Origin: Winogradskyella algicola
GTDB lineage: Bacteria > Bacteroidota > Bacteroidia > Flavobacteriales > Flavobacteriaceae
Assembly: GCF_005869935.1 (NCBI RefSeq)
Contig: NZ_SZQF01000004.1
Coordinates: forward strand, 124,001-188,000
Direction: 5' to 3'
Length of the DNA: 64,000 nt
Part shown: positions 1 to 64,000 of the stretch, piece after piece
How the letters are laid out: each line of letters begins with the position of its first letter
How positions within the stretch are numbered: the stretch's first letter is position 1
Program-made: the position numbers and the translations under genes
Notes under the pieces: model-generated
Seen by the model: the letters and a program-made list of their open reading frames with translations, nothing else
What the model was told of the DNA's origin: nothing
Databases searched by the model: none

Positions 1-2330
1 TCATTATCAATAGCTTCTTGCTCAGTTAAATAATATTTTACGTTAGCAGGTGTTACGCCTTGGCTGGCTATAGTGTTGAATGTGGGCATGAATAATGTAG
101 TGAAGCCATCATTAACACCATCATCGCAATATTCAGCTACCTGTGGTGTTAAAATAATAGCAGGTGCAACTTGTAACACAATATCTACGAGTTCGGTACA
201 ATCATCACTAACTATTTTGGCATATATGGTTGTACCGCCATTAGATACTGTATAAGGAATGCTTTCGTTTAGCGCATTTACCTCATTTTCTCTGTCTTCT
301 TCGGTTTCGTAAAAGGTAGTCTCAAATTCGTCATAACCATCCTCTAAATCAACTTCTATAGCAGCAAGGTCAAAGTCTGCTATGCCATCATTACTAGGGT
401 CATCACATTCTAAAAAGGCTTCATTAGAATATACATTTTGAATAATATTAGCATGAAGTTCTATGTTAGTTATAGTGTAGCAACCAGTAGTTTCATCTTG
501 AATTCTAACATAAATTAGTTGGAAATTTTGAATTATGTTTTGGTAGTTTTCAGGGTTTGCAATAGGATTAATATTGTTTTGCGCATCGTATAAATATTCA
601 TGAAAACTCACTTCAACACCGGTTAAACCTTGAAGAATATTGTCTATTACACTAGTTAAGTCAAATTCTTCAAATCCATCAAAATCTTGTTCACAGGCAT
701 TAATCCATTGGTTTTCGGTATTTACGGCTGGTCCAGATTGAAAAATAATGTCTAAGGACGATGTGTTAGAACAACCTGTGGTAGCATCATATACACGTAT
801 GTACAACGTTTCAGAAACATTGTTGTTCGGATATGGAGAATAAATAGGATTGATACCTAAATCTGCTTCAGGTTGTGAGTCGTGATAAGATACATATAAG
901 TTTGGGTTGCCATCTGTAATTTGATTATTAGCTTCCGTTAAGTCTACATAAGTCACACCATCTAGAGTTGGATCTTGACAAATAGTAATTGGGTCTGGCG
1001 CTGTAACTTCTGGCGTGGCGTTAACAACTAGATTGAATGTTGAAAAAGCAAGGCATCCATTATCAATATCTTCTATTCTTACGTAAATTGGTTGAGGTGA
1101 ACTTGTATTTTGAATTATTCCTGAGATGGCATTGTTATCATCCTGTGCATCTTGTTGTGAGTAATGGTAACTTATATTGTAGTTTGATGGTGGAACCGAT
1201 GCTAAAACCTCATAGTCTTTCAAGGTTAAATCAAAATCTTCTTCACCATCATTTGAGATGTCATCACATAAGAGATAGTCTGAAATCGTACCTGAAGATT
1301 GTTCAGAATTTAAAGTAATATCAACAGCATCTTCAATAACACAAGAGGTTTGGTTTAGCTGAATAGTGACTTCTACATGATATGTGCCAGAAGCCGTTAC
1401 TTCTAAAGTTGTTCCATTTTCATTAGCAATTAAGTTGTCGTTCTGAAACCATTGATAGGATGCTAAGGGATTTTGTATATCTGCATTTAAGGTTACAGAC
1501 TCTCCACACGTTGTAATATCAGGACCAAGATCTACACTGGCATTAAAACTATTACCTTCTATAAAAACTGCAGAATCATAATTTTCATCATTTTGGTCTG
1601 CTATTACTAACTTTATTTCATATTCTAGATTAGGTTGTATGGCTGCAGTTGCCGTAAGAACTACAGTTCTTCCATTGTAATTAGTGTCTCCTACATTATA
1701 ACCTTCAAAATATTCTTCATTTTCGGCAGGACAAAATTCTATAATTTCATCGTGAATAGTGTTTGTGTTTACAGGTGTCGTAGTTCCTGGAATTAAGGCG
1801 ATATTAGTGAACGGATCAGCAGAGCCAGCTTCTCTGATTAAAAAAGCAAAACCATCTGAATAGGAGCAGGGGAAATTTTGTGCATATTCCTCTGAAGCTA
1901 ATATGTAATTAAACTGAATTTGGTTGGCAACAGATATAAAATTAAACTGAATAGATGTTGCATTATGTGTGTCGGTTATGCCAAGAGCATTTTCTAAATC
2001 TGAATCTGTCAACCAAGTTTCGTCACCTTCGTTTAAGACATCTGTGTTTAAGATGTTTCCGGCGGAATCTACATTACCTGTTGTTAAAACAATGCCGTTT
2101 TCAAAAGGGAAGTTAGAGTTTCCTTTCTCAAAACTTCCATAGCTTGAAAATCCATTAACAGAACCATTAACACTTGAAACAATATTAGAAATTTCCACAC
2201 AATTTTGTCCAAGATTATTTTGAATAAGTTGTTCTAAGGATAAGGAAGTGTCTGTTGTAATTTGTTGGCTTATAACAATATGAAAACAAAATAGCGTAAT
2301 TGGTAAAGCTAGATAATTCTTTAATTTCAT
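1..2330 (-). CDS. Choice-of-anchor L adhesin, partial (5' part only)
   Basis: From an ATG at 2330 the minus frame reads to the left edge, about 776 residues; the C-terminus lies outside the window. Residues 1-20 form a signal peptide ending near VISQQ. The next ~240 residues match the choice-of-anchor L region of the two complete neighbours (shared blocks ASEEY, PGTTTPVNTNT, DSAVFIEG). An Ig-like segment and then five ~95-residue repeats follow, each opening with a Cys-Asp motif such as CEQDFDGFEEFDL and holding an IYVRI-like strand. By comparison with the neighbours I infer a full length near 1600 residues and a T9SS type B domain beyond the edge. The likely role is a secreted or surface adhesin; no catalytic motif is seen. 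The 127-base gap to the next gene contains a terminator-like hairpin, so it may be transcribed separately. Confidence 0.85.
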   Translation of the reverse strand, partial: MKLKNYLALPITLFCFHIVISQQITTDTSLSLEQLIQNNLGQNCVEISNIVSSVNGSVNGFSSYGSFEKGNSNFPFENGIVLTTGNVDSAGNILNTDVLNEGDETWLTDSDLENALGITDTHNATSIQFNFISVANQIQFNYILASEEYAQNFPCSYSDGFAFLIREAGSADPFTNIALIPGTTTPVNTNTIHDEIIEFCPAENEEYFEGYNVGDTNYNGRTVVLTATAAIQPNLEYEIKLVIADQNDENYDSAVFIEGNSFNASVDLGPDITTCGESVTLNADIQNPLASYQWFQNDNLIANENGTTLEVTASGTYHVEVTIQLNQTSCVIEDAVDITLNSEQSSGTISDYLLCDDISNDGEEDFDLTLKDYEVLASVPPSNYNISYHYSQQDAQDDNNAISGIIQNTSSPQPIYVRIEDIDNGCLAFSTFNLVVNATPEVTAPDPITICQDPTLDGVTYVDLTEANNQITDGNPNLYVSYHDSQPEADLGINPIYSPYPNNNVSETLYIRVYDATTGCSNTSSLDIIFQSGPAVNTENQWINACEQDFDGFEEFDLTSVIDNILQGLTGVEVSFHEYLYDAQNNINPIANPENYQNIIQNFQLIYVRIQDETTGCYTITNIELHANIIQNVYSNEAFLECDDPSNDGIADFDLAAIEVDLEDGYDEFETTFYETEEDRENEVNALNESIPYTVSNGGTTIYAKIVSDDCTELVDIVLQVAPAIILTPQVAEYCDDGVNDGFTTLFMPTFNTIASQGVTPANVKYYLTEQEAIDN

Positions 2331-2383
2331 TGTTGTTGTAGGTTGGTTAATAGCTATTGCAAAGTACAATAGATTGAAATTAT

Positions 2384-2411
2384 AAAAAATCCCCAATAGT
2401 GGGTATTTTCA
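2384..2411 (-). terminator. Terminator-like hairpin after the second adhesin gene
   Basis: On the minus strand an AAAATACCC arm faces GGGGATTTT across a 6-base loop, with one bulge, and runs into ATTTTTTATA. It lies about 50 bases past the stop at 2458 and before the start at 2330, so it would separate these two adhesin genes. Confidence 0.5.
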
Positions 2412-2457
2412 ATGCTGAAATGCCTAATAATTAGGTTTATAGGTGTGCTACGAATTT

Positions 2458-5400
2458 TTAACGCCTCAGCGCAAAGTGACCTTTAACCTCAAAAGAGGTG
2501 TTATTTTGTATTACTTTAGCAATAAACCAATAGTCACCGGCAGGCACAGGATTACCATTGTAAGAGCCATCCCAACCTGGAGAAGTATGCAGAAGTGTTT
2601 TTATGAGTTTACCATACCTGTCAAAAATATAGATAACCGTACCAGGAAGCGTTTCCACACCAGTTATATGCCAAGTATCGTATTGACCATCACCATTTGG
2701 AGTCATATGTTTTGGGGTATCAATCACTAAAACCTCTTTTGTAATTTGTGCACAGCCATTTTGGTCTATAATGGTTATGGTGTTGTGGCCAATAGGAACA
2801 TTGTAGAAAGTTCCCGAAGTTTGAAAAGGTTCATCATTCAACTGATAGAGATAATTGCCAATACCAGTTACTGTAACAATGATGTTATTCGGATCTGCAA
2901 AATTTATGGTCTCAACAACATCAATTTCTGCAGAGTTAGATTCTGTTACAGAAAATGTAGATGTGGTTTGGCACCCAAATTCATTGGTAACCGTTACAGA
3001 ATAGGACCCAATAGTAGTAATCTCAATAGAAGAAGACGTTTCATTTGTAGACCATTCATAGCTATGCGTCGGATTATTGGTTTCGGCAGATACGACTAGA
3101 GGCAAATCATTGAGACAAAGTACTTGATCATCAATAGCAACAAAAGGTTTATTATTGACGATGACAGAGAATTGCGTAATATTGAAACAACCTGTTATAT
3201 TGTTTTCAACCCTTGCAAAAATAACCTCATTGTTTGAAGCCACATATTCATTGGTTAAAATATTATTATTTTCAATAGCATTTACCTCAGTGTTGTAGTA
3301 ACTCACTGAGAATTCATCAGGATTTTGACCATTTAAAATTGAAATATCTTGCTGAGATAAATTAACAGTTAATTGTCCGTCAAAATCATCATCACATGCT
3401 ATTATATCATCAGGTTGATTTGCAAGAGGAAGCGGATTGACATGTAACTCAAAAGGATAAATCGCGTAACAACCAGTAGTGGTATATTCAACTCGAGCGA
3501 CCAAGTTTTCGATAGTATTTGTGTAGATGTAATCTGAGCTTAATGCATTATTATCATTTTCGGCATCGTCTGTAGTTTGATAATAACTGATTAAAACATT
3601 AAAGGTATTATTAACCAACAATAAATCAATATCGTGTAAGTCTAAAGTATTAGTGTTGTTATCACAAATATCATAAATACCAAACTGATTGATGGCAGGA
3701 GGTGAGTTGATAATCAGTTCAAAAGGAACAACCGAGAAACAATCTGTAGTGGCATTACGAACTCTGGCATATACTGTCTCAGGACTGTTACTATTTGTAT
3801 AAGTCGTAGGATTACCGATAGCGTTTACATTATTTTGAGCATCAACTTCAGAATTAAAATAAGTAAAGTCAATATTGTACTGTCTGCCATCTAAGATGTT
3901 GAGTTCAATTTCGGTTAAATTCCACTCAACAGAAGTATCGTAATTATTACCACAGGCAACCAAGGATTGTCCATAAGTTACCTCAGGCAATGACAGTGTA
4001 TTGAGGTTAAAGCTTTCAATATTATAACAACCGGAATTGGCATTTTCAATTCTTGTATATATAATTTGAGGATTCGTTGTCGCTGTGTAATTTAATGGAA
4101 TGGCATTGGTGCCAAGTTCTGCATTAAGAGGTGTGGCATGAAATGATATATTTAATTCTGTGCTGCTACCAAGAGCTATTTCTTCAACCGTACTGTTAAG
4201 GTCTGTTGTGGCAAACCCTGTATTGCTTATATCACATTCGAAAACGTCGCTCGGAGCGTTATAATCTGGTGCTTGTCTCACTTCAATTTGAATAGGCGCA
4301 ATATTGTAACATGCATTACCGGATTCATTTTCTAATCTAGCATAAATGGTTTGAGGATTTGACGTATTTTGATAAGGGACCGTTTTATCTATTTCGTTTT
4401 CTCTATTTATGGCATCGTTTTCAGTTTCAAAATAGAGGACTTGCATGCCTTGTTGGTTGCCAATAATCTCAGAGTCTTTATCTTCAAAAATAAAATTAGA
4501 AGACATGTTAGAATCTACCTCACAATTGACATAATTGAAAGTGTTTTCGATTTGAGGTACATCGTAAATTTGTATTTCAAAATTATTAATGGCAAAGCAA
4601 TCAACTTCAGGAACTTGAATCCTAATAAAAATTTCGTCAGAGGCTGTGTTGTACTCGCTTGGGTTGTCAATTGGATTAATTCCTTCAAAAGCATCTTCAG
4701 AAGATGAATAATATGATATGTTGTAATCACTAGAGTTGTCAAAAACAGATTCAAAATGATTTGCCAAATCAACGATTTCAAATCCGTCAAGGTTATCATC
4801 ACAGGCAATTAATGGCTGTAATGGGTTAATTTCTATTTGTTGAGGAATTGTAATATCTAAAGTTGTTATATCTGCACATTGCAGAAATAAATCATTTATT
4901 TTAACATAAAAACGTTGTGTGTTACCGGTAACATCATAAGTATTTCCTAATACATTCTCCTCATTTATGGCATCTTCTTCAGTTAAATAATAATCAACAT
5001 TATTAGTCAATACGTCTTGTGCCATTAAATTGTTGAATTGTTGCAAAAAAATGGTTGTAGTATCATCATCAGCGTTGTAAATACCACAGGTAGTTGCCAC
5101 TTGCGGAGACAACGAAGTGGATTCAAGAATATTTAATCTTAACTTTGAGATATATGAGCAATCTTCATACGAACTTCCAATAAACAATTCGTGCGCATTG
5201 GTAGCAGAATATGGTAGTGATTGGTCAATAGGGTTCACTTGGCTTATTGCATCTTCTTCGGTTTGATAAAATACAACTTCAATATCATAACCACGCTTAA
5301 TTTCTTCTGACACATCCAATAGGTCAAAATCTACTATACCATCATTAGAACTATCATCGCAGCGTTCTATGTTAGTTTCCTGACCAAAAATACTATAGAG

Positions 5401-7296
5401 TAGATTTTTATGTATTTCCATAGTAATTGTTATTTCACAAAAATCGCCTGAGGATACAGCTAATGGAACTATAACTTCGGTTGATGAAGTCGTTATTTCT
5501 TCTGGTGGAAGTAATGGAAATAGTAAGGTTCTAAATGTAAAACCAGGATATTGCTCCTCAAGGAGTTGATGATATTCTAACAAATCATACGTATAAACCA
5601 TGGAATCAAAATCGTATGCTACACCTTCGTCATAATCAATAAATTCAAAGTCCAAGGGTAAGCACATATCAAATACAAATTTATCTGGCATCCCTTCAAG
5701 TGGATATTGATAATCAAAATAAATAGTTGCTAAGGCATAACAATCGTTAAAAAGACTTTCTACTCTTGCAATAAAAAAAGGAATTTCATTTTCTATAGAA
5801 GGTATATCTTCAATCTCGTTAATCTGATTAATAGCATCACTTTCATTAAGGTAGTAAGTAACTGAAGTGTTAAACTCAAAGTTTGATACTCTAAAATCTA
5901 AACTACTTAGGTTGGTAACGCTGACGTCGTCTATTTCACTATTACAAACATCAATTGTATAATCTAAAGTGTTCGGTGCATCATTGACAATGATTTGAAA
6001 ATTTCCAATTTGTAAACAATCACCACTCAAACTCTCTATCTTTACATATATGGTTTCTTCTTGTTGAGTGTTTTGATAGATACCCAATATAGGATTTATG
6101 TTGTTTTGTGCATCTTCTTGACTGGTATGATACGAAATAATATAATTAGAAGCTGGTAATTCGGCTAGAATTTCGTCGTTCTTTAAGAGTTCCAAATCAA
6201 AATCGTAAACTCCATCACTAGGTGCAGGGTCACATACAGAAAGATCTTCAATATATGCAGCTTCCTGATAGGGTATTATTTCAATCTCAATGCTGTCTTC
6301 TAACATACAGTTATTGTCTGCACTAGGAATTGTAATCTCAACATTATATGATCCAGATTGTTCAGCTAGTAATGTTGGATTGTTTTCTCCTGCTATCGGA
6401 TTACCATTCAAAAACCACGTATAAATAGCAGATGGGTTATTAATGTCTGCGTTGAGAGTAAGATTACTACCGCAAACAGATTGGTCTGGTCCAAGATCTA
6501 TTGCTCCACCAAAGCCTTCAGCCTCAATAAAAACTGCAGAATCAAAACGCTCGTCAATATGATCTGCGATTACAAATTTTATTTCATATTCTTCATTAGG
6601 TATAACTGCTGTATTGGCTATTAATACTGTAGATTGACCATTGAAGTTTGTACTCGGTAAATTGTAACCCTGAAAATAATCTTCATTCATGGCATCACAA
6701 AAGCCATTGATATTTGGATGGATTGTGTTAGTGCTAATTTCTGTAGCTGTTTCGGGTACTAATGCAATATTTACATAAGGATCAGAGCTGCCAGCAGGTC
6801 TGATTAAAATGGCAAATACATCTTTAAAAGTACAAGGGTAATCTTGTTGGTATTCGTCTGATGCAAAAAGGTATTTAAAAGCAACAAAGTTGTTGGCTGT
6901 GGTAAAATTAAATTGAATTGAGGTTGCGTTAAGGGTTTGATCTATTCCAAGTACATTCAATACGTCTGGATCTGTTTGCCAGTTAAGATCACCATCACTA
7001 AGATTGTCTGAGAAGATAGAGTTGCCAGCATTTGTTACATTACCTGTAGATAATATAATACCGCTCTCTAGAGGGAAATTAGAGGAGCCTCTATCAAAGC
7101 TTCCAAAACTTGTAATATTATTAACATTGCCGTTTTGAGGTGATGAGATGTTGTTAACAGAAGCACAATTTTCACCTACCAGATTTTGGATAAGTTGTTG
7201 CGGAGTTAGCGTGTTGTCTGTAACGATTTGTTGGGAAAACAAAAAGTTTACGTACAACAGAAATAGGAGAAGAGTAAATAATCTATTCCTTATCAT
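2458..7296 (-). CDS. Choice-of-anchor L domain adhesin with T9SS type B sorting domain
   Basis: 1612 residues. Signal peptide about 1-21 (ends LFSQQ). The choice-of-anchor L domain spans about 25-265 (ASDEYQQDYPC, DSAVFIEAEGF), followed by an Ig-like domain to about 340. Then come about 11 repeats of ~95 residues, each starting with a Cys-Asp motif (CDDNLDGFEIVDL is a clear case) and containing an SYY...DA segment and a YxRVEN strand. A PKD-like domain (about 1400-1480) and a SprB-like segment precede the final ~80 residues, which begin PKHMTPNGDGQYDTWHI and contain YDRYGKL-like and GWDG motifs: the gliding-motility/type B sorting domain. Known T9SS biology predicts passage through the outer membrane with this C-terminal signal. 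Adhesion is inferred. It is a close paralogue of the 7408-12243 gene, with repeats in the same order. Confidence 0.9.
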   Translation of the reverse strand: MIRNRLFTLLLFLLYVNFLFSQQIVTDNTLTPQQLIQNLVGENCASVNNISSPQNGNVNNITSFGSFDRGSSNFPLESGIILSTGNVTNAGNSIFSDNLSDGDLNWQTDPDVLNVLGIDQTLNATSIQFNFTTANNFVAFKYLFASDEYQQDYPCTFKDVFAILIRPAGSSDPYVNIALVPETATEISTNTIHPNINGFCDAMNEDYFQGYNLPSTNFNGQSTVLIANTAVIPNEEYEIKFVIADHIDERFDSAVFIEAEGFGGAIDLGPDQSVCGSNLTLNADINNPSAIYTWFLNGNPIAGENNPTLLAEQSGSYNVEITIPSADNNCMLEDSIEIEIIPYQEAAYIEDLSVCDPAPSDGVYDFDLELLKNDEILAELPASNYIISYHTSQEDAQNNINPILGIYQNTQQEETIYVKIESLSGDCLQIGNFQIIVNDAPNTLDYTIDVCNSEIDDVSVTNLSSLDFRVSNFEFNTSVTYYLNESDAINQINEIEDIPSIENEIPFFIARVESLFNDCYALATIYFDYQYPLEGMPDKFVFDMCLPLDFEFIDYDEGVAYDFDSMVYTYDLLEYHQLLEEQYPGFTFRTLLFPLLPPEEITTSSTEVIVPLAVSSGDFCEITITMEIHKNLLYSIFGQETNIERCDDSSNDGIVDFDLLDVSEEIKRGYDIEVVFYQTEEDAISQVNPIDQSLPYSATNAHELFIGSSYEDCSYISKLRLNILESTSLSPQVATTCGIYNADDDTTTIFLQQFNNLMAQDVLTNNVDYYLTEEDAINEENVLGNTYDVTGNTQRFYVKINDLFLQCADITTLDITIPQQIEINPLQPLIACDDNLDGFEIVDLANHFESVFDNSSDYNISYYSSSEDAFEGINPIDNPSEYNTASDEIFIRIQVPEVDCFAINNFEIQIYDVPQIENTFNYVNCEVDSNMSSNFIFEDKDSEIIGNQQGMQVLYFETENDAINRENEIDKTVPYQNTSNPQTIYARLENESGNACYNIAPIQIEVRQAPDYNAPSDVFECDISNTGFATTDLNSTVEEIALGSSTELNISFHATPLNAELGTNAIPLNYTATTNPQIIYTRIENANSGCYNIESFNLNTLSLPEVTYGQSLVACGNNYDTSVEWNLTEIELNILDGRQYNIDFTYFNSEVDAQNNVNAIGNPTTYTNSNSPETVYARVRNATTDCFSVVPFELIINSPPAINQFGIYDICDNNTNTLDLHDIDLLLVNNTFNVLISYYQTTDDAENDNNALSSDYIYTNTIENLVARVEYTTTGCYAIYPFELHVNPLPLANQPDDIIACDDDFDGQLTVNLSQQDISILNGQNPDEFSVSYYNTEVNAIENNNILTNEYVASNNEVIFARVENNITGCFNITQFSVIVNNKPFVAIDDQVLCLNDLPLVVSAETNNPTHSYEWSTNETSSSIEITTIGSYSVTVTNEFGCQTTSTFSVTESNSAEIDVVETINFADPNNIIVTVTGIGNYLYQLNDEPFQTSGTFYNVPIGHNTITIIDQNGCAQITKEVLVIDTPKHMTPNGDGQYDTWHITGVETLPGTVIYIFDRYGKLIKTLLHTSPGWDGSYNGNPVPAGDYWFIAKVIQNNTSFEVKGHFALRR

Positions 7297-7344
7297 AGCT
7301 AATTTTTTTAGAGAACAGTAATATTACTTAAGTACTCTTACCAT

Positions 7345-7352
7345 CAAAGATA
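7345..7352 (-). promoter_or_regulatory. Flavobacterial -7 element upstream of the 7296 adhesin gene
   Basis: The minus strand reads TATCTTTG, matching TAnnTTTG, 48 bases before the ATG at 7296. No convincing TTG -33 box is seen at the usual spacing. Confidence 0.4.
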
Positions 7353-7407
7353 GGAATTTCCTTATGTTTTCTTAAATTTTAACTAACTATTTGCTTTAAG
7401 TAAGTAT

Positions 7408-10400
7408 TTAACGACGAATTGCAAAGTGACCTTTGACTTCAAAAGATTGGCTACCTCTTACAACATTAGCTACAAACCAATAATCACTAGCAGGTAGGTT
7501 ATGTCCATTTAAAGTGCCATCCCAACCTGGGCCATCGTGTCCTAAAGTCGTTAAGTGTTTACCATAACGATTAAAAATATGAATGATGGTTCCGGGAAGT
7601 GTTTCTACACCAACGATATGCCAAGTGTCATAAAGACCATCTCCATTTGGTGACATATGTTTTGGAATATCAATTACCAAAATATCTCTAGTTACTTCCG
7701 AACAACCGTTTAAATCTATAATAGTAATGGTATGGTAGCCCATGCCTACATTATCAAAAAAGTTAGATTCTTGAGGCTCGCCATCATCTAATTGATACAA
7801 GTAATCTCCAATACCACTTATAGTTACTGTTATATTATTAGGGTCTGAAAAATCAATAACCTCAGTTGCTTCTATGGTTGCAGCTTCAGATTCTACTACA
7901 CTAAACACTCTTGTGTTTTCGCAGCCAAATTCGGTGGTTACAGTCACCCAATAGGTACCAATTTCTGTAATTTCAATTTCTGATGTGGTTTCACCAGTAG
8001 ACCATATGTATTGGTCTGTTGGGTTGTTGGTGTTAGCAGAAACAATTAATGGCAGATTATCTAAACAAATCACCTGATCTTCAATATCTATTACAGGTAA
8101 AGGGTGAATAATAACTGAAAATTGTGTTACTGAGTAACAAGCAGTAGCATTGTTTTCTACTCTTGCGTATATGATTTCAGAATCAAAAGCAATGTAGTCT
8201 GTATCTACTGCAGATAAATTACTGTTGGCATCATCCTCTGAATTATGGTAAGTTATTGTGAAATCAGAAGGGTTTTGTGTACCTAATATTTCAGTATTTT
8301 GTTGTGATAAATCAAAGTCTAATAAGCTATCAAAATCATCATCACAAGCTTCTAAATCAGTGGGTTGGTTGGCAATAGGCAGCTGATTTACATTAAGATT
8401 AAATTCGTAAACGGTAAAACAATATGTAGTACTGAATTCGGCACGTGCAAAAAGTGTATCGTTATTGGTAGAGTAGGTATAATCTGTGTTTAATTCATTC
8501 TCGTTTGCATATGCATCAGCTTCTGTAATATAGTAACTGAATAGGACATTAAAACTCTCATCCATAATAACCTCATTAATTTCGGTTAAGTCGAAACTAT
8601 TATCCTCACTTTCGCATATGTCATAAGATTGAAAATCATTTATAACAGGAGGCATATTTACACTTAAATCAATAGGAACTAATACATAACAATTTGATAT
8701 TGTATTATTTATTTTAATATAAACAGTTTGCGGATTACTTGTATTTGTGTAAGCTTCAGGATTTGAAATTACGTTGCTGTTAGTTTCAGCATCTTCATAG
8801 TTTTCAAAATAAGTAATCTCAATATCATCTTGTCTAACATCTAAAATATCAAATTCAGCATTGGTTAAATCAAACTCTGTAAATCCATCATAATTGGTGT
8901 CGCAGGCTATTAAAGGTACAGAAGGATTAACATCTGGTACTTGTATCACATTGAGTTCAAAAGACGTTATAGAGTTACATATTGTGCCATTATCAATTTG
9001 AACAAAAATAGTTTGTGGGTTTACCGTATTGGTAAATTGAAGTGGTAGAGGGTCAATACTATTTTCGGCATTATTTAATGACGTGTAAAAAGTAACAGCT
9101 AGGTTGTCTGATATACCTTCTGATATTTCAGTAATCTTGGTAGATAAATCAAAAGTTTCTGAGCCGTCGTTAGATATGTCGTCGCAAACAAACCAATCCG
9201 CAGGCTCGTTATAGACAGGATTTGTACCTACTTCTATAATAAAACTTGTTGTGCCATAACAATCTTGATCTGTTGTATTTTCTACTCTAACAAAAATAGT
9301 TTGTGGAGTTGAGGTGTTTTGGTAAGCTACATCTTTATTAATAGCATTTGTTCTGTTATGTGCGTCTTCTTGGCTTAAGTAGTATAAGACTTCTTTACCA
9401 GTTTGTCCATTTAAAATTTCTGCATCTTTAGTATTAAAAATGAAATCGGCAAATCCATCGCTACTATCCTCACAGATTTTATAATTATCTATCGCAGTAA
9501 ATACAGGTAAGGTGTTAACTATAATATTTAGTTCTTCTGTAGAATGGCAACCGGTAGTTGTGTTTTCTACTCTTATATAAATACTTTCGGTTTGTGCATT
9601 ATAACTACTTTCATTAGTTATAGCATTGCTACCATTGTCAGCATCTGTTTGGCTATTATAAAAAGTGATTTGTCTTTCATTTGTACTACTTACTACCTGT
9701 TGGATAACGTCTAACAGATTAATAGTAAATAAACCGTCTTGATCATCATCACAAATAACAATATCACTAGGAGTAGAAGTAATTGGAGCTTCTAGAACCG
9801 TAATCTCAAAAAAGTTAACATCAGAACAACCAGTTTCATCTGAAGTTATTCTAGGATAAACTGTAAAAGGATTTGTTGTGTTGGTATAAAAATTTGGTAG
9901 TACGTTAGTAGCGTTTCTAGCGTCTTGTTCTGTTAAAAAGTAAGTAACGCTAAATCCATCTAAGGCATCAGTGACTTGAGCATCAAATTGCGATAAGTCT
10001 GTAGTTGTAAAACCATCCTGATCTTCATCACAAACGGTTTGGCTGTTAATATTTTCGAACTCATAAACAGGAACAAGGGTAATATCTATTTGTTCTATAT
10101 CATAGCATGTAGCACTAGACAATCCCAAATAAATGGTTTGTGGATTACTCGTTGGTACAAAAGGTACTGATTGATCTATTGCATTTACTTGATTGTCTCT
10201 GTCATTCTCTGTTAAATAGAACTCAATAGAAATACCAAACTCTATTGGTAAATCATTTATTATACTTGTAGCTATTGACAAAAAACTAAACTCTTCAACA
10301 CCATCATTATCGATGTCACAACGTGAAATATCGTCAATATCTGTAGCTGTTAATAGTAAATTGGTATGTATTTCAATTGGTGTTACAGAAGCACAACTTG

Positions 10401-12243
10401 TAGTGTTGCTTTCAACCCTTATGTACACAATCTGTTCCTCAGAGACAATATTCGTGTAGTTAGTATCATCTGCTATTGGGTTAATTCCTATTAAAGCATC
10501 ATCATTTGTTTCATGAAAGGTGACAGTAACACCGGTTAAACCTTGTAAGACATCAGGTATTATGCTCGTTAAATCGAAATTAGCAAAACCATCATGGTCT
10601 GCATCACACGCATCTATGAAATGTTCTTCTGTATTTATAACAGGATTATCTAAAACAGTAATATCTAAAGTTGTAGTGCTTATACAACCTGTAAACTCAT
10701 CTCTAACACTTACAAAAACTTGTTCGTTACTGCTAGTATTTACATATGGCATCGGTAGAGGATTAGTACCACTAGCTGCGTCTGAAAGTGTACTGTGATA
10801 GGTAACTATAAGATTAGTAAGACCGTTAGTGATTTCATCATTTTTTATATTTAGGTCTATGGTTGTAAATCCATCAGCAACTTGGTCATCGCAAACTTCT
10901 AATGGAGAAGGATTATTGATGTTAGGTAATGAATTAACAGTAAGATTGAAGTTTGAAAATGCCAAGCAACCGTCATTATTGTCTTCAATTCTTAAATATA
11001 TTACTTGTGGATTTGTTGTATTTTCAATAGGGTTGGTAATAGGATTAACGCCACTCTGAGCTTCGATGTCAGAATAGTGATATGATATAGTATAGTTTGA
11101 AGAAGGCACAGAAGCTAAAACTTCAGCATCTTTAGTCGATAAATCAAATAGTTCTATGCCATCATTGCTTATATCATCGCAAATTTCAAAATCAGAAATT
11201 GGATCTGAAGATTGTGTGGAACTTAAAGTAAGGTTAATATCATCCTCAATAACGCAAGTGCTGCCAGAGAGAGGAATTTCTATTTCAACGCGATAGTTAC
11301 CTGTAACGCTTGCATTAAAATTAGTTTGGTTCGCACCAGGAATTAAAACATCATTAAAGTACCAACTATATGTTGCCTGTGGGTTGCCTATATCTCCATC
11401 TAAAGTAACTTCACTTGCGCAGGTTGAAAAATCTTCACCTAAATCTACTGAAGCATTAAAACTATTACCTTGTATAAAAACTGCAGAGTCATAGTTTTCA
11501 TCAGTTTGGTCTGCAATAATTAATTTTATTTGATATTCTACATTGGGTTGTATAGCGGCAGTTGCAGACAATACTGTGGTTCTACCGTTGTAATTTGTAT
11601 CACCAAGACTATAACCTTCAAAATATGCTTCATTAGAAGCTTCGCAAAATCCAACAATTTCATCATGAACTGTATTGGTGTTAACGGGAGTAGTAGTGCC
11701 AGGTACCACAGCAATATTAGTATACGGATTGTTAGTGCCAGCCTCTCTAATTAAAAAAGCAAAACCATCTGAGTACTGACAAGGAAAGTTTCCAAAATAT
11801 TCTTCAGAGGCTAAAATGTAATTAAATTGAATTTGATTTGATATAGAGGTAAAATTAAACGCAATAGATGTAGCATTAAGAGTTCCTGTAATGCCAAGAG
11901 CAGTCTCTAAATCTGAGTCAGTTCCCCAACTACTGCTACCTTCGTTTAAGGTTGCTGAATTTTCTATATTTCCTGCAGAATTGGCATTACCTGTACTTAA
12001 TACAATTCCGTTTTCAAAAGGGAAGTTTGAATTTGCTCTTTCAAAATAACCAAAACTACCCAAACCAGCCACACTGCCGTTTGTGGGAGAACTAATATTA
12101 GACACTTCTACACAACCTTGTATGAGATTGTTTTCAATTAAATTTTGAGGGCTAAGCGAATTATCTACCGAGATTTGCTGACCATAAGAAAAGCAAAAAA
12201 ATAAGCAAAAGCATAATAGGAGGGAGCGGTTAATACAATCCAT
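7408..12243 (-). CDS. Choice-of-anchor L domain adhesin with T9SS type B sorting domain
   Basis: 1611 residues, a near length-match to its downstream paralogue. Signal peptide about 1-22 (ends FSYGQQ). Choice-of-anchor L domain about 25-265 (ASEEYFGNFPC), Ig-like domain to about 340, then about 11 repeats of ~95 residues. In this copy the repeat starts are especially regular: CDADHDGFANFDL, CDIDNDGVEEFSF, CDEDQDGFTTTDL, CDDDQDGLFTINL. PKD-like and SprB-like segments lead to the type B sorting domain (PKHMSPNGDGLYDTWHI, FNRYGKH, GWDG). Such D-x-D-x-D-G loops usually bind calcium, so a calcium-stiffened extracellular stalk is likely (inference). The gap to the following gene is 111 bases; the upstream side is a 428-base non-coding stretch, so this gene may start a transcription unit. 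Confidence 0.9.
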   Translation of the reverse strand: MDCINRSLLLCFCLFFCFSYGQQISVDNSLSPQNLIENNLIQGCVEVSNISSPTNGSVAGLGSFGYFERANSNFPFENGIVLSTGNANSAGNIENSATLNEGSSSWGTDSDLETALGITGTLNATSIAFNFTSISNQIQFNYILASEEYFGNFPCQYSDGFAFLIREAGTNNPYTNIAVVPGTTTPVNTNTVHDEIVGFCEASNEAYFEGYSLGDTNYNGRTTVLSATAAIQPNVEYQIKLIIADQTDENYDSAVFIQGNSFNASVDLGEDFSTCASEVTLDGDIGNPQATYSWYFNDVLIPGANQTNFNASVTGNYRVEIEIPLSGSTCVIEDDINLTLSSTQSSDPISDFEICDDISNDGIELFDLSTKDAEVLASVPSSNYTISYHYSDIEAQSGVNPITNPIENTTNPQVIYLRIEDNNDGCLAFSNFNLTVNSLPNINNPSPLEVCDDQVADGFTTIDLNIKNDEITNGLTNLIVTYHSTLSDAASGTNPLPMPYVNTSSNEQVFVSVRDEFTGCISTTTLDITVLDNPVINTEEHFIDACDADHDGFANFDLTSIIPDVLQGLTGVTVTFHETNDDALIGINPIADDTNYTNIVSEEQIVYIRVESNTTSCASVTPIEIHTNLLLTATDIDDISRCDIDNDGVEEFSFLSIATSIINDLPIEFGISIEFYLTENDRDNQVNAIDQSVPFVPTSNPQTIYLGLSSATCYDIEQIDITLVPVYEFENINSQTVCDEDQDGFTTTDLSQFDAQVTDALDGFSVTYFLTEQDARNATNVLPNFYTNTTNPFTVYPRITSDETGCSDVNFFEITVLEAPITSTPSDIVICDDDQDGLFTINLLDVIQQVVSSTNERQITFYNSQTDADNGSNAITNESSYNAQTESIYIRVENTTTGCHSTEELNIIVNTLPVFTAIDNYKICEDSSDGFADFIFNTKDAEILNGQTGKEVLYYLSQEDAHNRTNAINKDVAYQNTSTPQTIFVRVENTTDQDCYGTTSFIIEVGTNPVYNEPADWFVCDDISNDGSETFDLSTKITEISEGISDNLAVTFYTSLNNAENSIDPLPLQFTNTVNPQTIFVQIDNGTICNSITSFELNVIQVPDVNPSVPLIACDTNYDGFTEFDLTNAEFDILDVRQDDIEITYFENYEDAETNSNVISNPEAYTNTSNPQTVYIKINNTISNCYVLVPIDLSVNMPPVINDFQSYDICESEDNSFDLTEINEVIMDESFNVLFSYYITEADAYANENELNTDYTYSTNNDTLFARAEFSTTYCFTVYEFNLNVNQLPIANQPTDLEACDDDFDSLLDFDLSQQNTEILGTQNPSDFTITYHNSEDDANSNLSAVDTDYIAFDSEIIYARVENNATACYSVTQFSVIIHPLPVIDIEDQVICLDNLPLIVSANTNNPTDQYIWSTGETTSEIEITEIGTYWVTVTTEFGCENTRVFSVVESEAATIEATEVIDFSDPNNITVTISGIGDYLYQLDDGEPQESNFFDNVGMGYHTITIIDLNGCSEVTRDILVIDIPKHMSPNGDGLYDTWHIVGVETLPGTIIHIFNRYGKHLTTLGHDGPGWDGTLNGHNLPASDYWFVANVVRGSQSFEVKGHFAIRR

Positions 12244-12671
12244 AAGTTAGGTTAAGTTTTCTGGGTACAAAGTGTTGTCATTTTTGGGGCTGACCTATTG
12301 TACGCTTGTAAGCGCGAAAAATACGTGTAATGAAGATGAAACACAAAAAAACACGATGAAATACACGTAATGTTAACATTTTAAAACAATTTGTATTCTT
12401 AATCGTACAAAAAAGACCTCAAAAAGAGGTCTTTTTCCCAAATTGAAATTTCGAAAACATTACAGCCTCAACAATAATGTTCCTTAACCTGAAACTCCAT
12501 ATTGTTGTTTTCCTTCTTGGAAAAACATAGCTTTCGATAAATAAAATATTAAGAGGGAAAGTGTATGATAATTGGGAGGGAAATTGAAAATCAATACACA
12601 ATAACTAAAATTAATTGATGATTTTCTTATCTGCAAATGAAAAAGATAAACGGACAAAAATCTTAACAATT
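12244..12671. other. 428-base non-coding stretch between adhesin genes
   Basis: It contains the terminator at 12409-12436 and, next to the start at 12243, an inverted pair TACGTGTA (12322-12329) and TACACGTA (12362-12369). Short open frames on the minus strand here resemble no family. No clear TAnnTTTG promoter was found. The rest shows nothing recognisable. Confidence 0.5.
12409..12436 (-). terminator. Intrinsic terminator after the CARDB-like gene
   Basis: AAAAAGACCTC pairs perfectly with GAGGTCTTTTT around a 5-base A loop. On the minus strand the hairpin is followed by TTTTTTGTAC. It lies about 235 bases past the stop at 12672 and is the likely end of the three-gene group starting at 20465. 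Confidence 0.8.
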
Positions 12672-14513
12672 CTAGTAATTTACGTACACCCAACCTACCA
12701 TTGGTCGATAGTTAGGATCATTAAGGTTTAAAATGTAGTAGTATGTACCAACAGGAACCGTTTTGCCATGATTATTTATTCCTCGATTTATTTTTCCATT
12801 CCATGGTTTTTCGTTGTTGCCTTCAAAAATGATATCACCATAACGGTTGTAAATTTGTAACTCATGCGCTGTAAAGATATCGTAAAGCCCTTGTATATTA
12901 AACCAATCGTTAAAGTTATCCTCATTTGGTGAGAACCCATTTGGTACATAAGGAGGACAATTTTCTATTGAAAGCTGAAATTGATAAATCTCATAACAGG
13001 GTGGACTTTCTAAACGTACATAAATAGTTTCAGGATTTGAAATATTATTGTAGTTAGTTGGTATTAAAATAGAATTTGATGCTGATTCTAAATCTTCCAG
13101 TGATTGATAAAAAGAGATAAGGGTTTCATCATAATTCAGATTAATTAAGGCATCATATAGATTATAAGTTGAAGTTTCAAAACCTTCGTTACACCCGATT
13201 AAGCCTGGTAAAGTAATAATGTCTGGTATAACTAATAATTCAATATCAATAAAGTTAGTGTTATTATTTTCGTTAGTTTCGGTTACAGTCCCAGACATGC
13301 TGCCATCATCATCAACACTGGCGACTATGGTTAAATTTGGATTGGATTCTTGAGGAACAGTTAAGGTGATTGTATTAGACTCAGATGCACCAATATTTAA
13401 AGGGCTTATGGTTTGGCTTTGACCAATGAGAAGATCATCTAAATAAAATGCAATAGGTGTATTTACTGGTAAAACATCTGTACTATTAAAGTTGTTTACA
13501 GTATAGAAAATCTCGATGCTATTATCACCACAATTCACTATAAAATCATTAATGTCTATTGTAGCATCTGGCAATTGACTGTTGAGTACTGTAATAATAT
13601 TATTTAGAATTATGAGGTCTGCACTGAAGCCTCCGTTTTCATTAATGCCACCAGTAGTTAATTTTATGGATACAGAAGTATCGCCAATATTTATATTATT
13701 TTCTAAATCGTAAACGTCTAAATCTGCATTATAAAATGTGGTAGAATTGGTAAATGTATTTGTACCGTTAAAAGCATTGTCTGCGAGATTTAAAGGTGGA
13801 TTTGAAATAATATTATCATTAACCGATAGCGATTCGCCATAATTAAGACTATTATCTCCTTCCCATGCCAGAAAACCAATTTTAGCACCTTGGTTATCAA
13901 TAACATCAATATTTTCTAGGGTAATTTCTTTTTCTTGTATATTACGGTTAATGATTTCAAGACCTTGATATAAGTTTATTTGGTTTAAAGGTAAATTATC
14001 ATTTTGATAAATGACGTAAATACTCCAACCACCAAAATTAGTCCTGTTATTGCAATATCCAGGATTAGACATTAATTCAGCGCTTATATCTAGGTCTGAA
14101 AACTCATAGTTTCCATTTCCTTGGCTAAGTACTATGTCGGTAATATCTGCGTAGCAAGAAAAATAATCAAGAGGTCCATTTAAAATATCATTAAAGGTTA
14201 CACTGTATAAATCTTCACTAGAAATTTGTATGTCGTTTAGAGTAACTTCCGTATCACCAGAGCCAGAGCCTGCCCAGTACAAATAGGCTTTTATAATTTC
14301 GTTTTCTGAATTTAATGAAAGGGTTGCATCAGAGGATTCTAGAAGTGAACAAAAACTTTGATCAATATTGTTTTCTGCTTGGTTTAAAGTGTTTCCGATA
14401 GCAGTATAATCATACCTGCCATTAAACTGCTCAAACAGAGAAATATCTTGTGCAAACAGTTGATGTGCCAAGCCTAAAAAAAGCAAAGTGAATATGTAGT
14501 GAGCTTGTTTCAA
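12672..14513 (-). CDS. T9SS type B secreted protein with CARDB-like domain
   Basis: 613 residues. Signal peptide about 1-21 (ends LFAQ). The N-terminal half (about 22-330) is a beta-rich region with AYLYWAGSGSGDTEVTL and GGWSIYVIYQN blocks, seen in many flavobacterial secreted proteins but of unknown function. About 335-430 is CARDB-like (IFYTVNNFNSTDVLP, TNENNNTNFIDIEL). One copy of the repeat shared with the neighbours follows (CNEGFETSTYNLYDAL, PETIYVRLE). The C-terminus begins YVPNGFSPNEDNFNDWF and contains YNRYGDIIFEG and PWNGK, a divergent gliding-motility C-terminal domain. It is 37 bases downstream of the 14551-17016 gene, consistent with one transcript. Secretion is well supported; substrate or partner is unknown. 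Confidence 0.88.
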   Translation of the reverse strand: MKQAHYIFTLLFLGLAHQLFAQDISLFEQFNGRYDYTAIGNTLNQAENNIDQSFCSLLESSDATLSLNSENEIIKAYLYWAGSGSGDTEVTLNDIQISSEDLYSVTFNDILNGPLDYFSCYADITDIVLSQGNGNYEFSDLDISAELMSNPGYCNNRTNFGGWSIYVIYQNDNLPLNQINLYQGLEIINRNIQEKEITLENIDVIDNQGAKIGFLAWEGDNSLNYGESLSVNDNIISNPPLNLADNAFNGTNTFTNSTTFYNADLDVYDLENNINIGDTSVSIKLTTGGINENGGFSADLIILNNIITVLNSQLPDATIDINDFIVNCGDNSIEIFYTVNNFNSTDVLPVNTPIAFYLDDLLIGQSQTISPLNIGASESNTITLTVPQESNPNLTIVASVDDDGSMSGTVTETNENNNTNFIDIELLVIPDIITLPGLIGCNEGFETSTYNLYDALINLNYDETLISFYQSLEDLESASNSILIPTNYNNISNPETIYVRLESPPCYEIYQFQLSIENCPPYVPNGFSPNEDNFNDWFNIQGLYDIFTAHELQIYNRYGDIIFEGNNEKPWNGKINRGINNHGKTVPVGTYYYILNLNDPNYRPMVGWVYVNY

Positions 14514-14550
14514 TAGGCTTAGGTTGGTTCATCTAAATTACAATATATAT

Positions 14551-17016
14551 TTATCGCACCAAACTAAAGTGACTGGTAAACGTTCTGCCGTCTTCTAGTT
14601 GAACTTTAAACCAATAGTCGCTTGAAGGCATAAGCGCACCATTATATGTGCCATCCCAACCACCACTAAGAGGGTTGAGTTCTGCCAGCAATTTACCATA
14701 ACGATCAAAAATTAAAATACTTGTATTTGGTTGAAATTGGCGACTAATACCTCTGACCTGCCAAAATTCATTAACACCATCACCATTTGGTGTAAAGAAT
14801 TTAGGAAAGCCAATAACAGATACTAATTCTTCGGAAATACCGCAATCGTTTTTGTCTCTTACAAATACGGTGTAAAGTCCTGGTAAAATATCCTCAAATA
14901 TATTTGAGTCTTGATAAGGCCCATCAATATCATCCAAAGCATATTCATAATCACCCTCACCAGAGACCAAAACTGTAATCGTATTGTTGTTAGAAGCATC
15001 AACAACTTCAATAGCATCAATAGTTGCAATGTTAGATGGTAAAACGGTAATAGTTCTATCTTTAAAACAACCATTTACATTACTTACTCTGACATTGTAT
15101 GTGCCAGGTGCGTCAACTTCTATAGTTGCTGTATCTTCACCAGTAGACCAATCAAATAAATAATTGCTAGGTGAGTCGTTAATAACACCAGCATCCAACA
15201 CTATGGTTTCGGGAAAACTATTGAGACAGTATAAGGTTTCAAATTCGGTTTCAATATCAGGAAGTTCGTAAACCGTAAGTTCAATTTCACTTATTCCGTA
15301 ACACGCATTGGCATTTTCAACACGTGTGTAGATGGTTTGATTATAAGGAATAGTGTTGGTGAAATTGGCGGTAAGTGGATTGACTTCAACTAGAGCATCT
15401 TCATAAGTTTCATAATACTGAAGGTCTAAACCAGCAGGAGCACCAGCCAAGACAATGGCGTTAGTGTCGTTAAGATTAAATGTTGCAAAACCATCTTCAG
15501 TACCATCAGCATCGCATACAGCAATACTAGCATCATTAGATGATGTAGTACTCACTTCTAAAGACACCTCACTAAAACTTACACAACCCGTAACAGTATT
15601 GGTTACTCTCGCATAAATAATTTGAGGATTAAAGAAGTTTTCAAAAGCATCAGGATTAATGGCGTCGGTCTCGTTCTCTGCGTCAGTTTGAGATAGGTAA
15701 TAACTAATAATTGCATTGGCATCGTTATTAGTAATTTCGCTATTAATTTCATTAAGATTGAAGGTTGTAAAACCCTCTGGTATGCCGTCTTCGTCACATT
15801 GTATTAGCGATACATCATTGGCAATAGGTTTAGCAGCTACTATTATATTAAATGAAGTAAACCCTACACAACCAGTATTTATATCTTCTATTCTCGCAAA
15901 AATTTCGGTTGGTGTTGCTGAAGTATTTGTATAAATAGTAGGTAAAGCTGAAGTATTAGCTACAGCATCACCTTCAGATAAATGGTAGCTTATATTGAGA
16001 TTAGCACCTAAGATACCATTCTCAATTTCCTGTGTTTTGACATCAAAATCGAAAGTTGTTTGTCCATTTTGATCATCACCATCTGTATCATCATCGCACA
16101 ATTGATACGTGGAAGGATTATTAAAATTTGAAAAACTAGTAATATTAATAACGATATCATTTATGATAAAGCATCCTGTAACGGTATTTTCTATTCTTAT
16201 AAACACAGTTTGGGTGATTGGAAAACTCGTAAAAATATTGCCTAGAGGGTTTATATTGATGGTGGCATCGTTTTCTGATATGTGATAACTCACAGCTACA
16301 TCATTAGCACCATTGATAATATCTTGTGTTAAGCTAGTAAAATCGACCTGAGTAATATCATCATCGAAAGGTGCCGTACGGTCACAAAGCTCTAAAGGAG
16401 GTAAACTTGTAATGTTTGGGTTTGTTAACACAGGATTTGAAGGACTTTCAGGGAATGTCGCTGTGCCTGTCCATTCTAATGAGAAAGGACTGTTGCCTAT
16501 AGGTCTATCAATGACTAAAAAATAAGTTTCGCCTGCTAGTACATCTAAATCACTTACAAAGCTATCTCCATCTGCTCCAGGTCCTTCATTAGGATCCGGA
16601 TCATCCGGACTCATACCTGTACGGTTGTTACCTTGATTAGCTGCTGCAGGATTGGTGGTTGAGCATCTGATAGTTTGACCTAAATTACCACAAGTGGCAT
16701 TAGGACCAAATAGAAAAAAGTCGTAATCCTCAGAAATAGCCGTACTACTTGGTGTTAATGTAAAGGCAAGTGTGCCAGAGGTTGCAATAGTCACCTGAAA
16801 CCAGATGCTGTTATTTTCACCACTTCCACAATCGCTTAATCCTTGTACTTCCTCAACACCTTGTCCATTAACATCAAAACTAAAACTAGAGTTTCCACAA
16901 ACTGTAACTGCATTTATGCAATCATTTGGTTCTTGTCCTAAACAAAAAATACTAAAGCTTAGGGCGCTTATTATTAAAAAGTATTTGTTTAAAAATAAAT
17001 TTGGTTTCAATATCAT
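14551..17016 (-). CDS. T9SS type B secreted protein with pre-peptidase-like N-terminal domain
   Basis: 821 residues. Signal peptide about 1-28 (ends FCLGQ). Residues about 29-190 (NDCINAVTVCGN, NSIWFQVTIATSGTLAFTL, DYDFFLFGP, YFLVIDRP) look like a jelly-roll/pre-peptidase C-terminal-type domain. Four repeats of the shared family follow (third start CDEDGIPEGFTTFNL, fourth CDADGTEDGFATFNL), then a PKD-like segment, a SprB-like segment and the type B sorting domain (FFTPNGDGVNEFWQV, FDRYGKLL, GWDGTYNG). Its start overlaps the previous gene's stop by ATGA (17013-17016), indicating translational coupling. The C-terminal ~400 residues are almost identical to those of that upstream gene. Role: surface or secreted structural protein, not further assignable. 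Confidence 0.9.
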   Translation of the reverse strand: MILKPNLFLNKYFLIISALSFSIFCLGQEPNDCINAVTVCGNSSFSFDVNGQGVEEVQGLSDCGSGENNSIWFQVTIATSGTLAFTLTPSSTAISEDYDFFLFGPNATCGNLGQTIRCSTTNPAAANQGNNRTGMSPDDPDPNEGPGADGDSFVSDLDVLAGETYFLVIDRPIGNSPFSLEWTGTATFPESPSNPVLTNPNITSLPPLELCDRTAPFDDDITQVDFTSLTQDIINGANDVAVSYHISENDATININPLGNIFTSFPITQTVFIRIENTVTGCFIINDIVINITSFSNFNNPSTYQLCDDDTDGDDQNGQTTFDFDVKTQEIENGILGANLNISYHLSEGDAVANTSALPTIYTNTSATPTEIFARIEDINTGCVGFTSFNIIVAAKPIANDVSLIQCDEDGIPEGFTTFNLNEINSEITNNDANAIISYYLSQTDAENETDAINPDAFENFFNPQIIYARVTNTVTGCVSFSEVSLEVSTTSSNDASIAVCDADGTEDGFATFNLNDTNAIVLAGAPAGLDLQYYETYEDALVEVNPLTANFTNTIPYNQTIYTRVENANACYGISEIELTVYELPDIETEFETLYCLNSFPETIVLDAGVINDSPSNYLFDWSTGEDTATIEVDAPGTYNVRVSNVNGCFKDRTITVLPSNIATIDAIEVVDASNNNTITVLVSGEGDYEYALDDIDGPYQDSNIFEDILPGLYTVFVRDKNDCGISEELVSVIGFPKFFTPNGDGVNEFWQVRGISRQFQPNTSILIFDRYGKLLAELNPLSGGWDGTYNGALMPSSDYWFKVQLEDGRTFTSHFSLVR

Positions 17017-20000
17017 CGTTTTAAAGAAAAGTGACTGGTAAATGTTCTACCATCTTCTAGTTGAACTTTAAACCAATAGTCACTCGCTGGCATGTTAGCT
17101 CCATTATATGTGCCATCCCAACCAGAGCCGAGTGGATTGAGTTTTGTTAAAAGTTTACCGTAGCGGTCAAAAATTAAAATACTTGTATTTGGCTGAAATT
17201 GGCGACTAATACCTCTGACCTGCCAAAATTCATTAACTCCATCACCATTTGGAGTAAAGAATTTAGGAAAACCAATAACAGATACTAATTCTTCAGAAAT
17301 ACCACAATCGTTTTTGTCTCTTACAAATACGGTGTAGAGTCCAGGTAAAATATTCTCAAATATATTTGAGTCTTGATAAGGCCCATCAATATCATTCAAA
17401 GCATATTCATAATCACCTTCACCAGATACCAAAACTGTAATCGTATTGTTGTTAGAAGCATCAACAACTTCAATAGCCTCAATAGTTGCAATGTTAGATG
17501 GTAAAACGGTAATAGTTCTATCTTTAAAACAACCATTTACATTACTTACTCTGACATTGTATGTGCCAGGTGCGTCAACTTCTATAGTTGCTGTATCCTC
17601 ACCAGTAGACCAGTCAAAGAAATAATTACTAGGTGAGTCATTAATAACACCAGCATCTAATACGATAGTATCAGGAAAACTATTGAGACAGTACAAGGTT
17701 TCAAATTCGGTTTCAATATCGGGAAGTTGGTAAACGGTAAGCTCTATTTCACTGATGCCATAACACGCATTGGCATTTTCAACACGTGCGTAGATGGTTT
17801 GATTATAAGGAATAGTGTTGGTGAAATTGGCGGTAAGTGGATTGGCTTCAACTAGAGCATCTTCATAAGTTTCATAATACTGAAGGTCTAAGCCAGCAGG
17901 AGCACCAGCCAAGACAATGGAGTTAGTGTCGTTAAGATTAAATGTTGCAAAACCATCTTCAGTACCATCAGCATCGCATACAGCAATGCTGGCATCATTA
18001 GATGATGTGGTGCTGACTTCTAAGGTAACCTCACTAAAACTTACACAACCAGTTGAGGTATTAGTGACCCTTGCGTAAACTGTTTGAGGATTAAAGAAAT
18101 TATTAAAAGCATCAGCGTCAATTTCATTTTGTTCGTTTTCTGCATCTTCAAGAGAAAGGTAATAGCCAACGTTTCTATCTGTTTCGTTATTTATAACATC
18201 ATCGCTAAATAAACCAATATTAAACGTTGTGAAGCCTTCTGGTATACCATCTTCATCACATTGTACAATAGAAATGTTATTTGCCACTGGCGCATCATTA
18301 ATGGTAAGTTGAAAACTTCCTATGCTGTAACAATCTGTGTTATTTGTGTTTTCTATTCTAACAAAAATAGTTTCGTTAACTGGTGTTGTATTTGTATAAG
18401 TTAACGCTAGTGCCGAGGTGTTATCGTCTGCATCTTGTTGGCTGGGATGAAAGGTTATGTTTGTGTCGGTTTCTGGTTGTTCTCCTCTAATGGATGGGAT
18501 TAGGTCATTGAGTTGAATAGTTGCAATACCATCAGTTGGGTCGCCTTCATTATCGCAGAATTCTATATTATTTAATTGAACGATTTGTGGTGTGTTAAAA
18601 ACTACAATTTGAAAACTAGTGACATCAAAACAATTAGTATTATCTATATTATCAACCCTAACATAAATTGTATTGTCCGGATTGTTGGTGTTACTGTAAG
18701 GGAAAGTTATTTCATTTTCAAGATTATTAGCATCATCCATAGATTCAAAATAACGCACATTATATTGTGTAGCGGATTGATTTAAAAGTGCTTCACTATT
18801 TTTATTGGTAAAATCTAAACCGTCAACAATACCATCGTTTCCGAAATCATCACAGACAATAACATCTGAAACAGAGTTTGCAACAGGGATATCAAAAACA
18901 CCAACAACTGCACTACCTTCAATAGGACATTCGCCATTATTGGGTTCTATGTAAACTTCATAAAAACCAGGAGTATCAATAATTAGCTGTGCTTGGTTAT
19001 TTCCTGCAATAGGATTACCATCAAAAGACCAAACATAATCGGCACCGGGAATATCGTCTGCCTGTAATGTGTAACTATCTCCAATACACAATCGCAATTC
19101 TGAGGTGCTTATTCCGTTTCTGATTATATCTATTTCAGAGCCTAGAAACGATGTAATAAATGGCGGTAAACCTAACCTTGCAGAAGTGCCAACAGCTAAG
19201 GCTTGTCCAGAAACGTTATAAGTAGAGGTTAATCCAGCTTCACTTGGGTTTTCAATAACATCTAAAGTGTTTATGTTTAAAGTGTTGCACACATAAATTT
19301 TATTGTTGGGAGCTAATTGCATCGAAGAAATAAAACCAGTATTAATTGGTTGTTGATGGATAATAGTTTCAGTATTGTTGTTGTCAAGATCAAATTGGTT
19401 AACATTATTTGTATTAGTATTTGTATTTCTGTATGTAACATAGACTTTTTTAGAGTCAGCAGAAAATTCAGTTCCGTAAGCAGAAATATTTGCTAATAGA
19501 TTAACAGGATTACTCACAGTTCCTGTTTCATTATCAAAATCATATAGCCAAAAACTACCTGTATTTTGAGAATTTGCAACATTACTTGGTTGATTGATAT
19601 TTTGAGCATGACATACAGCTATTTTTGTACCATCAGGCGAAGATTTCATGTAGCCAATACCATTTCGTCTGTAACCTTGTGTGGTAATGTTTGGTGGAAC
19701 TACTGAGGTTACTGGAGTTAAATCATTAAAACCATTTGAGTCTATTTTGAAGGCATAAAACGTATCTACAAATTGAGTAATTACCCACATAGTCTCGCAA
19801 TCTGATCCTTGGACAGCAGTAATCTTTTCTGCACATTTGTATAAAACTTGGTCTGGATTCGAAGTATCATAAGTTATAAGGTGTACATTTTTTTCTGTAG
19901 GAACCACATCACCTAAGCCTCCATTTAGCGTCATATCTACTAATGAGTAGTTAAAACCATTATTAAAGCCGTCATCCGCTTGTGGTACAGTTTGCGATGC

Positions 20001-20465
20001 TGAAGAAGAAGGGTTTTCTTGATATTCATTTAAAGGATTTCCGTTTTGATCTGCAGGGCCTTGGTTAGGATCAGCCCAAGAGTTATTGTGGTGAGGCTCA
20101 TCTACGGTAAAGATGTAGAACAAATCACTGTTTGTAGGGTGAGGAATAATTACTCCAGAAGACGTGCTTGATGGATCACCGAGTAATCCTGTACCACCAA
20201 AATAATTACCATTGGGCATTATTTGATTATTTCGGTTCCATACAGTTCTGCCGTCTGTGTAGAAGCGTAAATTACCGTTTTCATCAGAAATTGAAGAGCA
20301 GCCTTCGTTGGTACTTATGGCAGTGCTAACAGGTGTTACGTTTCCAGTAGCTAAATCAAAATTAAGACCAGCATTGATGCCAAATGCCCAATTTGTAGTT
20401 TCTTCTTGAGCAAGTGCGATAATTCCAAATAATAATGCAAAAACTAAGGCGGTTTTCTTTTTCAT
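17013..20465 (-). CDS. T9SS type B secreted protein with N-terminal beta-propeller
   Basis: 1150 residues from the ATG at 20465, chosen over the one at 20483 because it gives a compact signal peptide (MKKKTALVF...IALAQ). About 22-450 form a propeller-like region (NEGCSSISDENGNLRFYTDG, IPHPTNSDLFYIFTVDEP, NGIGYMKSSPDGTKIAVCH, KVYVTYRNT), as in many flavobacterial secreted proteins. An Ig-like domain (about 455-530), four shared repeats, a PKD-like and a SprB-like segment and the type B sorting domain (FFTPNGDGVNEFWQV, GWDGTYNG) follow. It is the first gene of a probable three-gene unit ending at 12672. The last ~1 kb is a near-identical direct repeat of the next gene's 3' end, a sign of recent duplication or gene conversion. 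Confidence 0.9.
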   Translation of the reverse strand: MKKKTALVFALLFGIIALAQEETTNWAFGINAGLNFDLATGNVTPVSTAISTNEGCSSISDENGNLRFYTDGRTVWNRNNQIMPNGNYFGGTGLLGDPSSTSSGVIIPHPTNSDLFYIFTVDEPHHNNSWADPNQGPADQNGNPLNEYQENPSSSASQTVPQADDGFNNGFNYSLVDMTLNGGLGDVVPTEKNVHLITYDTSNPDQVLYKCAEKITAVQGSDCETMWVITQFVDTFYAFKIDSNGFNDLTPVTSVVPPNITTQGYRRNGIGYMKSSPDGTKIAVCHAQNINQPSNVANSQNTGSFWLYDFDNETGTVSNPVNLLANISAYGTEFSADSKKVYVTYRNTNTNTNNVNQFDLDNNNTETIIHQQPINTGFISSMQLAPNNKIYVCNTLNINTLDVIENPSEAGLTSTYNVSGQALAVGTSARLGLPPFITSFLGSEIDIIRNGISTSELRLCIGDSYTLQADDIPGADYVWSFDGNPIAGNNQAQLIIDTPGFYEVYIEPNNGECPIEGSAVVGVFDIPVANSVSDVIVCDDFGNDGIVDGLDFTNKNSEALLNQSATQYNVRYFESMDDANNLENEITFPYSNTNNPDNTIYVRVDNIDNTNCFDVTSFQIVVFNTPQIVQLNNIEFCDNEGDPTDGIATIQLNDLIPSIRGEQPETDTNITFHPSQQDADDNTSALALTYTNTTPVNETIFVRIENTNNTDCYSIGSFQLTINDAPVANNISIVQCDEDGIPEGFTTFNIGLFSDDVINNETDRNVGYYLSLEDAENEQNEIDADAFNNFFNPQTVYARVTNTSTGCVSFSEVTLEVSTTSSNDASIAVCDADGTEDGFATFNLNDTNSIVLAGAPAGLDLQYYETYEDALVEANPLTANFTNTIPYNQTIYARVENANACYGISEIELTVYQLPDIETEFETLYCLNSFPDTIVLDAGVINDSPSNYFFDWSTGEDTATIEVDAPGTYNVRVSNVNGCFKDRTITVLPSNIATIEAIEVVDASNNNTITVLVSGEGDYEYALNDIDGPYQDSNIFENILPGLYTVFVRDKNDCGISEELVSVIGFPKFFTPNGDGVNEFWQVRGISRQFQPNTSILIFDRYGKLLTKLNPLGSGWDGTYNGANMPASDYWFKVQLEDGRTFTSHFSLKR

Positions 20466-20569
20466 AATTGCTTTGACGTACACTACACACTTTAATACTA
20501 TTATAACAACTAGAACTTAAAAACTCCTATAGTAAGTATTAAAATTACATAGCAATTACCTCAAAGTTA

Positions 20570-21415
20570 TTACAAATCTCTCTTTTTTAATAATCTATAA
20601 GACAAAAATATAAATAATGCTGTCCAAACTATTACAATCAAAATTTCTTGCCATTGTACTGTGTAATCATGGATTAACCCAATATCTTCTGGATTGATTC
20701 TGGTGGCATACCTTACCATTGGTTGCTCAATAAGATTATAAAGCGACATTAGTGGAAAAAATTGACTAATACCTTCTGCAAAATTATAGCCAATTTCTTG
20801 GGCCTGATTTTCATAAACTTCCCATCTCATATAGGCATAAGAAATCCATTCGATAGCACTTAAAATAATTATAATTCCGATAGAGAAAACAGATCGTTTT
20901 ACTAATAGAGTTATGAATAAACAGAATGAGAAAAAGCCAACAAGTTTTAAAAAATATGCTAAAAGGTATTCTAGGTCTGTAAATACAATCGAAGCTTCTG
21001 TGTACGTACTGTAGATTGACCCAATAATAATAGACATTATAAAAACACCTACTGTAGAAACAAGAGCGTATGCTAAAATGACGTAAAATTTAGAAAGAAT
21101 CATTTCCTTTTTACTGAGGCCATCAATTAGATTTTGTTTTAACGTCCTGTAATTATATTCATTAGAAATCATAGAAATAGCAACAAGGGCAAAGAACATT
21201 TTAAAAATGGATGCAAAATAAGTATTCCAATGCCAGATAAAAGGGAAATTGAAAATACCATATTCACTCGGATCTAATCTTATGAAACCTAGATCTATTT
21301 TGATGGAAGTAATAAACGCAATGGTAAACGGAAGTACAAAAGAAAGAATGATTAGCACTCTGCTCGATTTGTTATTCCAGAGTTTAAAAAGTTCAATATT
21401 TAGAAGTCGTAACAT
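20570..21415 (-). CDS. ABC-2 type transporter permease
   Basis: 281 residues with about six hydrophobic segments: one near 18-38, then about 82-104, 115-135, 150-170, 175-195 and a last one near 255-275. The layout, with a long extracytoplasmic loop after the first segment, fits ABC-2 family permeases of the bacitracin/lantibiotic exporter type. The C-terminus ends in a positively charged RLLKKRDL tail. It lies 51 bases downstream of the ATPase gene in the same direction, so the two should form one exporter in the inner membrane. The substrate cannot be told from sequence. Confidence 0.85.
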   Translation of the reverse strand: MLRLLNIELFKLWNNKSSRVLIILSFVLPFTIAFITSIKIDLGFIRLDPSEYGIFNFPFIWHWNTYFASIFKMFFALVAISMISNEYNYRTLKQNLIDGLSKKEMILSKFYVILAYALVSTVGVFIMSIIIGSIYSTYTEASIVFTDLEYLLAYFLKLVGFFSFCLFITLLVKRSVFSIGIIIILSAIEWISYAYMRWEVYENQAQEIGYNFAEGISQFFPLMSLYNLIEQPMVRYATRINPEDIGLIHDYTVQWQEILIVIVWTALFIFLSYRLLKKRDL

Positions 21416-21466
21416 GATGTTTTGATTGGTTATTTGGTTTATTTCTAATTATAATATTTAGAAATG

Positions 21467-22369
21467 TTAGTTTAAATTATCAGTAAGTTTTAAGAATTGT
21501 TCTTCTAAACTTTCTTTACGTTTTACAAGATGAGATAAAGTGATACCTTTTTCGAACATGAGTTTATTAAAGTCTGAAGCTGACATAGGTTCCTCTAAAA
21601 AAGCTGTAATTAAATCATCTTCTATTTTTAGTTTGCTAAAATTAGAGTGGGTTTTTAGTAGTGTAATAAGCTCATCTTGCTGATCTGCTTTTAGTTCAAA
21701 AAAGCCATGACTACTTATCATTTCATCAACACGGCCAGAGTATAATTTTTCACCTTTTCTTAGTACTACAACATGAGAGCAAACTTTTTCTACTTCATCT
21801 AATAGGTGAGAGGCTAACAAAATGGTTGTACCATCAGCAGCAATGTCTTTTATAATTTGACGGATTTGATGAATTCCTTGTGGGTCTAAACCATTAGTTG
21901 GCTCATCTAAGATTAAAATTTCAGGATCATTAAGTAATGCAGAAGCTATTGCTAAGCGTTGCTTCATACCTAAGGAGTAGGTTTTAAATTTATGGTATTT
22001 TCTGTCTAAAAGACCGACAATTTCTAGTTTTTCGTCAATTTTATAAAGTGGTACACCTTTTATTTTACAGACTAACTTTAGGTTTTGTTCTGCACTCATG
22101 TAAGGATAAAAGTTAGGACGTTCTATAATAGCTCCTACTTGCTTTAAGGCATTATGAGTAGACATGGTGCCATCAAACCAATGAAAATCTCCATTTGTTT
22201 TGTTTACCACATTTAGCACAATACCAAGTGTTGTAGATTTACCACTTCCGTTTGGTCCTAATATACCGTAAACGTTGCCTTTATTTATAGTAAAGCTTAA
22301 GTCTTTAACTGCTGTTAACGCACCAAACTTTTTTGTAAGATTATTGATTGTAAGGATTGGTTGTTCCAA
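21467..22369 (-). CDS. ABC transporter ATP-binding protein
   Basis: 300 residues. Walker A GPNGSGKST (about 38-46), signature LGMKQRL (about 133), Walker B ILILDEPTNGLDPQG (about 156-170) and the switch histidine in LLASHLLDEVE are all intact, so it should hydrolyse ATP. The C-terminal ~80 residues form the accessory region typical of the CcmA/bacitracin-resistance type of ABC-2 partner ATPases. It drives the permease encoded just downstream. It starts 136 bases after the pRiA4b ORF-3 gene, with a terminator in between. Confidence 0.92.
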   Translation of the reverse strand: MEQPILTINNLTKKFGALTAVKDLSFTINKGNVYGILGPNGSGKSTTLGIVLNVVNKTNGDFHWFDGTMSTHNALKQVGAIIERPNFYPYMSAEQNLKLVCKIKGVPLYKIDEKLEIVGLLDRKYHKFKTYSLGMKQRLAIASALLNDPEILILDEPTNGLDPQGIHQIRQIIKDIAADGTTILLASHLLDEVEKVCSHVVVLRKGEKLYSGRVDEMISSHGFFELKADQQDELITLLKTHSNFSKLKIEDDLITAFLEEPMSASDFNKLMFEKGITLSHLVKRKESLEEQFLKLTDNLN

Positions 22370-22457
22370 AATTGATTGGGTTTAAATATTGTATAAAACA
22401 ACATTGATTGATTATGTAAGTAAGACGAACAACTGATTTTTTTGTTACACAAAAACA

Positions 22458-22484
22458 ACAAAGCACCAATTTATGGTGCTTTGT
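22458..22484 (-). terminator. Intrinsic terminator after the pRiA4b ORF-3 gene
   Basis: ACAAAGCACC pairs with GGTGCTTTGT across a 7-base loop; on the minus strand the hairpin runs into TGTTTTTGT. It lies just past the stop at 22506. Confidence 0.75.
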
Positions 22485-22505
22485 TTATAGTTTTAATACT
22501 GTTTT

Positions 22506-23021
22506 TTAGTTCCAGTTTTCATCAAAATCGAGATTTTCGTAGTCGTCGATGTCTAGGTCGTCTTCAAATTCATTGTAATCCTCGTCTTCATCAGCTTCAA
22601 ACATTTTGTCTGGAGCCTCATCTGGTATCTGTCCATGAACAAACATTAAGTTAGGGTAATCTGTACCTTGAGCTTCTTCAACGATTTCAGCAAGTTCTAC
22701 GTAAAAAGTCCACATGCTTAAAAAGTCGTAAACATATATAAGTTTTGGTGACGCTTCGTGTACAATATCTTTAATGATTGTTGTGCTCATCATTTTAACT
22801 TCGTTACCTGCTTCACTCATGTCAAACATGGCAATTTCTTCGCCTTGGTTCCACTCATCATCACTTACGTAAAATGAAGCCATTTCCATACCATCAAAAC
22901 CAAAAGATTGGGTTATAATGTTATGTAAATCTTCCATAGTATCTGTTTCGCGGATTTCTAAATCACGAAACACATCGTCTTCTGTATCATTGTCTAATAT
23001 GACTCTAAATCTGTAAATCAT
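22506..23021 (-). CDS. Plasmid pRiA4b ORF-3 family protein
   Basis: 171 residues. The N-terminal ~110 (MIYRFRVILDNDTEDDVFRD, THNIITQSFGF-like core, ASFYVSDDEWNQG) match the PRiA4_ORF3 fold, a small domain once linked to IS1096/plasmid proteins but usually chromosomal and stand-alone in flavobacteria. The C-terminal ~45 residues are extremely acidic (DEDEDYNEFEDDLDIDDY) and probably disordered. Its function is not established. A TATCTTTG box ends only 4 bases before the ATG, so the mRNA may be leaderless. Confidence 0.8.
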   Translation of the reverse strand: MIYRFRVILDNDTEDDVFRDLEIRETDTMEDLHNIITQSFGFDGMEMASFYVSDDEWNQGEEIAMFDMSEAGNEVKMMSTTIIKDIVHEASPKLIYVYDFLSMWTFYVELAEIVEEAQGTDYPNLMFVHGQIPDEAPDKMFEADEDEDYNEFEDDLDIDDYENLDFDENWN

Positions 23022-23025
23022 TTTG

Positions 23026-23033
23026 CAAAGATA
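23026..23033 (-). promoter_or_regulatory. -7 element immediately before the pRiA4b ORF-3 gene
   Basis: The minus strand reads TATCTTTG, a perfect TAnnTTTG, four bases from the ATG at 23021. No good -33 box was seen. Confidence 0.6.
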
Positions 23034-23169
23034 GATTTTAAAACGTAATTATTATACGCTGAAAAGTATTTAGTTTTATGTTAATTATTAGAAACTCTTT
23101 TTATTGAATAGCTATAAAAGTATAGGTGTTTTTAGTAGTATTCTTCAAAGTATTAGTACTTTCTAACAC

Positions 23170-23196
23170 CTAACACCTAACATTTCACTACTTACT
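23170..23196. repeat. Degenerate heptamer repeat after ctaA
   Basis: Three near-perfect 7-base units (CACCTAA type) are followed by CATTTCA, CTACTTA, and reach the ctaA stop codon. The end (CACTACTTA) matches the end of the heptamer array at 40627-40686. Confidence 0.5.
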
Positions 23197-24204
23197 AAAA
23201 CGATGAAGTGTAAACACCATACAACTCAATAAAATAAAAGCAACCACCTGATGTAAAACACCTAGCCAAACAGGTACTGCTAATAAAAGTGTAAGTACAC
23301 CTAGTAAAAACTGAATTCCTACTACGATTAAAAGGCTGTTAACACCTTTTGTTTGCCATCTTGATATATCGTTTCGTGTAGCTTTATACCAAATTGCTAA
23401 AATAAATATAACCACTACGTAGGCTAATGTTCTATGTACAAACTGAACACCGCTTTTTCCTTCAAGAAAATTAAGATAGGTTGGGTTTTGCTCTGTGTAT
23501 ACGGTCTCGTGCATAAATTTTCCTTCACTCATAAATGGCCAGTGATTGTGAATCCAACCTGCATCTAGTCCTGCTACAAATGCACCATAAATTATCTGAA
23601 TGACTAATACTACTAACCCTATTCTTATAAAATTTCTAAGTTTGGTATCAATAGCTTTTTTATTAGGAAATATTAAATCTAATGCCACCCAAAATGTATA
23701 TGCAAATGTTAAAAACGCTGTAGTGAGATGTGCCGCTAACCTGTAATGGCTTACGTCTGGTCTGTCTACCAATCCACTTTTTACCATGTACCATCCAAGG
23801 AACCCCTGAAAACCTCCCAAAAAAAGTAGAATAACGGATTTTTTAATAGTCGATTTAGTAAGCTGTTTTCTAATTAAAAAGTACACAAAAGGAATGATGA
23901 ACACCAACCCAATAAACCGACCGATTACGCGGTGTATCCATTCCCAAAAGTAAATGTCTTTAAACTCTTCTAAAGACATACCATAATTAAGTTTTTGATA
24001 TTCTGGATATTGTTTATACAAATCAAATGCTTCATTCCATTCAATCTCATTCATTGGAGGAATTGTTCCAGAGATTAACTTGTAATTAGATATAGATAAT
24101 CCAGAATGTGTAAGTCGGGTAATACCACCAACAATTACCATAATAAAAATTAAGAAACAACCTGTGAGTAGCCAATAGATTACGGCTTTGTTATCCTTTT
24201 TCAT
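23188..24204 (-). CDS. ctaA: Heme A synthase (COX15/CtaA family)
   Basis: 338 residues with eight hydrophobic segments, the CtaA/Cox15 plan of two four-helix bundles. Conserved histidines for heme binding are visible in EWIHRVIGR, HYRLAAHLTTAF, FVHRTLAYV and VLHQVVAF. The N-terminal GGITRLTHSGLSISNYK block is diagnostic of Cox15-type enzymes. It oxidises the heme O methyl group to make heme A for cytochrome oxidase in the inner membrane. Its start lies inside the upstream acetyltransferase gene (14-base overlap), just after a poly-A tract in that gene, so translation is probably coupled. No cytochrome oxidase genes lie nearby. Confidence 0.93.
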   Translation of the reverse strand: MKKDNKAVIYWLLTGCFLIFIMVIVGGITRLTHSGLSISNYKLISGTIPPMNEIEWNEAFDLYKQYPEYQKLNYGMSLEEFKDIYFWEWIHRVIGRFIGLVFIIPFVYFLIRKQLTKSTIKKSVILLFLGGFQGFLGWYMVKSGLVDRPDVSHYRLAAHLTTAFLTFAYTFWVALDLIFPNKKAIDTKLRNFIRIGLVVLVIQIIYGAFVAGLDAGWIHNHWPFMSEGKFMHETVYTEQNPTYLNFLEGKSGVQFVHRTLAYVVVIFILAIWYKATRNDISRWQTKGVNSLLIVVGIQFLLGVLTLLLAVPVWLGVLHQVVAFILLSCMVFTLHRFSK

Positions 24205-24679
24205 TGTCTTTTTTCTTTTTCAGTTTTTCAATTTTTTTTTTTTCAAAGCAAATACTATTTTCAACACCTGTGTATTGCCCATAGTTGGGCGTAATTTTAT
24301 AATTATTTCTTTTGTAGAAGGCGACAGCCTCGGTTTGTCTAATTCCTGTTTCTAAAATAATTGTACTGTAACCTATTTCCTTAGCCCAATCTTCGAGTTC
24401 GTTTAAAATTTTTGTGGCGATTCCTTTTTTTCTAGCTTCAGGAAGCGTAAACATTCGTTTTATTTCAACCTTATTAGAGTCAAAAATTTTGAATGCACCA
24501 CAGGCTATGGCTTTATTGTTATCATAGGCTATAACGACATGCTTTAAATGTTCTATACCGTTGAATTGGTTGTAAAAGTCATGTTCATCACCATCTGTGA
24601 TTTTAAGATACGCATCTAATTTTTTTACAAGTACCTTAAAATCGTTGTGATTGGCGTCTGTTCTTAGAATTGATGTCAT
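24191..24679 (-). CDS. GNAT family N-acetyltransferase
   Basis: 162 residues. The acetyl-CoA loop is [10 protein letters not shown] (about 83-92), preceded by [12 protein letters not shown] and followed by [11 protein letters not shown], the standard GNAT order. The substrate is unknown. The tail after FEKKK is a Lys-rich extension translated through a run of 12 A residues (24232-24243 on the complement) and does not look like part of the fold. The gene overlaps cca by 4 bases upstream and ctaA by 14 bases downstream, so it lies in a translationally coupled cca-GNAT-ctaA set. Confidence 0.88.
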
Positions 24680-26094
24680 ACATTAACCACATTTAAGCCC
24701 AAGGCTTTTCCTTTTTCTATCATAAACTGATGTGCTGCATCATATTCATTAGGGATATCTCCTTCAAGAATCGCCTCTTTAATCGCTTCTTTTATAATAC
24801 CGATTTCCTTTGAAGGCTTAAGATTAAATGTTTTCATAATCTCTTCGCCAGATACAGGAGGTTGAAAATTACGAACACGATCGCGTTCTTCCACCTCTAC
24901 AATTTTATCTCTTACGAGTTTAAAATTGTTATGATACTTATTAAATTTTTTAGGATTCTTAGTCGTTATATCGGCTTCGCAAAGTGTCATTAAATCATCA
25001 ACGTGTTCACCAGCATCAAAAACCAAGCGCCTTACTGCTGAGTCTGTAACTTCACTTGCTAAGACGATAGGTCGAGAGCTCATTAATACCATTTTTTGAA
25101 CAAATTTCATTTTGTCATTCAGTGGCATTTTTAATCGCTTAAAGAGTTTGTAAACCATTTTAGAACCAACAAATTCGTGGGCATGGAATGTCCAACCTAC
25201 TTTTTTACTAAATTTTTTGGTCGGAGCTTTACCAATATCGTGTAAAAGTGCAGCCCAACGCAACCAAAGATTGTCTGTAGTTTTACAAATATTATCTACA
25301 ACTTCTAAGGTGTGATAAAAATTGTCTTTGTGTCGTTGTCCCTCTTTTTCGTCAATGCCTTTTAAAGCAGTAAGTTCTGGTAAAATATAATCTAGAAGAC
25401 CCGTTTTTTCGAGCAGTTTAAAACCAATTGAAGGTTTATCACTTTCAAGAATTTTGTTTAACTCAGTAACAATACGCTCTTTGGTTATGATTTTTATTCG
25501 GTCCTTGTTGTCTGTGATAGCCTTGAGAGACTGCTCTTCAATTTTGAAGTTTAACTGCGTTGCAAATCGAATAGCACGCATCATACGTAGCGGATCGTCA
25601 CTATAGGTTATGTTTGGATCTAAAGGTGTTCTTATAATACCTTTGTCTAAATCTTCTATGCCTTTAAAAGGATCTAATAACTCACCAAAATTTGATGGAT
25701 TAAGACTAAGAGCAAGTGCATTTATTGTAAAATCACGTCGGTTTTGGTCATCTTGTAGAGTTCCGTTTTCAACAATAGGATTACGGCTATCCTCATTATA
25801 ACTTTCTTTGCGTGCGCCAACAAACTCAACCTCAATATCGTCGTAGCGAAGCATTGCTGTGCCATAGGTTTTGAAAATTTGAACTTTAGGGTTCGTAGGT
25901 AGGTTTTTAGACACTTGTTGTGCCAATTCTATACCACTACCAACAGCAACAACATCAATGTCTTTAGCATCACCACGTTCTAAGAAATAGTCGCGAACAA
26001 AACCACCAATAACATAGCTATCTAGCTGTAGTTCATTAGCGGATTGCGAAATAGTCTTAAAAATGTTGTGCTTTAGAGCCTTTTTGTGTGTCAT
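24676..26094 (-). CDS. cca: CCA tRNA nucleotidyltransferase / poly(A) polymerase family with HD domain
   Basis: 472 residues. The nucleotidyltransferase head has GGFVRD and the DID catalytic pair ([11 protein letters not shown], about 40-50), [11 protein letters not shown] and [15 protein letters not shown] (about 163-180). The C-terminal half has an HD phosphohydrolase domain ([12 protein letters not shown], about 280-292). It adds or repairs the 3' CCA of tRNAs in the cytoplasm. Length and order match the HD-containing bacterial class. A TATCTTTG box lies 25 bases before the ATG. It leads the tightly packed group with the acetyltransferase and ctaA. Confidence 0.93.
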
Positions 26095-26119
26095 ACCTTA
26101 CCCACTAAATAGTGTTTTG

Positions 26120-26127
26120 CAAAGATA
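26120..26127 (-). promoter_or_regulatory. -7 element upstream of cca
   Basis: TATCTTTG on the minus strand, 25 bases before the cca ATG; perfect TAnnTTTG. Confidence 0.55.
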
Positions 26128-26186
26128 CGATTTAGGGTAAGCATTATCAAAAGGATTTATGACAACTTAAGCTTATACTGTTAAAT

Positions 26187-27362
26187 TTAAATTGATAAAA
26201 TACTATTGTATAGTATAAGTGTCTGTTCTATCATTTTTTCTTTTGAATAATACTGAAGAATATCTTTTCTAGCTTTTCTAGCTATTGAATTATAACTTTC
26301 TGGGGATTCAAAAATGTTACTTATTAAGGTGATATAATCTTTCTTATTATTTGCTATGAGTCCATTTTCTCCATCAATAATAATTTCTTTAAAGGCAGGA
26401 ATATTTGACGCTATAACTATTTTTTCTAATGACATAGCTTCCTCTATTGCAAGACTAAAATTTTCATTTAGAGAAGGGAAAACGCAAATATTGGCTTCTT
26501 GAAGTAGATTTGTAAGTTGATTTTGATTTTTTGGTCCATGATATGTGGTTTTTTTTAAGGCTGTTGATGTTAATACTTCACTTGATAAGTATTCCCAGTA
26601 ACCTTGACCTCTGCCTATAAGATTTAAAGAAGCATTAGGGAACTTTTTAGAAATTGTATTAAAAACTTCACATAAAATATCTACTCCTTTAGCTTTTGAA
26701 ATAGTGCCAAAATAATACAAGGATTGTTTCTTAATCTTGTGCTCTCTATTATCTGGATAAAAAAAACTAGAATCAATTCCATTGTATATTATGTTATGAA
26801 TTTTAATATTGTAAATTTTCTTTACGGCATCAGCGGAAAATTTTGAAACAGCAATAAGATGTTTTGCTTTTTTTAAAGCTATTTGCTCCATTTTTATTTT
26901 AAACTCATCCTTTTTGGCACCTAAATAATAATGCCAAAAACCTCTAGATCCATGAAATCTTAGAACTAAAGGAGTACTATTATCCCAAAATGCAGTATAC
27001 CCATTGAAAACGAACGATTCTATAATATCTATATTGTTTTTTATACAGTGGGTTTTTAACTTTTTTGCATAATACTTTCGTTCTTTAATAAGAAAATTTA
27101 AGTCAGCTTTTTTATATCCTAGCTTTGAAGTTATAGATCTTTTTAATTCGTTAAAGCGAAATTGTTTAGAATACTTTTTTATAAATTTAAAATGAATGCC
27201 TTTGTCTTCAAATTCTAAGGGTTTTTTAGAAAAACCATAAACAAATATTTCATGCCCTTGTTGTGATAATGATTCGCTCATTATTTTTAAAAATGAGCCA
27301 ACACCACCTGAGTTTGGTAAGTTTGGATGAGAATATTCGTTTGTGAAGAAAAGTATTCGCAT
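26187..27362 (-). CDS. Glycosyltransferase family 4 (GT-B fold)
   Basis: 391 residues. The N-terminus MRILFFTNEY...NSGGVGSFLK is the acceptor-side Rossmann start with a GGV loop; YYFGTISKAKGVDILCEV begins the donor-side domain. The EX7E-type donor motif appears in NFSLAIEEAMSLEKIVIAS, followed by EIIIDGENGLI. This fits retaining GT4 enzymes that build lipopolysaccharide or capsule. It begins one base after the stop of the preceding GT4 gene (27364), so the two are co-translated. The sugar and linkage cannot be assigned. The coding DNA is more AT-rich than the adjacent cca. Confidence 0.88.
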   Translation of the reverse strand: MRILFFTNEYSHPNLPNSGGVGSFLKIMSESLSQQGHEIFVYGFSKKPLEFEDKGIHFKFIKKYSKQFRFNELKRSITSKLGYKKADLNFLIKERKYYAKKLKTHCIKNNIDIIESFVFNGYTAFWDNSTPLVLRFHGSRGFWHYYLGAKKDEFKIKMEQIALKKAKHLIAVSKFSADAVKKIYNIKIHNIIYNGIDSSFFYPDNREHKIKKQSLYYFGTISKAKGVDILCEVFNTISKKFPNASLNLIGRGQGYWEYLSSEVLTSTALKKTTYHGPKNQNQLTNLLQEANICVFPSLNENFSLAIEEAMSLEKIVIASNIPAFKEIIIDGENGLIANNKKDYITLISNIFESPESYNSIARKARKDILQYYSKEKMIEQTLILYNSILSI

Positions 27363-27363
27363 T

Positions 27364-28473
27364 TTATTGTTTTAATTGATGTTTTGATAATTCGTCGTAC
27401 ATTTTCTTTGCAATTACTTTCTTGGTAAAGTTATCTAATAAATATTGATATCCGTTTTTAGTAAATTTATCTTGTAAACCTTTGTCTTGCATTAGTAAAG
27501 TTACCTTTTCTGCAAAATCTTTAGGGTTGCCTACTTCAGCTAAAAGACCAGTTTCACCATCTACAATAACTTCAGAAATACCACCAGCATCTGCAGCTAC
27601 AATAGGAACTTTACAAGCATAAGATTCTAATAATACACCTCCTGTAGGTTCGTTGTTTGAGGTGAATAAGAATAAATCAAATTCAGGTAAAATCTCAGGA
27701 ACATCTCTTCTAAAACCTGTGAAAATAATGTGCTCTGTTAAGCCTTTATCTTCAACATATTTCTTTATGTCTTGTTCCATACTTCCTTTACCAACAAGAA
27801 TGTATTTGGCTTTAATAGCATTTTCTTTTACCAATATCTCAACAGTATCTACCCAAGTATAATGGTCTTTAAAACCGGTAAATTCAGCAATATTTCCAAT
27901 AATTTTATATTCTTTTTGAATGTTGAATTCCTCATGTAATATTCCGGTGCCTTCTTGCTTCTTGAATTTGTTAATATCAGTAACACTGCCAACTACAGCA
28001 AAACGACTATGATCCTTAACAGCAAATTTTAAAGATTCTACAACAGGTTGAGAGACACAAATAATTTTTTTAATGTCTTTGTAATTGTATTTCCATTTTC
28101 TAAAGAAATTGGTATCTACACGTTTTATGAGTGTTCTGCAAAGCACCAAAGGCACTTTCATTCTAAAAATAAAATGAGCTAAAACAGCTATAGTATGCGC
28201 TTTACTGCTATGTATGAAAATCACAGATGCTTGTTTTTCTTCTGCTAATTTTTTAAAAGTTTTTGCATAAGACAAGCTATATTCAGATTTATATTCAAAC
28301 GGAATGACTTGCATACCTTTTTCAGTAGCAATACGTTCTACTTCAGAACCTATAGGGCAAACAATCCACTGGTCTTCTACATAACCCTCTGCTTTAAAAG
28401 CTTCGTATAAATAGATAATTTTTTGTTCGTGACCACGCCAACCATTAGAGGCTGTAAATTGTATTAACCGCAT
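27364..28473 (-). CDS. Glycosyltransferase family 4 (GT-B fold)
   Basis: 369 residues. It starts RLIQFTASNGWRGHEQKIIY, with the GG-like acceptor loop replaced by WRGHEQ, as in several LPS-core GT4 enzymes. Donor-domain motifs are IIGNIAEFTGFKDHYTWVD and EPTGGVLLESYACKVPIVA (EX7E-like), then EVIVDGETGLL. Probably a core-sugar transferase on the cytoplasmic face. A TACTTTTG box lies 20 bases before the start, and the next GT4 gene follows after one base, so this gene probably leads the pair. Confidence 0.88.
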   Translation of the reverse strand: MRLIQFTASNGWRGHEQKIIYLYEAFKAEGYVEDQWIVCPIGSEVERIATEKGMQVIPFEYKSEYSLSYAKTFKKLAEEKQASVIFIHSSKAHTIAVLAHFIFRMKVPLVLCRTLIKRVDTNFFRKWKYNYKDIKKIICVSQPVVESLKFAVKDHSRFAVVGSVTDINKFKKQEGTGILHEEFNIQKEYKIIGNIAEFTGFKDHYTWVDTVEILVKENAIKAKYILVGKGSMEQDIKKYVEDKGLTEHIIFTGFRRDVPEILPEFDLFLFTSNNEPTGGVLLESYACKVPIVAADAGGISEVIVDGETGLLAEVGNPKDFAEKVTLLMQDKGLQDKFTKNGYQYLLDNFTKKVIAKKMYDELSKHQLKQ

Positions 28474-28493
28474 TTAAATTGTTTTTAGCAAAG

Positions 28494-28501
28494 CAAAAGT
28501 A
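28494..28501 (-). promoter_or_regulatory. -7 element upstream of the GT4 pair
   Basis: Minus strand TACTTTTG, perfect TAnnTTTG, 20 bases before the ATG at 28473. Confidence 0.5.
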
Positions 28502-28512
28502 AGGTTTTAAGG

Positions 28513-29364
28513 TTACTTTATTTTATAGAGTCCTAAGGCTTTTTTAAACTTTTTACTAGCAAGAACATAATTAACGTAGAGCTTATTTTTTAGGCTTAAT
28601 TTTCGCCATTTTTTATGAGGAATAATCTCTTTAGATATTTTTTCTTCAATAGTTTTAGATACTATAAACTTAGTTTTTATAACGTCCCAATCTACATTGT
28701 CATAACCATCAAATTCATTGACTTTATTTTTTTCATGAATAATAGACATCCAAAGACGTTTGTTAGCAACTTCAATACGTCTAGATTCTTTTTTCCACAT
28801 ATTATGATCGCTAAACCAAACTGTTTTTGGTGCTTCATTTTTTTCAATAAGACTGATAAAAGGATTAAAAATATGCTCTTTTTTACCCAACATTATATCT
28901 GGTGAAATTTGAAGCGAATAGCCTTTTAATATATCTATTGCCATAAAATCTTGAGACTTAAATTGAGATTGAATTGAAGCAATATAATCTTTATGAATAC
29001 AATCATCATTATCTATACGAGAGGTAATTATATACGGAGATTCATTACTGTCTTCAGTAATATAATCTTTTATGGAACAATGAAAAGCATCCATACCGTC
29101 AATATAGAATGATTTAAAGTGAGGGTAGGGTTTTAGTAAAGTTTCTATTTCATCCTTAAAATCAGAATCTGTACTTGTGTCAAAGAACAATAGCCATTTA
29201 AAATTTGTGTTGGTTTGACTTGCCACAGATGGTAAACAAAAATTACTAAAAAGACCAATACGGTGTTTCATCCACTCGCGCGTTAATAAGGTTTCGTTAT
29301 TCTTAGTAACTTCCCAGTTTTTGTTTTTAAGATTAAAACGCGTAATAAGATAATGTTTAAACAT
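28513..29364 (-). CDS. Putative rhamnosyltransferase-like glycosyltransferase (PF11316 type)
   Basis: 283 residues. MFKHYLITRFNLKNKNWEV, LTREWMKHRIGLFSNFCLPS, FKWLLFFD and ITSRIDNDDCIHKDYI are the hallmark blocks of the PF11316 family, where RIDNDD acts as the DxD-type metal/nucleotide-sugar motif. Family members are annotated as putative rhamnosyltransferases, but the sugar is not proven. The Lys-rich C-terminus (NYVLASKKFKKAL) suggests membrane-surface association. A TAAATTTG box lies 20 bases upstream, back to back with the promoter of the divergent kinase gene. Confidence 0.8.
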   Translation of the reverse strand: MFKHYLITRFNLKNKNWEVTKNNETLLTREWMKHRIGLFSNFCLPSVASQTNTNFKWLLFFDTSTDSDFKDEIETLLKPYPHFKSFYIDGMDAFHCSIKDYITEDSNESPYIITSRIDNDDCIHKDYIASIQSQFKSQDFMAIDILKGYSLQISPDIMLGKKEHIFNPFISLIEKNEAPKTVWFSDHNMWKKESRRIEVANKRLWMSIIHEKNKVNEFDGYDNVDWDVIKTKFIVSKTIEEKISKEIIPHKKWRKLSLKNKLYVNYVLASKKFKKALGLYKIK

Positions 29365-29384
29365 GCTGTAGTATTAGTTGCAGG

Positions 29385-29392
29385 CAAATTTA
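29385..29392 (-). promoter_or_regulatory. -7 element for the PF11316-type gene
   Basis: Minus strand TAAATTTG, 20 bases before the ATG at 29364. With the plus-strand box at 29407 it makes a divergent promoter pair in a 72-base gap. Confidence 0.45.
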
Positions 29393-29406
29393 AAGAATTA
29401 AATAGC

Positions 29407-29414
29407 TACTTTTG
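29407..29414 (+). promoter_or_regulatory. -7 element for the Kdo-kinase-like gene
   Basis: TACTTTTG, perfect TAnnTTTG, 22 bases before the ATG at 29437. The nearest TTG upstream is 26 bases away, longer than the usual spacing. Confidence 0.5.
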
Positions 29415-29436
29415 CATACTAAGTTAATAGCAATAT

Positions 29437-30210
29437 ATGTCTGTAACAATTAAAATTCATAAAGATTCTAAACTTACTAAGTCCACTGTTTTATCTACAC
29501 TCGATAATTTTGAGCATCATGGAGAACTTATAGGTACAGGTTACAGAAACGTTATTAAGATTCTTGATATTGAAGGTGAACGCTATAATATCAAAGGGTT
29601 TAAAGTACCTAATTTGGTGAATAAGATTGTTTATCGTTTTTTTAGAAAAAGTAAAGCAGAACGTTCTTTTTTATATGCTGAGCGTTTATTAAAAAGCAGA
29701 ATTTTAACACCAAAGCCAGAAGCTTACATTGAGTATAAATCCTTGTTTTTTTTTGGAAAAAGCTATTACATAAGTAAGCAATTAGAATACGATTTTACCA
29801 TAAGAAAACTCATTGACGAGCCTGAGTGTGATGATTACGATAATATCCTTAGGCAGTTTACACAATTCACTTTCAAGTTACACGAAAAAGGCATACACTT
29901 TTTAGATCATTCACCAGGAAATACTTTAATCAAAAAAACAGATTCTGGTTACGACTTTTATTTGGTAGATCTTAATAGAATGAACTTTAAAACGCTAACG
30001 TATGATGAGCGATTAGCAAATTTTGCACGCTTATCTCCAAAAGATTATATGCTAGATATAATAAGTGATGAATATGCCAAGCTTATAAATAAACCGCACG
30101 AAGAGGTTAAAGAGAGAATGTACTTTTTTTCTAATAAATTTTCTTCTGGTTTTAAGAAAAAAGAGGCTTTTAAAAAGAAGTATTATTTCTGGCGAAAAAA
30201 GAAAAACTAA
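29437..30210 (+). CDS. Lipopolysaccharide kinase (Kdo/WaaP-like) family protein
   Basis: 257 residues. The fold is an atypical small-molecule kinase: a Gly-rich start (GTGYRNVIKI), a Lys strand (YNIKGFKVP), a catalytic loop HEKGIHFLDHSPGNTL (about 150-165, Asp and Asn in the kinase places) and a metal-binding Asp in YLVDLNRMNF. This is the Kdo kinase / WaaP group, which phosphorylates the inner core of lipopolysaccharide. It is divergent from the PF11316-type gene and converges on a GT2 gene, their stop codons overlapping within CTAA (30207-30210). The location among glycosyltransferases supports a lipopolysaccharide role. Confidence 0.83.
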   Translation: MSVTIKIHKDSKLTKSTVLSTLDNFEHHGELIGTGYRNVIKILDIEGERYNIKGFKVPNLVNKIVYRFFRKSKAERSFLYAERLLKSRILTPKPEAYIEYKSLFFFGKSYYISKQLEYDFTIRKLIDEPECDDYDNILRQFTQFTFKLHEKGIHFLDHSPGNTLIKKTDSGYDFYLVDLNRMNFKTLTYDERLANFARLSPKDYMLDIISDEYAKLINKPHEEVKERMYFFSNKFSSGFKKKEAFKKKYYFWRKKKN

Positions 30211-30968
30211 ATTTTCTTTTTATAAATCTCACGCAACTTCGAGTACTTCAAAAAAGTAATGTTTGCAGTCTGTACACAGATTACAAAGCCGTTAAAACCA
30301 TCTAAAATTCCAAGTCTTAAAATATAAGATTTAAAAAATGCCCAAGTCGGATTCCAAACTATTTTCCAGATAGGAGCCGTTTTACCTTTGTCATAATAAG
30401 CCTTGGCTGCAATTGTAGAGAAATGTTCGGTTTTTTTATTGAATTCAGAATAAGTTTGGTACGTCCAATGAAGAATGTCTCCTTTTAAATGTCCACTTTT
30501 GGTCTTATTATCATAAAACTGAACATTATCATGCGGATTAATCCCTGTCCATTTAGCTTTTGTTTTGTCGAAAACACGTAATTTTCTGTTAGGATACCAA
30601 TCGCTGTGTTTTATCCATTGACCGCAAAAATTATTATAACGGTTGGCATAATATCCATCAAAAACCCAGTTGTTTTTTAGCTCAATTATAGATTTTTGAA
30701 GTTCATCAGAAAGTGCCTCATCACCATCAAGAGAAACAACATGGTTGTATGTAGCTTGGTTTAGTGCAAAGTTCTTTTGCTCTATGTAGCCTAAAAACTT
30801 TTGCTCAATAAAAGTTACATTATATTTTAGGCAAATAGCTTTGGTATTATCGGTAGAGTAGGAATCAACAACAACAATTTCGTCAACAACATTAACTAAG
30901 GATTGTAAACATCGCTCAATATTTCGTTCTTCATTAAAGGTAATAATAACACCAGAGAGTTTTAGCAT
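30207..30968 (-). CDS. Glycosyltransferase family 2 (WaaE/KdtX-like)
   Basis: 253 residues from the ATG at 30968. An ATG at 31022 in the same frame would overlap the divergent gene and adds a non-homologous tail, so I prefer the shorter form starting MLKLSGVIITFNEERNIERC. The GT-A motifs are VVDSYSTDNT and SLDGDEAL (DxD). NFCGQWIKHSDWYPNRKLRV is a block typical of lipopolysaccharide core GT2 enzymes of the WaaE/KdtX type. Likely transfers a core sugar at the inner membrane. It converges with the Kdo-kinase-like gene with overlapping stops. Confidence 0.85.
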   Translation of the reverse strand: MLKLSGVIITFNEERNIERCLQSLVNVVDEIVVVDSYSTDNTKAICLKYNVTFIEQKFLGYIEQKNFALNQATYNHVVSLDGDEALSDELQKSIIELKNNWVFDGYYANRYNNFCGQWIKHSDWYPNRKLRVFDKTKAKWTGINPHDNVQFYDNKTKSGHLKGDILHWTYQTYSEFNKKTEHFSTIAAKAYYDKGKTAPIWKIVWNPTWAFFKSYILRLGILDGFNGFVICVQTANITFLKYSKLREIYKKKI

Positions 30969-30996
30969 AGTTGTGATTTCACTGCTGTAAAAATAG

Positions 30997-31004
30997 TATT
31001 TTTG
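30997..31004 (+). promoter_or_regulatory. -7 element immediately before the first tandem GT2 gene
   Basis: TATTTTTG, perfect TAnnTTTG, with only 5 bases to the ATG at 31010. A TTG at 30971-30973 lies 23 bases upstream, at the upper limit of -33 spacing. Expected transcription start is at or next to the ATG. Confidence 0.5.
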
Positions 31005-31009
31005 TGCTA

Positions 31010-31831
31010 ATGAAATCATCACTAAAGGCTTCAGTTATCATAAGCACTTACAACCAGCCAAAATGGTTAGCGTTGGTGTTGCATAGTTATGGTATTCAAA
31101 CAGAACCTAATTTCGAATTAATCATAGCCGATGATGGTTCTGATGAGAGAACAAAGGCTGTGATTGATGAGTTTTCTAAGCAGTCAAGCATTGATGTTAC
31201 TCATGTATGGCAGGAGGATGAAGGCTTTCAGAAAACCAAAATTCTTAATAAGGCTATTATGGCTTCAAATTCAGAATATCTCATATTTACAGATGGTGAT
31301 TGTATTGCAAGAGAAGATTTTGTAGCAACACATTTAAAGTTGAAGCAAACGAATTGTGCACTATCAGGAGGGTATTTCAAGTTATCTGACAAAATATCTC
31401 AAATTATTACTAAAGAGATCATAGATTGCCAAAAATGTTTCGATAAACAGTGGCTTATAATCAAAGGTCAACCCAAAAGTTTTAAGCTAAATAAGTTAAC
31501 TAAGTCTAAAGTTAAAGCAAACCTTTTAAATATATTAACACCCACAAAAGCTACTTTTGATGGTATGAATGTGTCTTGTTACAAAAGCGATATTTTAGCT
31601 GTAAATGGTTTTGATGAACGTATGCAATATGGAGGTGAAGATCGGGAATTAGGCGAGCGTATGATGAACAATGGTGTAAGATTCAAGCAAGTGAGGTATA
31701 GCACTATTTGCGTACATTTGCGTCACGAAAGACCTTATAAAAACGAAGAAGCAGAGACTTTAAATCTGAAAATTCGAAAAGAAACAAAAAAAAATAAATC
31801 AACATATACCAAGTTCGGTATTAAGAGATAA
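31010..31831 (+). CDS. Glycosyltransferase family 2, galactosyltransferase-type C-terminus
   Basis: 273 residues from the ATG at 31010; a GTG at 31004 is in frame but lies inside the -7 box. The GT-A core has STYNQPKWLALVLHS, IIADDGSDERTK and FTDGDCIAREDF (DxD). The C-terminal part (NVSCYKSDILAVNGFDERMQ, GGEDRELGERM) is the Glyco_transf_7C-like acceptor region. Followed after 7 bases by a close paralogue, so the two form a tandem duplicate pair. Probably part of lipopolysaccharide core or O-unit assembly; substrate unknown. Confidence 0.88.
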   Translation: MKSSLKASVIISTYNQPKWLALVLHSYGIQTEPNFELIIADDGSDERTKAVIDEFSKQSSIDVTHVWQEDEGFQKTKILNKAIMASNSEYLIFTDGDCIAREDFVATHLKLKQTNCALSGGYFKLSDKISQIITKEIIDCQKCFDKQWLIIKGQPKSFKLNKLTKSKVKANLLNILTPTKATFDGMNVSCYKSDILAVNGFDERMQYGGEDRELGERMMNNGVRFKQVRYSTICVHLRHERPYKNEEAETLNLKIRKETKKNKSTYTKFGIKR

Positions 31832-31838
31832 AAAATTC

Positions 31839-32660
31839 ATGGCGTTACCAAAAATTACAGTCATTATTGCTACTTACAATAAAACCGATTGGTTAGAGAA
31901 GGTGCTGTATGGCTATAGTGTACAAACCTACAAAGACTTTGATGTTATTATAGCAGATGATGGTTCTACAGAAGAAACCAAAAATTTAATTGATAAGTTT
32001 AAACAAGACTATCCTGTAGAAATTACGCACGCATGGCATGAAGACAAAGGGTACAGACGCCAAAAAATTTTAAATGAAGCCATTGTAATGGCTAAGCACG
32101 ATTATATTTTATTTACAGATGGAGATTGTATTCCACGTGAAGATTTTGTAGAAACTCATGCTAAACATGCCGAAAAAGGCTACTTTTTGTCTGGAGGCTA
32201 CTGTAAACTTCCAATGGATATTAGCAAAACTATTGCTGAAGATGATATAAAATCTAAGCGTTGTTTTGATGTTAAATGGCTTAAAGAGCAAGGTGAGTTG
32301 AGTGGAAAAAACAAACTAAAGCTCTCTGTAAAAAACAGCCTGGCAGACTTCTTGGATGTGGTAACTCCAACAGGTGCTACATTTAATAACTGTAATTCCT
32401 CAGCATGGAAGTCTGATTTAATTGCAATCAATGGTTATGACGAACGTATGCAATATGGTGGGCCAGATAGGGAATTGGGTGAACGTTTGGTAAACAACGG
32501 CATTAAAACGAAACAAATACGTTACAAAGCTATTTGTCTGCATCTAGATCATGCACGTGGTTATAAAACACAAGAATCTTTAGATAGAAATTTAGCCATT
32601 AGAGCTAAGGTGAAAAAAGAAAATTTAAAGTGGACCGAATTCGGTATTAAGAAAGATTAA
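31839..32660 (+). CDS. Glycosyltransferase family 2, tandem paralogue
   Basis: 273 residues, the same length as its upstream partner. Motifs: IATYNKTDWLEKVLYG, IIADDGSTEETKN, FTDGDCIPREDF, and NSSAWKSDLIAINGYDERMQ with GGPDRELGERL. Relative to the first copy the ED of GGED is PD, which may alter acceptor or metal contacts. A 7-base gap links the two genes. Its stop and that of the convergent GT9 gene both lie inside a perfect 10-bp inverted repeat (32650-32675). Confidence 0.88.
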   Translation: MALPKITVIIATYNKTDWLEKVLYGYSVQTYKDFDVIIADDGSTEETKNLIDKFKQDYPVEITHAWHEDKGYRRQKILNEAIVMAKHDYILFTDGDCIPREDFVETHAKHAEKGYFLSGGYCKLPMDISKTIAEDDIKSKRCFDVKWLKEQGELSGKNKLKLSVKNSLADFLDVVTPTGATFNNCNSSAWKSDLIAINGYDERMQYGGPDRELGERLVNNGIKTKQIRYKAICLHLDHARGYKTQESLDRNLAIRAKVKKENLKWTEFGIKKD

Positions 32661-32675
32661 GCCTATAATCTTTCT
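32650..32675. other. Perfect hairpin holding two convergent stop codons
   Basis: AGAAAGATTA and TAATCTTTCT form a perfect 10-bp stem with a 6-base loop. It contains the stop of the GT2 gene (32658-32660) and the stop of the GT9 gene (32663-32665). No T-run follows on either strand. Confidence 0.5.
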
Positions 32676-33727
32676 AAAAATTTAACCAAGCCTTCCTCAA
32701 AAAGAGAAGGTTTAAATTTTAAATACAAATCGGAAGCTTTAGATTTTAATTCTTTTGGGTGCTTTATATCTAAATATGGCTGATTGTCATAATCTTTTAG
32801 ATGAACCGAAACGTGCTTTATACCATCATCAAACATATTCCAAGCTTCTTTTTTTATCCAAGCAGAAAAAATAGTAAATGTTGGAATGTTCAAAGCTTTC
32901 GCCATGTTTATGGCACCTCCTTCATTTCCTATTAGTGCATCACAATGCTGTGTTATGGCTAAAAAATCTCTCAAACTTTTACCGAAAATATTAAAATGAA
33001 TGTGCTGTTGAGTTTTGGGGTTGCACAAATCTAAGATAGTTTTTGCATCAGCTTCTTGTTTTGGTATATAATTGAATAAAATCTGGCTTTCGGGTTGAGT
33101 TGTTACGATTGTATCAATTACAGAAGCCATATAATCAAACGGATATGTTTTGTTAGATCCACTGCCTAAAACACCAATCATATATAGTGGTTTGTTAGTG
33201 TCAATGTTATTTGATTCTAAAAATGCTTGGGCTTTAGATTCTTCCGCTTTAGTAAGATATATTTTGGGTCTTACTATTTTGCTGCTGTCTATATCTATAG
33301 GCTGCAGTAGTTGCAGTCGATTTTCTATGGCCAAACCTGCATTAGTATCTGCTTTGGCCTTGTGTTTGTATAGATGCGTGTATAATAACTTATTTTTGCC
33401 TTTATCTATAGAAATTTTAATTTTCGCTTTAGAAAATAAAGTAATGAGGTTACTCGATAATTTAGAGTAAACATCTATAACAACATCATAATTTTCTTTT
33501 CGAAGTTGTTTAGCAAGCTTAAAAAGTTTCAGTTTACTTTTTTCGTGTTCTGGAGTAAAAAACTGAACCTTATCTATATGAGGGTTTTGATCTACAACAG
33601 GAAATGTGTGCGTATTTATAAGGTAATGCAATTCTGCATCAGGATAGTGATGTTTAATGGCTTCAAACAAAATGCTCGAAGCCAAAACATCGCCAATCAT
33701 TTTTTGCTGTATAATTAGAATTTTCAA
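32663..33727 (-). CDS. Glycosyltransferase family 9 (heptosyltransferase-like)
   Basis: 354 residues. Opens MKILIIQQKMIGDVLASSIL, the GT9 acceptor-domain start with the conserved Asp; YMIGVLGSGSNKTYPFDYMA begins the donor domain, and LIGNEGGAINMAKALNIPTF is the ADP-heptose-binding block (usually GxDTGPMHLA). It resembles ADP-heptose:LPS heptosyltransferases; here NEGG replaces the DTG core, a common variant in Bacteroidota. Last gene on the right of the glycan locus. The 123 bases upstream hold an inverted-repeat element. Confidence 0.87.
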   Translation of the reverse strand: MKILIIQQKMIGDVLASSILFEAIKHHYPDAELHYLINTHTFPVVDQNPHIDKVQFFTPEHEKSKLKLFKLAKQLRKENYDVVIDVYSKLSSNLITLFSKAKIKISIDKGKNKLLYTHLYKHKAKADTNAGLAIENRLQLLQPIDIDSSKIVRPKIYLTKAEESKAQAFLESNNIDTNKPLYMIGVLGSGSNKTYPFDYMASVIDTIVTTQPESQILFNYIPKQEADAKTILDLCNPKTQQHIHFNIFGKSLRDFLAITQHCDALIGNEGGAINMAKALNIPTFTIFSAWIKKEAWNMFDDGIKHVSVHLKDYDNQPYLDIKHPKELKSKASDLYLKFKPSLFEEGLVKFLERL

Positions 33728-33744
33728 AGTTTAAGAAACGGTAT

Positions 33745-33857
33745 CGTATAATCGTAAGTTACGGATTAAAGTTAAAATAATTTTCGTTTAAGTACTTACG
33801 CGCGCAATTCCGAGTGAATTCGGACGTAGTCGAATCCGCCGTAGTTGCGATTATACG
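33745..33857. repeat. Imperfect inverted repeat with GC-rich structured centre (attC-like)
   Basis: The left arm 33745-33764 (CGTATAATCGTAAGTTACGG) matches the reverse complement of the right arm 33839-33857 (CGTATAATCGCAACTACGG) with few differences. The 74-base centre is richer in G+C than its surroundings and has smaller hairpins (CCGA facing TCGG; ATTCG facing CGAAT). The right arm contains the nuclease gene's stop codon, and GTTAGGT (33860-33866) next to it fits the GTTRRRY core of integron attC sites. The matching core is not present at the left end. Confidence 0.6.
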
Positions 33858-34552
33858 TTGTTAGGTACTGGCTTTAATTCCATTGACTTTTTAATAGTCT
33901 CAATAACGTTTTCAATTTTTTCTCTAATTTCTTTTCCAGTAAACCTCAAACAAACAAATCCTAAATTTTGTAATTCTCGGTCAATATTTCTGTCACGTAA
34001 TGCTTGATATTCAGTTCTTTCGTGATAAGTGTGTCCATCTGCATATATGCAAATCTTTTTGTCGGAAGTCTCAATGTAAAAATCAGGTAAAGTCAAAATC
34101 GTTTTTCTGTCAACTTGAAATTCTTTCGAATATCCTGTTCCATCTTTTCGTATTCTCCTTTGTAATTCGGAATCAATATTTGAGTTTTTCAAGGCAACGT
34201 AAAGTTTTTGCTCTAAAGGACTTTGGCAAGTATAAATACAATCAAAACAGACTAAATTCTTTTGGGGACAATTTTTGCAAATTTTTTCACTCTCTTGATA
34301 GTCAGAGATTTTTTCAGCTTCTTCTATTGAACAATTGAATTTTTCAGCAATTTCTTTAAATCCAAGTACATCATTTAGCTCATTTCTAAACTTGATTAAG
34401 TCTTTTCTATGAGCAATATGTGATAAATCCCATTTTTGATTCTTTTCCTCAATTTGAATTAAGAAGCTTTCACTATATTTATTTTCGTTGAGTCCTCTAA
34501 AAATTTTTCTTTCTTGAAGTATTTTTGAAACTGAGATTGGTATTCTTGCCAT
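33851..34552 (-). CDS. Vsr/DUF559-like PD-(D/E)XK endonuclease fold protein with Cys cluster
   Basis: 233 residues. The C-terminal ~120 residues have the very-short-patch-repair/DUF559 pattern: SPLEQKLYVAL (Glu), TLPDFYIE, ICIYADGHTYHERT (Asp, His) and RDRNIDRELQNLGFVCLRFTG. The N-terminal half is helical with a Cys cluster, CKNCPQKNLVCFDC plus YTC (about 92-110), probably a zinc site. Predicted to cut DNA or RNA; the biological role is unknown. It is a single gene with no methylase beside it, so it is not a classic Vsr. Lone position between conserved genes, and the inverted repeat over its stop codon, suggest horizontal acquisition (inference). Confidence 0.75.
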   Translation of the reverse strand: MARIPISVSKILQERKIFRGLNENKYSESFLIQIEEKNQKWDLSHIAHRKDLIKFRNELNDVLGFKEIAEKFNCSIEEAEKISDYQESEKICKNCPQKNLVCFDCIYTCQSPLEQKLYVALKNSNIDSELQRRIRKDGTGYSKEFQVDRKTILTLPDFYIETSDKKICIYADGHTYHERTEYQALRDRNIDRELQNLGFVCLRFTGKEIREKIENVIETIKKSMELKPVPNNV

Positions 34553-34649
34553 ATTATATTTTCTATTTCAGTTTTTTTAACTTGTGGCTAACTAATTATT
34601 ATTAAATTATATAGAATATTGAATACTGTGACTATGTACTGCCAACTGC

Positions 34650-35465
34650 TTAAACCGCTACATCATACTCGCGTAAAGCATCGTTCAAAGAAGTTTTCTT
34701 ATCTGTACTTTCCTTACGTTTTCCAATAATAAAAGCACAAGGTACTTGGTATTCTCCTGCTGCAAATTTCTTAGTATAACTTCCAGGAATTACTACTGAA
34801 CGCGCAGGCACTCTACCTTTCATTTCTACAGGTTGATCACCTGTTACATCTATAATTTTAGTGCTCATAGTTAATACCACATTAGCACCAAGTACTGCTT
34901 CTTTTTCTACATGTACTCCTTCTACAACAATACAACGGCTACCAATAAAAGCACCATCTTCAATAATAACTGGTGAAGCTTGTAATGGTTCTAAAACACC
35001 ACCAATTCCAACGCCACCAGAAAGGTGTACATTTTTTCCAATCTGAGCACAACTACCAACAGTTGCCCAGGTGTCTACCATTGTACCTTCATCTACATAA
35101 GCGCCAATGTTAACATAACTTGGCATCATAATAACACCTTTAGAGATATAGGCTCCATGTCTTGCTACAGCATGCGGAACAACTCTAATGCCTTTTTCCA
35201 TATAGTTGCGTTTCAATGGTATTTTGTCGTGATATTCAAAAATACCAACCTCGTGTGTTTCCATTTTCTGAATAGGAAAGTAGAGTACAACCGCTTTTTT
35301 AACCCATTCGTTTACTTGCCAGCCATCTTTAGTTGGTTCTGCTACTCTGAGTGTACCAGCGTCAATGAGATCAATAACACTTTTTATAGCATCTATGGTT
35401 ACATGGTTGGTTAACAAAGAACGATCGTCCCAGGCATTTTCTATAACAGTTTGTAGTTGTTTCAT
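34650..35465 (-). CDS. dapD: 2,3,4,5-tetrahydropyridine-2,6-dicarboxylate N-succinyltransferase
   Basis: 271 residues, the normal length. The N-terminal helical part (VIENAWDDRSLL) is followed by a left-handed beta-helix of hexapeptide repeats, with the family blocks PSYVNIGAYVDEGTMVDTWA, VGSCAQIGKNVHLSGGVGIG and AFIGSRCIVVEGV. It succinylates tetrahydrodipicolinate in the lysine/diaminopimelate pathway in the cytoplasm. A TATCTTTG box lies 16 bases before the ATG. It faces away from ruvX across a 365-base interval holding the tandem RNA-like units. Confidence 0.95.
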   Translation of the reverse strand: MKQLQTVIENAWDDRSLLTNHVTIDAIKSVIDLIDAGTLRVAEPTKDGWQVNEWVKKAVVLYFPIQKMETHEVGIFEYHDKIPLKRNYMEKGIRVVPHAVARHGAYISKGVIMMPSYVNIGAYVDEGTMVDTWATVGSCAQIGKNVHLSGGVGIGGVLEPLQASPVIIEDGAFIGSRCIVVEGVHVEKEAVLGANVVLTMSTKIIDVTGDQPVEMKGRVPARSVVIPGSYTKKFAAGEYQVPCAFIIGKRKESTDKKTSLNDALREYDVAV

Positions 35466-35481
35466 GTGTTAAAAATTTCAG

Positions 35482-35489
35482 CAAAGATA
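35482..35489 (-). promoter_or_regulatory. -7 element upstream of dapD
   Basis: Minus strand TATCTTTG, perfect TAnnTTTG, 16 bases before the dapD ATG. Confidence 0.55.
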
Positions 35490-35528
35490 AGGTGTTAAGT
35501 AGCCTTGGTAAAATATTTTTACTAAGAA

Positions 35529-35670
35529 ATGTGACTTAATCCAAAACGCTGTGTCTCAATAACATTAAATGCGATGTAGATTTATTTCATGTAAGTTTAT
35601 CTGAGAATTTAATTAATAGCTAATTACGAAAACTCCTCTCCCCTTAAATTGAGGAGTTTTCTTTTTTTTT
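35529..35670 (+). ncRNA. Candidate small structured RNA, unit 1 of a tandem pair
   Basis: This unit and the next one share ATGTGAC (35529), GTGTCT (35551), GATTTATTT (35579) and an identical 17-base block at 35609-35625. A terminator hairpin begins 3 bases after that block. Between the blocks the unit can fold AGAT (from 35578) against ATCT (near 35600) with an inner stem. The 17-base block itself has AATTA and TAATT arms around ATAGC. No coding frame is conserved between units. No convincing TAnnTTTG promoter was found upstream, so the 5' end is a guess. Confidence 0.55.
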
Positions 35671-35773
35671 GAAAAAAATGTGACCATTTAAAAGATATGG
35701 TGTCTTAATGATGTAATTAACGTGATTTATTTATAGAGGGTAATAAAATCAACGACTTAATTAATAGCTAATT
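35609..35773 (+). repeat. 17-base exact direct repeat (35609-35625 and 35757-35773)
   Basis: TTAATTAATAGCTAATT occurs identically at both positions, 148 bases apart. In both cases a terminator hairpin starts 3 bases later. Confidence 0.8.
35628..35670 (+). terminator. Intrinsic terminator of unit 1
   Basis: GAAAACTCCTC pairs perfectly with GAGGAGTTTTC across a 12-base loop, followed by nine T residues on the plus strand. Confidence 0.85.
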
Positions 35774-35810
35774 CTAAAAACGCTTCTTTTTTATTAAGAA
35801 GCGTTTTTTT
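35678..35810 (+). ncRNA. Candidate small structured RNA, unit 2 of a tandem pair
   Basis: ATGTGAC (35678), GTGTCT (35700, again 22 bases on), GATTTATTT (35724) and the identical 17-base block (35757-35773, 79 bases on versus 80 in unit 1) repeat the layout of unit 1. TGATTT pairs with AAATCA here, where unit 1 pairs different bases at the matching place, so structure seems kept while sequence changes. Ends in its own terminator. A riboswitch-like attenuator for ruvX is an alternative, but ruvX has its own promoter box after this terminator. Confidence 0.55.
35776..35810 (+). terminator. Intrinsic terminator of unit 2
   Basis: AAAAACGCTTCTT pairs with AAGAAGCGTTTTT across a 7-base loop, followed by further T residues. 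Its stem is unrelated in sequence to that of unit 1. Confidence 0.85.
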
Positions 35811-35817
35811 ATTACAC

Positions 35818-35825
35818 TATCTTTG
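35818..35825 (+). promoter_or_regulatory. -7 element immediately before ruvX
   Basis: TATCTTTG, perfect TAnnTTTG, 5 bases before the ruvX ATG and just after the unit 2 terminator. A leaderless start is likely. No clear -33 box: that position is occupied by the terminator stem. Confidence 0.6.
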
Positions 35826-35830
35826 CAGCA

Positions 35831-36244
35831 ATGGGAAGAATTTTAGCCATAGATTACGGTACAAAGAGAACGGGTTTAGCAGTTACAGACCCTATGCAAA
35901 TTATTGCATCGGGATTAACAACTGTTGAGACTAAAGAATTAATTCAGTATTTAAAAGCTTATATTAATTCTGAAGATGTGGAAAAATTTGTTGTGGGCGA
36001 ACCTAAACAGATGGATAACACTGCTTCAGAGAGTGAAGTGCATATTCAGAAGTTTTTAGAAAAACTGCAAAAAGAAATTCCACAAATCCCTGTGGTGCGT
36101 GTAGATGAACGTTTTACTTCTAAAATGGCATTTCAAACTATGATAGACAGTGGTCTAAAGAAAAAACAAAGAAAGAATAAGGCACTTGTAGATGAAATAA
36201 GTGCAACCTTAATTTTGCAGAGTTTTTTGGCTTCAAATTTTTAA
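35831..36244 (+). CDS. ruvX: Holliday junction resolvase RuvX / YqgF
   Basis: 137 residues, usual size. RNase H-like motifs: ILAIDYGTKRTGLAVTDP (first Asp), FVVGEPKQMDNTASE, VVRVDERFTSKMA (second acidic site) and KKKQRKNKALVDEISATLIL (last Asp). Known roles for the family are 16S rRNA 5' processing and putative junction resolution. First gene of a plus-strand set with def, DUF5606 and mazG. The -7 box is so close to the ATG that the transcript probably has almost no leader. Confidence 0.94.
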   Translation: MGRILAIDYGTKRTGLAVTDPMQIIASGLTTVETKELIQYLKAYINSEDVEKFVVGEPKQMDNTASESEVHIQKFLEKLQKEIPQIPVVRVDERFTSKMAFQTMIDSGLKKKQRKNKALVDEISATLILQSFLASNF

Positions 36245-36254
36245 ATAAGAATTG

Positions 36255-36262
36255 TACTTTTG
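36255..36262 (+). promoter_or_regulatory. -7 element upstream of def
   Basis: TACTTTTG, perfect TAnnTTTG, 19 bases before the ATG at 36282, in the short ruvX-def gap. Confidence 0.5.
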
Positions 36263-36281
36263 CACCCGAAAACAACAAATT

Positions 36282-36872
36282 ATGATATTACCGATAGTTG
36301 CATATGGAGATGCCGTATTAAAGAAAAAGGCTAAAGAAATCGATAAAGATTACCCAAAGCTTAATGAGTTGATAGAGAATATGTACGAGACTATGTATGG
36401 TGCTTATGGTGTTGGTTTAGCTGCACCACAAGTTGGTTTACCTATCCGTTTATTTTTGGTAGATACTGAGCCTTTTTCTGACGATGAAGATCTATCTGAA
36501 AAAGATAGAGAGCAAATGAAGAATTTTAAGAAAACATTCATTAATGCTCAAATTTTAGAGGAAGAAGGAGATGAATGGGCTTTTAATGAAGGTTGTTTAA
36601 GCATTCCAGATGTTAGAGAAGATGTATTTAGAAAGCCTAAAATAAAGATTCAATATCAAGATGAAAATTTTGAAACGCATGTTGAAGAATATGATGGTTT
36701 AATCGCTAGAGTTATTCAGCATGAGTATGATCATATCGAAGGAATTTTATTTACCGACAAACTCTCGTCGTTTAAAAAACGTTTGATAAAAGGAAAGTTG
36801 ACAAATATTTCAAAAGGAAAAATAAGAATAGATTATAAAATGCGTTTTCCTGCAATGAGCAAAAAACGTTAA
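36282..36872 (+). CDS. def: Peptide deformylase
   Basis: 196 residues from the ATG at 36282. An upstream in-frame start at 36252 would begin inside the promoter region and adds an unrelated 10-residue tail. The three deformylase motifs are intact: GVGLAAPQ (43-50), EGCLS (103-107) and HEYDH (147-151), which hold the catalytic metal. An acidic, charged insertion (about 64-84) between motifs 1 and 2 is common in Bacteroidota. It removes the N-formyl group from new proteins. DUF5606 follows after 10 bases. Confidence 0.95.
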   Translation: MILPIVAYGDAVLKKKAKEIDKDYPKLNELIENMYETMYGAYGVGLAAPQVGLPIRLFLVDTEPFSDDEDLSEKDREQMKNFKKTFINAQILEEEGDEWAFNEGCLSIPDVREDVFRKPKIKIQYQDENFETHVEEYDGLIARVIQHEYDHIEGILFTDKLSSFKKRLIKGKLTNISKGKIRIDYKMRFPAMSKKR

Positions 36873-36882
36873 TACAAAATAT

Positions 36883-37311
36883 ATGAGCTTAGATAAAATA
36901 TTAGCTATTTCTGGAAAGCCAGGATTATACGAAATTGTAACACAAACAAGAACAGGTGCTGTTGTACAATCTTTAATTGACAAAAAGAGAATCACAGTAG
37001 GAGCACACAGTAACATTAGTATCTTAAGTGAAATTGCTATTTATACTTTAACCGAAGAAGTGCCTTTAAAAGATGTGCTTAAGAAGATTAAGGACAAAGA
37101 GAATGGCGAACAAACATCGATTAGCCATAAAGACGGAAAAGATACTTTAGAAGAGTATTTCTTTGAAGTTTTGCCTGATTATGATGAAGACCGTGTTTAT
37201 GCATCAGACATTAAAAAGGTGATTCAATGGTATAACTTACTACACAAGAACGACCTTTTAGAATCTCTTGAAACCGAAGAAGAAGTTACTGCTTCTGACG
37301 AAGAAGAATAA
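36883..37311 (+). CDS. DUF5606 domain-containing protein
   Basis: 142 residues, starting MSLDKILAISGKPGLYEIVT. This is a conserved small cytoplasmic family of Bacteroidota with a domain over about residues 1-50 (GAVVQSLIDKKRITVGAHSN) and a helical C-terminal half with VYASDIKKVIQWYNLL. The last residues are acidic. Function unknown. Only 10 bases after def, so very likely co-transcribed; the def-DUF5606-mazG order looks like a conserved housekeeping set (from general knowledge of the family, not checked here). Confidence 0.85.
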   Translation: MSLDKILAISGKPGLYEIVTQTRTGAVVQSLIDKKRITVGAHSNISILSEIAIYTLTEEVPLKDVLKKIKDKENGEQTSISHKDGKDTLEEYFFEVLPDYDEDRVYASDIKKVIQWYNLLHKNDLLESLETEEEVTASDEEE

Positions 37312-37318
37312 TTATAGA

Positions 37319-37438
37319 CGTCAGTTCGAGTGATTCCGAAGAATGAGGAATTGTATCGAGAACATTTTCAAAGTTTGAAATTCTTATTCTCGATAAAAAT
37401 TTCATTCATTTCAATTATGAAATTCACTCAAATTGACG
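37319..37438. repeat. Palindromic REP-like element, ~120 bases
   Basis: The ends CGTCAGTTCGAGTGATT and (reverse complement) CGTCAATTTGAGTGAAT match at most positions, and an inner pair TATCGAGAA (37354-37362) / TTCTCGATA (37387-37395) is perfect, giving a long two-part hairpin. It fills the gap between the DUF5606 gene and mazG. Elements of this kind are frequent in flavobacterial intergenic DNA (recollection). Confidence 0.7.
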
Positions 37439-37463
37439 AATTTTATATAGCTATAAATTAACA

Positions 37464-38237
37464 ATGTCGGATAAAACTGCCCAACTAAAAGCTTTTGAAC
37501 GTTTGCTTGTAATTATGGACGAGTTGCGAGAGCAATGTCCGTGGGATAAAAAGCAAACGATGGAATCGTTGCGTCATCTCACCATAGAAGAAGTGTACGA
37601 GCTTGGTGATGCCATTTTAGATAATGACTTAGATGAGGTAAAAAAAGAGTTGGGAGATGTGTTACTGCATATTGTTTTTTATTCTAAAATAGGAAGCGAA
37701 ACAGACAATTTTGATATCGCAGATGTATGCAATAGTATCTGCGATAAACTTATAGATCGTCATCCTCACATTTATGGTGATGTAAAAGTTGAAAACGAGG
37801 AAGACGTAAAACGTAATTGGGAGCAATTAAAACTCAAAGAAGGTAAGAAGAGTGTTCTTGAAGGTGTACCCAAAAGTCTGCCAGCTATGGTAAAAGCCAA
37901 TCGCATACAAGATAAAGTAGCAGGTGTTGGTTTTGATTGGGAACAACCAGAGCAAGTTTTTGAAAAAGTAGAAGAGGAGCTAGCCGAATTAAAAGCAGAA
38001 ATAGCAAAAGGTAATCAAGATGCTATAGAAAGTGAGTTTGGCGATGTGTTGTTTTCTATGATTAATTATGCGCGCTTTCTAAAAATTAATCCCGAAAATG
38101 CCTTAGAACGTACCAATAAAAAATTCATAAAACGCTTTCAGTATCTCGAAAGTAAATCTAAAGCGCTTAATAAACCACTAAAAGACATGACCTTATCTGA
38201 AATGGATGTTTTTTGGGAAGAAGCGAAATCTCTTTAG
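37464..38237 (+). CDS. mazG: Nucleoside triphosphate pyrophosphohydrolase MazG
   Basis: 257 residues with two MazG domains in tandem. The first has CPWDKKQTMESLRHLTIEE and EVYELGDAILDNDLDEVKKE followed by LGDVLLHIVF (metal ligands E-E-x-x-E...E-D). The second, about 165-230, has VEEELAELKAEI and ESEFGDVLFSMINYARF. It hydrolyses NTPs to NMP and pyrophosphate, clearing non-canonical nucleotides and affecting ppGpp responses. Separated from the DUF5606 gene by the REP-like element and followed by a strong terminator. Confidence 0.94.
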   Translation: MSDKTAQLKAFERLLVIMDELREQCPWDKKQTMESLRHLTIEEVYELGDAILDNDLDEVKKELGDVLLHIVFYSKIGSETDNFDIADVCNSICDKLIDRHPHIYGDVKVENEEDVKRNWEQLKLKEGKKSVLEGVPKSLPAMVKANRIQDKVAGVGFDWEQPEQVFEKVEEELAELKAEIAKGNQDAIESEFGDVLFSMINYARFLKINPENALERTNKKFIKRFQYLESKSKALNKPLKDMTLSEMDVFWEEAKSL

Positions 38238-38429
38238 TTGTTTGCCATTCTGTATTTGTTTTAGAATCTGATAATGTTAAAATTATCCCAAAACGAAATA
38301 TGGAACATCCAAACAGAAATTCCCCACGTAAATAAAGTGTATAAAAGCAAAACGTTTTTATAATCTTAGTAGGAAATCTTAATTATTATTAAGCGGTTGT
38401 AATTAAGGTTAATTTAGTTTAGTTAGGAC

Positions 38430-38468
38430 AAAACCCATCTGTTAGTAACAGATGGGTTTTGGTTTTTA
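38430..38468 (+). terminator. Intrinsic terminator between mazG and the DUF349 gene
   Basis: AAAACCCATCTG pairs perfectly with CAGATGGGTTTT around TTAGTAA and runs into GGTTTTTATC on the plus strand. It also reads into TTTTGTCC on the minus strand, so it may serve both convergent genes. The remainder of 38238-38429 shows no other feature. Confidence 0.8.
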
Positions 38469-38489
38469 TCTAATAAAGAGGTTAAGAAA

Positions 38490-40451
38490 CTAAGAATACA
38501 TTCCACGAAGCTTAGATAATTTAGCTTTCCAAGTTTCTAATTCTTTTTTGTGCTTAGCAATGTTTTTATGCACGTCTTTTACCAATGGATTATCAGAATC
38601 TACATTAGTGAAAAATTGCAAGTTATTTTCAAGCTGCGTTATTTCAGATTTTACTTCACCAATTTTTTTGCGGATAAAGTTTTGTTCGTTATCTAAAAGT
38701 CTAGTATCATCATCATTGTTGGCTAAATTTTCAAGCTTGCTTTCAAATTTTATCATTTCTAACTTAGACTTCTCCATTTTTAGCTTATCAAAAGCATCGT
38801 CTATTGCTTTGTAGAATTTACCATCTATGTAGCGTTTATTTTGTGGTACATAGCCAACTTCTTTCCATTCGGCAATTTTTGTTTTTAAAGTTTCTACATC
38901 AGCTTTATTGTCACCACTTAGTTCCATGGCTTTTAAGTCATCAAGTAGCTTTACTTTTTTATCAAACGCATCATACAAATGTTGGTTTTCAGCCTTACGT
39001 TGTGCATGCATTCTGTCAAAATAGTGGTTACATGCATTTTTAAACTGTTTCCAGATTTTATCGCTATCGCGTCTTGGAACATGACCAATTTTTTTCCAAT
39101 CGTTTTGAATTTTCTTCATTAAAGGAGTAACAACTGCAAAGTCGTCACTGTCTTTGTTTTCTTCAGCAATTTTTATAAGTTCTTTCTTCTTTTGAAGGTT
39201 TTCGTATTGGTCTTTCTTTAAATCTTTATAAAATTTATTTTTACCGCGATTAAAGTTTCGTACCGTGTCTTTAAACTTTGCCCAAGTAGCTTCGTTTACC
39301 TTTAAAGGCACTTTACCTGCATTAAAAAATGCTTCACGTAGTGCTTCAACTTCTTTTATTTTCTTTTGCCAAGCACTATGAGCATTAGCTTTATCATCTG
39401 CAATAGCTTGTATTTTGGCTATGATTTCTTCTTTCTTTTCAAGATTCTTTTCATAAGCTTTGTCTAAATCTGCATAGTAAGCTTGGCGCTTATCATGTAT
39501 TGTTTTTGTGGCATTGCTAAAACGTTCCCAGATGTCTTCTCTATGTTCTTTGGCTACAGGTCCAAGTTCCTCTTTCCAAAGTTTATGTAATACCTGCAGC
39601 TCTCTAAAAGCACGGTTTACGTTGTCATCCTTAGCAAGTTCTTCGGCACGTTCTATAATCTTTAATTTTTGATCATAGTTGTGTTTAAAGTCCATGTCAC
39701 GCAAGTCGTTATTAAGATGTAAAAAATCGTAAAAACGCTCTACATGATGATGGTAGGTGTTCCAGGCATTATTGTATTTATCTCTTGGTATTGGGCCAGC
39801 ATTACGCCATTTTTCTTGAAGTTCTTTAAAGGTTTTATAGGTAGTACCCATGTTTTCTTCTACAGAAAGAAGACCTTTAATTTCTTCAATAATAGCTAAT
39901 CTGTTTTCGAGATTTTGCTTTAAGTTATGTTCGCGCTCTTTGTAGTAGGCACTTATATTTTGTTTGTAATCTTTATAAAGTTGGTTGAATAATTTTTTAG
40001 TGTCGTTGGTGTAGTAGAAGTCTATTTCGTTACCACCATCGTTTATAAATTCTTCTTTTTTCTCCTCTAAAAGCTCACTGAATTTGGCATTAAATTCGGC
40101 TTTAATTTCATTGACTTGCTTTGAGATGGTCTGAATTTTGTGATGTTTTAAAAGTCTGTTTAATTCTTCTGCTAAATCTTGCATAGACATAGCATGGTAA
40201 TCTTTTTCTTCGACATCATGACGCTCTGCATTTGAGTCGTCTTCTGCGTCCTCTGCATTAGAAGCTTCAATTTCTGAATGTGCATCAGCGTCTACCTTAG
40301 GTTCATTGTTAGGAGCTTTAGCAGTTTCATTTTCATTTTTCACATCAGTATGTTCTTCAACTTGTGGTGTTGATTCTTCTTGCGGAGCAGTGTTTTGTAA
40401 CTCTACTTCTTTTTTTCCGTCTGCATCTTGCAGGTTATCATTCTCAGACAT
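38490..40451 (-). CDS. DUF349 repeat protein
   Basis: 653 residues. The first ~90 are acidic and low-complexity, probably disordered (long Glu/Asp/Asn stretches). After a helical linker come about five DUF349 repeats of ~65-75 residues, each with a W...G.vP core: LQEKWRNAGPIPRDKYNNAW, LWKEELGPVAKEHREDIW, REAFFNAGKVPLKVNEATW, IQNDWKKIGHVPRRDSDKIW and KIAEWKEVGYVPQNKRYIDG. The C-terminal ~80 residues are coiled coil. Cytoplasmic; molecular role not established. Stands alone, convergent with mazG. Confidence 0.9.
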   Translation of the reverse strand: MSENDNLQDADGKKEVELQNTAPQEESTPQVEEHTDVKNENETAKAPNNEPKVDADAHSEIEASNAEDAEDDSNAERHDVEEKDYHAMSMQDLAEELNRLLKHHKIQTISKQVNEIKAEFNAKFSELLEEKKEEFINDGGNEIDFYYTNDTKKLFNQLYKDYKQNISAYYKEREHNLKQNLENRLAIIEEIKGLLSVEENMGTTYKTFKELQEKWRNAGPIPRDKYNNAWNTYHHHVERFYDFLHLNNDLRDMDFKHNYDQKLKIIERAEELAKDDNVNRAFRELQVLHKLWKEELGPVAKEHREDIWERFSNATKTIHDKRQAYYADLDKAYEKNLEKKEEIIAKIQAIADDKANAHSAWQKKIKEVEALREAFFNAGKVPLKVNEATWAKFKDTVRNFNRGKNKFYKDLKKDQYENLQKKKELIKIAEENKDSDDFAVVTPLMKKIQNDWKKIGHVPRRDSDKIWKQFKNACNHYFDRMHAQRKAENQHLYDAFDKKVKLLDDLKAMELSGDNKADVETLKTKIAEWKEVGYVPQNKRYIDGKFYKAIDDAFDKLKMEKSKLEMIKFESKLENLANNDDDTRLLDNEQNFIRKKIGEVKSEITQLENNLQFFTNVDSDNPLVKDVHKNIAKHKKELETWKAKLSKLRGMYS

Positions 40452-40626
40452 ATGTCGAAATATTTGTTAAGGGTTAAAGATACTAACAACGTGTTGAATT
40501 ACAAAGGAAATAAAGGGGTGAAGTTTATTTGTGTAATTGTTTAATCGTTGATGTGTTTATTTATTTAATCGTTGGCTAATAAGAATGTTGAAGGCTTTGA
40601 ATAAAAGTTTATTCGAATTTAGTTTC

Positions 40627-40686
40627 ACCAATTACCAATTACCAATCACCAATCACCAATCACCAATCACTAATCACTACTCACTA
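40627..40686. repeat. Heptamer tandem repeat over the aroE stop
   Basis: About 8.5 copies of a 7-base unit: ACCAATT twice, ACCAATC four times, then ACTAATC and ACTACTC, with the last bases covering the aroE stop codon (40684-40686). Confidence 0.8.
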
Positions 40687-41439
40687 CTTATTCCAGATTT
40701 CCCAAGATTTTTCAGCTTGTAGTTTTAGCATTTCTAAACCGTTAATAATTGTGGCTCTTTTTAATTTACCACAATTAAGGAATTTGGTTTCTTCAGGGTT
40801 ATAAATAAGATCGTACAAAATATGCTTGTCTGTTATGCCATCATAAGGAATATTAGGGCATTCATTTATATTTGGAAAAGTACCTATTGGTGTACAGTTT
40901 ATAATAATTTGAAATGACCTAATGATGTCTTCAGTCAATTCAGAATACGTATAGGTAACTCCTTCTTTTTTGGTGCGTGATACATAATAATATTCAATAT
41001 CAAGTTTTTTTAAAGCATGTGCAATAGCTTTAGAAGCTCCACCTGTACCCAGAATTAAAGCACGTTTATGATGTTTTTTTAAATGTGGTTTTAATGAATT
41101 TTTGAAACCATAGTAATCGGTATTATAGCCAATTAGCTTGCCTTTTTTTAATTTTATAGTGTTAACGGCACCTATTTTTTTGGCACGTTTATTCAATTTG
41201 TCTAGTAGCGGAATCACTTCTTCTTTGTAAGGAATGGTAACGTTAAGACCTTTTAAGTTTGACGTGTTTTCAATGATCTCCTTTAGCTCCTCAATGGATT
41301 CTAAATCAAAATTCACATAAGTATGTGGTAAACCTTCGTTTGTAAATTTATCTGCAAAATACCCTCTTGAAAATGAATAGGAAATGTTCTTTCCTACCAG
41401 TCCGAATTTAAGCTTTAATTTGTCTTGTGCGTTGTCCAT
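40684..41439 (-). CDS. aroE: Shikimate dehydrogenase
   Basis: 251 residues. The substrate-binding part has FGLVGKNISYSFSRGYFADK (ISYSxS) and GLNVTIPYKEEVIP with the catalytic Lys and GAVNTIKL. The NADP part has LILGTGGASKAIAHAL and VSRTKK, then NCTPIGTFPN and the terminal GLEMLKLQAEKSW. It reduces 3-dehydroshikimate in aromatic amino acid synthesis. Its start lies 32 bases inside the end of the upstream DUF368 gene, implying coupling. The stop codon lies in a heptamer repeat array. Confidence 0.94.
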   Translation of the reverse strand: MDNAQDKLKLKFGLVGKNISYSFSRGYFADKFTNEGLPHTYVNFDLESIEELKEIIENTSNLKGLNVTIPYKEEVIPLLDKLNKRAKKIGAVNTIKLKKGKLIGYNTDYYGFKNSLKPHLKKHHKRALILGTGGASKAIAHALKKLDIEYYYVSRTKKEGVTYTYSELTEDIIRSFQIIINCTPIGTFPNINECPNIPYDGITDKHILYDLIYNPEETKFLNCGKLKRATIINGLEMLKLQAEKSWEIWNK

Positions 41440-42427
41440 ACCATTCTAATCCCAAAACAATGAGAATTCCTAAGCCAATATACGCAATTGCAATATAAGT
41501 TTCGGTAGTAGCTTCAGGGAAAAAACGCTTGTAATTTGCAATGACTTGTTTACCAGTAGAATCTAAAATATAGCTGCCATCCATATTTGTTTTGTAGATA
41601 GTTTCTTTCCAAGGCCAAACCACACCAAGCGATCCAATAATAAAACCGACAATAGTTGCTAGTGTAATATTTTTGAAATGGTGTAAAATGTAGTTTAATA
41701 CGTGCGAAAAGGTCACCAAACCTGTTACAGAGCCTAAAGTAAAAATACCAAGAACTTTAAGCATTCTAATTCGAGCTTCATTTTTAATAAACTCAAAATT
41801 ACCAGTAAAAATGTCTGAAAGCGTATCGTAAAGGGCATTAACAGAATCCACTAGAAGAAGGACATAATTTCCGAGCAAAATTAAAATAAATGAGCCCGAA
41901 AACCCTGGAAGTGTCATACCAGAGACGCTAATAATGCCACAGAAAAAAACAAACCATAGATTGTCATTTTCTTTTGCAGGATCTAAAAAACTAATGCTTA
42001 TACCAACAACAGCACCAAGGATTAAAGCGATAATTGTTTTGCTGTTCCAGCCTTTAAAATCTTTACTGATGTAATAGATAGAACCCAAAATCATTCCAAA
42101 AAAAGCGCTCCAAACATAGAGTTGGTAATTAACAATAAGATAGTCTAGAATTTTTGAAACGCTAAAGTAGCTAACCACCATTCCTAAGAATAAAAGCCCT
42201 AAAAATTTACCATTGATGTATTGATAAAAACTTTTGAAACGACCATTAAAAAGAAGTTTAAATGCAGTCTTATTAACACGCTGAAGTGAGTAAATAAATT
42301 CTTCGTAAAAACCAGCAACAAAAGCCACAACTCCACCAGAAACACCAGGAACTTTATTGGCAGCTCCCATTGCCAGCCCTTTTATGACCAAAAAAACGCG
42401 ATCCTTAAAAGTTCTGGTACTTTGCAT
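41408..42427 (-). CDS. DUF368 domain membrane protein
   Basis: 339 residues, about eight to ten hydrophobic segments. Two inverted family motifs are seen: GAANKVPGVSGGVVAFVAGFYEE near the N-terminus and MTLPGFSGSFILILLGNY in the middle, the DUF368/PopT-type polyprenyl-phosphate translocase pattern. Work on this family links it to undecaprenyl-phosphate recycling; transport here is inferred. Its ATG shares a base with the stop of a paralogous gene (TAATG) and its end overlaps aroE. Confidence 0.87.
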   Translation of the reverse strand: MQSTRTFKDRVFLVIKGLAMGAANKVPGVSGGVVAFVAGFYEEFIYSLQRVNKTAFKLLFNGRFKSFYQYINGKFLGLLFLGMVVSYFSVSKILDYLIVNYQLYVWSAFFGMILGSIYYISKDFKGWNSKTIIALILGAVVGISISFLDPAKENDNLWFVFFCGIISVSGMTLPGFSGSFILILLGNYVLLLVDSVNALYDTLSDIFTGNFEFIKNEARIRMLKVLGIFTLGSVTGLVTFSHVLNYILHHFKNITLATIVGFIIGSLGVVWPWKETIYKTNMDGSYILDSTGKQVIANYKRFFPEATTETYIAIAYIGLGILIVLGLEWYGQRTRQIKA

Positions 42428-43395
42428 TAGACTTTGTTTTTTTGATCTCCTAAACGCTCTAGAATTAAAATGGCTACAAAACCAACGACAATAAAAATAA
42501 TAGCTAAAAGCATTTGGTTATTACCTTCATAAGCTGAAGGTAAGATACTTTGATCTAATAGTGTCACTACTTCTCCCTCGGAATTAACTCTGGTTTTTAA
42601 AACTTTTTTCCATGGCCAAATTTTGTTGAGAGAACCAATCATAAAACCGGTTAAAATAGCAAGCGTAAGATTTTTTTGATGCTTAAACATCCAGTTAAGC
42701 GCCTTTGAAAACACTTTCAACCCAACAACTGCACCAATAGCTAGTAATAGAAACTTTAACAAAGCGTCTTTAAATAACTCCATATTACCTGTAACCAATC
42801 CATCTCTTAGATTATTTATAGTGTCGATTGCAGTTTGGTAGGCTCCTAAAATTAAAAGTATAAATGCACCTGAAACACCTGGTAATATCATAGCAATGAT
42901 GGCAATAAATCCACAGAATAATAAATAAAAAGGACTATCTGGTGATGCAAATGGTTCTGCTAATGTAATGTAATAGGAGAGGGCAGAAGTTGCTATTATG
43001 GCTATAATTATTTTTGGAGACCAACCTTTTATTTGCTTAGCGATATAGAGTATACTTGCTAAGACTAGTCCAAAAAAGAACGACCATAATAATACAGGCT
43101 CATTGTGTAAAAGCCATTTTATAAGTTTTGCTAAAGATAAAATACTAATAGCAATTCCAGAAAATAAAGCCAAAAGGAATGAGCCATTAATAGATTTCCA
43201 GGCAGCTTTAAAACCTTGTTGTTTCCATACTTTAAAAACACCAAGATTTACTTTGTCGATGCTTTCAATAAGTTCTTCGTAAATACCAGAAATAAAGGCT
43301 ATAGTGCCACCAGAAACACCTGGTACAACATCAGCAGCTCCCATGGCTACACCTTTAAAAGCGATAATAAGATAGTCTAAAAAACGTCGTTGCAT
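42427..43395 (-). CDS. DUF368 domain membrane protein, tandem paralogue
   Basis: 322 residues, the same plan as the next gene: GAADVVPGVSGGTIAFISGIYEE at the N-terminus and MILPGVSGAFILLILGAYQ in the middle, with about eight membrane segments. Likely an undecaprenyl-phosphate (C55-P) translocase-type protein. The two copies are clearly paralogous but diverged, suggesting an old duplication with separate roles or a heteromeric complex (inference). 37 bases downstream of the TPR gene. Confidence 0.87.
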   Translation of the reverse strand: MQRRFLDYLIIAFKGVAMGAADVVPGVSGGTIAFISGIYEELIESIDKVNLGVFKVWKQQGFKAAWKSINGSFLLALFSGIAISILSLAKLIKWLLHNEPVLLWSFFFGLVLASILYIAKQIKGWSPKIIIAIIATSALSYYITLAEPFASPDSPFYLLFCGFIAIIAMILPGVSGAFILLILGAYQTAIDTINNLRDGLVTGNMELFKDALLKFLLLAIGAVVGLKVFSKALNWMFKHQKNLTLAILTGFMIGSLNKIWPWKKVLKTRVNSEGEVVTLLDQSILPSAYEGNNQMLLAIIFIVVGFVAILILERLGDQKNKV

Positions 43396-43432
43396 TTCCT
43401 TTTTTATAAGAAGTGCTAAGGTATGGATTTTT

Positions 43433-44839
43433 TTAGTCTGAAGTCTTCTTTGCTTCTGAAATTATAGCCTTAATCATTGGCCTATCGTTAAGCATAGGAA
43501 AGAGTTCTGAAACAATGAAACTATAATCTATATTTAGCCTTAGAGCATTTTTTAAGTGAAAACGTCCTTCTTGAGTTTGATGTGTTGTAAAGTATAAACC
43601 ACCAAGTCTGTACTCAATTTCGGGGTTTTCAGGATAAAATTCTGCCGCCTGGATAAGATTATAAATAGAGGCATCATATTCTCCTAAAGCAATTAGAATA
43701 TCTGAGCGATCTAACCACGTATCTAGTTCATAGTTGCCAAGTTCTAGTGTGCGTTTATAGCCTATTTCGGCTTCTTCCAAGAAATTTAGTCGCTTATTGA
43801 TAGTGGCGTAAAGTTTCCAGTATAATACATTTTCACCATCAATATTTACAGCTTTTTTAATAAACTTCAACGCTTTATTGTAGTCTAAGCGCTTCATGTA
43901 AAACTTAGTAATAGCAATCCAGCCTTTGTCTAACAAGGCATCATCTTCAATAGTTTTATTAAAAAACTGTACAGCTAAATCATCTTGGCCAAGTTTTTCA
44001 TAACAATGCCCAATTCTTAGTAAAGCGAATGATGTAGGTTCATCAAGAGCTAAAGTAACTTTGTAGTTTTCTATAGCTTCTTCATATTGTTTTAGTTTTT
44101 CTAAAACTTTACCTTTTTCAATATAAGCACCAACAAAAGTATCATCAGAGATGATTGCAAAATCGAAAGCTGCATTCGCTTTTGCATAATCTTTTATGGT
44201 AAAATACTGACGTCCTAACTGATGCCAAGCCACTTCACAATAAGGATTAGAATCTAAAAAGTTATTAAGGTAGCTTATAGCTTCTTCATTCTGGTCTAAA
44301 AAATCATAACAATAAACAATATTATGCAATGCAGAATAATCAGACGTATCACTTTCTAAACACTTTTTGAAGTAAATCACAGCATTTTCAAACTGATCTA
44401 GGAACAAATATTCCATACCAATTAGGGCATACAAATCAGAATCGTCCTCTGGTGTTGAAGATATATCTATAGCAATTAAAAGTGTGTTAATCGCTTTTTC
44501 ATGCTCGTCTTGTTTAGAAAGCACATTGGCTTTTTGAATGTAAATTTCTTCGTTATTAGGCTCTATCTCATGAAGCATGTCTAAAATCTCATCTGCTTCA
44601 TTGAATTTATTTTCAATCACTAAAATCTCTACTTGAAATAGTCTAAGGTTAATAGACGTTGGATGCTGTTCTAATCCAAGTTTAATAGCACGTTTTGCTA
44701 AAGCAATTTTTCCGTTTTCGAGATAATAATGAATGATGTTTTCAAATTCATTTGAATCGAAAAACAAAATATCATTTGTTTTTAGCATGGATTCAAATCT
44801 TGTAAGCGGATAGTTTTCGTCTTCGTGACTATAATTCAT
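43433..44839 (-). CDS. Tetratricopeptide repeat protein
   Basis: 468 residues made almost wholly of TPR helices, about 12 repeats; clear units include AVIYFKKCLESDTSDYSALH, NAAFDFAIISDDTFVGAYIE and LAVQFFNKTIEDDALLDKGW. No signal peptide or membrane segment, so a cytoplasmic scaffold is likely. It begins the minus-strand set TPR-DUF368-DUF368-aroE with tight or overlapping junctions. Partner unknown. Confidence 0.9.
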   Translation of the reverse strand: MNYSHEDENYPLTRFESMLKTNDILFFDSNEFENIIHYYLENGKIALAKRAIKLGLEQHPTSINLRLFQVEILVIENKFNEADEILDMLHEIEPNNEEIYIQKANVLSKQDEHEKAINTLLIAIDISSTPEDDSDLYALIGMEYLFLDQFENAVIYFKKCLESDTSDYSALHNIVYCYDFLDQNEEAISYLNNFLDSNPYCEVAWHQLGRQYFTIKDYAKANAAFDFAIISDDTFVGAYIEKGKVLEKLKQYEEAIENYKVTLALDEPTSFALLRIGHCYEKLGQDDLAVQFFNKTIEDDALLDKGWIAITKFYMKRLDYNKALKFIKKAVNIDGENVLYWKLYATINKRLNFLEEAEIGYKRTLELGNYELDTWLDRSDILIALGEYDASIYNLIQAAEFYPENPEIEYRLGGLYFTTHQTQEGRFHLKNALRLNIDYSFIVSELFPMLNDRPMIKAIISEAKKTSD

Positions 44840-45078
44840 AAGCGGTTTTAAGATTCACTCTATAATCGAGATTTGAGAACACTTAGTTTGTATTTTATTT
44901 CTAAGGTTTTTCCTTAACCTAATAAGTGTACTAGACTCGAAAATTGTTTGCTAATCTAAATTACAGTTATCATCAAATGTTAGAGGTCAATTGTATTTTT
45001 GTTTTTAACAAATTAATTAACATTGATTTAAACTTTTTTATTGATTGTAAATCAATAAATTAAAATGAAAAGTAAGGA

Positions 45079-46254
45079 TTAGATATTGTCTAATATTGAA
45101 GTTATTATTTTACAACCTTTAATAATTTCTTCATTAGAAATGGTAAGTGGCGGCGTAATTCTTATGGCTTTTGGTTCAAAAAGTAACCAAAATAAAATCA
45201 ATCCTTCCTCTTTAGCTTTAAGGATAACGTCGTTAGTTATTTCAGGATTATCTACCATTGCAGCTAACATTAATCCTTTTCCTCTAATTTCTTTGATGTG
45301 TTTGTGATTAAGGTGTTGTCTAATTAATTTTTCTTTTTTGAGCGTATCTTCAATAAGTGTAGACTCTGTTATTTCTTTTAAAGTGGCTAAAGCTGCTGCT
45401 GCAATCACAGGATTACCTCCAAAAGTAGTTATGTGTCCTAGTTTTGGATTATCACTTAGTGTTTGCATCATAGCTCTAGATGCAGTAAAGGCACCAATAG
45501 GCAGACCTCCACCAAGACCTTTACCGGTAGCAACTATGTCTGGTTGGCAATTATAATTTTCAAAGCCAAATAGTTTACCGGTTCTTCCAATTCCTGGTTG
45601 AATTTCATCTAATATAAAAACAGTACCAACTTCGTTACAACGTTGTTGTACTTTTTGAAGATAATTGTTTTCAGGTTCAATAAAACCAGCACCACCTTGT
45701 ATGGTTTCTAAAATGACGGCAGCTGTTTTATTGGTGATTTTATGTAGACACCAATCGCAATTAAAAGCAATATGGTTAACATCTGGAATCAACGGCAGAA
45801 AAGGTGCTTTACGTTCTTCATAATCCATAAGGCTTAAGGAACCCATGGTATTGCCATGATACGAGTTTTTAGCAGCAATAATTTCTGTTCTGCCTGTGAA
45901 GCGTCTGGCCAATTTTAAGCTACCTTCTATAGCTTCAGTCCCAGAGTTTACAAGATATGTGGTTTCTAAAGGTGCGGGAAGATGCTTCGCTATAAGTTTA
46001 GTAAGTTCTATTGCTGGTTCTTGAATATACTCTCCATAAACCATTACATGTAAGTACTGGTCTAGTTGCTTTTTTACAGCATTCACTACTTTAGGGTGCG
46101 AATGCCCTAAGGAACAAGCCGAAACACCAGCTACAAAATCTAAATAAGATTTTCCGTTTTTATCAAAAATATACGAACCTTTGGCATGGCTAATTTCCAT
46201 AGCTAAAGGATGAGGTGTGGTTTGCGCTTGATATTTAAAAAAATCGTTTAGCAA
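45079..46254 (-). CDS. Class III aminotransferase (acetylornithine/ornithine type), TTG start
   Basis: 391 residues. PLP-enzyme motifs: NSGTEAIEGSLKLARRFTGR, ILDEIQPGIGRTGKLF, and ATGKGLGGGLPIGAFTAS with the Schiff-base Lys; TTFGGNPVIAAAAL follows. It fits the acetylornithine/aspartate-aminotransferase-like family; the exact substrate is not settled. The start codon is TTG (46252-46254). It is supported by a strong GGAGGA Shine-Dalgarno 6 bases upstream, inside the last codons of the OstA-like gene, and by N-terminal homology (the next Met would remove conserved residues). It directly abuts the upstream stop. Confidence 0.88.
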   Translation of the reverse strand: MLNDFFKYQAQTTPHPLAMEISHAKGSYIFDKNGKSYLDFVAGVSACSLGHSHPKVVNAVKKQLDQYLHVMVYGEYIQEPAIELTKLIAKHLPAPLETTYLVNSGTEAIEGSLKLARRFTGRTEIIAAKNSYHGNTMGSLSLMDYEERKAPFLPLIPDVNHIAFNCDWCLHKITNKTAAVILETIQGGAGFIEPENNYLQKVQQRCNEVGTVFILDEIQPGIGRTGKLFGFENYNCQPDIVATGKGLGGGLPIGAFTASRAMMQTLSDNPKLGHITTFGGNPVIAAAALATLKEITESTLIEDTLKKEKLIRQHLNHKHIKEIRGKGLMLAAMVDNPEITNDVILKAKEEGLILFWLLFEPKAIRITPPLTISNEEIIKGCKIITSILDNI

Positions 46255-46266
46255 TTATAGTCCTCC
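46255..46266 (-). promoter_or_regulatory. Shine-Dalgarno GGAGGA deciding the TTG start
   Basis: The end of the OstA-like gene reads GGAGGACTATAA and the TTG follows at once, leaving 6 bases between GGAGGA and TTG. Such a strong Shine-Dalgarno is rare in this window. Confidence 0.7.
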
Positions 46267-48123
46267 TTTTGCTTTCAGTTTTTTCTTTTTTTCAGAAACC
46301 TCAGCAGGTTTATTTTTTGGTGTCCAATCCACTTTTGGTGGAGTTGTAATTTGTTCTTTTTTAGATTTGCTTTCTTTTGAATCGGTTTCCTTTTCTTCCT
46401 TTTTTGGAAGATTTTGTGCAGCCTTATTAGGTTTGTTTGGTGTAGCTTTACCAGCCTCTTCAACACGTTCCGCTAAGCTATCGTCCACAAAATCTTCAGG
46501 TGGAACATAATCCTCTAATCCAGAAATTTTAGGTAAAACTAAAGGTGGGTCGTCTTTAAACAAATCCTCAACAGATCCTGGGCGTTCTTCACCACGCCAA
46601 TCAAAACCTCTTAAACGTCTTGCGTTTCTTGGAAAATCAGGTTCTGGAAAAATATTGCCATCAATTTGATTGATAAATCTCACTTCCTCTATGGCTTGTT
46701 CTACAATTTGAATATTAATACTACCAGATTTTGATTTTTGAATACCAATTAGCTCGTTGGTTTCATTTCGCATGTACCGAATGGTTTCAGCATTCTTTAT
46801 GATATCTACATTGTATAGCTCATTATCTCTAAACAAACCAATGAGTCGCTGACCTTTTATTTGATTATAACCATCTTCGCTAATAGTATCTTTGCTTACC
46901 AAAAATGCGTTATTGAATACTTTTAGAGAGTCTAGTTTTTCAGTTTCAGTATTAGAGATTAGATGAATAGTATCACCTGTCATTTGATTGCCAATATTCC
47001 ATAGCACAGGTTTTCGAGCTGTAGCAAAAGCATCTGTAGAACTATATCTACTAAGGTTTATGAGTTCTGTTAGCCCAGTTTTGTGGTCTACATGTATAGA
47101 ATCTGCCTTTCCTGCCAAATCACTTTTATACAGTCTGGCATTGTAATATGCTCTTGTTATGCGATGGTCTTCTTTACCAGTTACCATCAACGTGTCTGCG
47201 TGTAAATACACCGAATCTTTTTCTTGTACAGTAATTGCTAAAGCACGTTTGGTAATAAAAACCGAATCTTTATCGCGCCAAACTTCAGCATAATGGCCTT
47301 TTACTATGCTATTATTTATGGTGTCTGTAACGGTAATGTTATTAGTAGCAGAAGCAAAACTACGATCACGGTCAAAGTAGATGCTATCTCCTTCTATGGT
47401 GCGATTGTCATAATCTATTTTTGCATTACGTTGAAAATAACCCGTATTGTCATTTGTATCATAAAAACCACGCTCTGTATAAATGTTACTTTCTTCACCA
47501 ACAATTGTTGAAGGGCCAAACAAATACGCATGTCCATTATCAGGAAAAAAATCGAGGCGCTCTGTGTTTAAAGTATAATCAGGATTTACAAGCACCACAT
47601 CTTTTGTAAACTGATACTTTTTGGCATTCATATAATAACGACCTATCTGGCTTGTAATAGTACCAGAGGAATCTCTTACAACTTTACCACTTGTATTGTA
47701 ATATGCTAATTGCCGAGTTCTGTCGAAATATAGCTTATCGGTTGTTAAAACTGAATTTGGTTCGGTTAATACGACATCACCTTTTGCAACAGCAATCTCT
47801 GTTTTACCGCTATAATCTATGTATTTAGCGACCATGTTGATAGAATCGCCTTGTTTCATGTTAACGTTGCTGTACGCTTCTATGTAGTCCTGGTCTTCAA
47901 AATATACAGCTTTATCACACCACATGTTTACTCCTTTATGAATAAAATGTACTTGCTGAGATTCATCACGTAGAAACACTAAAGCGCCATCTTCAATCTC
48001 AGAATCAGACGTTGCAATACCAGCATACTCTATGGTGATTTTTTGTTTTTCTTGTGCAAAACTTAACCCAGAAATACAAAGAGTGATAATAAAAATTAGA
48101 TTCTTTAAACTATTCAAAGCCAT
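46255..48123 (-). CDS. OstA-like protein (LptA/LptD N-terminal-like)
   Basis: 622 residues from the ATG at 48123, preferred over 48144 because it gives a proper signal peptide (MALNSLKNLIFIIT...SFAQ). About 25-490 contain repeating short strands of the OstA/LptA beta-jellyroll type (VFLRDESQQVHFIHKGVNMW, SNVNMKQGDSINMVAKYIDY, GDVVLTEPNSVLTTDKLYFD). The C-terminal ~130 residues are rich in Lys, Glu and Pro and probably disordered. Family members bind lipopolysaccharide in the periplasm during transport to the outer membrane; that role is inferred. Next to an aminotransferase whose Shine-Dalgarno lies in its last codons. Confidence 0.83.
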   Translation of the reverse strand: MALNSLKNLIFIITLCISGLSFAQEKQKITIEYAGIATSDSEIEDGALVFLRDESQQVHFIHKGVNMWCDKAVYFEDQDYIEAYSNVNMKQGDSINMVAKYIDYSGKTEIAVAKGDVVLTEPNSVLTTDKLYFDRTRQLAYYNTSGKVVRDSSGTITSQIGRYYMNAKKYQFTKDVVLVNPDYTLNTERLDFFPDNGHAYLFGPSTIVGEESNIYTERGFYDTNDNTGYFQRNAKIDYDNRTIEGDSIYFDRDRSFASATNNITVTDTINNSIVKGHYAEVWRDKDSVFITKRALAITVQEKDSVYLHADTLMVTGKEDHRITRAYYNARLYKSDLAGKADSIHVDHKTGLTELINLSRYSSTDAFATARKPVLWNIGNQMTGDTIHLISNTETEKLDSLKVFNNAFLVSKDTISEDGYNQIKGQRLIGLFRDNELYNVDIIKNAETIRYMRNETNELIGIQKSKSGSINIQIVEQAIEEVRFINQIDGNIFPEPDFPRNARRLRGFDWRGEERPGSVEDLFKDDPPLVLPKISGLEDYVPPEDFVDDSLAERVEEAGKATPNKPNKAAQNLPKKEEKETDSKESKSKKEQITTPPKVDWTPKNKPAEVSEKKKKLKAKGGL

Positions 48124-48203
48124 ATGGTTTTTAAAAAATAACACTAATAAATTAGCTTTAGTATGGGTTAACAGTTTTTTTAACAGAATCTAAAAATTCA
48201 AAA

Positions 48204-49484
48204 TTATACCGTTTTCCTAACAATCGTCTGCTTACGATCAGGGCCAACAGATACTATCGTAATAGGAATGTTAAGCTCTTTTTCTAAAAATGCAACATAT
48301 GCATTAAAAGCGTCTGGTAATTGAGATGCTTCTGTCATACCAGTTAAATCTTCAGACCAGCCTTTAACTTCTGTATATATTGGTGAAACGTTTTCTTCTT
48401 CAATGTTGTACGGTAAATGCGTAATGGTTTCACCTTTATAATTGTAAGCTGTACAGACTTTTAATTTGTCAAATCCAGAAAGTACGTCACCTTTCATCAT
48501 AATTAATTGTGTAACTCCATTAACTTGGCAAGCATAACGTAAAGCCACCAAATCTAACCAACCACAACGTCTAGGACGACCAGTAGTTGCGCCAAACTCA
48601 TGACCAACGCGACCCATGGTTTCTCCATCTTCATCAAACAATTCCGTTGGAAAAGGACCTGAGCCAACACGTGTTGTATATGCTTTAAAAATACCAAAGA
48701 CTTCACCTATTTGGCTTGGAGCAACACCTAAACCTGTACAAGCACCAGCCGCAGTTGTATTAGATGATGTTACAAATGGATATGTGCCAAAATCTATATC
48801 TAAAAGCGACCCTTGAGCACCTTCAGCCAAAATAGTTTTACCAGATTGTTGTGCTTGGTGTACATACTCTTCAGAATCTATAAACTTTAATGTTTTAAGC
48901 GTTTCTATGGCTTCGAAGAAATCTGTTTCAAGCTCTTTTAGATCATATTGAATATCTACATCGTAGAAAGCAATCATAGCTTCATGCTTATCTGCTAAAG
49001 CTCTGTATTTATCTTTCCAGTTGGCTAATTCTATATCACCAACTCTAATACCATTTCTACCGGTTTTGTCCATGTAAGTTGGACCAATACCTTTGAGTGT
49101 AGAACCTATTTTTGCTTTTCCTTTTGAAGCTTCGCTCGCAGCATCCAGTAAGCGATGCGTAGGTAAAATGATATGTGCCTTACGCGAGATGCAGAGGGAT
49201 TTTTTATAATCAACATTTTGTTCGTCTAATTTGTCTAATTCCTTTTTAAAAATCACAGGATCTATAACTACACCATTACCAACAAGGTTTACAGTGTTGT
49301 CATGAAAAATACCAGAAGGTATAGTGTGTAATACGTGCTTTCTGCCATTAAAAACTAAGGTGTGACCAGCGTTTGGTCCACCTTGAAAGCGTGCAATAAT
49401 ATCGTATTTAGAGGTAAATACATCGACAATTTTTCCTTTGCCTTCATCTCCCCATTGTAATCCAAGTAGTAAGTCTACTGCCAT
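48204..49484 (-). CDS. purA: Adenylosuccinate synthetase
   Basis: 426 residues, full length. GLQWGDEGKGKIVD (GTP-loop and catalytic Asp, about 9-21), FQGGPNAGHTLV with the catalytic His, GSTLKGIGPTYMDKTGRNGI, EGAQGSLLDIDFGTYPFVTS and TTGRPRRCGWLD are all present. It joins IMP and aspartate using GTP in AMP synthesis. Follows the Fur-family gene by 13 bases, so probably co-transcribed with it. Confidence 0.96.
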   Translation of the reverse strand: MAVDLLLGLQWGDEGKGKIVDVFTSKYDIIARFQGGPNAGHTLVFNGRKHVLHTIPSGIFHDNTVNLVGNGVVIDPVIFKKELDKLDEQNVDYKKSLCISRKAHIILPTHRLLDAASEASKGKAKIGSTLKGIGPTYMDKTGRNGIRVGDIELANWKDKYRALADKHEAMIAFYDVDIQYDLKELETDFFEAIETLKTLKFIDSEEYVHQAQQSGKTILAEGAQGSLLDIDFGTYPFVTSSNTTAAGACTGLGVAPSQIGEVFGIFKAYTTRVGSGPFPTELFDEDGETMGRVGHEFGATTGRPRRCGWLDLVALRYACQVNGVTQLIMMKGDVLSGFDKLKVCTAYNYKGETITHLPYNIEEENVSPIYTEVKGWSEDLTGMTEASQLPDAFNAYVAFLEKELNIPITIVSVGPDRKQTIVRKTV

Positions 49485-49497
49485 TTTAAAAAATTAG

Positions 49498-49950
49498 TTA
49501 GTCGTCTTTTTTACGGTTGCCGTAAAAATATAGTGAGTGATTAGTTATTTCGATATCAAAAACCTCTTCGATGGTTTTTTTAATAGATTGAATACGAGGA
49601 TCGCAGAATTCTATAACTTCACCTGTATCAGTTAGAATTACATGGTCATGCTGCTTATCAAAATAAGATTTTTCATAATGCGCTTGGTTTTGACCAAATT
49701 GATGTTTTCTAACAAGGTTGCATTCTAAAAGTAATTCTATGGTGTTGTAAAGCGTTGCTCTACTCACACGATAGTTTTTATTCTTCATTTTGATGTATAA
49801 AGATTCTATATCAAAATGTTCCTCACTATCGTAGATTTCCTGAAGTATAGCATAACGTTCAGGTGTTTTTCTATGACCTTTATCTTCAAGGAATTGTGTA
49901 AAAACACGTTTTACAATTTCCTGATTACTTTCTTCTGTTGTTGCATTCAT
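49498..49950 (-). CDS. Fur family transcriptional regulator
   Basis: 150 residues. A winged-helix N-terminal domain ([42 protein letters not shown]) and a dimerisation part with [20 protein letters not shown] and EFCDPRI. The His-rich regulatory metal site is present, but the C-terminal CxxC structural zinc pair of many Fur/PerR proteins is missing; only single Cys residues remain. The exact metal or signal is therefore unclear. Precedes purA. A TAAATTTG box lies 10 bases before the ATG. Confidence 0.88.
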
Positions 49951-49960
49951 AATTAAGGTG

Positions 49961-49968
49961 CAAATTTA
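49961..49968 (-). promoter_or_regulatory. -7 element upstream of the Fur-family gene
   Basis: Minus strand TAAATTTG, perfect TAnnTTTG, 10 bases before the ATG at 49950. Confidence 0.4.
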
Positions 49969-50055
49969 CGTAAAAATATAGGATAAGAATGATTTAATTT
50001 ATGATTAAAGTTGAAAGAAATGAACAAGTTTTCAATACTTTTTAATCCATTAAAA

Positions 50056-52266
50056 TTAAACCCTTACTACTTTATCAATACCATTGATTTTTTTAAGCTT
50101 ATCAATAAGGTTTTTAAGCATGGTTTGGTTTTTTACCTCAACGGTTATATCTCCATTGAAAATCCCATCATCACTAGAAAAACTTATACTTTTCATGTTT
50201 ACATGAAGGTTTTCAGAAATAAGTTTTGTGATATCGTTTACCAAACCAAGATTGTCTATACCAGATAACTTAATATGCGACGTATAGGTTTGCTGAGAGG
50301 AATCTATCCACTTGGCAGACATAATTCGGTAAGCATAGTTAGACTGTAAACTCACTGCATTTGGGCAGTTCTTTTTATGAACTTTAATACCATCATTAAT
50401 AGTCACAAAACCGAACACTTTATCACCAGGAATAGGGTTACAACAATTAGCAAGTGTATAATTGAGACGCTCTTCTTCCTTACCAAAAACGAGCATGTCA
50501 TACTTAGAGGTAATCTCTTCTTTATCTATATCTTTATTAGGTACGTCTGGCTTACGGATTTTACTCTTTATATAACTCATAAAGGCGTTGCTCCGTGATG
50601 AAGCAAAAGCTTTGAGTTTGGTATTATCTATTGTACCAATACCAACACGATAAAATAAATCTAAAGAGGTTTTTAGCTTAAAGTAGTTCACCAACTCATT
50701 CACGCTTTTTTCATTGAGTGTAATTTTGAGCTGCTTTAACTTACGTCTAAGAATTTCCTTGCCTTCTTCCGCAATTTCTTTGGTGTGTGCGTTTAATGCC
50801 GATTTAATTTTACTGCGTGCTCTGGCAGTGGTTGCGTAATCTAACCAGTTAGCGTTTGGTTTGGCATTGTCTGAGGTTAATATTTCTACACGGTCTCCGC
50901 TTTGTAGCTCATGGCTAAGCGGTACCAACTTACCGTTGACTTTAGCACCACGAGTTTTCATGCCAACTTCTGTATGTATGCTAAATGCAAAGTCTAGAGG
51001 AGTAGCACCTTTAGGTAACGATTTTAAGTCACCTTTGGGTGAAAACACAAAGATTTCCTTTGAATATAAATTGAGTTTAAACTGCTCTACGAAATCAACA
51101 GCATTAGCTTCGTTATTTTCTAAAGCTTCTTGAAGTCTGTTGATCCATAGATCTAAATTATCCTCTTTGTCGTTGGCATTTTTGTATTTGTAATGTGCAG
51201 CATAGCCTTTTTCGGCAATCTCGTTCATGCGTTCGCTACGAATTTGTACTTCTACCCAACGGCTTTTAGGTCCTACAACAGTAATATGAAGCGCTTCGTA
51301 ACCTGTAGATTTTGGAGACGAAATCCAATCACGCAAACGAATTGGGTTTGGTGTAAAGTGGTCTGTTACGATAGAATAAATTTTCCATGCCAGAAACTTT
51401 TCGTTTTCAAAGTCTGATTTGTAGATAATTCTAACAGCAAACTTGTCGTACACTTCGTCAAATGAAACACCTTGTTTTACCATTTTTCGGCGTATGCTAA
51501 AAATGGATTTTGGTCGTCCTTTAATTTCGTAATTAAGCCCTTCTTTATTTAACGATTTTTCAATGACTTTAGAGAAGGCTTTAATATAAGCATCTTGTTC
51601 TTCCTTGCTTTCTTGCATTTTCTCTAAAATGTCATTGTAAACTTCAGGCTCTGTGTATTTTAAACCTAAATCTTCAAGTTCTGTCTTAATATTATAAAGC
51701 CCGATTCTATGTGCTAATGGAGCATAAATGTATAAAGTTTCTGATGCTATTTTTACTTGCTTGTCCGCACGCATAGAATCCATAGTTTGCATGTTGTGCA
51801 AACGGTCTGCTATTTTTATGATGATAACACGTACATCTTCATTAAGTGTTAACAGCATCTTACGGAAGTTCTCAGCTTGTAGCGACACATCCATTTCCCT
51901 ATTAAGAACCGATATTTTGGTGAGACCGTCCACAATACGCGCAACAGTTTCACCAAAAAGGCGCTCCATGTCTGCAATGGTATAATTAGGATTGTCTTCA
52001 ACAACATCATGAAGTAATGCAGCAGCAATAGAAGTGGCGTCTAAACCGATCTCTTGAGCCACAATTTTTGCCACGGCAATCGGGTGAAAAATGTAAGCCT
52101 CACCAGATTTGCGTCGTTGGTCTTTGTGCGCATCTAAGGCTACCTCAAAAGCATGGCGAATTAATTTTTTATCGTCTTTGCTTAAGGTTTGGTAGCTTAC
52201 TCTTAGTAACTCTTTGTAAGCTTGTGCAATGGCTGCATTTTCTTGTTCGATGTCTACTTCCGTCAT
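50056..52266 (-). CDS. rel: Bifunctional (p)ppGpp synthetase/hydrolase (RelA/SpoT)
   Basis: 736 residues from the ATG at 52266; an ATG at 52284 adds six unrelated residues. Hydrolase: AALLHDVVEDNPNYT with HD at 86-87. Synthetase: GRPKSIFSIRRKMVKQGVSF, TGYEALHITVVGP, WVEVQIRSERMNEIAEKG. TGS: IFVFSPKGDLKSLPKGATPL. A zinc-finger/RIS region has NCCNPIPGDKVFGF, and a C-terminal ACT domain ends the protein. Both catalytic domains look intact, so it should both make and break the alarmone (p)ppGpp. Single long Rel-type enzyme, as is usual in Bacteroidota. Confidence 0.95.
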   Translation of the reverse strand: MTEVDIEQENAAIAQAYKELLRVSYQTLSKDDKKLIRHAFEVALDAHKDQRRKSGEAYIFHPIAVAKIVAQEIGLDATSIAAALLHDVVEDNPNYTIADMERLFGETVARIVDGLTKISVLNREMDVSLQAENFRKMLLTLNEDVRVIIIKIADRLHNMQTMDSMRADKQVKIASETLYIYAPLAHRIGLYNIKTELEDLGLKYTEPEVYNDILEKMQESKEEQDAYIKAFSKVIEKSLNKEGLNYEIKGRPKSIFSIRRKMVKQGVSFDEVYDKFAVRIIYKSDFENEKFLAWKIYSIVTDHFTPNPIRLRDWISSPKSTGYEALHITVVGPKSRWVEVQIRSERMNEIAEKGYAAHYKYKNANDKEDNLDLWINRLQEALENNEANAVDFVEQFKLNLYSKEIFVFSPKGDLKSLPKGATPLDFAFSIHTEVGMKTRGAKVNGKLVPLSHELQSGDRVEILTSDNAKPNANWLDYATTARARSKIKSALNAHTKEIAEEGKEILRRKLKQLKITLNEKSVNELVNYFKLKTSLDLFYRVGIGTIDNTKLKAFASSRSNAFMSYIKSKIRKPDVPNKDIDKEEITSKYDMLVFGKEEERLNYTLANCCNPIPGDKVFGFVTINDGIKVHKKNCPNAVSLQSNYAYRIMSAKWIDSSQQTYTSHIKLSGIDNLGLVNDITKLISENLHVNMKSISFSSDDGIFNGDITVEVKNQTMLKNLIDKLKKINGIDKVVRV

Positions 52267-52336
52267 AACAACTAAAGTAAACAAAGTCTATGAGATAGGC
52301 AATGGGATTTTTGAAGGAAATTTTTGTTGGTTTTGT

Positions 52337-53515
52337 TTATATTGAAAAAGCAGTGTAAATTTTATTTAGCGTGTTTTGACTCATTTTATTTAAACAATTC
52401 TTATTTATAATAAACTGAAAATCCTCACAGTAATTATTGCATGTTTTTTTTCTTCCATATATATGTTTTTTGTAGCTATTAATAACAGTTTCAGTTCTTC
52501 TTCCTATCCGACTATAAATATAGATACCCAATACATTATAAAATTCTGACTGATTTAATTTCTTTTCAATTTTTTGTATTGAAGTTTTAGAATTATCAAC
52601 ATAAAAGAACAAAGAATCTATGGCAATACAAATTATGCCATAATTTTTACTTGGTATTTGTTTTGCTTTATCAACTAATTTATTATTGATGATCCTATCA
52701 ATTTCATTAAAATCAATCGCTATTGGTTGTATATCAAACAAAGGATAATTTCTTTCTGTTGACCACTCTCTAAGTGTATCTTCTTTAGATATGTGTGAAA
52801 TAGCAATATCTACCTCTTTATTTGAGTAGTATTCAATTAACTCATTTCTAGAAACTTTTTCTTTTATAGATTTTAAATCTTCTATTATTTCATTTAATCG
52901 TTTTTCATTAAATGGATTTAAGATTTTTCCTGAAAAATATGTCTTTATAGGCGCTTTAGAAAGCTCTCTGAATATACTGTGGTAGTTCTTAGAATGGGAT
53001 AATCTTAATTGGCTATTGTTTAGTTTTGTTATTTCTATATAGAACTTTTGATGATTTTCAATATCAATTACTCTAATATCTGGATTCTTTTTGCCATTTT
53101 TATTATAAGGTTCAAAAAGAAAATCAAAGTTATTTGGTATAAATTTACTAGCTATTTCAATGAAAGGTAGACCTTCAGTTTCAAAACTATTTACACCTAA
53201 AACTTTATTTTTAAGTTCACCATAGTTACAATCTTTATCTTTGAAATGCTTTAAAGTTTTAGAGAACCAAATTATCCATAAGAATGATTCTTTTATTCGA
53301 TTCGCCAAATAGTTTTTGAAAGGATGGATTTTCTTAGTTTCGTGTCTTAAGAAACTTTTACCTAATTCATGTTTTAAAAAATTAAAAGCATTATACAATT
53401 CGATTTTAAAGTCTTCATCATATTCATCAGTTCTGATAGAGAATTCAATGTGCTTATTCCAATTTTGGTAATCATCAGGCGTTTTAAATATTTCAAATTG
53501 TATTTTTGACATCAT
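52337..53515 (-). CDS. Hypothetical protein with possible PD-(D/E)XK nuclease core
   Basis: 392 residues, family not recognised. The middle (about 145-185) has NPDIRVIDIENHQKFYIEIT, an arrangement like the PD-(D/E)XK core (PD, then E-x-T-K in place of E-x-K), with GLPFIEIASKF upstream as a possible first acidic helix. The rest is helical and rich in Lys, Asn and Ile. The coding DNA is more AT-rich than its neighbours. Its start overlaps the M48 gene's stop by 4 bases (ATGA), so it may be translated from that mRNA. It looks like an accessory gene inserted between conserved genes. Cutting activity is only a guess. Confidence 0.6.
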   Translation of the reverse strand: MMSKIQFEIFKTPDDYQNWNKHIEFSIRTDEYDEDFKIELYNAFNFLKHELGKSFLRHETKKIHPFKNYLANRIKESFLWIIWFSKTLKHFKDKDCNYGELKNKVLGVNSFETEGLPFIEIASKFIPNNFDFLFEPYNKNGKKNPDIRVIDIENHQKFYIEITKLNNSQLRLSHSKNYHSIFRELSKAPIKTYFSGKILNPFNEKRLNEIIEDLKSIKEKVSRNELIEYYSNKEVDIAISHISKEDTLREWSTERNYPLFDIQPIAIDFNEIDRIINNKLVDKAKQIPSKNYGIICIAIDSLFFYVDNSKTSIQKIEKKLNQSEFYNVLGIYIYSRIGRRTETVINSYKKHIYGRKKTCNNYCEDFQFIINKNCLNKMSQNTLNKIYTAFSI

Positions 53516-54744
53516 TTTCTCAAATTCCTAACTCTTTGTAACAACGTCGGATGCGAATAATGCGCAAACACATACGCTTTGTGAGGTGTGAGGTTGCTCA
53601 AACTGTTTTTTGACAGTTTTTTTAATGATGTAATTAATGGCTCAGCCTTGTATGTGTTTTTGGCATAATCATCAGCTTGGTATTCAAAAACTCTTGAGAC
53701 GTAATTCATTATTAAACCTGTAAGTTCTGAAATAGGTGAGTAAAGCAACCCAAAAGCAATTAGTCCGACATGAAAACTAGGTGTTTCGACTCCTATCGCA
53801 TTAGACAATAATGGATTTGAAATAAAAACCGATAAAATAAAGAGTGTTAATCCCGTTAATGCTATAGAAGTAACCAGATTAAAAATAATGTGCTTGCATT
53901 TGTAATGCCCAACTTCATGCGCTAAAACCGCAACGATTTCTTCATCCTCTAAATCATTAACCAAAGTATCGTAAAGCGTAACGCGTTTTTCGCTTCCAAA
54001 ACCTGAGAAATAGGCATTCGCTTTAGTGCTACGTTTAGAACCGTCAATGATGAAAATTTTATTAAGGTTAAAGCCTACAGAAGCTGCATAATCCGAAATC
54101 TTATTGCGTAATTCCCCTTCTTCTAAAGGTGTTTGTTTGTTGAACATGGGCACGATTAATCGTGAGTAAAACATATTCATAAATACAGTAAATACCGTTA
54201 CAATTCCCCAAGCATATAACCAAAACTGACTTCCAGTAATCTGATAAAACCAAATAATTAAAGCTATAATAACACCACCTAATATGGCCATCATGAGCAA
54301 ACCTTTTAGCTTATCTAGAATAAAAGTCTTTTTTGAGGTTTTGTTAAAGCCAAATTTTTCTTCAATCACAAAGGTTTTATAGTATGCAAATGGTGTGGTA
54401 ATAATATCACTGGCAATCATAATAATACCGAAGAAAATTAAACCAATAATTATTGGATTGTCAGAATAACTCCTTGCTATATTATCTACATATTCAAAAC
54501 CATCCAAAAACAGAAAACCTAAAGTCAATACAAGTGAAAATAAGGAAGACCAAATGCCAAATCTGTAATTAGTGGCTTTGTAGGCTTGCGATTTTTTGTA
54601 CTCGTCTTCATCGTAAACATCATTTAATTCTATTGGAATAGCGTCATTAAAATGTTTGGCATTTAATGCGTCTAGAATTTTATCCTTTATAAAATTGATA
54701 AGGATAATGGCTATGATGATGTAGAAAAGGGTTTGTGCTGTCAT
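53512..54744 (-). CDS. M48 family zinc metalloprotease (Ste24/CaaX type)
   Basis: 410 residues from the ATG at 54744 (an upstream TTG at 54753 is less likely). The N-terminal Peptidase_M48_N region has several membrane helices. The protease domain shows VLAHEVGHYKCKHI (HExxH, about 280) and a distal Glu in VFEYQADDYA. Family members are membrane proteases, Ste24-like, acting on membrane or prenylated proteins; the bacterial substrates are unclear. Its stop overlaps the start of the orphan 392-residue gene. Confidence 0.9.
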   Translation of the reverse strand: MTAQTLFYIIIAIILINFIKDKILDALNAKHFNDAIPIELNDVYDEDEYKKSQAYKATNYRFGIWSSLFSLVLTLGFLFLDGFEYVDNIARSYSDNPIIIGLIFFGIIMIASDIITTPFAYYKTFVIEEKFGFNKTSKKTFILDKLKGLLMMAILGGVIIALIIWFYQITGSQFWLYAWGIVTVFTVFMNMFYSRLIVPMFNKQTPLEEGELRNKISDYAASVGFNLNKIFIIDGSKRSTKANAYFSGFGSEKRVTLYDTLVNDLEDEEIVAVLAHEVGHYKCKHIIFNLVTSIALTGLTLFILSVFISNPLLSNAIGVETPSFHVGLIAFGLLYSPISELTGLIMNYVSRVFEYQADDYAKNTYKAEPLITSLKKLSKNSLSNLTPHKAYVFAHYSHPTLLQRVRNLRK

Positions 54745-54753
54745 ATTACTCAA

Positions 54754-54782
54754 TTAGTGATTAATAATGAATAATTAATAAT
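54754..54782. repeat. Degenerate heptamer repeat, left flank of the four-helix-bundle gene
   Basis: TTAGTGA, TTAATAA, TGAATAA, TTAATAA in direct succession. It includes TAATGAATAATT (54765-54776), found inverted at 55144-55155 on the other flank. Confidence 0.5.
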
Positions 54783-54856
54783 TTGGCTATTCTTTTGAAG
54801 ATTGAATAATCTTAAATAATATTTTAAGAATGCTTGAGAGTTCATTTTCGAGAGAA

Positions 54857-55132
54857 TTAAACTACATCAGTAGTTATATAGTTTGTGTCTCTAAGTATTC
54901 TTAGCCAATAATGTGTTTCTCTTGCTTCTTTGTATGAAATAGACATTTTTGCTCTAAAGTCTTTTTTAGATATTCCTCCAATAGCTTCTTCAACATTGGC
55001 ACCAATTGAAGTTCCAGATTTTAAGATTTGTCTTGATAAAACATATTCGTTTTTTGATACAAGAGCCTTGCTGAGATTTACGATTGATATGGCAAAATTA
55101 TAGGTCTTCGTAGCGATTATGTTCTCTTTCAT
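54857..55132 (-). CDS. Four-helix-bundle protein (S23/IVP family), frameshifted C-terminus
   Basis: 91 residues as read: AISIVNLSKALVSK, LSRQILKSGTSIGANVEEA, AKMSISYKEARETHYWLRIL, the diagnostic S23/23S-intervening-sequence protein pattern. The family is usually about 115-120 residues. After the stop at 54857 the missing end is found in another frame: from 54861 the codons read FNSLENELSSILK, continuing to a TAG at 54787-54789, the expected final helix. A single extra base near 54862 accounts for the break. It is either a decayed gene, an error or a recoded site. Flanked on both sides by 7-base repeats with inverted 12-base copies. Confidence 0.8.
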   Translation of the reverse strand: MKENIIATKTYNFAISIVNLSKALVSKNEYVLSRQILKSGTSIGANVEEAIGGISKKDFRAKMSISYKEARETHYWLRILRDTNYITTDVV

Positions 55133-55167
55133 TATTCATTGCAAATTATTCATTACTCATTAATTCG
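55133..55167. repeat. Degenerate heptamer repeat, right flank of the four-helix-bundle gene
   Basis: ATTATTC-type units in 7-base register (CATTATT, CATTGCA, AATTATT, CATTACT, CATTAAT) from the start codon side of the four-helix-bundle gene into the stop of the methyltransferase gene. Confidence 0.5.
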
Positions 55168-55953
55168 CCTTTGGCGAACTGCTTCAAAAATAAGAATTCC
55201 TGCGGCAACAGATACATTCATAGAATCGATAACACCTTGCATTGGTATACTAATGTTTTGTGTTGCGGCATCTCGCCATTCTTGGGTTAGTCCTGTGGCT
55301 TCTGTACCAACCACAATAGCTGTTGGTAATGTGTAATTTTGTGTATGATAAGGCTTTGATTCTTGTAGAATAGCAGAAAAAATATTGAAATTATAATGCT
55401 TTAAAAAATCTATAGCTTCGGTAGTGCTTGTCATGGCAATTTGGGTTGTAAAAACACAGCCAACACTAGAGCGAATTATGTTAGGATTGTACAAGTCTGA
55501 CTTTGGATTGGCAATAATCACAGCGTCTACATTAGCAGCATCAGCGGTTCTTAACAATGCGCCAACATTGCCTGGTTTTTCTGGTGCTTCAGCAACTAAA
55601 ATCAGAGGGTTTTTATTGGTTAGTTTTAAGTCATCAAGCAAATGTGTTTTGCTATTTACTACTGCAATAACACCTTCTGTTGTGTCTCGATGTGCCAATT
55701 TTTGAAAAACTTCTTTCGAAATTTCAATGATTTCAATACCATAACGACTCATTGATTCGGCTTCACTTTCTGAAAATAAATCAGGAAAAAATAAAAGTGT
55801 TTCAATCTTATAACCGCCTTTAATAGCAAGTGATAGTTCTCGTTTACCTTCAATTAAAAACTGACCTGTTTTTTTTCGTTGTCTAGACTTGTCTTTTAAT
55901 TGAACCAAGTCTTTAATTAATGGGTTTTGTGTGCTTGAAATTTGTTTAATCAT
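55153..55953 (-). CDS. RNA methyltransferase, SpoU/TrmH (SPOUT) family
   Basis: 266 residues. The N-terminal substrate-binding part (SSTQNPLIKDLVQLKDKSRQ, FLIEGKRELSLAI) is followed by the knotted SPOUT domain with VAEAPEKPGNVGALLRTADA, SDLYNPNIIRSSVG, VVGTEATGLTQEW and IPMQGVIDSMNVSVAAGILI, the three SpoU motifs. Methylates the 2'-OH of an rRNA or tRNA nucleotide using SAM; the target is not assignable. A TACCTTTG box ends 8 bases before the ATG. Confidence 0.93.
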   Translation of the reverse strand: MIKQISSTQNPLIKDLVQLKDKSRQRKKTGQFLIEGKRELSLAIKGGYKIETLLFFPDLFSESEAESMSRYGIEIIEISKEVFQKLAHRDTTEGVIAVVNSKTHLLDDLKLTNKNPLILVAEAPEKPGNVGALLRTADAANVDAVIIANPKSDLYNPNIIRSSVGCVFTTQIAMTSTTEAIDFLKHYNFNIFSAILQESKPYHTQNYTLPTAIVVGTEATGLTQEWRDAATQNISIPMQGVIDSMNVSVAAGILIFEAVRQRRINE

Positions 55954-55961
55954 AATAAAAA

Positions 55962-55969
55962 CAAAGGTA
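55962..55969 (-). promoter_or_regulatory. -7 element upstream of the SpoU methyltransferase gene
   Basis: Minus strand TACCTTTG, perfect TAnnTTTG, 8 bases before the ATG at 55953; near-leaderless. Confidence 0.5.
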
Positions 55970-56022
55970 CTGTAATTTTAGTGTTATTTTTTCGTCAAAG
56001 CTTGAAACAAATAAATCTAACC

Positions 56023-56820
56023 ATGAAAAAAACAATTTACCTTTTACTTTTAACTGTCTTATTTTTAGCTTGTAAAAACGAAAAACAAACAGAATCTACA
56101 GTTGTCAATGAAGTGTCAAAAGAAGATATTACCACTAGTATTTATCCAGAATCAATTACCAAAGTGTTTAATGCCCATGGTGGAATAGATACTTGGAATA
56201 CCATGAAGTCGCTTTCCTTTACAATGGAAAAACCAAACGGAAAAGAAGTGACCACCTTAAATTTAAAAACCAGAGCTGAAGTTATTGAAACACCAGATTA
56301 TAAACTGGGTTACGATGGTACAACGCAATGGGTTTTAGAAAAAGATAATAAACCGTACAAGGGCAATGCTAAGTTTTACAAAGGTCTAATGTTTTATTTT
56401 TACGCCATGCCTTTTGTTTTAGGTGACGATGGCATCATGTATGAAGACATTGAACCTTTAACTTTTGAGGGCAAAACCTATCCAGGAATTTTAATTTCTT
56501 ACGAATCTGGAGTTGGTGAGTCTCCAGACGACCAATACAAAATTTACTACGATGAAGCTACAGGAGAAATGGCATGGTTAGGATATACAGTAACTTTTGG
56601 TAAGGATGAAAAGAGTAAAGATTTTCACTTTATTCGCTACAACAATTGGCAAACCATTAATGGTTTAAAATTGCCTAAGTCAGTAGATTGGTATAAGTAT
56701 GAAAACAGTCTGCCAACAGAAAAAAGAAATACAGTAGAATTTATTGATGTTTTGCTATCTGAAGAAGCACCAGATAGCACAATGTTTAAAATGCCAGAAG
56801 GAGCAACTGTCGTAAAATGA
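56023..56820 (+). CDS. DUF6503 family lipoprotein
   Basis: 265 residues from the ATG at 56023, which gives a lipoprotein signal (MKKTIYLLLLTVLFLAC); an in-frame ATG at 55942 would put 27 unrelated residues before it. The mature part (FNAHGGIDTWNTMKSLSFTM, GYDGTTQWVLEKDNKPY, NWQTINGLKLPKSVDWYKY) matches the outer-membrane-type DUF6503 family of flavobacteria, a LolA-like beta fold by appearance. Anchored in a membrane via Cys-17; function unknown. Ends just before an inverted repeat and a terminator. Confidence 0.8.
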   Translation: MKKTIYLLLLTVLFLACKNEKQTESTVVNEVSKEDITTSIYPESITKVFNAHGGIDTWNTMKSLSFTMEKPNGKEVTTLNLKTRAEVIETPDYKLGYDGTTQWVLEKDNKPYKGNAKFYKGLMFYFYAMPFVLGDDGIMYEDIEPLTFEGKTYPGILISYESGVGESPDDQYKIYYDEATGEMAWLGYTVTFGKDEKSKDFHFIRYNNWQTINGLKLPKSVDWYKYENSLPTEKRNTVEFIDVLLSEEAPDSTMFKMPEGATVVK

Positions 56821-56828
56821 TAAAAATT

Positions 56829-56894
56829 TGTCAATCTGAACTTGTTTCAGATTCTCATTTTTGTTCTTGATTCTGAAACCATTTCAGAATGACA
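56829..56894. repeat. Palindromic REP-like element
   Basis: TGTCAATCTGAACTTGTTTC near the left end matches the reverse complement of the right end (TGTCATTCTGAAATGGTTTC) with a few differences, giving a ~28-bp imperfect stem with a 10-base loop. Same family as the element at 63930-63981. Confidence 0.7.
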
Positions 56895-56902
56895 GCAAAT
56901 AA

Positions 56903-56930
56903 AAAAAGCGAGCTATTGAGCTCGCTTTTT
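56903..56930. terminator. Bidirectional intrinsic terminator
   Basis: AAAAAGCGAGCT pairs perfectly with AGCTCGCTTTTT around ATTG. T-runs flank it on both strands, and it lies between the convergent DUF6503 and amidohydrolase genes. Confidence 0.9.
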
Positions 56931-56936
56931 ATGTTT

Positions 56937-58250
56937 TTAGTTTTCCTGATTCTTATACTTTTCAGAATAACGCTTCCAAAGCTTTGTTTGATGCGTTTCT
57001 AAACTAACGTTTCTACCATCAATAAAGGCATGAGTCAATTTGTTAGTTCTCATATCTAATGCATCTCCTTCGCTAATAAATAGTGTTGCGCTTTTGCCAA
57101 CTTCTAAACTACCATACATATCGTCTATACCCATAATTTTTGCAGGATTCAATGTTATTAATTGAAGCGCTTGCTCTTTCGTTAATTCGTGAGCTACTGT
57201 AGTGCCTGCATAAAACGGTAAATTTCTAGAGTTCATACGTTCCATTTGTCCGCTAGTTTCTAGAGAGACCAATACACCTGCATCCACTAATGCTTTAGCT
57301 TGTTTAAAGGTGTAATCATAATCATGGTCTTCTAATTCTGGTAATGAATGTACACGTTGCAACATCACAGATACATTATTTTGTTTTAACAGATTGGCAA
57401 CATCGCTAGCTTGGTAGCCACCAACAATAGTTAGCTTTTCTATACCTTGATTTTTTGCAAAGTTTACAGCGTCCGTAATACTTTTAGCATCATCTGCATT
57501 AATATATAAATGTTTAGAACCATCAAACAGACCAGACATCGCCTCGTATGGCAAGTGTTTGTCTTTTTTACTGCCTGTATTGTAAGCTTTAGCTTCAGCA
57601 AAATAGTCTGATAATTCTTTTACCTGAGTACTATAGTTTTTGTTTGGTTTTAATCCAGGATCTTCACCTAGCCACCAACGACCACGACTAAAACTACTAG
57701 GCCAATTAATGTGTATACCATCGTCAGTCTTAATAGATGCATCTTCCCAGTTCCAAGCATCATATTGTACAATAGATGATGTTCCTGTAATACGTCCTCC
57801 ACGAGGTACTACTTGTCCAAGTAAAACGCCATTAGGTCGCATGGATTCAACAACTTTAGACTCTGCGTTATAAGCAATAATACTACGAACATTAGGGTTA
57901 AAAGTACCCATTTCCGAAAGATCGTTAGAGGCTTTTACGGCATCAACTTCAACCAAACCTAAGGTTCCGTTAGAAACTATAAATCCAGGATATACGTGTT
58001 TGCCTTTGGCGTCAATGATATCCATAGCTTGTCTTGTAAGTGGAGTAGAAGCTTCAGGACCAATTGTTGTTATTTTACCATTGCTCACTACAATGATACT
58101 GTTTTCAATAACATCTCCGTTGCCAATATGAGCTGTTGCACCAACAATAGCAAAATCCTTGGTTTGCTTTGGTGCAGGTGTTTGCTGTGCAAAATTGAAA
58201 GTAACATACAGCATTAAAAGAATAATATTTATAGATTTTAATGTTTTCAT
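56937..58250 (-). CDS. Amidohydrolase-like secreted protein lacking the first metal motif
   Basis: 437 residues from the ATG at 58250 (signal peptide MKTLKSINIIL...FNFAQ). The fold is the amidohydrolase/imidazolonepropionase type: IIDAKGKHVYPGFIVSNGTL at the N-terminus and ALQLITLNPAKIMGIDDMYG at the C-terminus. The usual PGLIDxHxH is PGFIVSNGTLG here, so the first two metal-binding His are missing and activity as a metal hydrolase is doubtful. Located 11 bases downstream of a two-domain amidohydrolase gene whose first half is similarly degenerate; the two are probably co-expressed, periplasmic or surface partners. Confidence 0.85.
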   Translation of the reverse strand: MKTLKSINIILLMLYVTFNFAQQTPAPKQTKDFAIVGATAHIGNGDVIENSIIVVSNGKITTIGPEASTPLTRQAMDIIDAKGKHVYPGFIVSNGTLGLVEVDAVKASNDLSEMGTFNPNVRSIIAYNAESKVVESMRPNGVLLGQVVPRGGRITGTSSIVQYDAWNWEDASIKTDDGIHINWPSSFSRGRWWLGEDPGLKPNKNYSTQVKELSDYFAEAKAYNTGSKKDKHLPYEAMSGLFDGSKHLYINADDAKSITDAVNFAKNQGIEKLTIVGGYQASDVANLLKQNNVSVMLQRVHSLPELEDHDYDYTFKQAKALVDAGVLVSLETSGQMERMNSRNLPFYAGTTVAHELTKEQALQLITLNPAKIMGIDDMYGSLEVGKSATLFISEGDALDMRTNKLTHAFIDGRNVSLETHQTKLWKRYSEKYKNQEN

Positions 58251-58261
58251 TTTAATAAGTT

Positions 58262-61249
58262 TTAATGGTGATGTGTTGTATGCTCTCCATCCATAGAATC
58301 GCAATGCAATAATTCCTTTTCTTTCTTTTGGATAGGCTGTGTTTTCAACCCTTTATTTTTCTCTTGAAGCATGATGTTAATCAGCTCGCTTTTTTCTTTT
58401 TTAATGGCTGCTCGCATTTGTTTGTCGCGCTCCAAATCAAAGTAAGTGACACCTTCAATGATTGTTTTTTCAGCTTTTGCATACACTGAAAGTGGATGGT
58501 CAGACCATAAAACAACATCAGCATCTTTACCAACTTTAAGACTACCAACTCTGTCATCTAAATGAAGCAATTTCGCCGGATTTAAAGTCACAAATTTTAA
58601 TGCATCTTCTTCACTAACATTACCATATTTTACAGATTTTGCAGCTTCCTGGTTTAATCGACGTGCCATCTCTGCATCATCACTATTAATTGCAGTAATA
58701 ACACCTGCATTGTGCATTATGGATGCGTTGTAAGGTATGGCGTCATTTACTTCGTATTTATAAGCCCACCAATCGCTAAAGGTTGAGCCACCAACACCAT
58801 GATCTTTCATTTTATCAGCAACTTTGTAACCTTCAAGTATGTGTGTAAAGGTGTTAATGTTGAAGTTGAATTGCTCTGCAACTTTCATCAACATATTTAT
58901 TTCACTTTGCACATAAGAGTGGCAAGAAATGAAACGTTCTTTATTTAAAATTTCAGCTAAAACTTCCATCTCATAATCCTTACGATAAGGTTTACCGCTT
59001 TTTTTGGCATCGTCATAAGCTTTTGCTCTTGTAAAATAATCTACAAACACTTGCTCAACTCCCATACGCGATTGCGGGAAACGCTCATTTCTACTTGATC
59101 TTGATTGTTTTACGTTTTCACCCAAAGCGAATTTTATAAATTTTGGAGAGTTGTCATAAATCAGGTCTTCTGCAGATTCTCCCCATTTTAATTTAATAAT
59201 TGCCGAACGACCACCAATTGGATTTGCAGATCCATGTAAAATCTGAATCGATGTGACTCCACCAGCAAGGTTTCGATAAATGTTGATGTCTTCGTCGTCT
59301 ATAACATCTTCTATAGTAACTTCGGCAGAAGAATTTTGTCCTCCTTCGTTAATAGAAGCAGCTGCAATATGTGAATGCTCGTCAATGATTCCAGCAGTGA
59401 TGTGTTTTCCTGTAGCATCAATTTCGGTAGCATTTTTGTCTGAAAGGTTTTTACCGATTTTTGAAATCTTACCGTTTTTAATAAGTAAATCGGTATTTTC
59501 TAAAACACCATCTTTTTCGTTGGTCCAAACCGTAGCATTTTTAAATAATAAGGTTTCAGATTTTGGTTGTTCTGTAAATCCGAATGCCAGATTAGGATAG
59601 GTGATAGGACTCATGCTTTCGTTTGAAGCTTCTGAGTCTTTCTTATCCTTTTTCTTAGAGTCGTCTTGCTCGTTTGAACTTGCTTTACTCGCAAAGAATG
59701 ACAATTCATTACCATTTGGTAAAATGGCTTTACCATTAAGACTGTTGCTATTTGCAGCATTGGCTACTACTCTAATAAATTCACTTTTTGTACTATCTGC
59801 AGTTTTAAAGGTTAGGTTAACCCAATCATTTGCGTAGTTTAATTTAGAGCCTAATTGATGGTCTCCACTTTCAAGTTTTGCACTAGGTTTTGATGTACTC
59901 TCAGAAATGGATAGTTTGTAATCTTCGCCTGCTAATTTAAATGTGTAATCACCATCAATATCTTTGGTATTCATATCTTCAATTACATGCGCTTCACCTT
60001 GAACCCAGTTTTCGAAAAGTTTTGTGTTCTTTTCAAAAATATCTCCAGAAGTAATTAAAAAGTTGGCATAGCTACCAGCTTTTAAAGTACCTAAAACATC
60101 TGATTTTCCTAATAACGAAGCAGGAACTGTAGTTAACGCTTCAAGTGCTTTTTGTTTAGAAAGTCCGCTTTCAATGGCTTTTAGTAAATTAGTTTTAAAT
60201 GATTTTTTAGACTTTAAACCATGTGTTGTTAAGGCGAAATTAATACCATTTTCAGCTAATAATCTTGGGTTATGTGGCTCTTGATTCCATGCACGCATAT
60301 CGCTTAATGATAATGTTGAAGCTAAATGCGCGTTTTCTACATCGTAAGCCAATTTAAAGTCAATCGGTAGAATAATTGTAGCATTAGTTTGCTTTACTTC
60401 GTTAATGCGTTCGTATTCGTCACCACCACCAACAATGGTATATTGCACGTTAGATTCATCACCAACTTTATCAGCTCTTAAAAGGTTAGCTCTACTGCCA
60501 GCTTCAAAAATTTGTAAAAGCGATGTGTTTTTGTTTAAGGCTTCTAATGATAAATCTTTAGTATCTACATTGCCACTTGCATACCATTTGGCATCGTTGT
60601 ACATCTGCCTCAATAATGCCATACTTCCCATAATTGATGAAGGGTAAGATTGACGTGATTTTACACTTTTACGAAACGAAAAATGCTGTGTGGTTTCGCC
60701 ATCGACAACACGTAGTGAGTTATCTGCATCATTATTTAAGGCAATAAGCGCACCAGTTCCTCTTACAATACCATCTGGCATATGCGTATTAACCACACCA
60801 AAACCAAGTTGGTGCAGTTCTGATGCTGATTTAGAATCGTACTTAAAACTTGACATAACGTCTTGTTCAGGCATCACGTGGTCATTCCAATAAAAGCCAC
60901 TTCTACTGGCACCATATCTTGGGCCATTGCCACCACGTTCTGGGGTTTTTACACCAAACGTTGTATAGACATCTATAAAAGAAGGGTAAATTGTTTTTCC
61001 TGAAACATCAATGGTTGTAGTGTTTTTCGGAATGTTTACTGAAGTGCCTACGTTTACAACTTTACCGTCTTTAATTAATAAAGTGGCATTGTTTAAGACC
61101 TCTGTAGGCGAAACGTAGATTGTAGCGTTTGTAAGTGCGGTGTAATTAGTGTTTTTAGATTTTACACCAGTATTACTTGGAAAGTAATCTTGCGCAAATA
61201 GCGAAAAACTGCACATAAGGATGAGCAGCCGTAAAAAAACTTTTGTCAT
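58262..61249 (-). CDS. Two-domain amidohydrolase family protein
   Basis: 995 residues. Signal peptide about 1-19 (ends SLFAQ). The first amidohydrolase-like half (about 30-440) has SGKTIYPSFIDVYTTFGV, lacking HxH. A beta-rich linker (about 440-560) precedes the second half (about 570-960), which has TGKHITAGIIDEHSHIAAAS (HxH intact), SCHSYVQSEINMLM, FTHILEGYKVADKM and ITAINSDDAEMARRL (metal Asp), a full imidazolonepropionase-like active site. The last residues are His-rich (HCDSMDGEHTTHHH), possibly metal-binding. Likely a secreted metal hydrolase; substrate unknown. Paired with the 437-residue gene downstream. Confidence 0.88.
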   Translation of the reverse strand: MTKVFLRLLILMCSFSLFAQDYFPSNTGVKSKNTNYTALTNATIYVSPTEVLNNATLLIKDGKVVNVGTSVNIPKNTTTIDVSGKTIYPSFIDVYTTFGVKTPERGGNGPRYGASRSGFYWNDHVMPEQDVMSSFKYDSKSASELHQLGFGVVNTHMPDGIVRGTGALIALNNDADNSLRVVDGETTQHFSFRKSVKSRQSYPSSIMGSMALLRQMYNDAKWYASGNVDTKDLSLEALNKNTSLLQIFEAGSRANLLRADKVGDESNVQYTIVGGGDEYERINEVKQTNATIILPIDFKLAYDVENAHLASTLSLSDMRAWNQEPHNPRLLAENGINFALTTHGLKSKKSFKTNLLKAIESGLSKQKALEALTTVPASLLGKSDVLGTLKAGSYANFLITSGDIFEKNTKLFENWVQGEAHVIEDMNTKDIDGDYTFKLAGEDYKLSISESTSKPSAKLESGDHQLGSKLNYANDWVNLTFKTADSTKSEFIRVVANAANSNSLNGKAILPNGNELSFFASKASSNEQDDSKKKDKKDSEASNESMSPITYPNLAFGFTEQPKSETLLFKNATVWTNEKDGVLENTDLLIKNGKISKIGKNLSDKNATEIDATGKHITAGIIDEHSHIAAASINEGGQNSSAEVTIEDVIDDEDINIYRNLAGGVTSIQILHGSANPIGGRSAIIKLKWGESAEDLIYDNSPKFIKFALGENVKQSRSSRNERFPQSRMGVEQVFVDYFTRAKAYDDAKKSGKPYRKDYEMEVLAEILNKERFISCHSYVQSEINMLMKVAEQFNFNINTFTHILEGYKVADKMKDHGVGGSTFSDWWAYKYEVNDAIPYNASIMHNAGVITAINSDDAEMARRLNQEAAKSVKYGNVSEEDALKFVTLNPAKLLHLDDRVGSLKVGKDADVVLWSDHPLSVYAKAEKTIIEGVTYFDLERDKQMRAAIKKEKSELINIMLQEKNKGLKTQPIQKKEKELLHCDSMDGEHTTHHH

Positions 61250-61325
61250 AAAATGGTTAGTTAATTAGATTTTGAAAGATACTAATTAAAGACAATTTTG
61301 AAATTGAATTTAGTTTTTTTAACGT

Positions 61326-62393
61326 TTATAGTGACTGGTTTTCGAAGTAGTTAACCAGTAAAGCCACAACGTAACTGTAGCTTTTCATGCCGTCGGCTTG
61401 ATTATTTGCTTTTAAGAAATTGTCGAAGGTTTTTTCAAAAACAGGTTCAATTGGGTTTTCGTAAGATCTCCAAAAGTCTTGAACTTCTTGGTAATTCATT
61501 AAAATGCCTTTATTTACTGTAGCAAGAATCTCGTAGTATAAATCTTTATCGCGTTTAAAAATTTCTACCAAACAGTAACGCAATCCAAAGGTGTAACCAG
61601 AATATTTAAAATGAAGATCTTTGTTATGGATAGCGGCCAAACAACCAATAAAATTAGCTTCATTTTCTGCCGCATAGCCCAATTGATGTGCAACTTCATG
61701 GCACGATGTGGTTGGAAATTTGTAGGTTGGAATTAATCCATCAACTTGTGCTTCATTAGTAAAAGGATTCAAATACCCTGAAAATCCCATGTAAGTTAAT
61801 GGTGTGCTGTAAATTGATTTTTTAATACTTACAGGATTATAATCTAAATGCGGATAGGTTTCAGACAATGTTTTGTAACTGTCTTTTACCATATCAAAAA
61901 CCTCAGATTTGGTAAAAGGCATGTCCACTTTTGTTGAATCGTTTAGGGCTAATTGATTATGAATTTCATTTGATTTTTCAATCAATCGTTTTGTGAAATT
62001 GACTAATTGATCTGTGGTGTATTCAGCTTCAAGGTGTAATGACTTATAGAGAGGAAGTCTATAGTAATTAAAAGCCCATAACATATGAAACGCAAAATAA
62101 GCCAAGGATAAGGTTGCTAAAATGTCTAATAACCAGTTTTTGGTGTCCTTATAAATGCGTTTTCGGTTAATGATAATCCAGCGAATTATATAAATACAAG
62201 CTAAAGTATAAAACACATCACCTACTGAAAATGGCAACCAACCAAAAGCATAACGCATTAATTTAGAGATAAAAACATAAACACCATTACTATAAAATTG
62301 CTCAACAAATTCGGGGAATTGCTTTAAGATTTGAATAGCAACTATCTGAACAATCAAGAAAAGTGCAATGATGAGTTTTTTGTTTTTCAGCAT
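61326..62393 (-). CDS. DUF3810 domain-containing membrane protein (zinc-protease-like)
   Basis: 355 residues. Three hydrophobic segments in the first ~120 residues, then a soluble domain with PTTSCHEVAHQLGYAAENEANFIG (about 215-238), a HExxH-type zinc motif with downstream Glu. That matches DUF3810, an uncharacterised Bacteroidota family. A membrane-bound metallopeptidase is inferred; no substrate is known. A TACTTTTG box sits only 4 bases before the ATG. Divergent from pepD. Confidence 0.87.
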   Translation of the reverse strand: MLKNKKLIIALFLIVQIVAIQILKQFPEFVEQFYSNGVYVFISKLMRYAFGWLPFSVGDVFYTLACIYIIRWIIINRKRIYKDTKNWLLDILATLSLAYFAFHMLWAFNYYRLPLYKSLHLEAEYTTDQLVNFTKRLIEKSNEIHNQLALNDSTKVDMPFTKSEVFDMVKDSYKTLSETYPHLDYNPVSIKKSIYSTPLTYMGFSGYLNPFTNEAQVDGLIPTYKFPTTSCHEVAHQLGYAAENEANFIGCLAAIHNKDLHFKYSGYTFGLRYCLVEIFKRDKDLYYEILATVNKGILMNYQEVQDFWRSYENPIEPVFEKTFDNFLKANNQADGMKSYSYVVALLVNYFENQSL

Positions 62394-62397
62394 GAAT

Positions 62398-62405
62398 CAA
62401 AAGTA
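62398..62405 (-). promoter_or_regulatory. -7 element immediately before the DUF3810 gene
   Basis: Minus strand TACTTTTG, perfect TAnnTTTG, 4 bases before the ATG at 62393; likely leaderless. Confidence 0.55.
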
Positions 62406-62425
62406 AGAAATAGTTTTAGTTTGGT

Positions 62426-62433
62426 TACTTTTG
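62426..62433 (+). promoter_or_regulatory. -7 element upstream of pepD
   Basis: TACTTTTG, perfect TAnnTTTG, 15 bases before the ATG at 62449. With the box at 62398 on the other strand it forms a compact divergent promoter pair. Confidence 0.5.
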
Positions 62434-62448
62434 TAAACAGTAAAAATA

Positions 62449-63921
62449 ATGAATATGAGTCAAGATATAAGAAGCCTTGAACCAAAGGCACTATGGAACA
62501 AATTTGCAGATCTTAATGCAGTACCTCGTCCTTCAAAAAAGGAAGAACGTGTTATAAAGTTCATGAAGGATTTTGGTGAAAACTTAGGGTTAGAAACTAT
62601 AGAAGATGAGGTTGGTAACGTCATCATCAGAAAGCCTGCAACAGCAGGAATGGAAGACCGAAAAGCTATAGTTATGCAATCGCATTTAGATATGGTGCAT
62701 CAAAAAAATAACGATACGGTTTTTGATTTTGATACACAAGGTATCGATATGTACATAGATGGAGATTGGGTAAAGGCAAAAGGGACAACGCTTGGTGCAG
62801 ATAACGGTCTTGGTGTTGCTACAATTATGGCCATTTTAGAAAGTGATAGTATTGCGCATCCTGCTTTAGAGGCTTTGTTTACCATAGATGAAGAAACTGG
62901 TATGACTGGAGCCATGGGACTTAAAGGCGGTTTGCTTAATGGTGAAATACTATTGAATTTAGATACCGAAGAAGATGATGAAATTGGTGTTGGTTGTGCA
63001 GGTGGAGTAGATGTTACTGCTACTCGAACATACAATGAAGAGGAAACACCAGAGTTTAAAATTGGTTACACCATTGAAGTGAAAGGTTTGCAAGGAGGTC
63101 ACTCAGGTATGCAAATCCATGAAGGTTTAGGTAATGCAAACAAGTTAATGAACCGATTATTATTTGATAGTTTTGAAAACTATGGTTTACGTATTTCTGA
63201 AATTGATGGAGGTAGTTTACGTAATGCTATCCCAAGAGAAAGTAAAGCAGTTGTTGCTATTGATGCTGTTAACGAAGCAACTTTTGAAACTGAAATGAAA
63301 ACTTTGGCAGGTACCATTAAGCATGAATATAAAACCATGGAACCAGACTTAGAAATAAAAATTTCTAAATCTGAAACACCAGAAAAAATCATGGATTTAG
63401 GTGTGCAAGAAGGATTAACAAGAGCTTTATATGCTGCTTTAAATGGTGTTTATAGAATGAGTCCGGACATTAAAGATTTGGTAGAAACTTCTAATAATAT
63501 TGCCAGAGTTATTGTAAAAGATGGAGCAGTGAAAATTGGATGTTTGACGCGTAGTTCTGTAGAAAGTTCTAAATGGGATTTAGCTAATACACTTCGCGCA
63601 ACTTTTGAGTTAACAGGTTGTGAGGTTGAATTCTCAGGAAGTTATCCAGGTTGGGCACCAAATATGGATTCTGCTATTTTAAAAGTAATGGTGCCAATTT
63701 ACGAACGTCTTAATAATGGTGAAAAACCTCATGTAGCAGCTTGTCATGCAGGTTTGGAATGTGGTATTCTTGGACAAAATTATCCAGAAATGGACATGAT
63801 TAGTTTTGGGCCAAATATTAAAGGTGCTCACTCACCAGATGAACGTGCTCAGATTTCATCAGCACAGAAGTACTGGGAATTTGTTTTAGAGATTTTGAAA
63901 AATATTCCTAAGAAAGATTAA
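62449..63921 (+). CDS. pepD: Aminoacyl-histidine dipeptidase (PepD, M20 family)
   Basis: 490 residues. M20 metal ligands are visible: MQSHLDMVHQ (H79, D81), LGADNGLGVA, DEETGMTGA, and the late His in GPNIKGAHSPDERAQ. The dimerisation-domain insertion (about 205-390) contains GLQGGHSGMQIH. It cleaves Xaa-His and other dipeptides in the cytoplasm. Either the ATG at 62449 or the one at 62455 could start; the first is used. It is followed at the window end by a nested repeat. Confidence 0.94.
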   Translation: MNMSQDIRSLEPKALWNKFADLNAVPRPSKKEERVIKFMKDFGENLGLETIEDEVGNVIIRKPATAGMEDRKAIVMQSHLDMVHQKNNDTVFDFDTQGIDMYIDGDWVKAKGTTLGADNGLGVATIMAILESDSIAHPALEALFTIDEETGMTGAMGLKGGLLNGEILLNLDTEEDDEIGVGCAGGVDVTATRTYNEEETPEFKIGYTIEVKGLQGGHSGMQIHEGLGNANKLMNRLLFDSFENYGLRISEIDGGSLRNAIPRESKAVVAIDAVNEATFETEMKTLAGTIKHEYKTMEPDLEIKISKSETPEKIMDLGVQEGLTRALYAALNGVYRMSPDIKDLVETSNNIARVIVKDGAVKIGCLTRSSVESSKWDLANTLRATFELTGCEVEFSGSYPGWAPNMDSAILKVMVPIYERLNNGEKPHVAACHAGLECGILGQNYPEMDMISFGPNIKGAHSPDERAQISSAQKYWEFVLEILKNIPKKD

Positions 63922-63929
63922 AATGTATT

Positions 63930-63981
63930 TGTCATGCTGAACTGTCACACTGAGCTTGTCGAAGTGTTGTTTCAGCATCTC
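63930..63981 (+). repeat. REP-like element with a second one inserted in it
   Basis: TGTCATGCTGAACT (63930-63943) and TTGTTTCAGCATCTC (63967-63981) are two parts of one palindromic repeat. Between them lies GTCACACTGAGCTTGTCGAAGTG (63944-63966 in two short blocks: GTCACACTGAG, CTTGTCGAAGTG), itself repeat-like. Confidence 0.6.
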
Positions 63982-64000
63982 ATCATGGCTTATAAAAACA

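Follow-up and report, generated by a model that had tools for sequence, protein, structure and literature searches.

Tandem predicted small RNA genes between dapD and ruvX of Winogradskyella are headed by promoters of the ECF sigma type

Small RNAs transcribed under the control of ECF sigma factors are already a known kind of regulator. MicA, RybB and MicL of the enterobacteria are Hfq-dependent, whereas Hfq was not found in Winogradskyella (PF17209 matched in 0 of 31 genomes, and in 5 of 14 named control genomes). Like the two predicted RNAs described here, which we call A and B, they are sRNAs attributed to an envelope-stress sigma factor, several to a genome (PMC11005410). FoxI and FoxJ, the sigma-E-dependent sRNAs of Fusobacterium nucleatum, resemble A and B in being two sRNAs whose -35 and -10 promoter boxes are common to the gene of their own ECF sigma factor, and their host, like Winogradskyella, has a low GC content, lacks Hfq and has an envelope stress regulon; in FoxJ a stretch of C residues in a predicted hairpin loop serves as the seed, comparable to the loop of type A (PMC11005410). 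FoxJ differs in its length of ∼156 nt and in having once been annotated as the 5' UTR of ylmH, and the portions of that report used here know targets such as fomA for the two RNAs and do not describe them as tandem copies (PMC11005410). These likenesses, as well as those to MicA, RybB and MicL, are of description, not of sequence.

Within the bacterial family of Winogradskyella, the sRNAs Rfp11 and Rfp18 of Flavobacterium psychrophilum can be compared with A and B, by description only. Rfp11 is listed behind promoter SM6, an ECF sigma/anti-sigma pair that itself lies behind SM6 is thought to regulate such promoters, and Rfp18 is needed for metalloprotease expression (PMC9723704). SM6, with its CGT box and with T9SS and Band-7 genes downstream (PMC9723704), differs from the promoter described below, whose regulon looks osmotic or envelope-related. 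For SigX of Pseudomonas aeruginosa, control by CfrX, by the channel CmpX and by the porin OprF has been proposed (PMC8999054), and the likeness of gene content to the sigma locus described below is notable, since a small ORF and an MscS-like channel adjoin the sigma gene and an OmpA-family gene carries the promoter; the parts were compared by content, not homology. The gene order differs, and the portions of the P. aeruginosa reports used here name no SigX-dependent sRNA (PMC8999054, PMC7641640). In the open-licence literature we found no mention of this sRNA family, its sigma factor or its promoter, and nothing on the locus or on a SigX-like system in Bacteroidetes. New features are the tandem pair of varying copy number, its joint absence with the sigma factor, and a possible pairing between A and a third RNA, C.

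The window, a stretch of 64,000 nucleotides from Winogradskyella algicola, contains dapD and ruvX separated by a gap of 365 bases, inside which lie two plus-strand units 148-149 bases apart (Table 1). The first-pass annotation had described these as two tandem, related, non-coding units, and both their sequence and the cross-matching of the type A and type B models confirmed this. It had also noted that a 17-base block, TTAATTAATAGCTAATT, is identical in the two, 80 and 79 bases on from the start of ATGTGAC, as we found, and that a terminator begins exactly 3 bases after it; this distance is 2-3 bases, depending on which pair is counted first. No gene explains the units, in agreement with the earlier reading: over 106 such units the longest ORF of the RNAs had a median of 9 and a maximum of 19 codons, and the conserved stretch of A formed by the block and its 5' flank, AATTTAATTAATAGCTAATT, has stop codons in all three frames. 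On this evidence the locus would comprise two tandem paralogous sRNA genes of ∼105-110 nt each, every one with its own promoter and its own terminator. On the other side, a 233-aa ORF adjoins dapD (window 33851-34552, minus strand), and its end resembles, by eye, a small endonuclease-type protein.

Table 1. Features of the dapD-ruvX locus (window positions) and of two related loci elsewhere in the same genome. The window sequences belong to the build sets of models R2 (type A) and R1 (type B).
Feature	Position	Strand	Basis
dapD, flanking gene	34650..35465	-	name as in first-pass annotation
TATCTTTG, sigma-A -7 box of dapD	35482..35489	-	sequence
ECF-sigma-type promoter, unit 1: TGTGAC (35530-35535), N16, TGTC (35552-35555), TCA	35530..35558	+	pattern match, one mismatch
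Predicted sRNA type A (unit 1), ∼110 nt; start from promoter geometry, +/- 3 nt	35560..35670	+	model R2, 115 bits
Near-invariant block UUAAUUAAUAGCUAAUU of RNA A	35609..35625	+	sequence, alignment of units
RNA A intrinsic terminator: 11-bp stem, C-rich loop UCCCCUUAAAUU, U run	35628..35669	+	stem covariation
ECF-sigma-type promoter, unit 2: TGTGAC (35679-35684), N16, TGTC (35701-35704), TTA	35679..35707	+	exact match
Predicted sRNA type B (unit 2), ∼104 nt; start inferred, +/- 3 nt	35709..35812	+	model R1, 98 bits
B hairpin TGATTT/AAATCA, arms 35723-35728 / 35746-35751, AGAGGG in loop at 35735-35740	35723..35751	+	alignment
Second copy of 17-nt block, in RNA B	35757..35773	+	sequence
RNA B intrinsic terminator: 13-bp stem, loop of 7, U run	35776..35812	+	sequence
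TATCTTTG, sigma-A -7 box of ruvX	35818..35825	+	sequence
ruvX, flanking gene	35831..36244	+	name as in first-pass annotation
RNA C (predicted), just 3' of apbE-like gene (name by eye)	L168 1501-1610 = G000:C37:224909-225018	+	
ECF sigma gene	G000:C38:190878-191468	-	Pfam Sigma70_r2 and r4_2

ECF sigma promoters have a -35 element ending in AC, a fixed 16-base spacer and a -10 box with GTC. The sequence ATGTGAC was found at 35529 and 35678, with GTGTCT 22 bases later in both units (35551 and 35700), exactly as the first-pass annotation had described, but it had been taken for a feature of the RNA, and judged by its sequence the pair is an ECF-type promoter that lies outside it. Because the promoter is outside the RNA, each RNA should measure ∼105-110 nt, and not the 135-140 assigned earlier. 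The promoter pattern of the units was TGTGAC-N16-KGTC(T/A)TA, and when one -35 mismatch and a spacer of 15-17 were permitted, 129 distinct regions upstream of ruvX yielded 106 promoter-headed units, located in 59 of them. Among these, the first box was TGTGAC in 98, AGTGAC in 6 and CGTGAC in 2, and the spacer to the KGTC box was 16 bases long in 101, 15 in four and 17 in one, with variable bases between the two boxes. Searching the window by itself with two mismatches permitted gave 3 matches where 3.1 were expected, both unit promoters being exact there. A Sigma-70 promoter scan, which is uninformative for this phylum, gave 0 promoters in the gap and chance level around it.

A strong terminator follows each unit promoter after ∼100 nt. 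The hairpin of A, at 35628-35661, consists of GAAAACTCCTC and GAGGAGTTTTC around 12 bases, and that of B, at 35776-35808, of AAAAACGCTTCTT and AAGAAGCGTTTTT around 7, each with a T run after it, so both hairpin terminators noted earlier were reproduced. In 103 of the 106 units we found a stem of 9 or more uninterrupted pairs with a T run; shuffling two-base blocks five times gave 0 of 106 each time. Neither terminator was listed by a generic terminator scan of the window; that of A was missed because its loop of 12 exceeds the limit of 8, and that of B probably because its T count is too low. The type B model also gave weak matches in the window at 12406-12498 (minus strand, 32.5 bits) and at 38363-38465 (plus strand, 29.5 bits), the second overlapping a strong terminator at 38429-38461, and both are probably terminators only.

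The position of the units, upstream of ruvX and in the same direction in the window and in homologous gaps, with the end of the last terminator 19 bases ahead of the ruvX start codon in the window, is what might be seen if they were cis-acting tandem attenuators, or a stress-inducible read-through module, for ruvX. However, every unit has a promoter of its own and nearly all have the strong terminator, ruvX keeps a sigma-A box downstream of the last terminator, as the first-pass annotation had pointed out (the consensus of the -7 box being TAnnTTTG; PMC9723704), genomes that have no units retain ruvX with a TATCTTTG-like box, and the copy number ranges from 0 to 5. A role in cis thus appears very improbable, and independent sRNA genes remain the preferred reading.

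The upstream units, type A, have the near-invariant stretch and a terminator loop containing UCCCC or a near variant, and those adjoining ruvX, type B, have AGAGGG in a hairpin loop and a terminator that in most starts with ACGCTTC. The type A model detected unit 2 (E 2.8e-6) and the type B model detected unit 1 (E 9.6e-5), and because the models detect each other's unit, we regard A and B as paralogues. Among 39 two-unit regions, 30 were labelled A then B, the other 9 had one unlabelled unit (in L009 and L014 solely through the removal of an identical copy), and the order B then A occurred in none. After 3 identical copies were dropped, the 106 units comprised 37 A, 50 B and 16 unlabelled; the A alignment has 38 rows (the 37 minus L123 and L130 unit 1, plus three unlabelled units added by eye), the B alignment has 50, and 15 rows were omitted from both. 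The 17-nt block was exact in 11 of the 50 aligned B units, and with up to 2 mismatches it was expected 0.20 times per shuffled window, two or more copies being seen in 2 of 100 shuffles.

The first-pass annotation took the units for a structured RNA family in which stems change yet still pair, and the family is indeed conserved and terminator-ended, but covariation was found mainly in the terminator stems. Both units folded more stably than their shuffles, with z scores of -3.3 for unit 1 and -2.9 for unit 2, terminators included. Both-sided changes were seen in 12, 7 and 3 sequences at three pairs of the A terminator stem, and in 4 sequences at one pair and 1 at three of the B terminator stem. 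Relatives keep the inner stem proposed for unit 2, TGATTT/AAATCA, and show some compensatory changes in it (3 of 6 pairs changed on both sides, in 7 cells, with 90.8% of cells paired), and the one proposed for unit 1 is weaker (2 of 5 pairs, in 3 cells, with 87.0% paired). When pairing partners were slid by 1-3 columns, every covariation measure dropped for A and for B. Covariation lay beyond all 500 shuffles on five of five measures for B, whose hairpin was drawn by eye from the alignment also used to score it, and on three of five for A, whose pair-count and pair-type measures were not beyond them (44 and 154 of 500), and related sequences may beat such shuffles even when there is no structure. 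RNAalifold alone predicted just the terminator stems in both types. The helix around AGAGGG had 6.5 pairs with its own arms, 6.2 with arms swapped between genomes and 5.5 when shuffled, a weak signal because the region is A+T-rich, and the fixed-register count for this hairpin was better than the arm-swap test. Taken together, the alignments suggest covariation that rests mainly on the terminator stems, with a modest contribution from the B hairpin and little from the A inner stem. RNA A as a whole had a predicted unpaired probability of 0.44 and RNA B one of 0.37; by comparison, the value was 0.89 in the loop of A, 0.73 in AGAGGG, 0.60 in the block of A and 0.46 in the copy of that block carried by B. 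Pairing of A with B was considered and set aside, as the energy within a genome (-23.3 kcal/mol) gave no signal relative to that between genomes (-23.2) or in shuffles (-24.1).

A 311-base query was matched in 46 of 60 genomes of the genus at E <= 0.001, and the closest named ruvX loci were those of Winogradskyella. Homologues in relatives, whose absence would have spoken against the first-pass annotation, were present at dapD-ruvX in 49 of the 58 Winogradskyella genomes in which ruvX was found (G023 and G029, with no ruvX found, were left out): the gap held 0 units in 9 genomes, 1 in 13, 2 in 35 and 5 in 1, and some one-unit genomes hold a second, further mutated promoter (G043). Rfam, which the first-pass annotation had proposed to search, offered no counterpart, as no family reached its gathering score in the 64-kb window (Rfam 15, 0 matches) and nothing at E <= 10 was convincing, the best sub-threshold match being Yfr10 (30.5 vs 43) at 35612-35672. 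Beyond named Winogradskyella, promoter-headed units occupied the same site in Ichthyenterobacterium magnum, two Psychroserpens records, Flavobacteriales ALC-1 and 33_180_T64, and same-site units with RNA parts of neither type were seen in a Lacinutrix MAG, Flavobacteriaceae S0862 and a Bacteroidetes MAG; none of the examined Algibacter, Formosa, Tenacibaculum and Polaribacter loci contained the promoter pattern. Family-wide, the type B model matched in 65 of 249 genomes at E <= 0.01, and 5 of 29 inspected loci, our own excluded, were promoter-backed, one of them in the same genus. The remaining promoter-less matches look like chance terminator hits, and, judged from these searches, the sRNA family looks lineage-restricted.

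In the genome with five units (G019, locus L058), four type-B-like units come after type A, and three of these are nearly identical and spaced 231 bases apart, as a recent tandem amplification would produce. Unit-free gaps retained TTTGTGAG in 6 of 9, TTGTGAC in one and neither in two, about at the former promoter position, which is as expected if these are decayed relics. Tandem arrangement and variable copy number would also fit a functionless element of mobile or repeat origin, a reading to which we give hardly any credence, because the genome of the window has a single full unit match, at the dapD-ruvX site, beside weak partial matches elsewhere that were inspected in part, all 29 loci of the best-match relatives (L009-L037) hold dapD and ruvX, and the presence of units tracks a sigma factor, as described below. 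No sign of mobility of the units was seen.

The exact promoter pattern occurred at 7 sites in the genome of the window, compared with 1 for a reversed control, with one of these 42 bases ahead of an ECF sigma gene (Table 1). Among 48 matches to this gene the best 30 were inspected, and all 30 loci have a unit-type promoter in front of it. In a departure from the enterobacterial case, the best match of the sigma factor among 83 NCBIfam families was SigX, with RpoE lower; against the SigX equivalog PRK09640 it scored 101.6 bits, below the cut-off of 194. A 57-aa ORF that overlaps the end of the sigma gene was present in all 30 loci (for example L267 3219-3392, minus strand) and had no Pfam hit, and its position makes it a candidate anti-sigma factor, comparable to CfrX of P. 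aeruginosa. An MscS-like channel gene comes next in the genome of the window, and among the 30 loci, whose sequences are short, a strict channel motif was recognised in 14.

The sigma gene was present (E <= 1e-60) in 48 of 60 genomes of the genus, 5 of the 48 matches containing one in-frame TAA. Across the 58 genomes, 46 had both units and sigma, 9 had neither, 3 had units but no intact sigma, and none had sigma without units (Fisher p 2e-8, uncorrected for phylogeny). The exact motif was found at 228 sites in the 48 sigma-bearing genomes, each with at least one, compared with 9 for the reversed control, and it was absent from 10 of 12 sigma-less genomes, a comparison that ignores shared ancestry. 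Among the three exceptions, G025 had no sigma match even at 1e-15, G039 (93% complete) had just ∼30% identical paralogues, and G027 holds a sigma fragment (residues 3-66, 67% identical). The exact motif is gone from the G025 genome, whose single recognised promoter has CGTGAC, which is not alone proof of decay because a CGTGAC unit is present too in G058, which has the sigma gene. From the shared promoter and the co-occurrence, we infer that this ECF sigma factor reads the unit promoters.

Genes behind the same pattern were surveyed at 95 of 233 exact sites, from the genome of the window and chosen relatives, with most known sRNA and sigma sites omitted. Downstream were RNA C (12), a LysM protein (11), ruvX units (10), a PAS-like protein (10), MscL (7), DUF3078 (7), sigma (6), DUF4230 (5) and an SRPBCC-like 153-aa protein (3), and, at one site each, an OmpA-family protein, an M48 peptidase, DUF2853 and an unnamed protein (L183); 20 of the 95 had another or no feature, and some of these lie within coding sequence. 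The PAS-like and SRPBCC-like names were given by eye, a 50-residue piece of the former and the latter having no Pfam hit. In the genome of the window, the M48, DUF2853, DUF3078 and DUF4230 sites carry one mismatch, and an OmpA-family gene has the promoter. Channels, cell-wall-binding proteins and outer-membrane proteins in this set suggest a regulon of osmotic or envelope stress. The MscL genes lie behind the ECF promoter in seven relatives (L269, L270, L275, L291, L358, L383 and L386), and there was none among the exact or one-mismatch matches of the genome of the window. Members of the PAS-like family have IALExSNVGxWxW near their start (L271, L356, L359, L368, L371, L375, L377, L381, L385 and L390), and the promoter pattern ends 13-18 bases ahead of the start codon in 9 of the 10.

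RNA C, found in the genome of the window (Table 1) and in L273, L276, L283, L295, L350, L376, L382, L384, L393, L395 and L400, is a shorter predicted transcript behind the same promoter pattern. Because GCTATT close to the start served as the criterion for assigning a site to C, the conservation of C is partly built in, and 8 other sites without a downstream ORF lack these letters. Of its 12 sequences, 8 have GCUAUUAAU at the 5' end (the other 4 have variants), 8 have GCTATTAAT exactly, and all lead into a hairpin that has 3 or more G-C pairs and a T run, free of mismatches in 8 and with a single one in 4. The core of C is complementary to AUUAAUAGC, the most conserved block of RNA A, and in 10 of the 11 genomes whose locus has two units the longest perfect match between C and A falls within the conserved block of A; in the twelfth genome, the longest match of C falls in its single, unlabelled unit. 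Fractions of shuffles doing as well were 0.02 to 0.16 in the ten, 0.003 in the twelfth and 0.44 in the exception, and 0 to 37% of shuffles equalled the duplex energy, so that single matches are mostly within the reach of shuffles, the sequences being A+T-rich. Their shared location suggests that the matches have meaning, and we treat them as a lead. A three-RNA circuit under a mechanosensing-type sigma factor, with C acting as a sponge for A or A silencing C, in either case without Hfq, is a speculative extension that we think rather unlikely.

Because their promoters match that of an envelope-stress sigma factor of the same genome, A and B probably supply the regulatory RNAs of a response to envelope or osmotic stress. 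We consider it likely that they are trans-acting sRNAs, driven by the sigma factor at such stress, that tune envelope mRNAs by pairing. Stress of the envelope or an osmotic shift would release the ECF sigma factor, which would then transcribe the sRNAs A, B and C, a few genes for envelope proteins and channels, and its own operon (sigma, the 57-aa ORF and the MscS-like channel). RNA A would pair with envelope mRNAs through its exposed C-rich loop and the UUAAUUAAUAGC block, and B through its AGAGGG loop. Hfq-assisted pairing would not be available, since Hfq was not found, and both may act without it, like FoxI and FoxJ. A crude screen of the genome of the window for complements of the B loop (TTWCCCTCT) gave 46 sites, compared with 49 in the control, and no enrichment; 6 of 45 were near a possible start, below the 22% seen at arbitrary positions of the same loci. 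This lack of enrichment, and RNA bodies that are largely variable in sequence and length, would be expected if A and B were by-product transcripts of no function, whose terminators shield ruvX from sigma-driven transcription. We regard that as improbable, since near-invariant blocks are kept within the RNAs across the genus, AATTAATAGCTAATT is present in the Psychroserpens and Ichthyenterobacterium units as well, the B hairpin keeps its pairing despite changed bases, and entire units have been duplicated, five of them standing in G019. Functional, trans-acting sRNAs therefore remain the interpretation that we favor.

Small RNAs are little studied in this bacterial group, and the sRNA arm of an ECF sigma factor seems hardly to have been tested in Bacteroidota, the nearest case in the portions of the literature used here being Rfp11, which is listed behind a promoter of the ECF type (PMC9723704). 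In dozens of Winogradskyella genomes the sequence allows a sigma gene to be named together with its motif, its regulon and its sRNAs, and there are natural sigma-less relatives from which the motif and the sRNAs have gone too. This combination would make it directly testable whether sRNA arms originate repeatedly in ECF sigma regulons, and how such RNAs act without Hfq.
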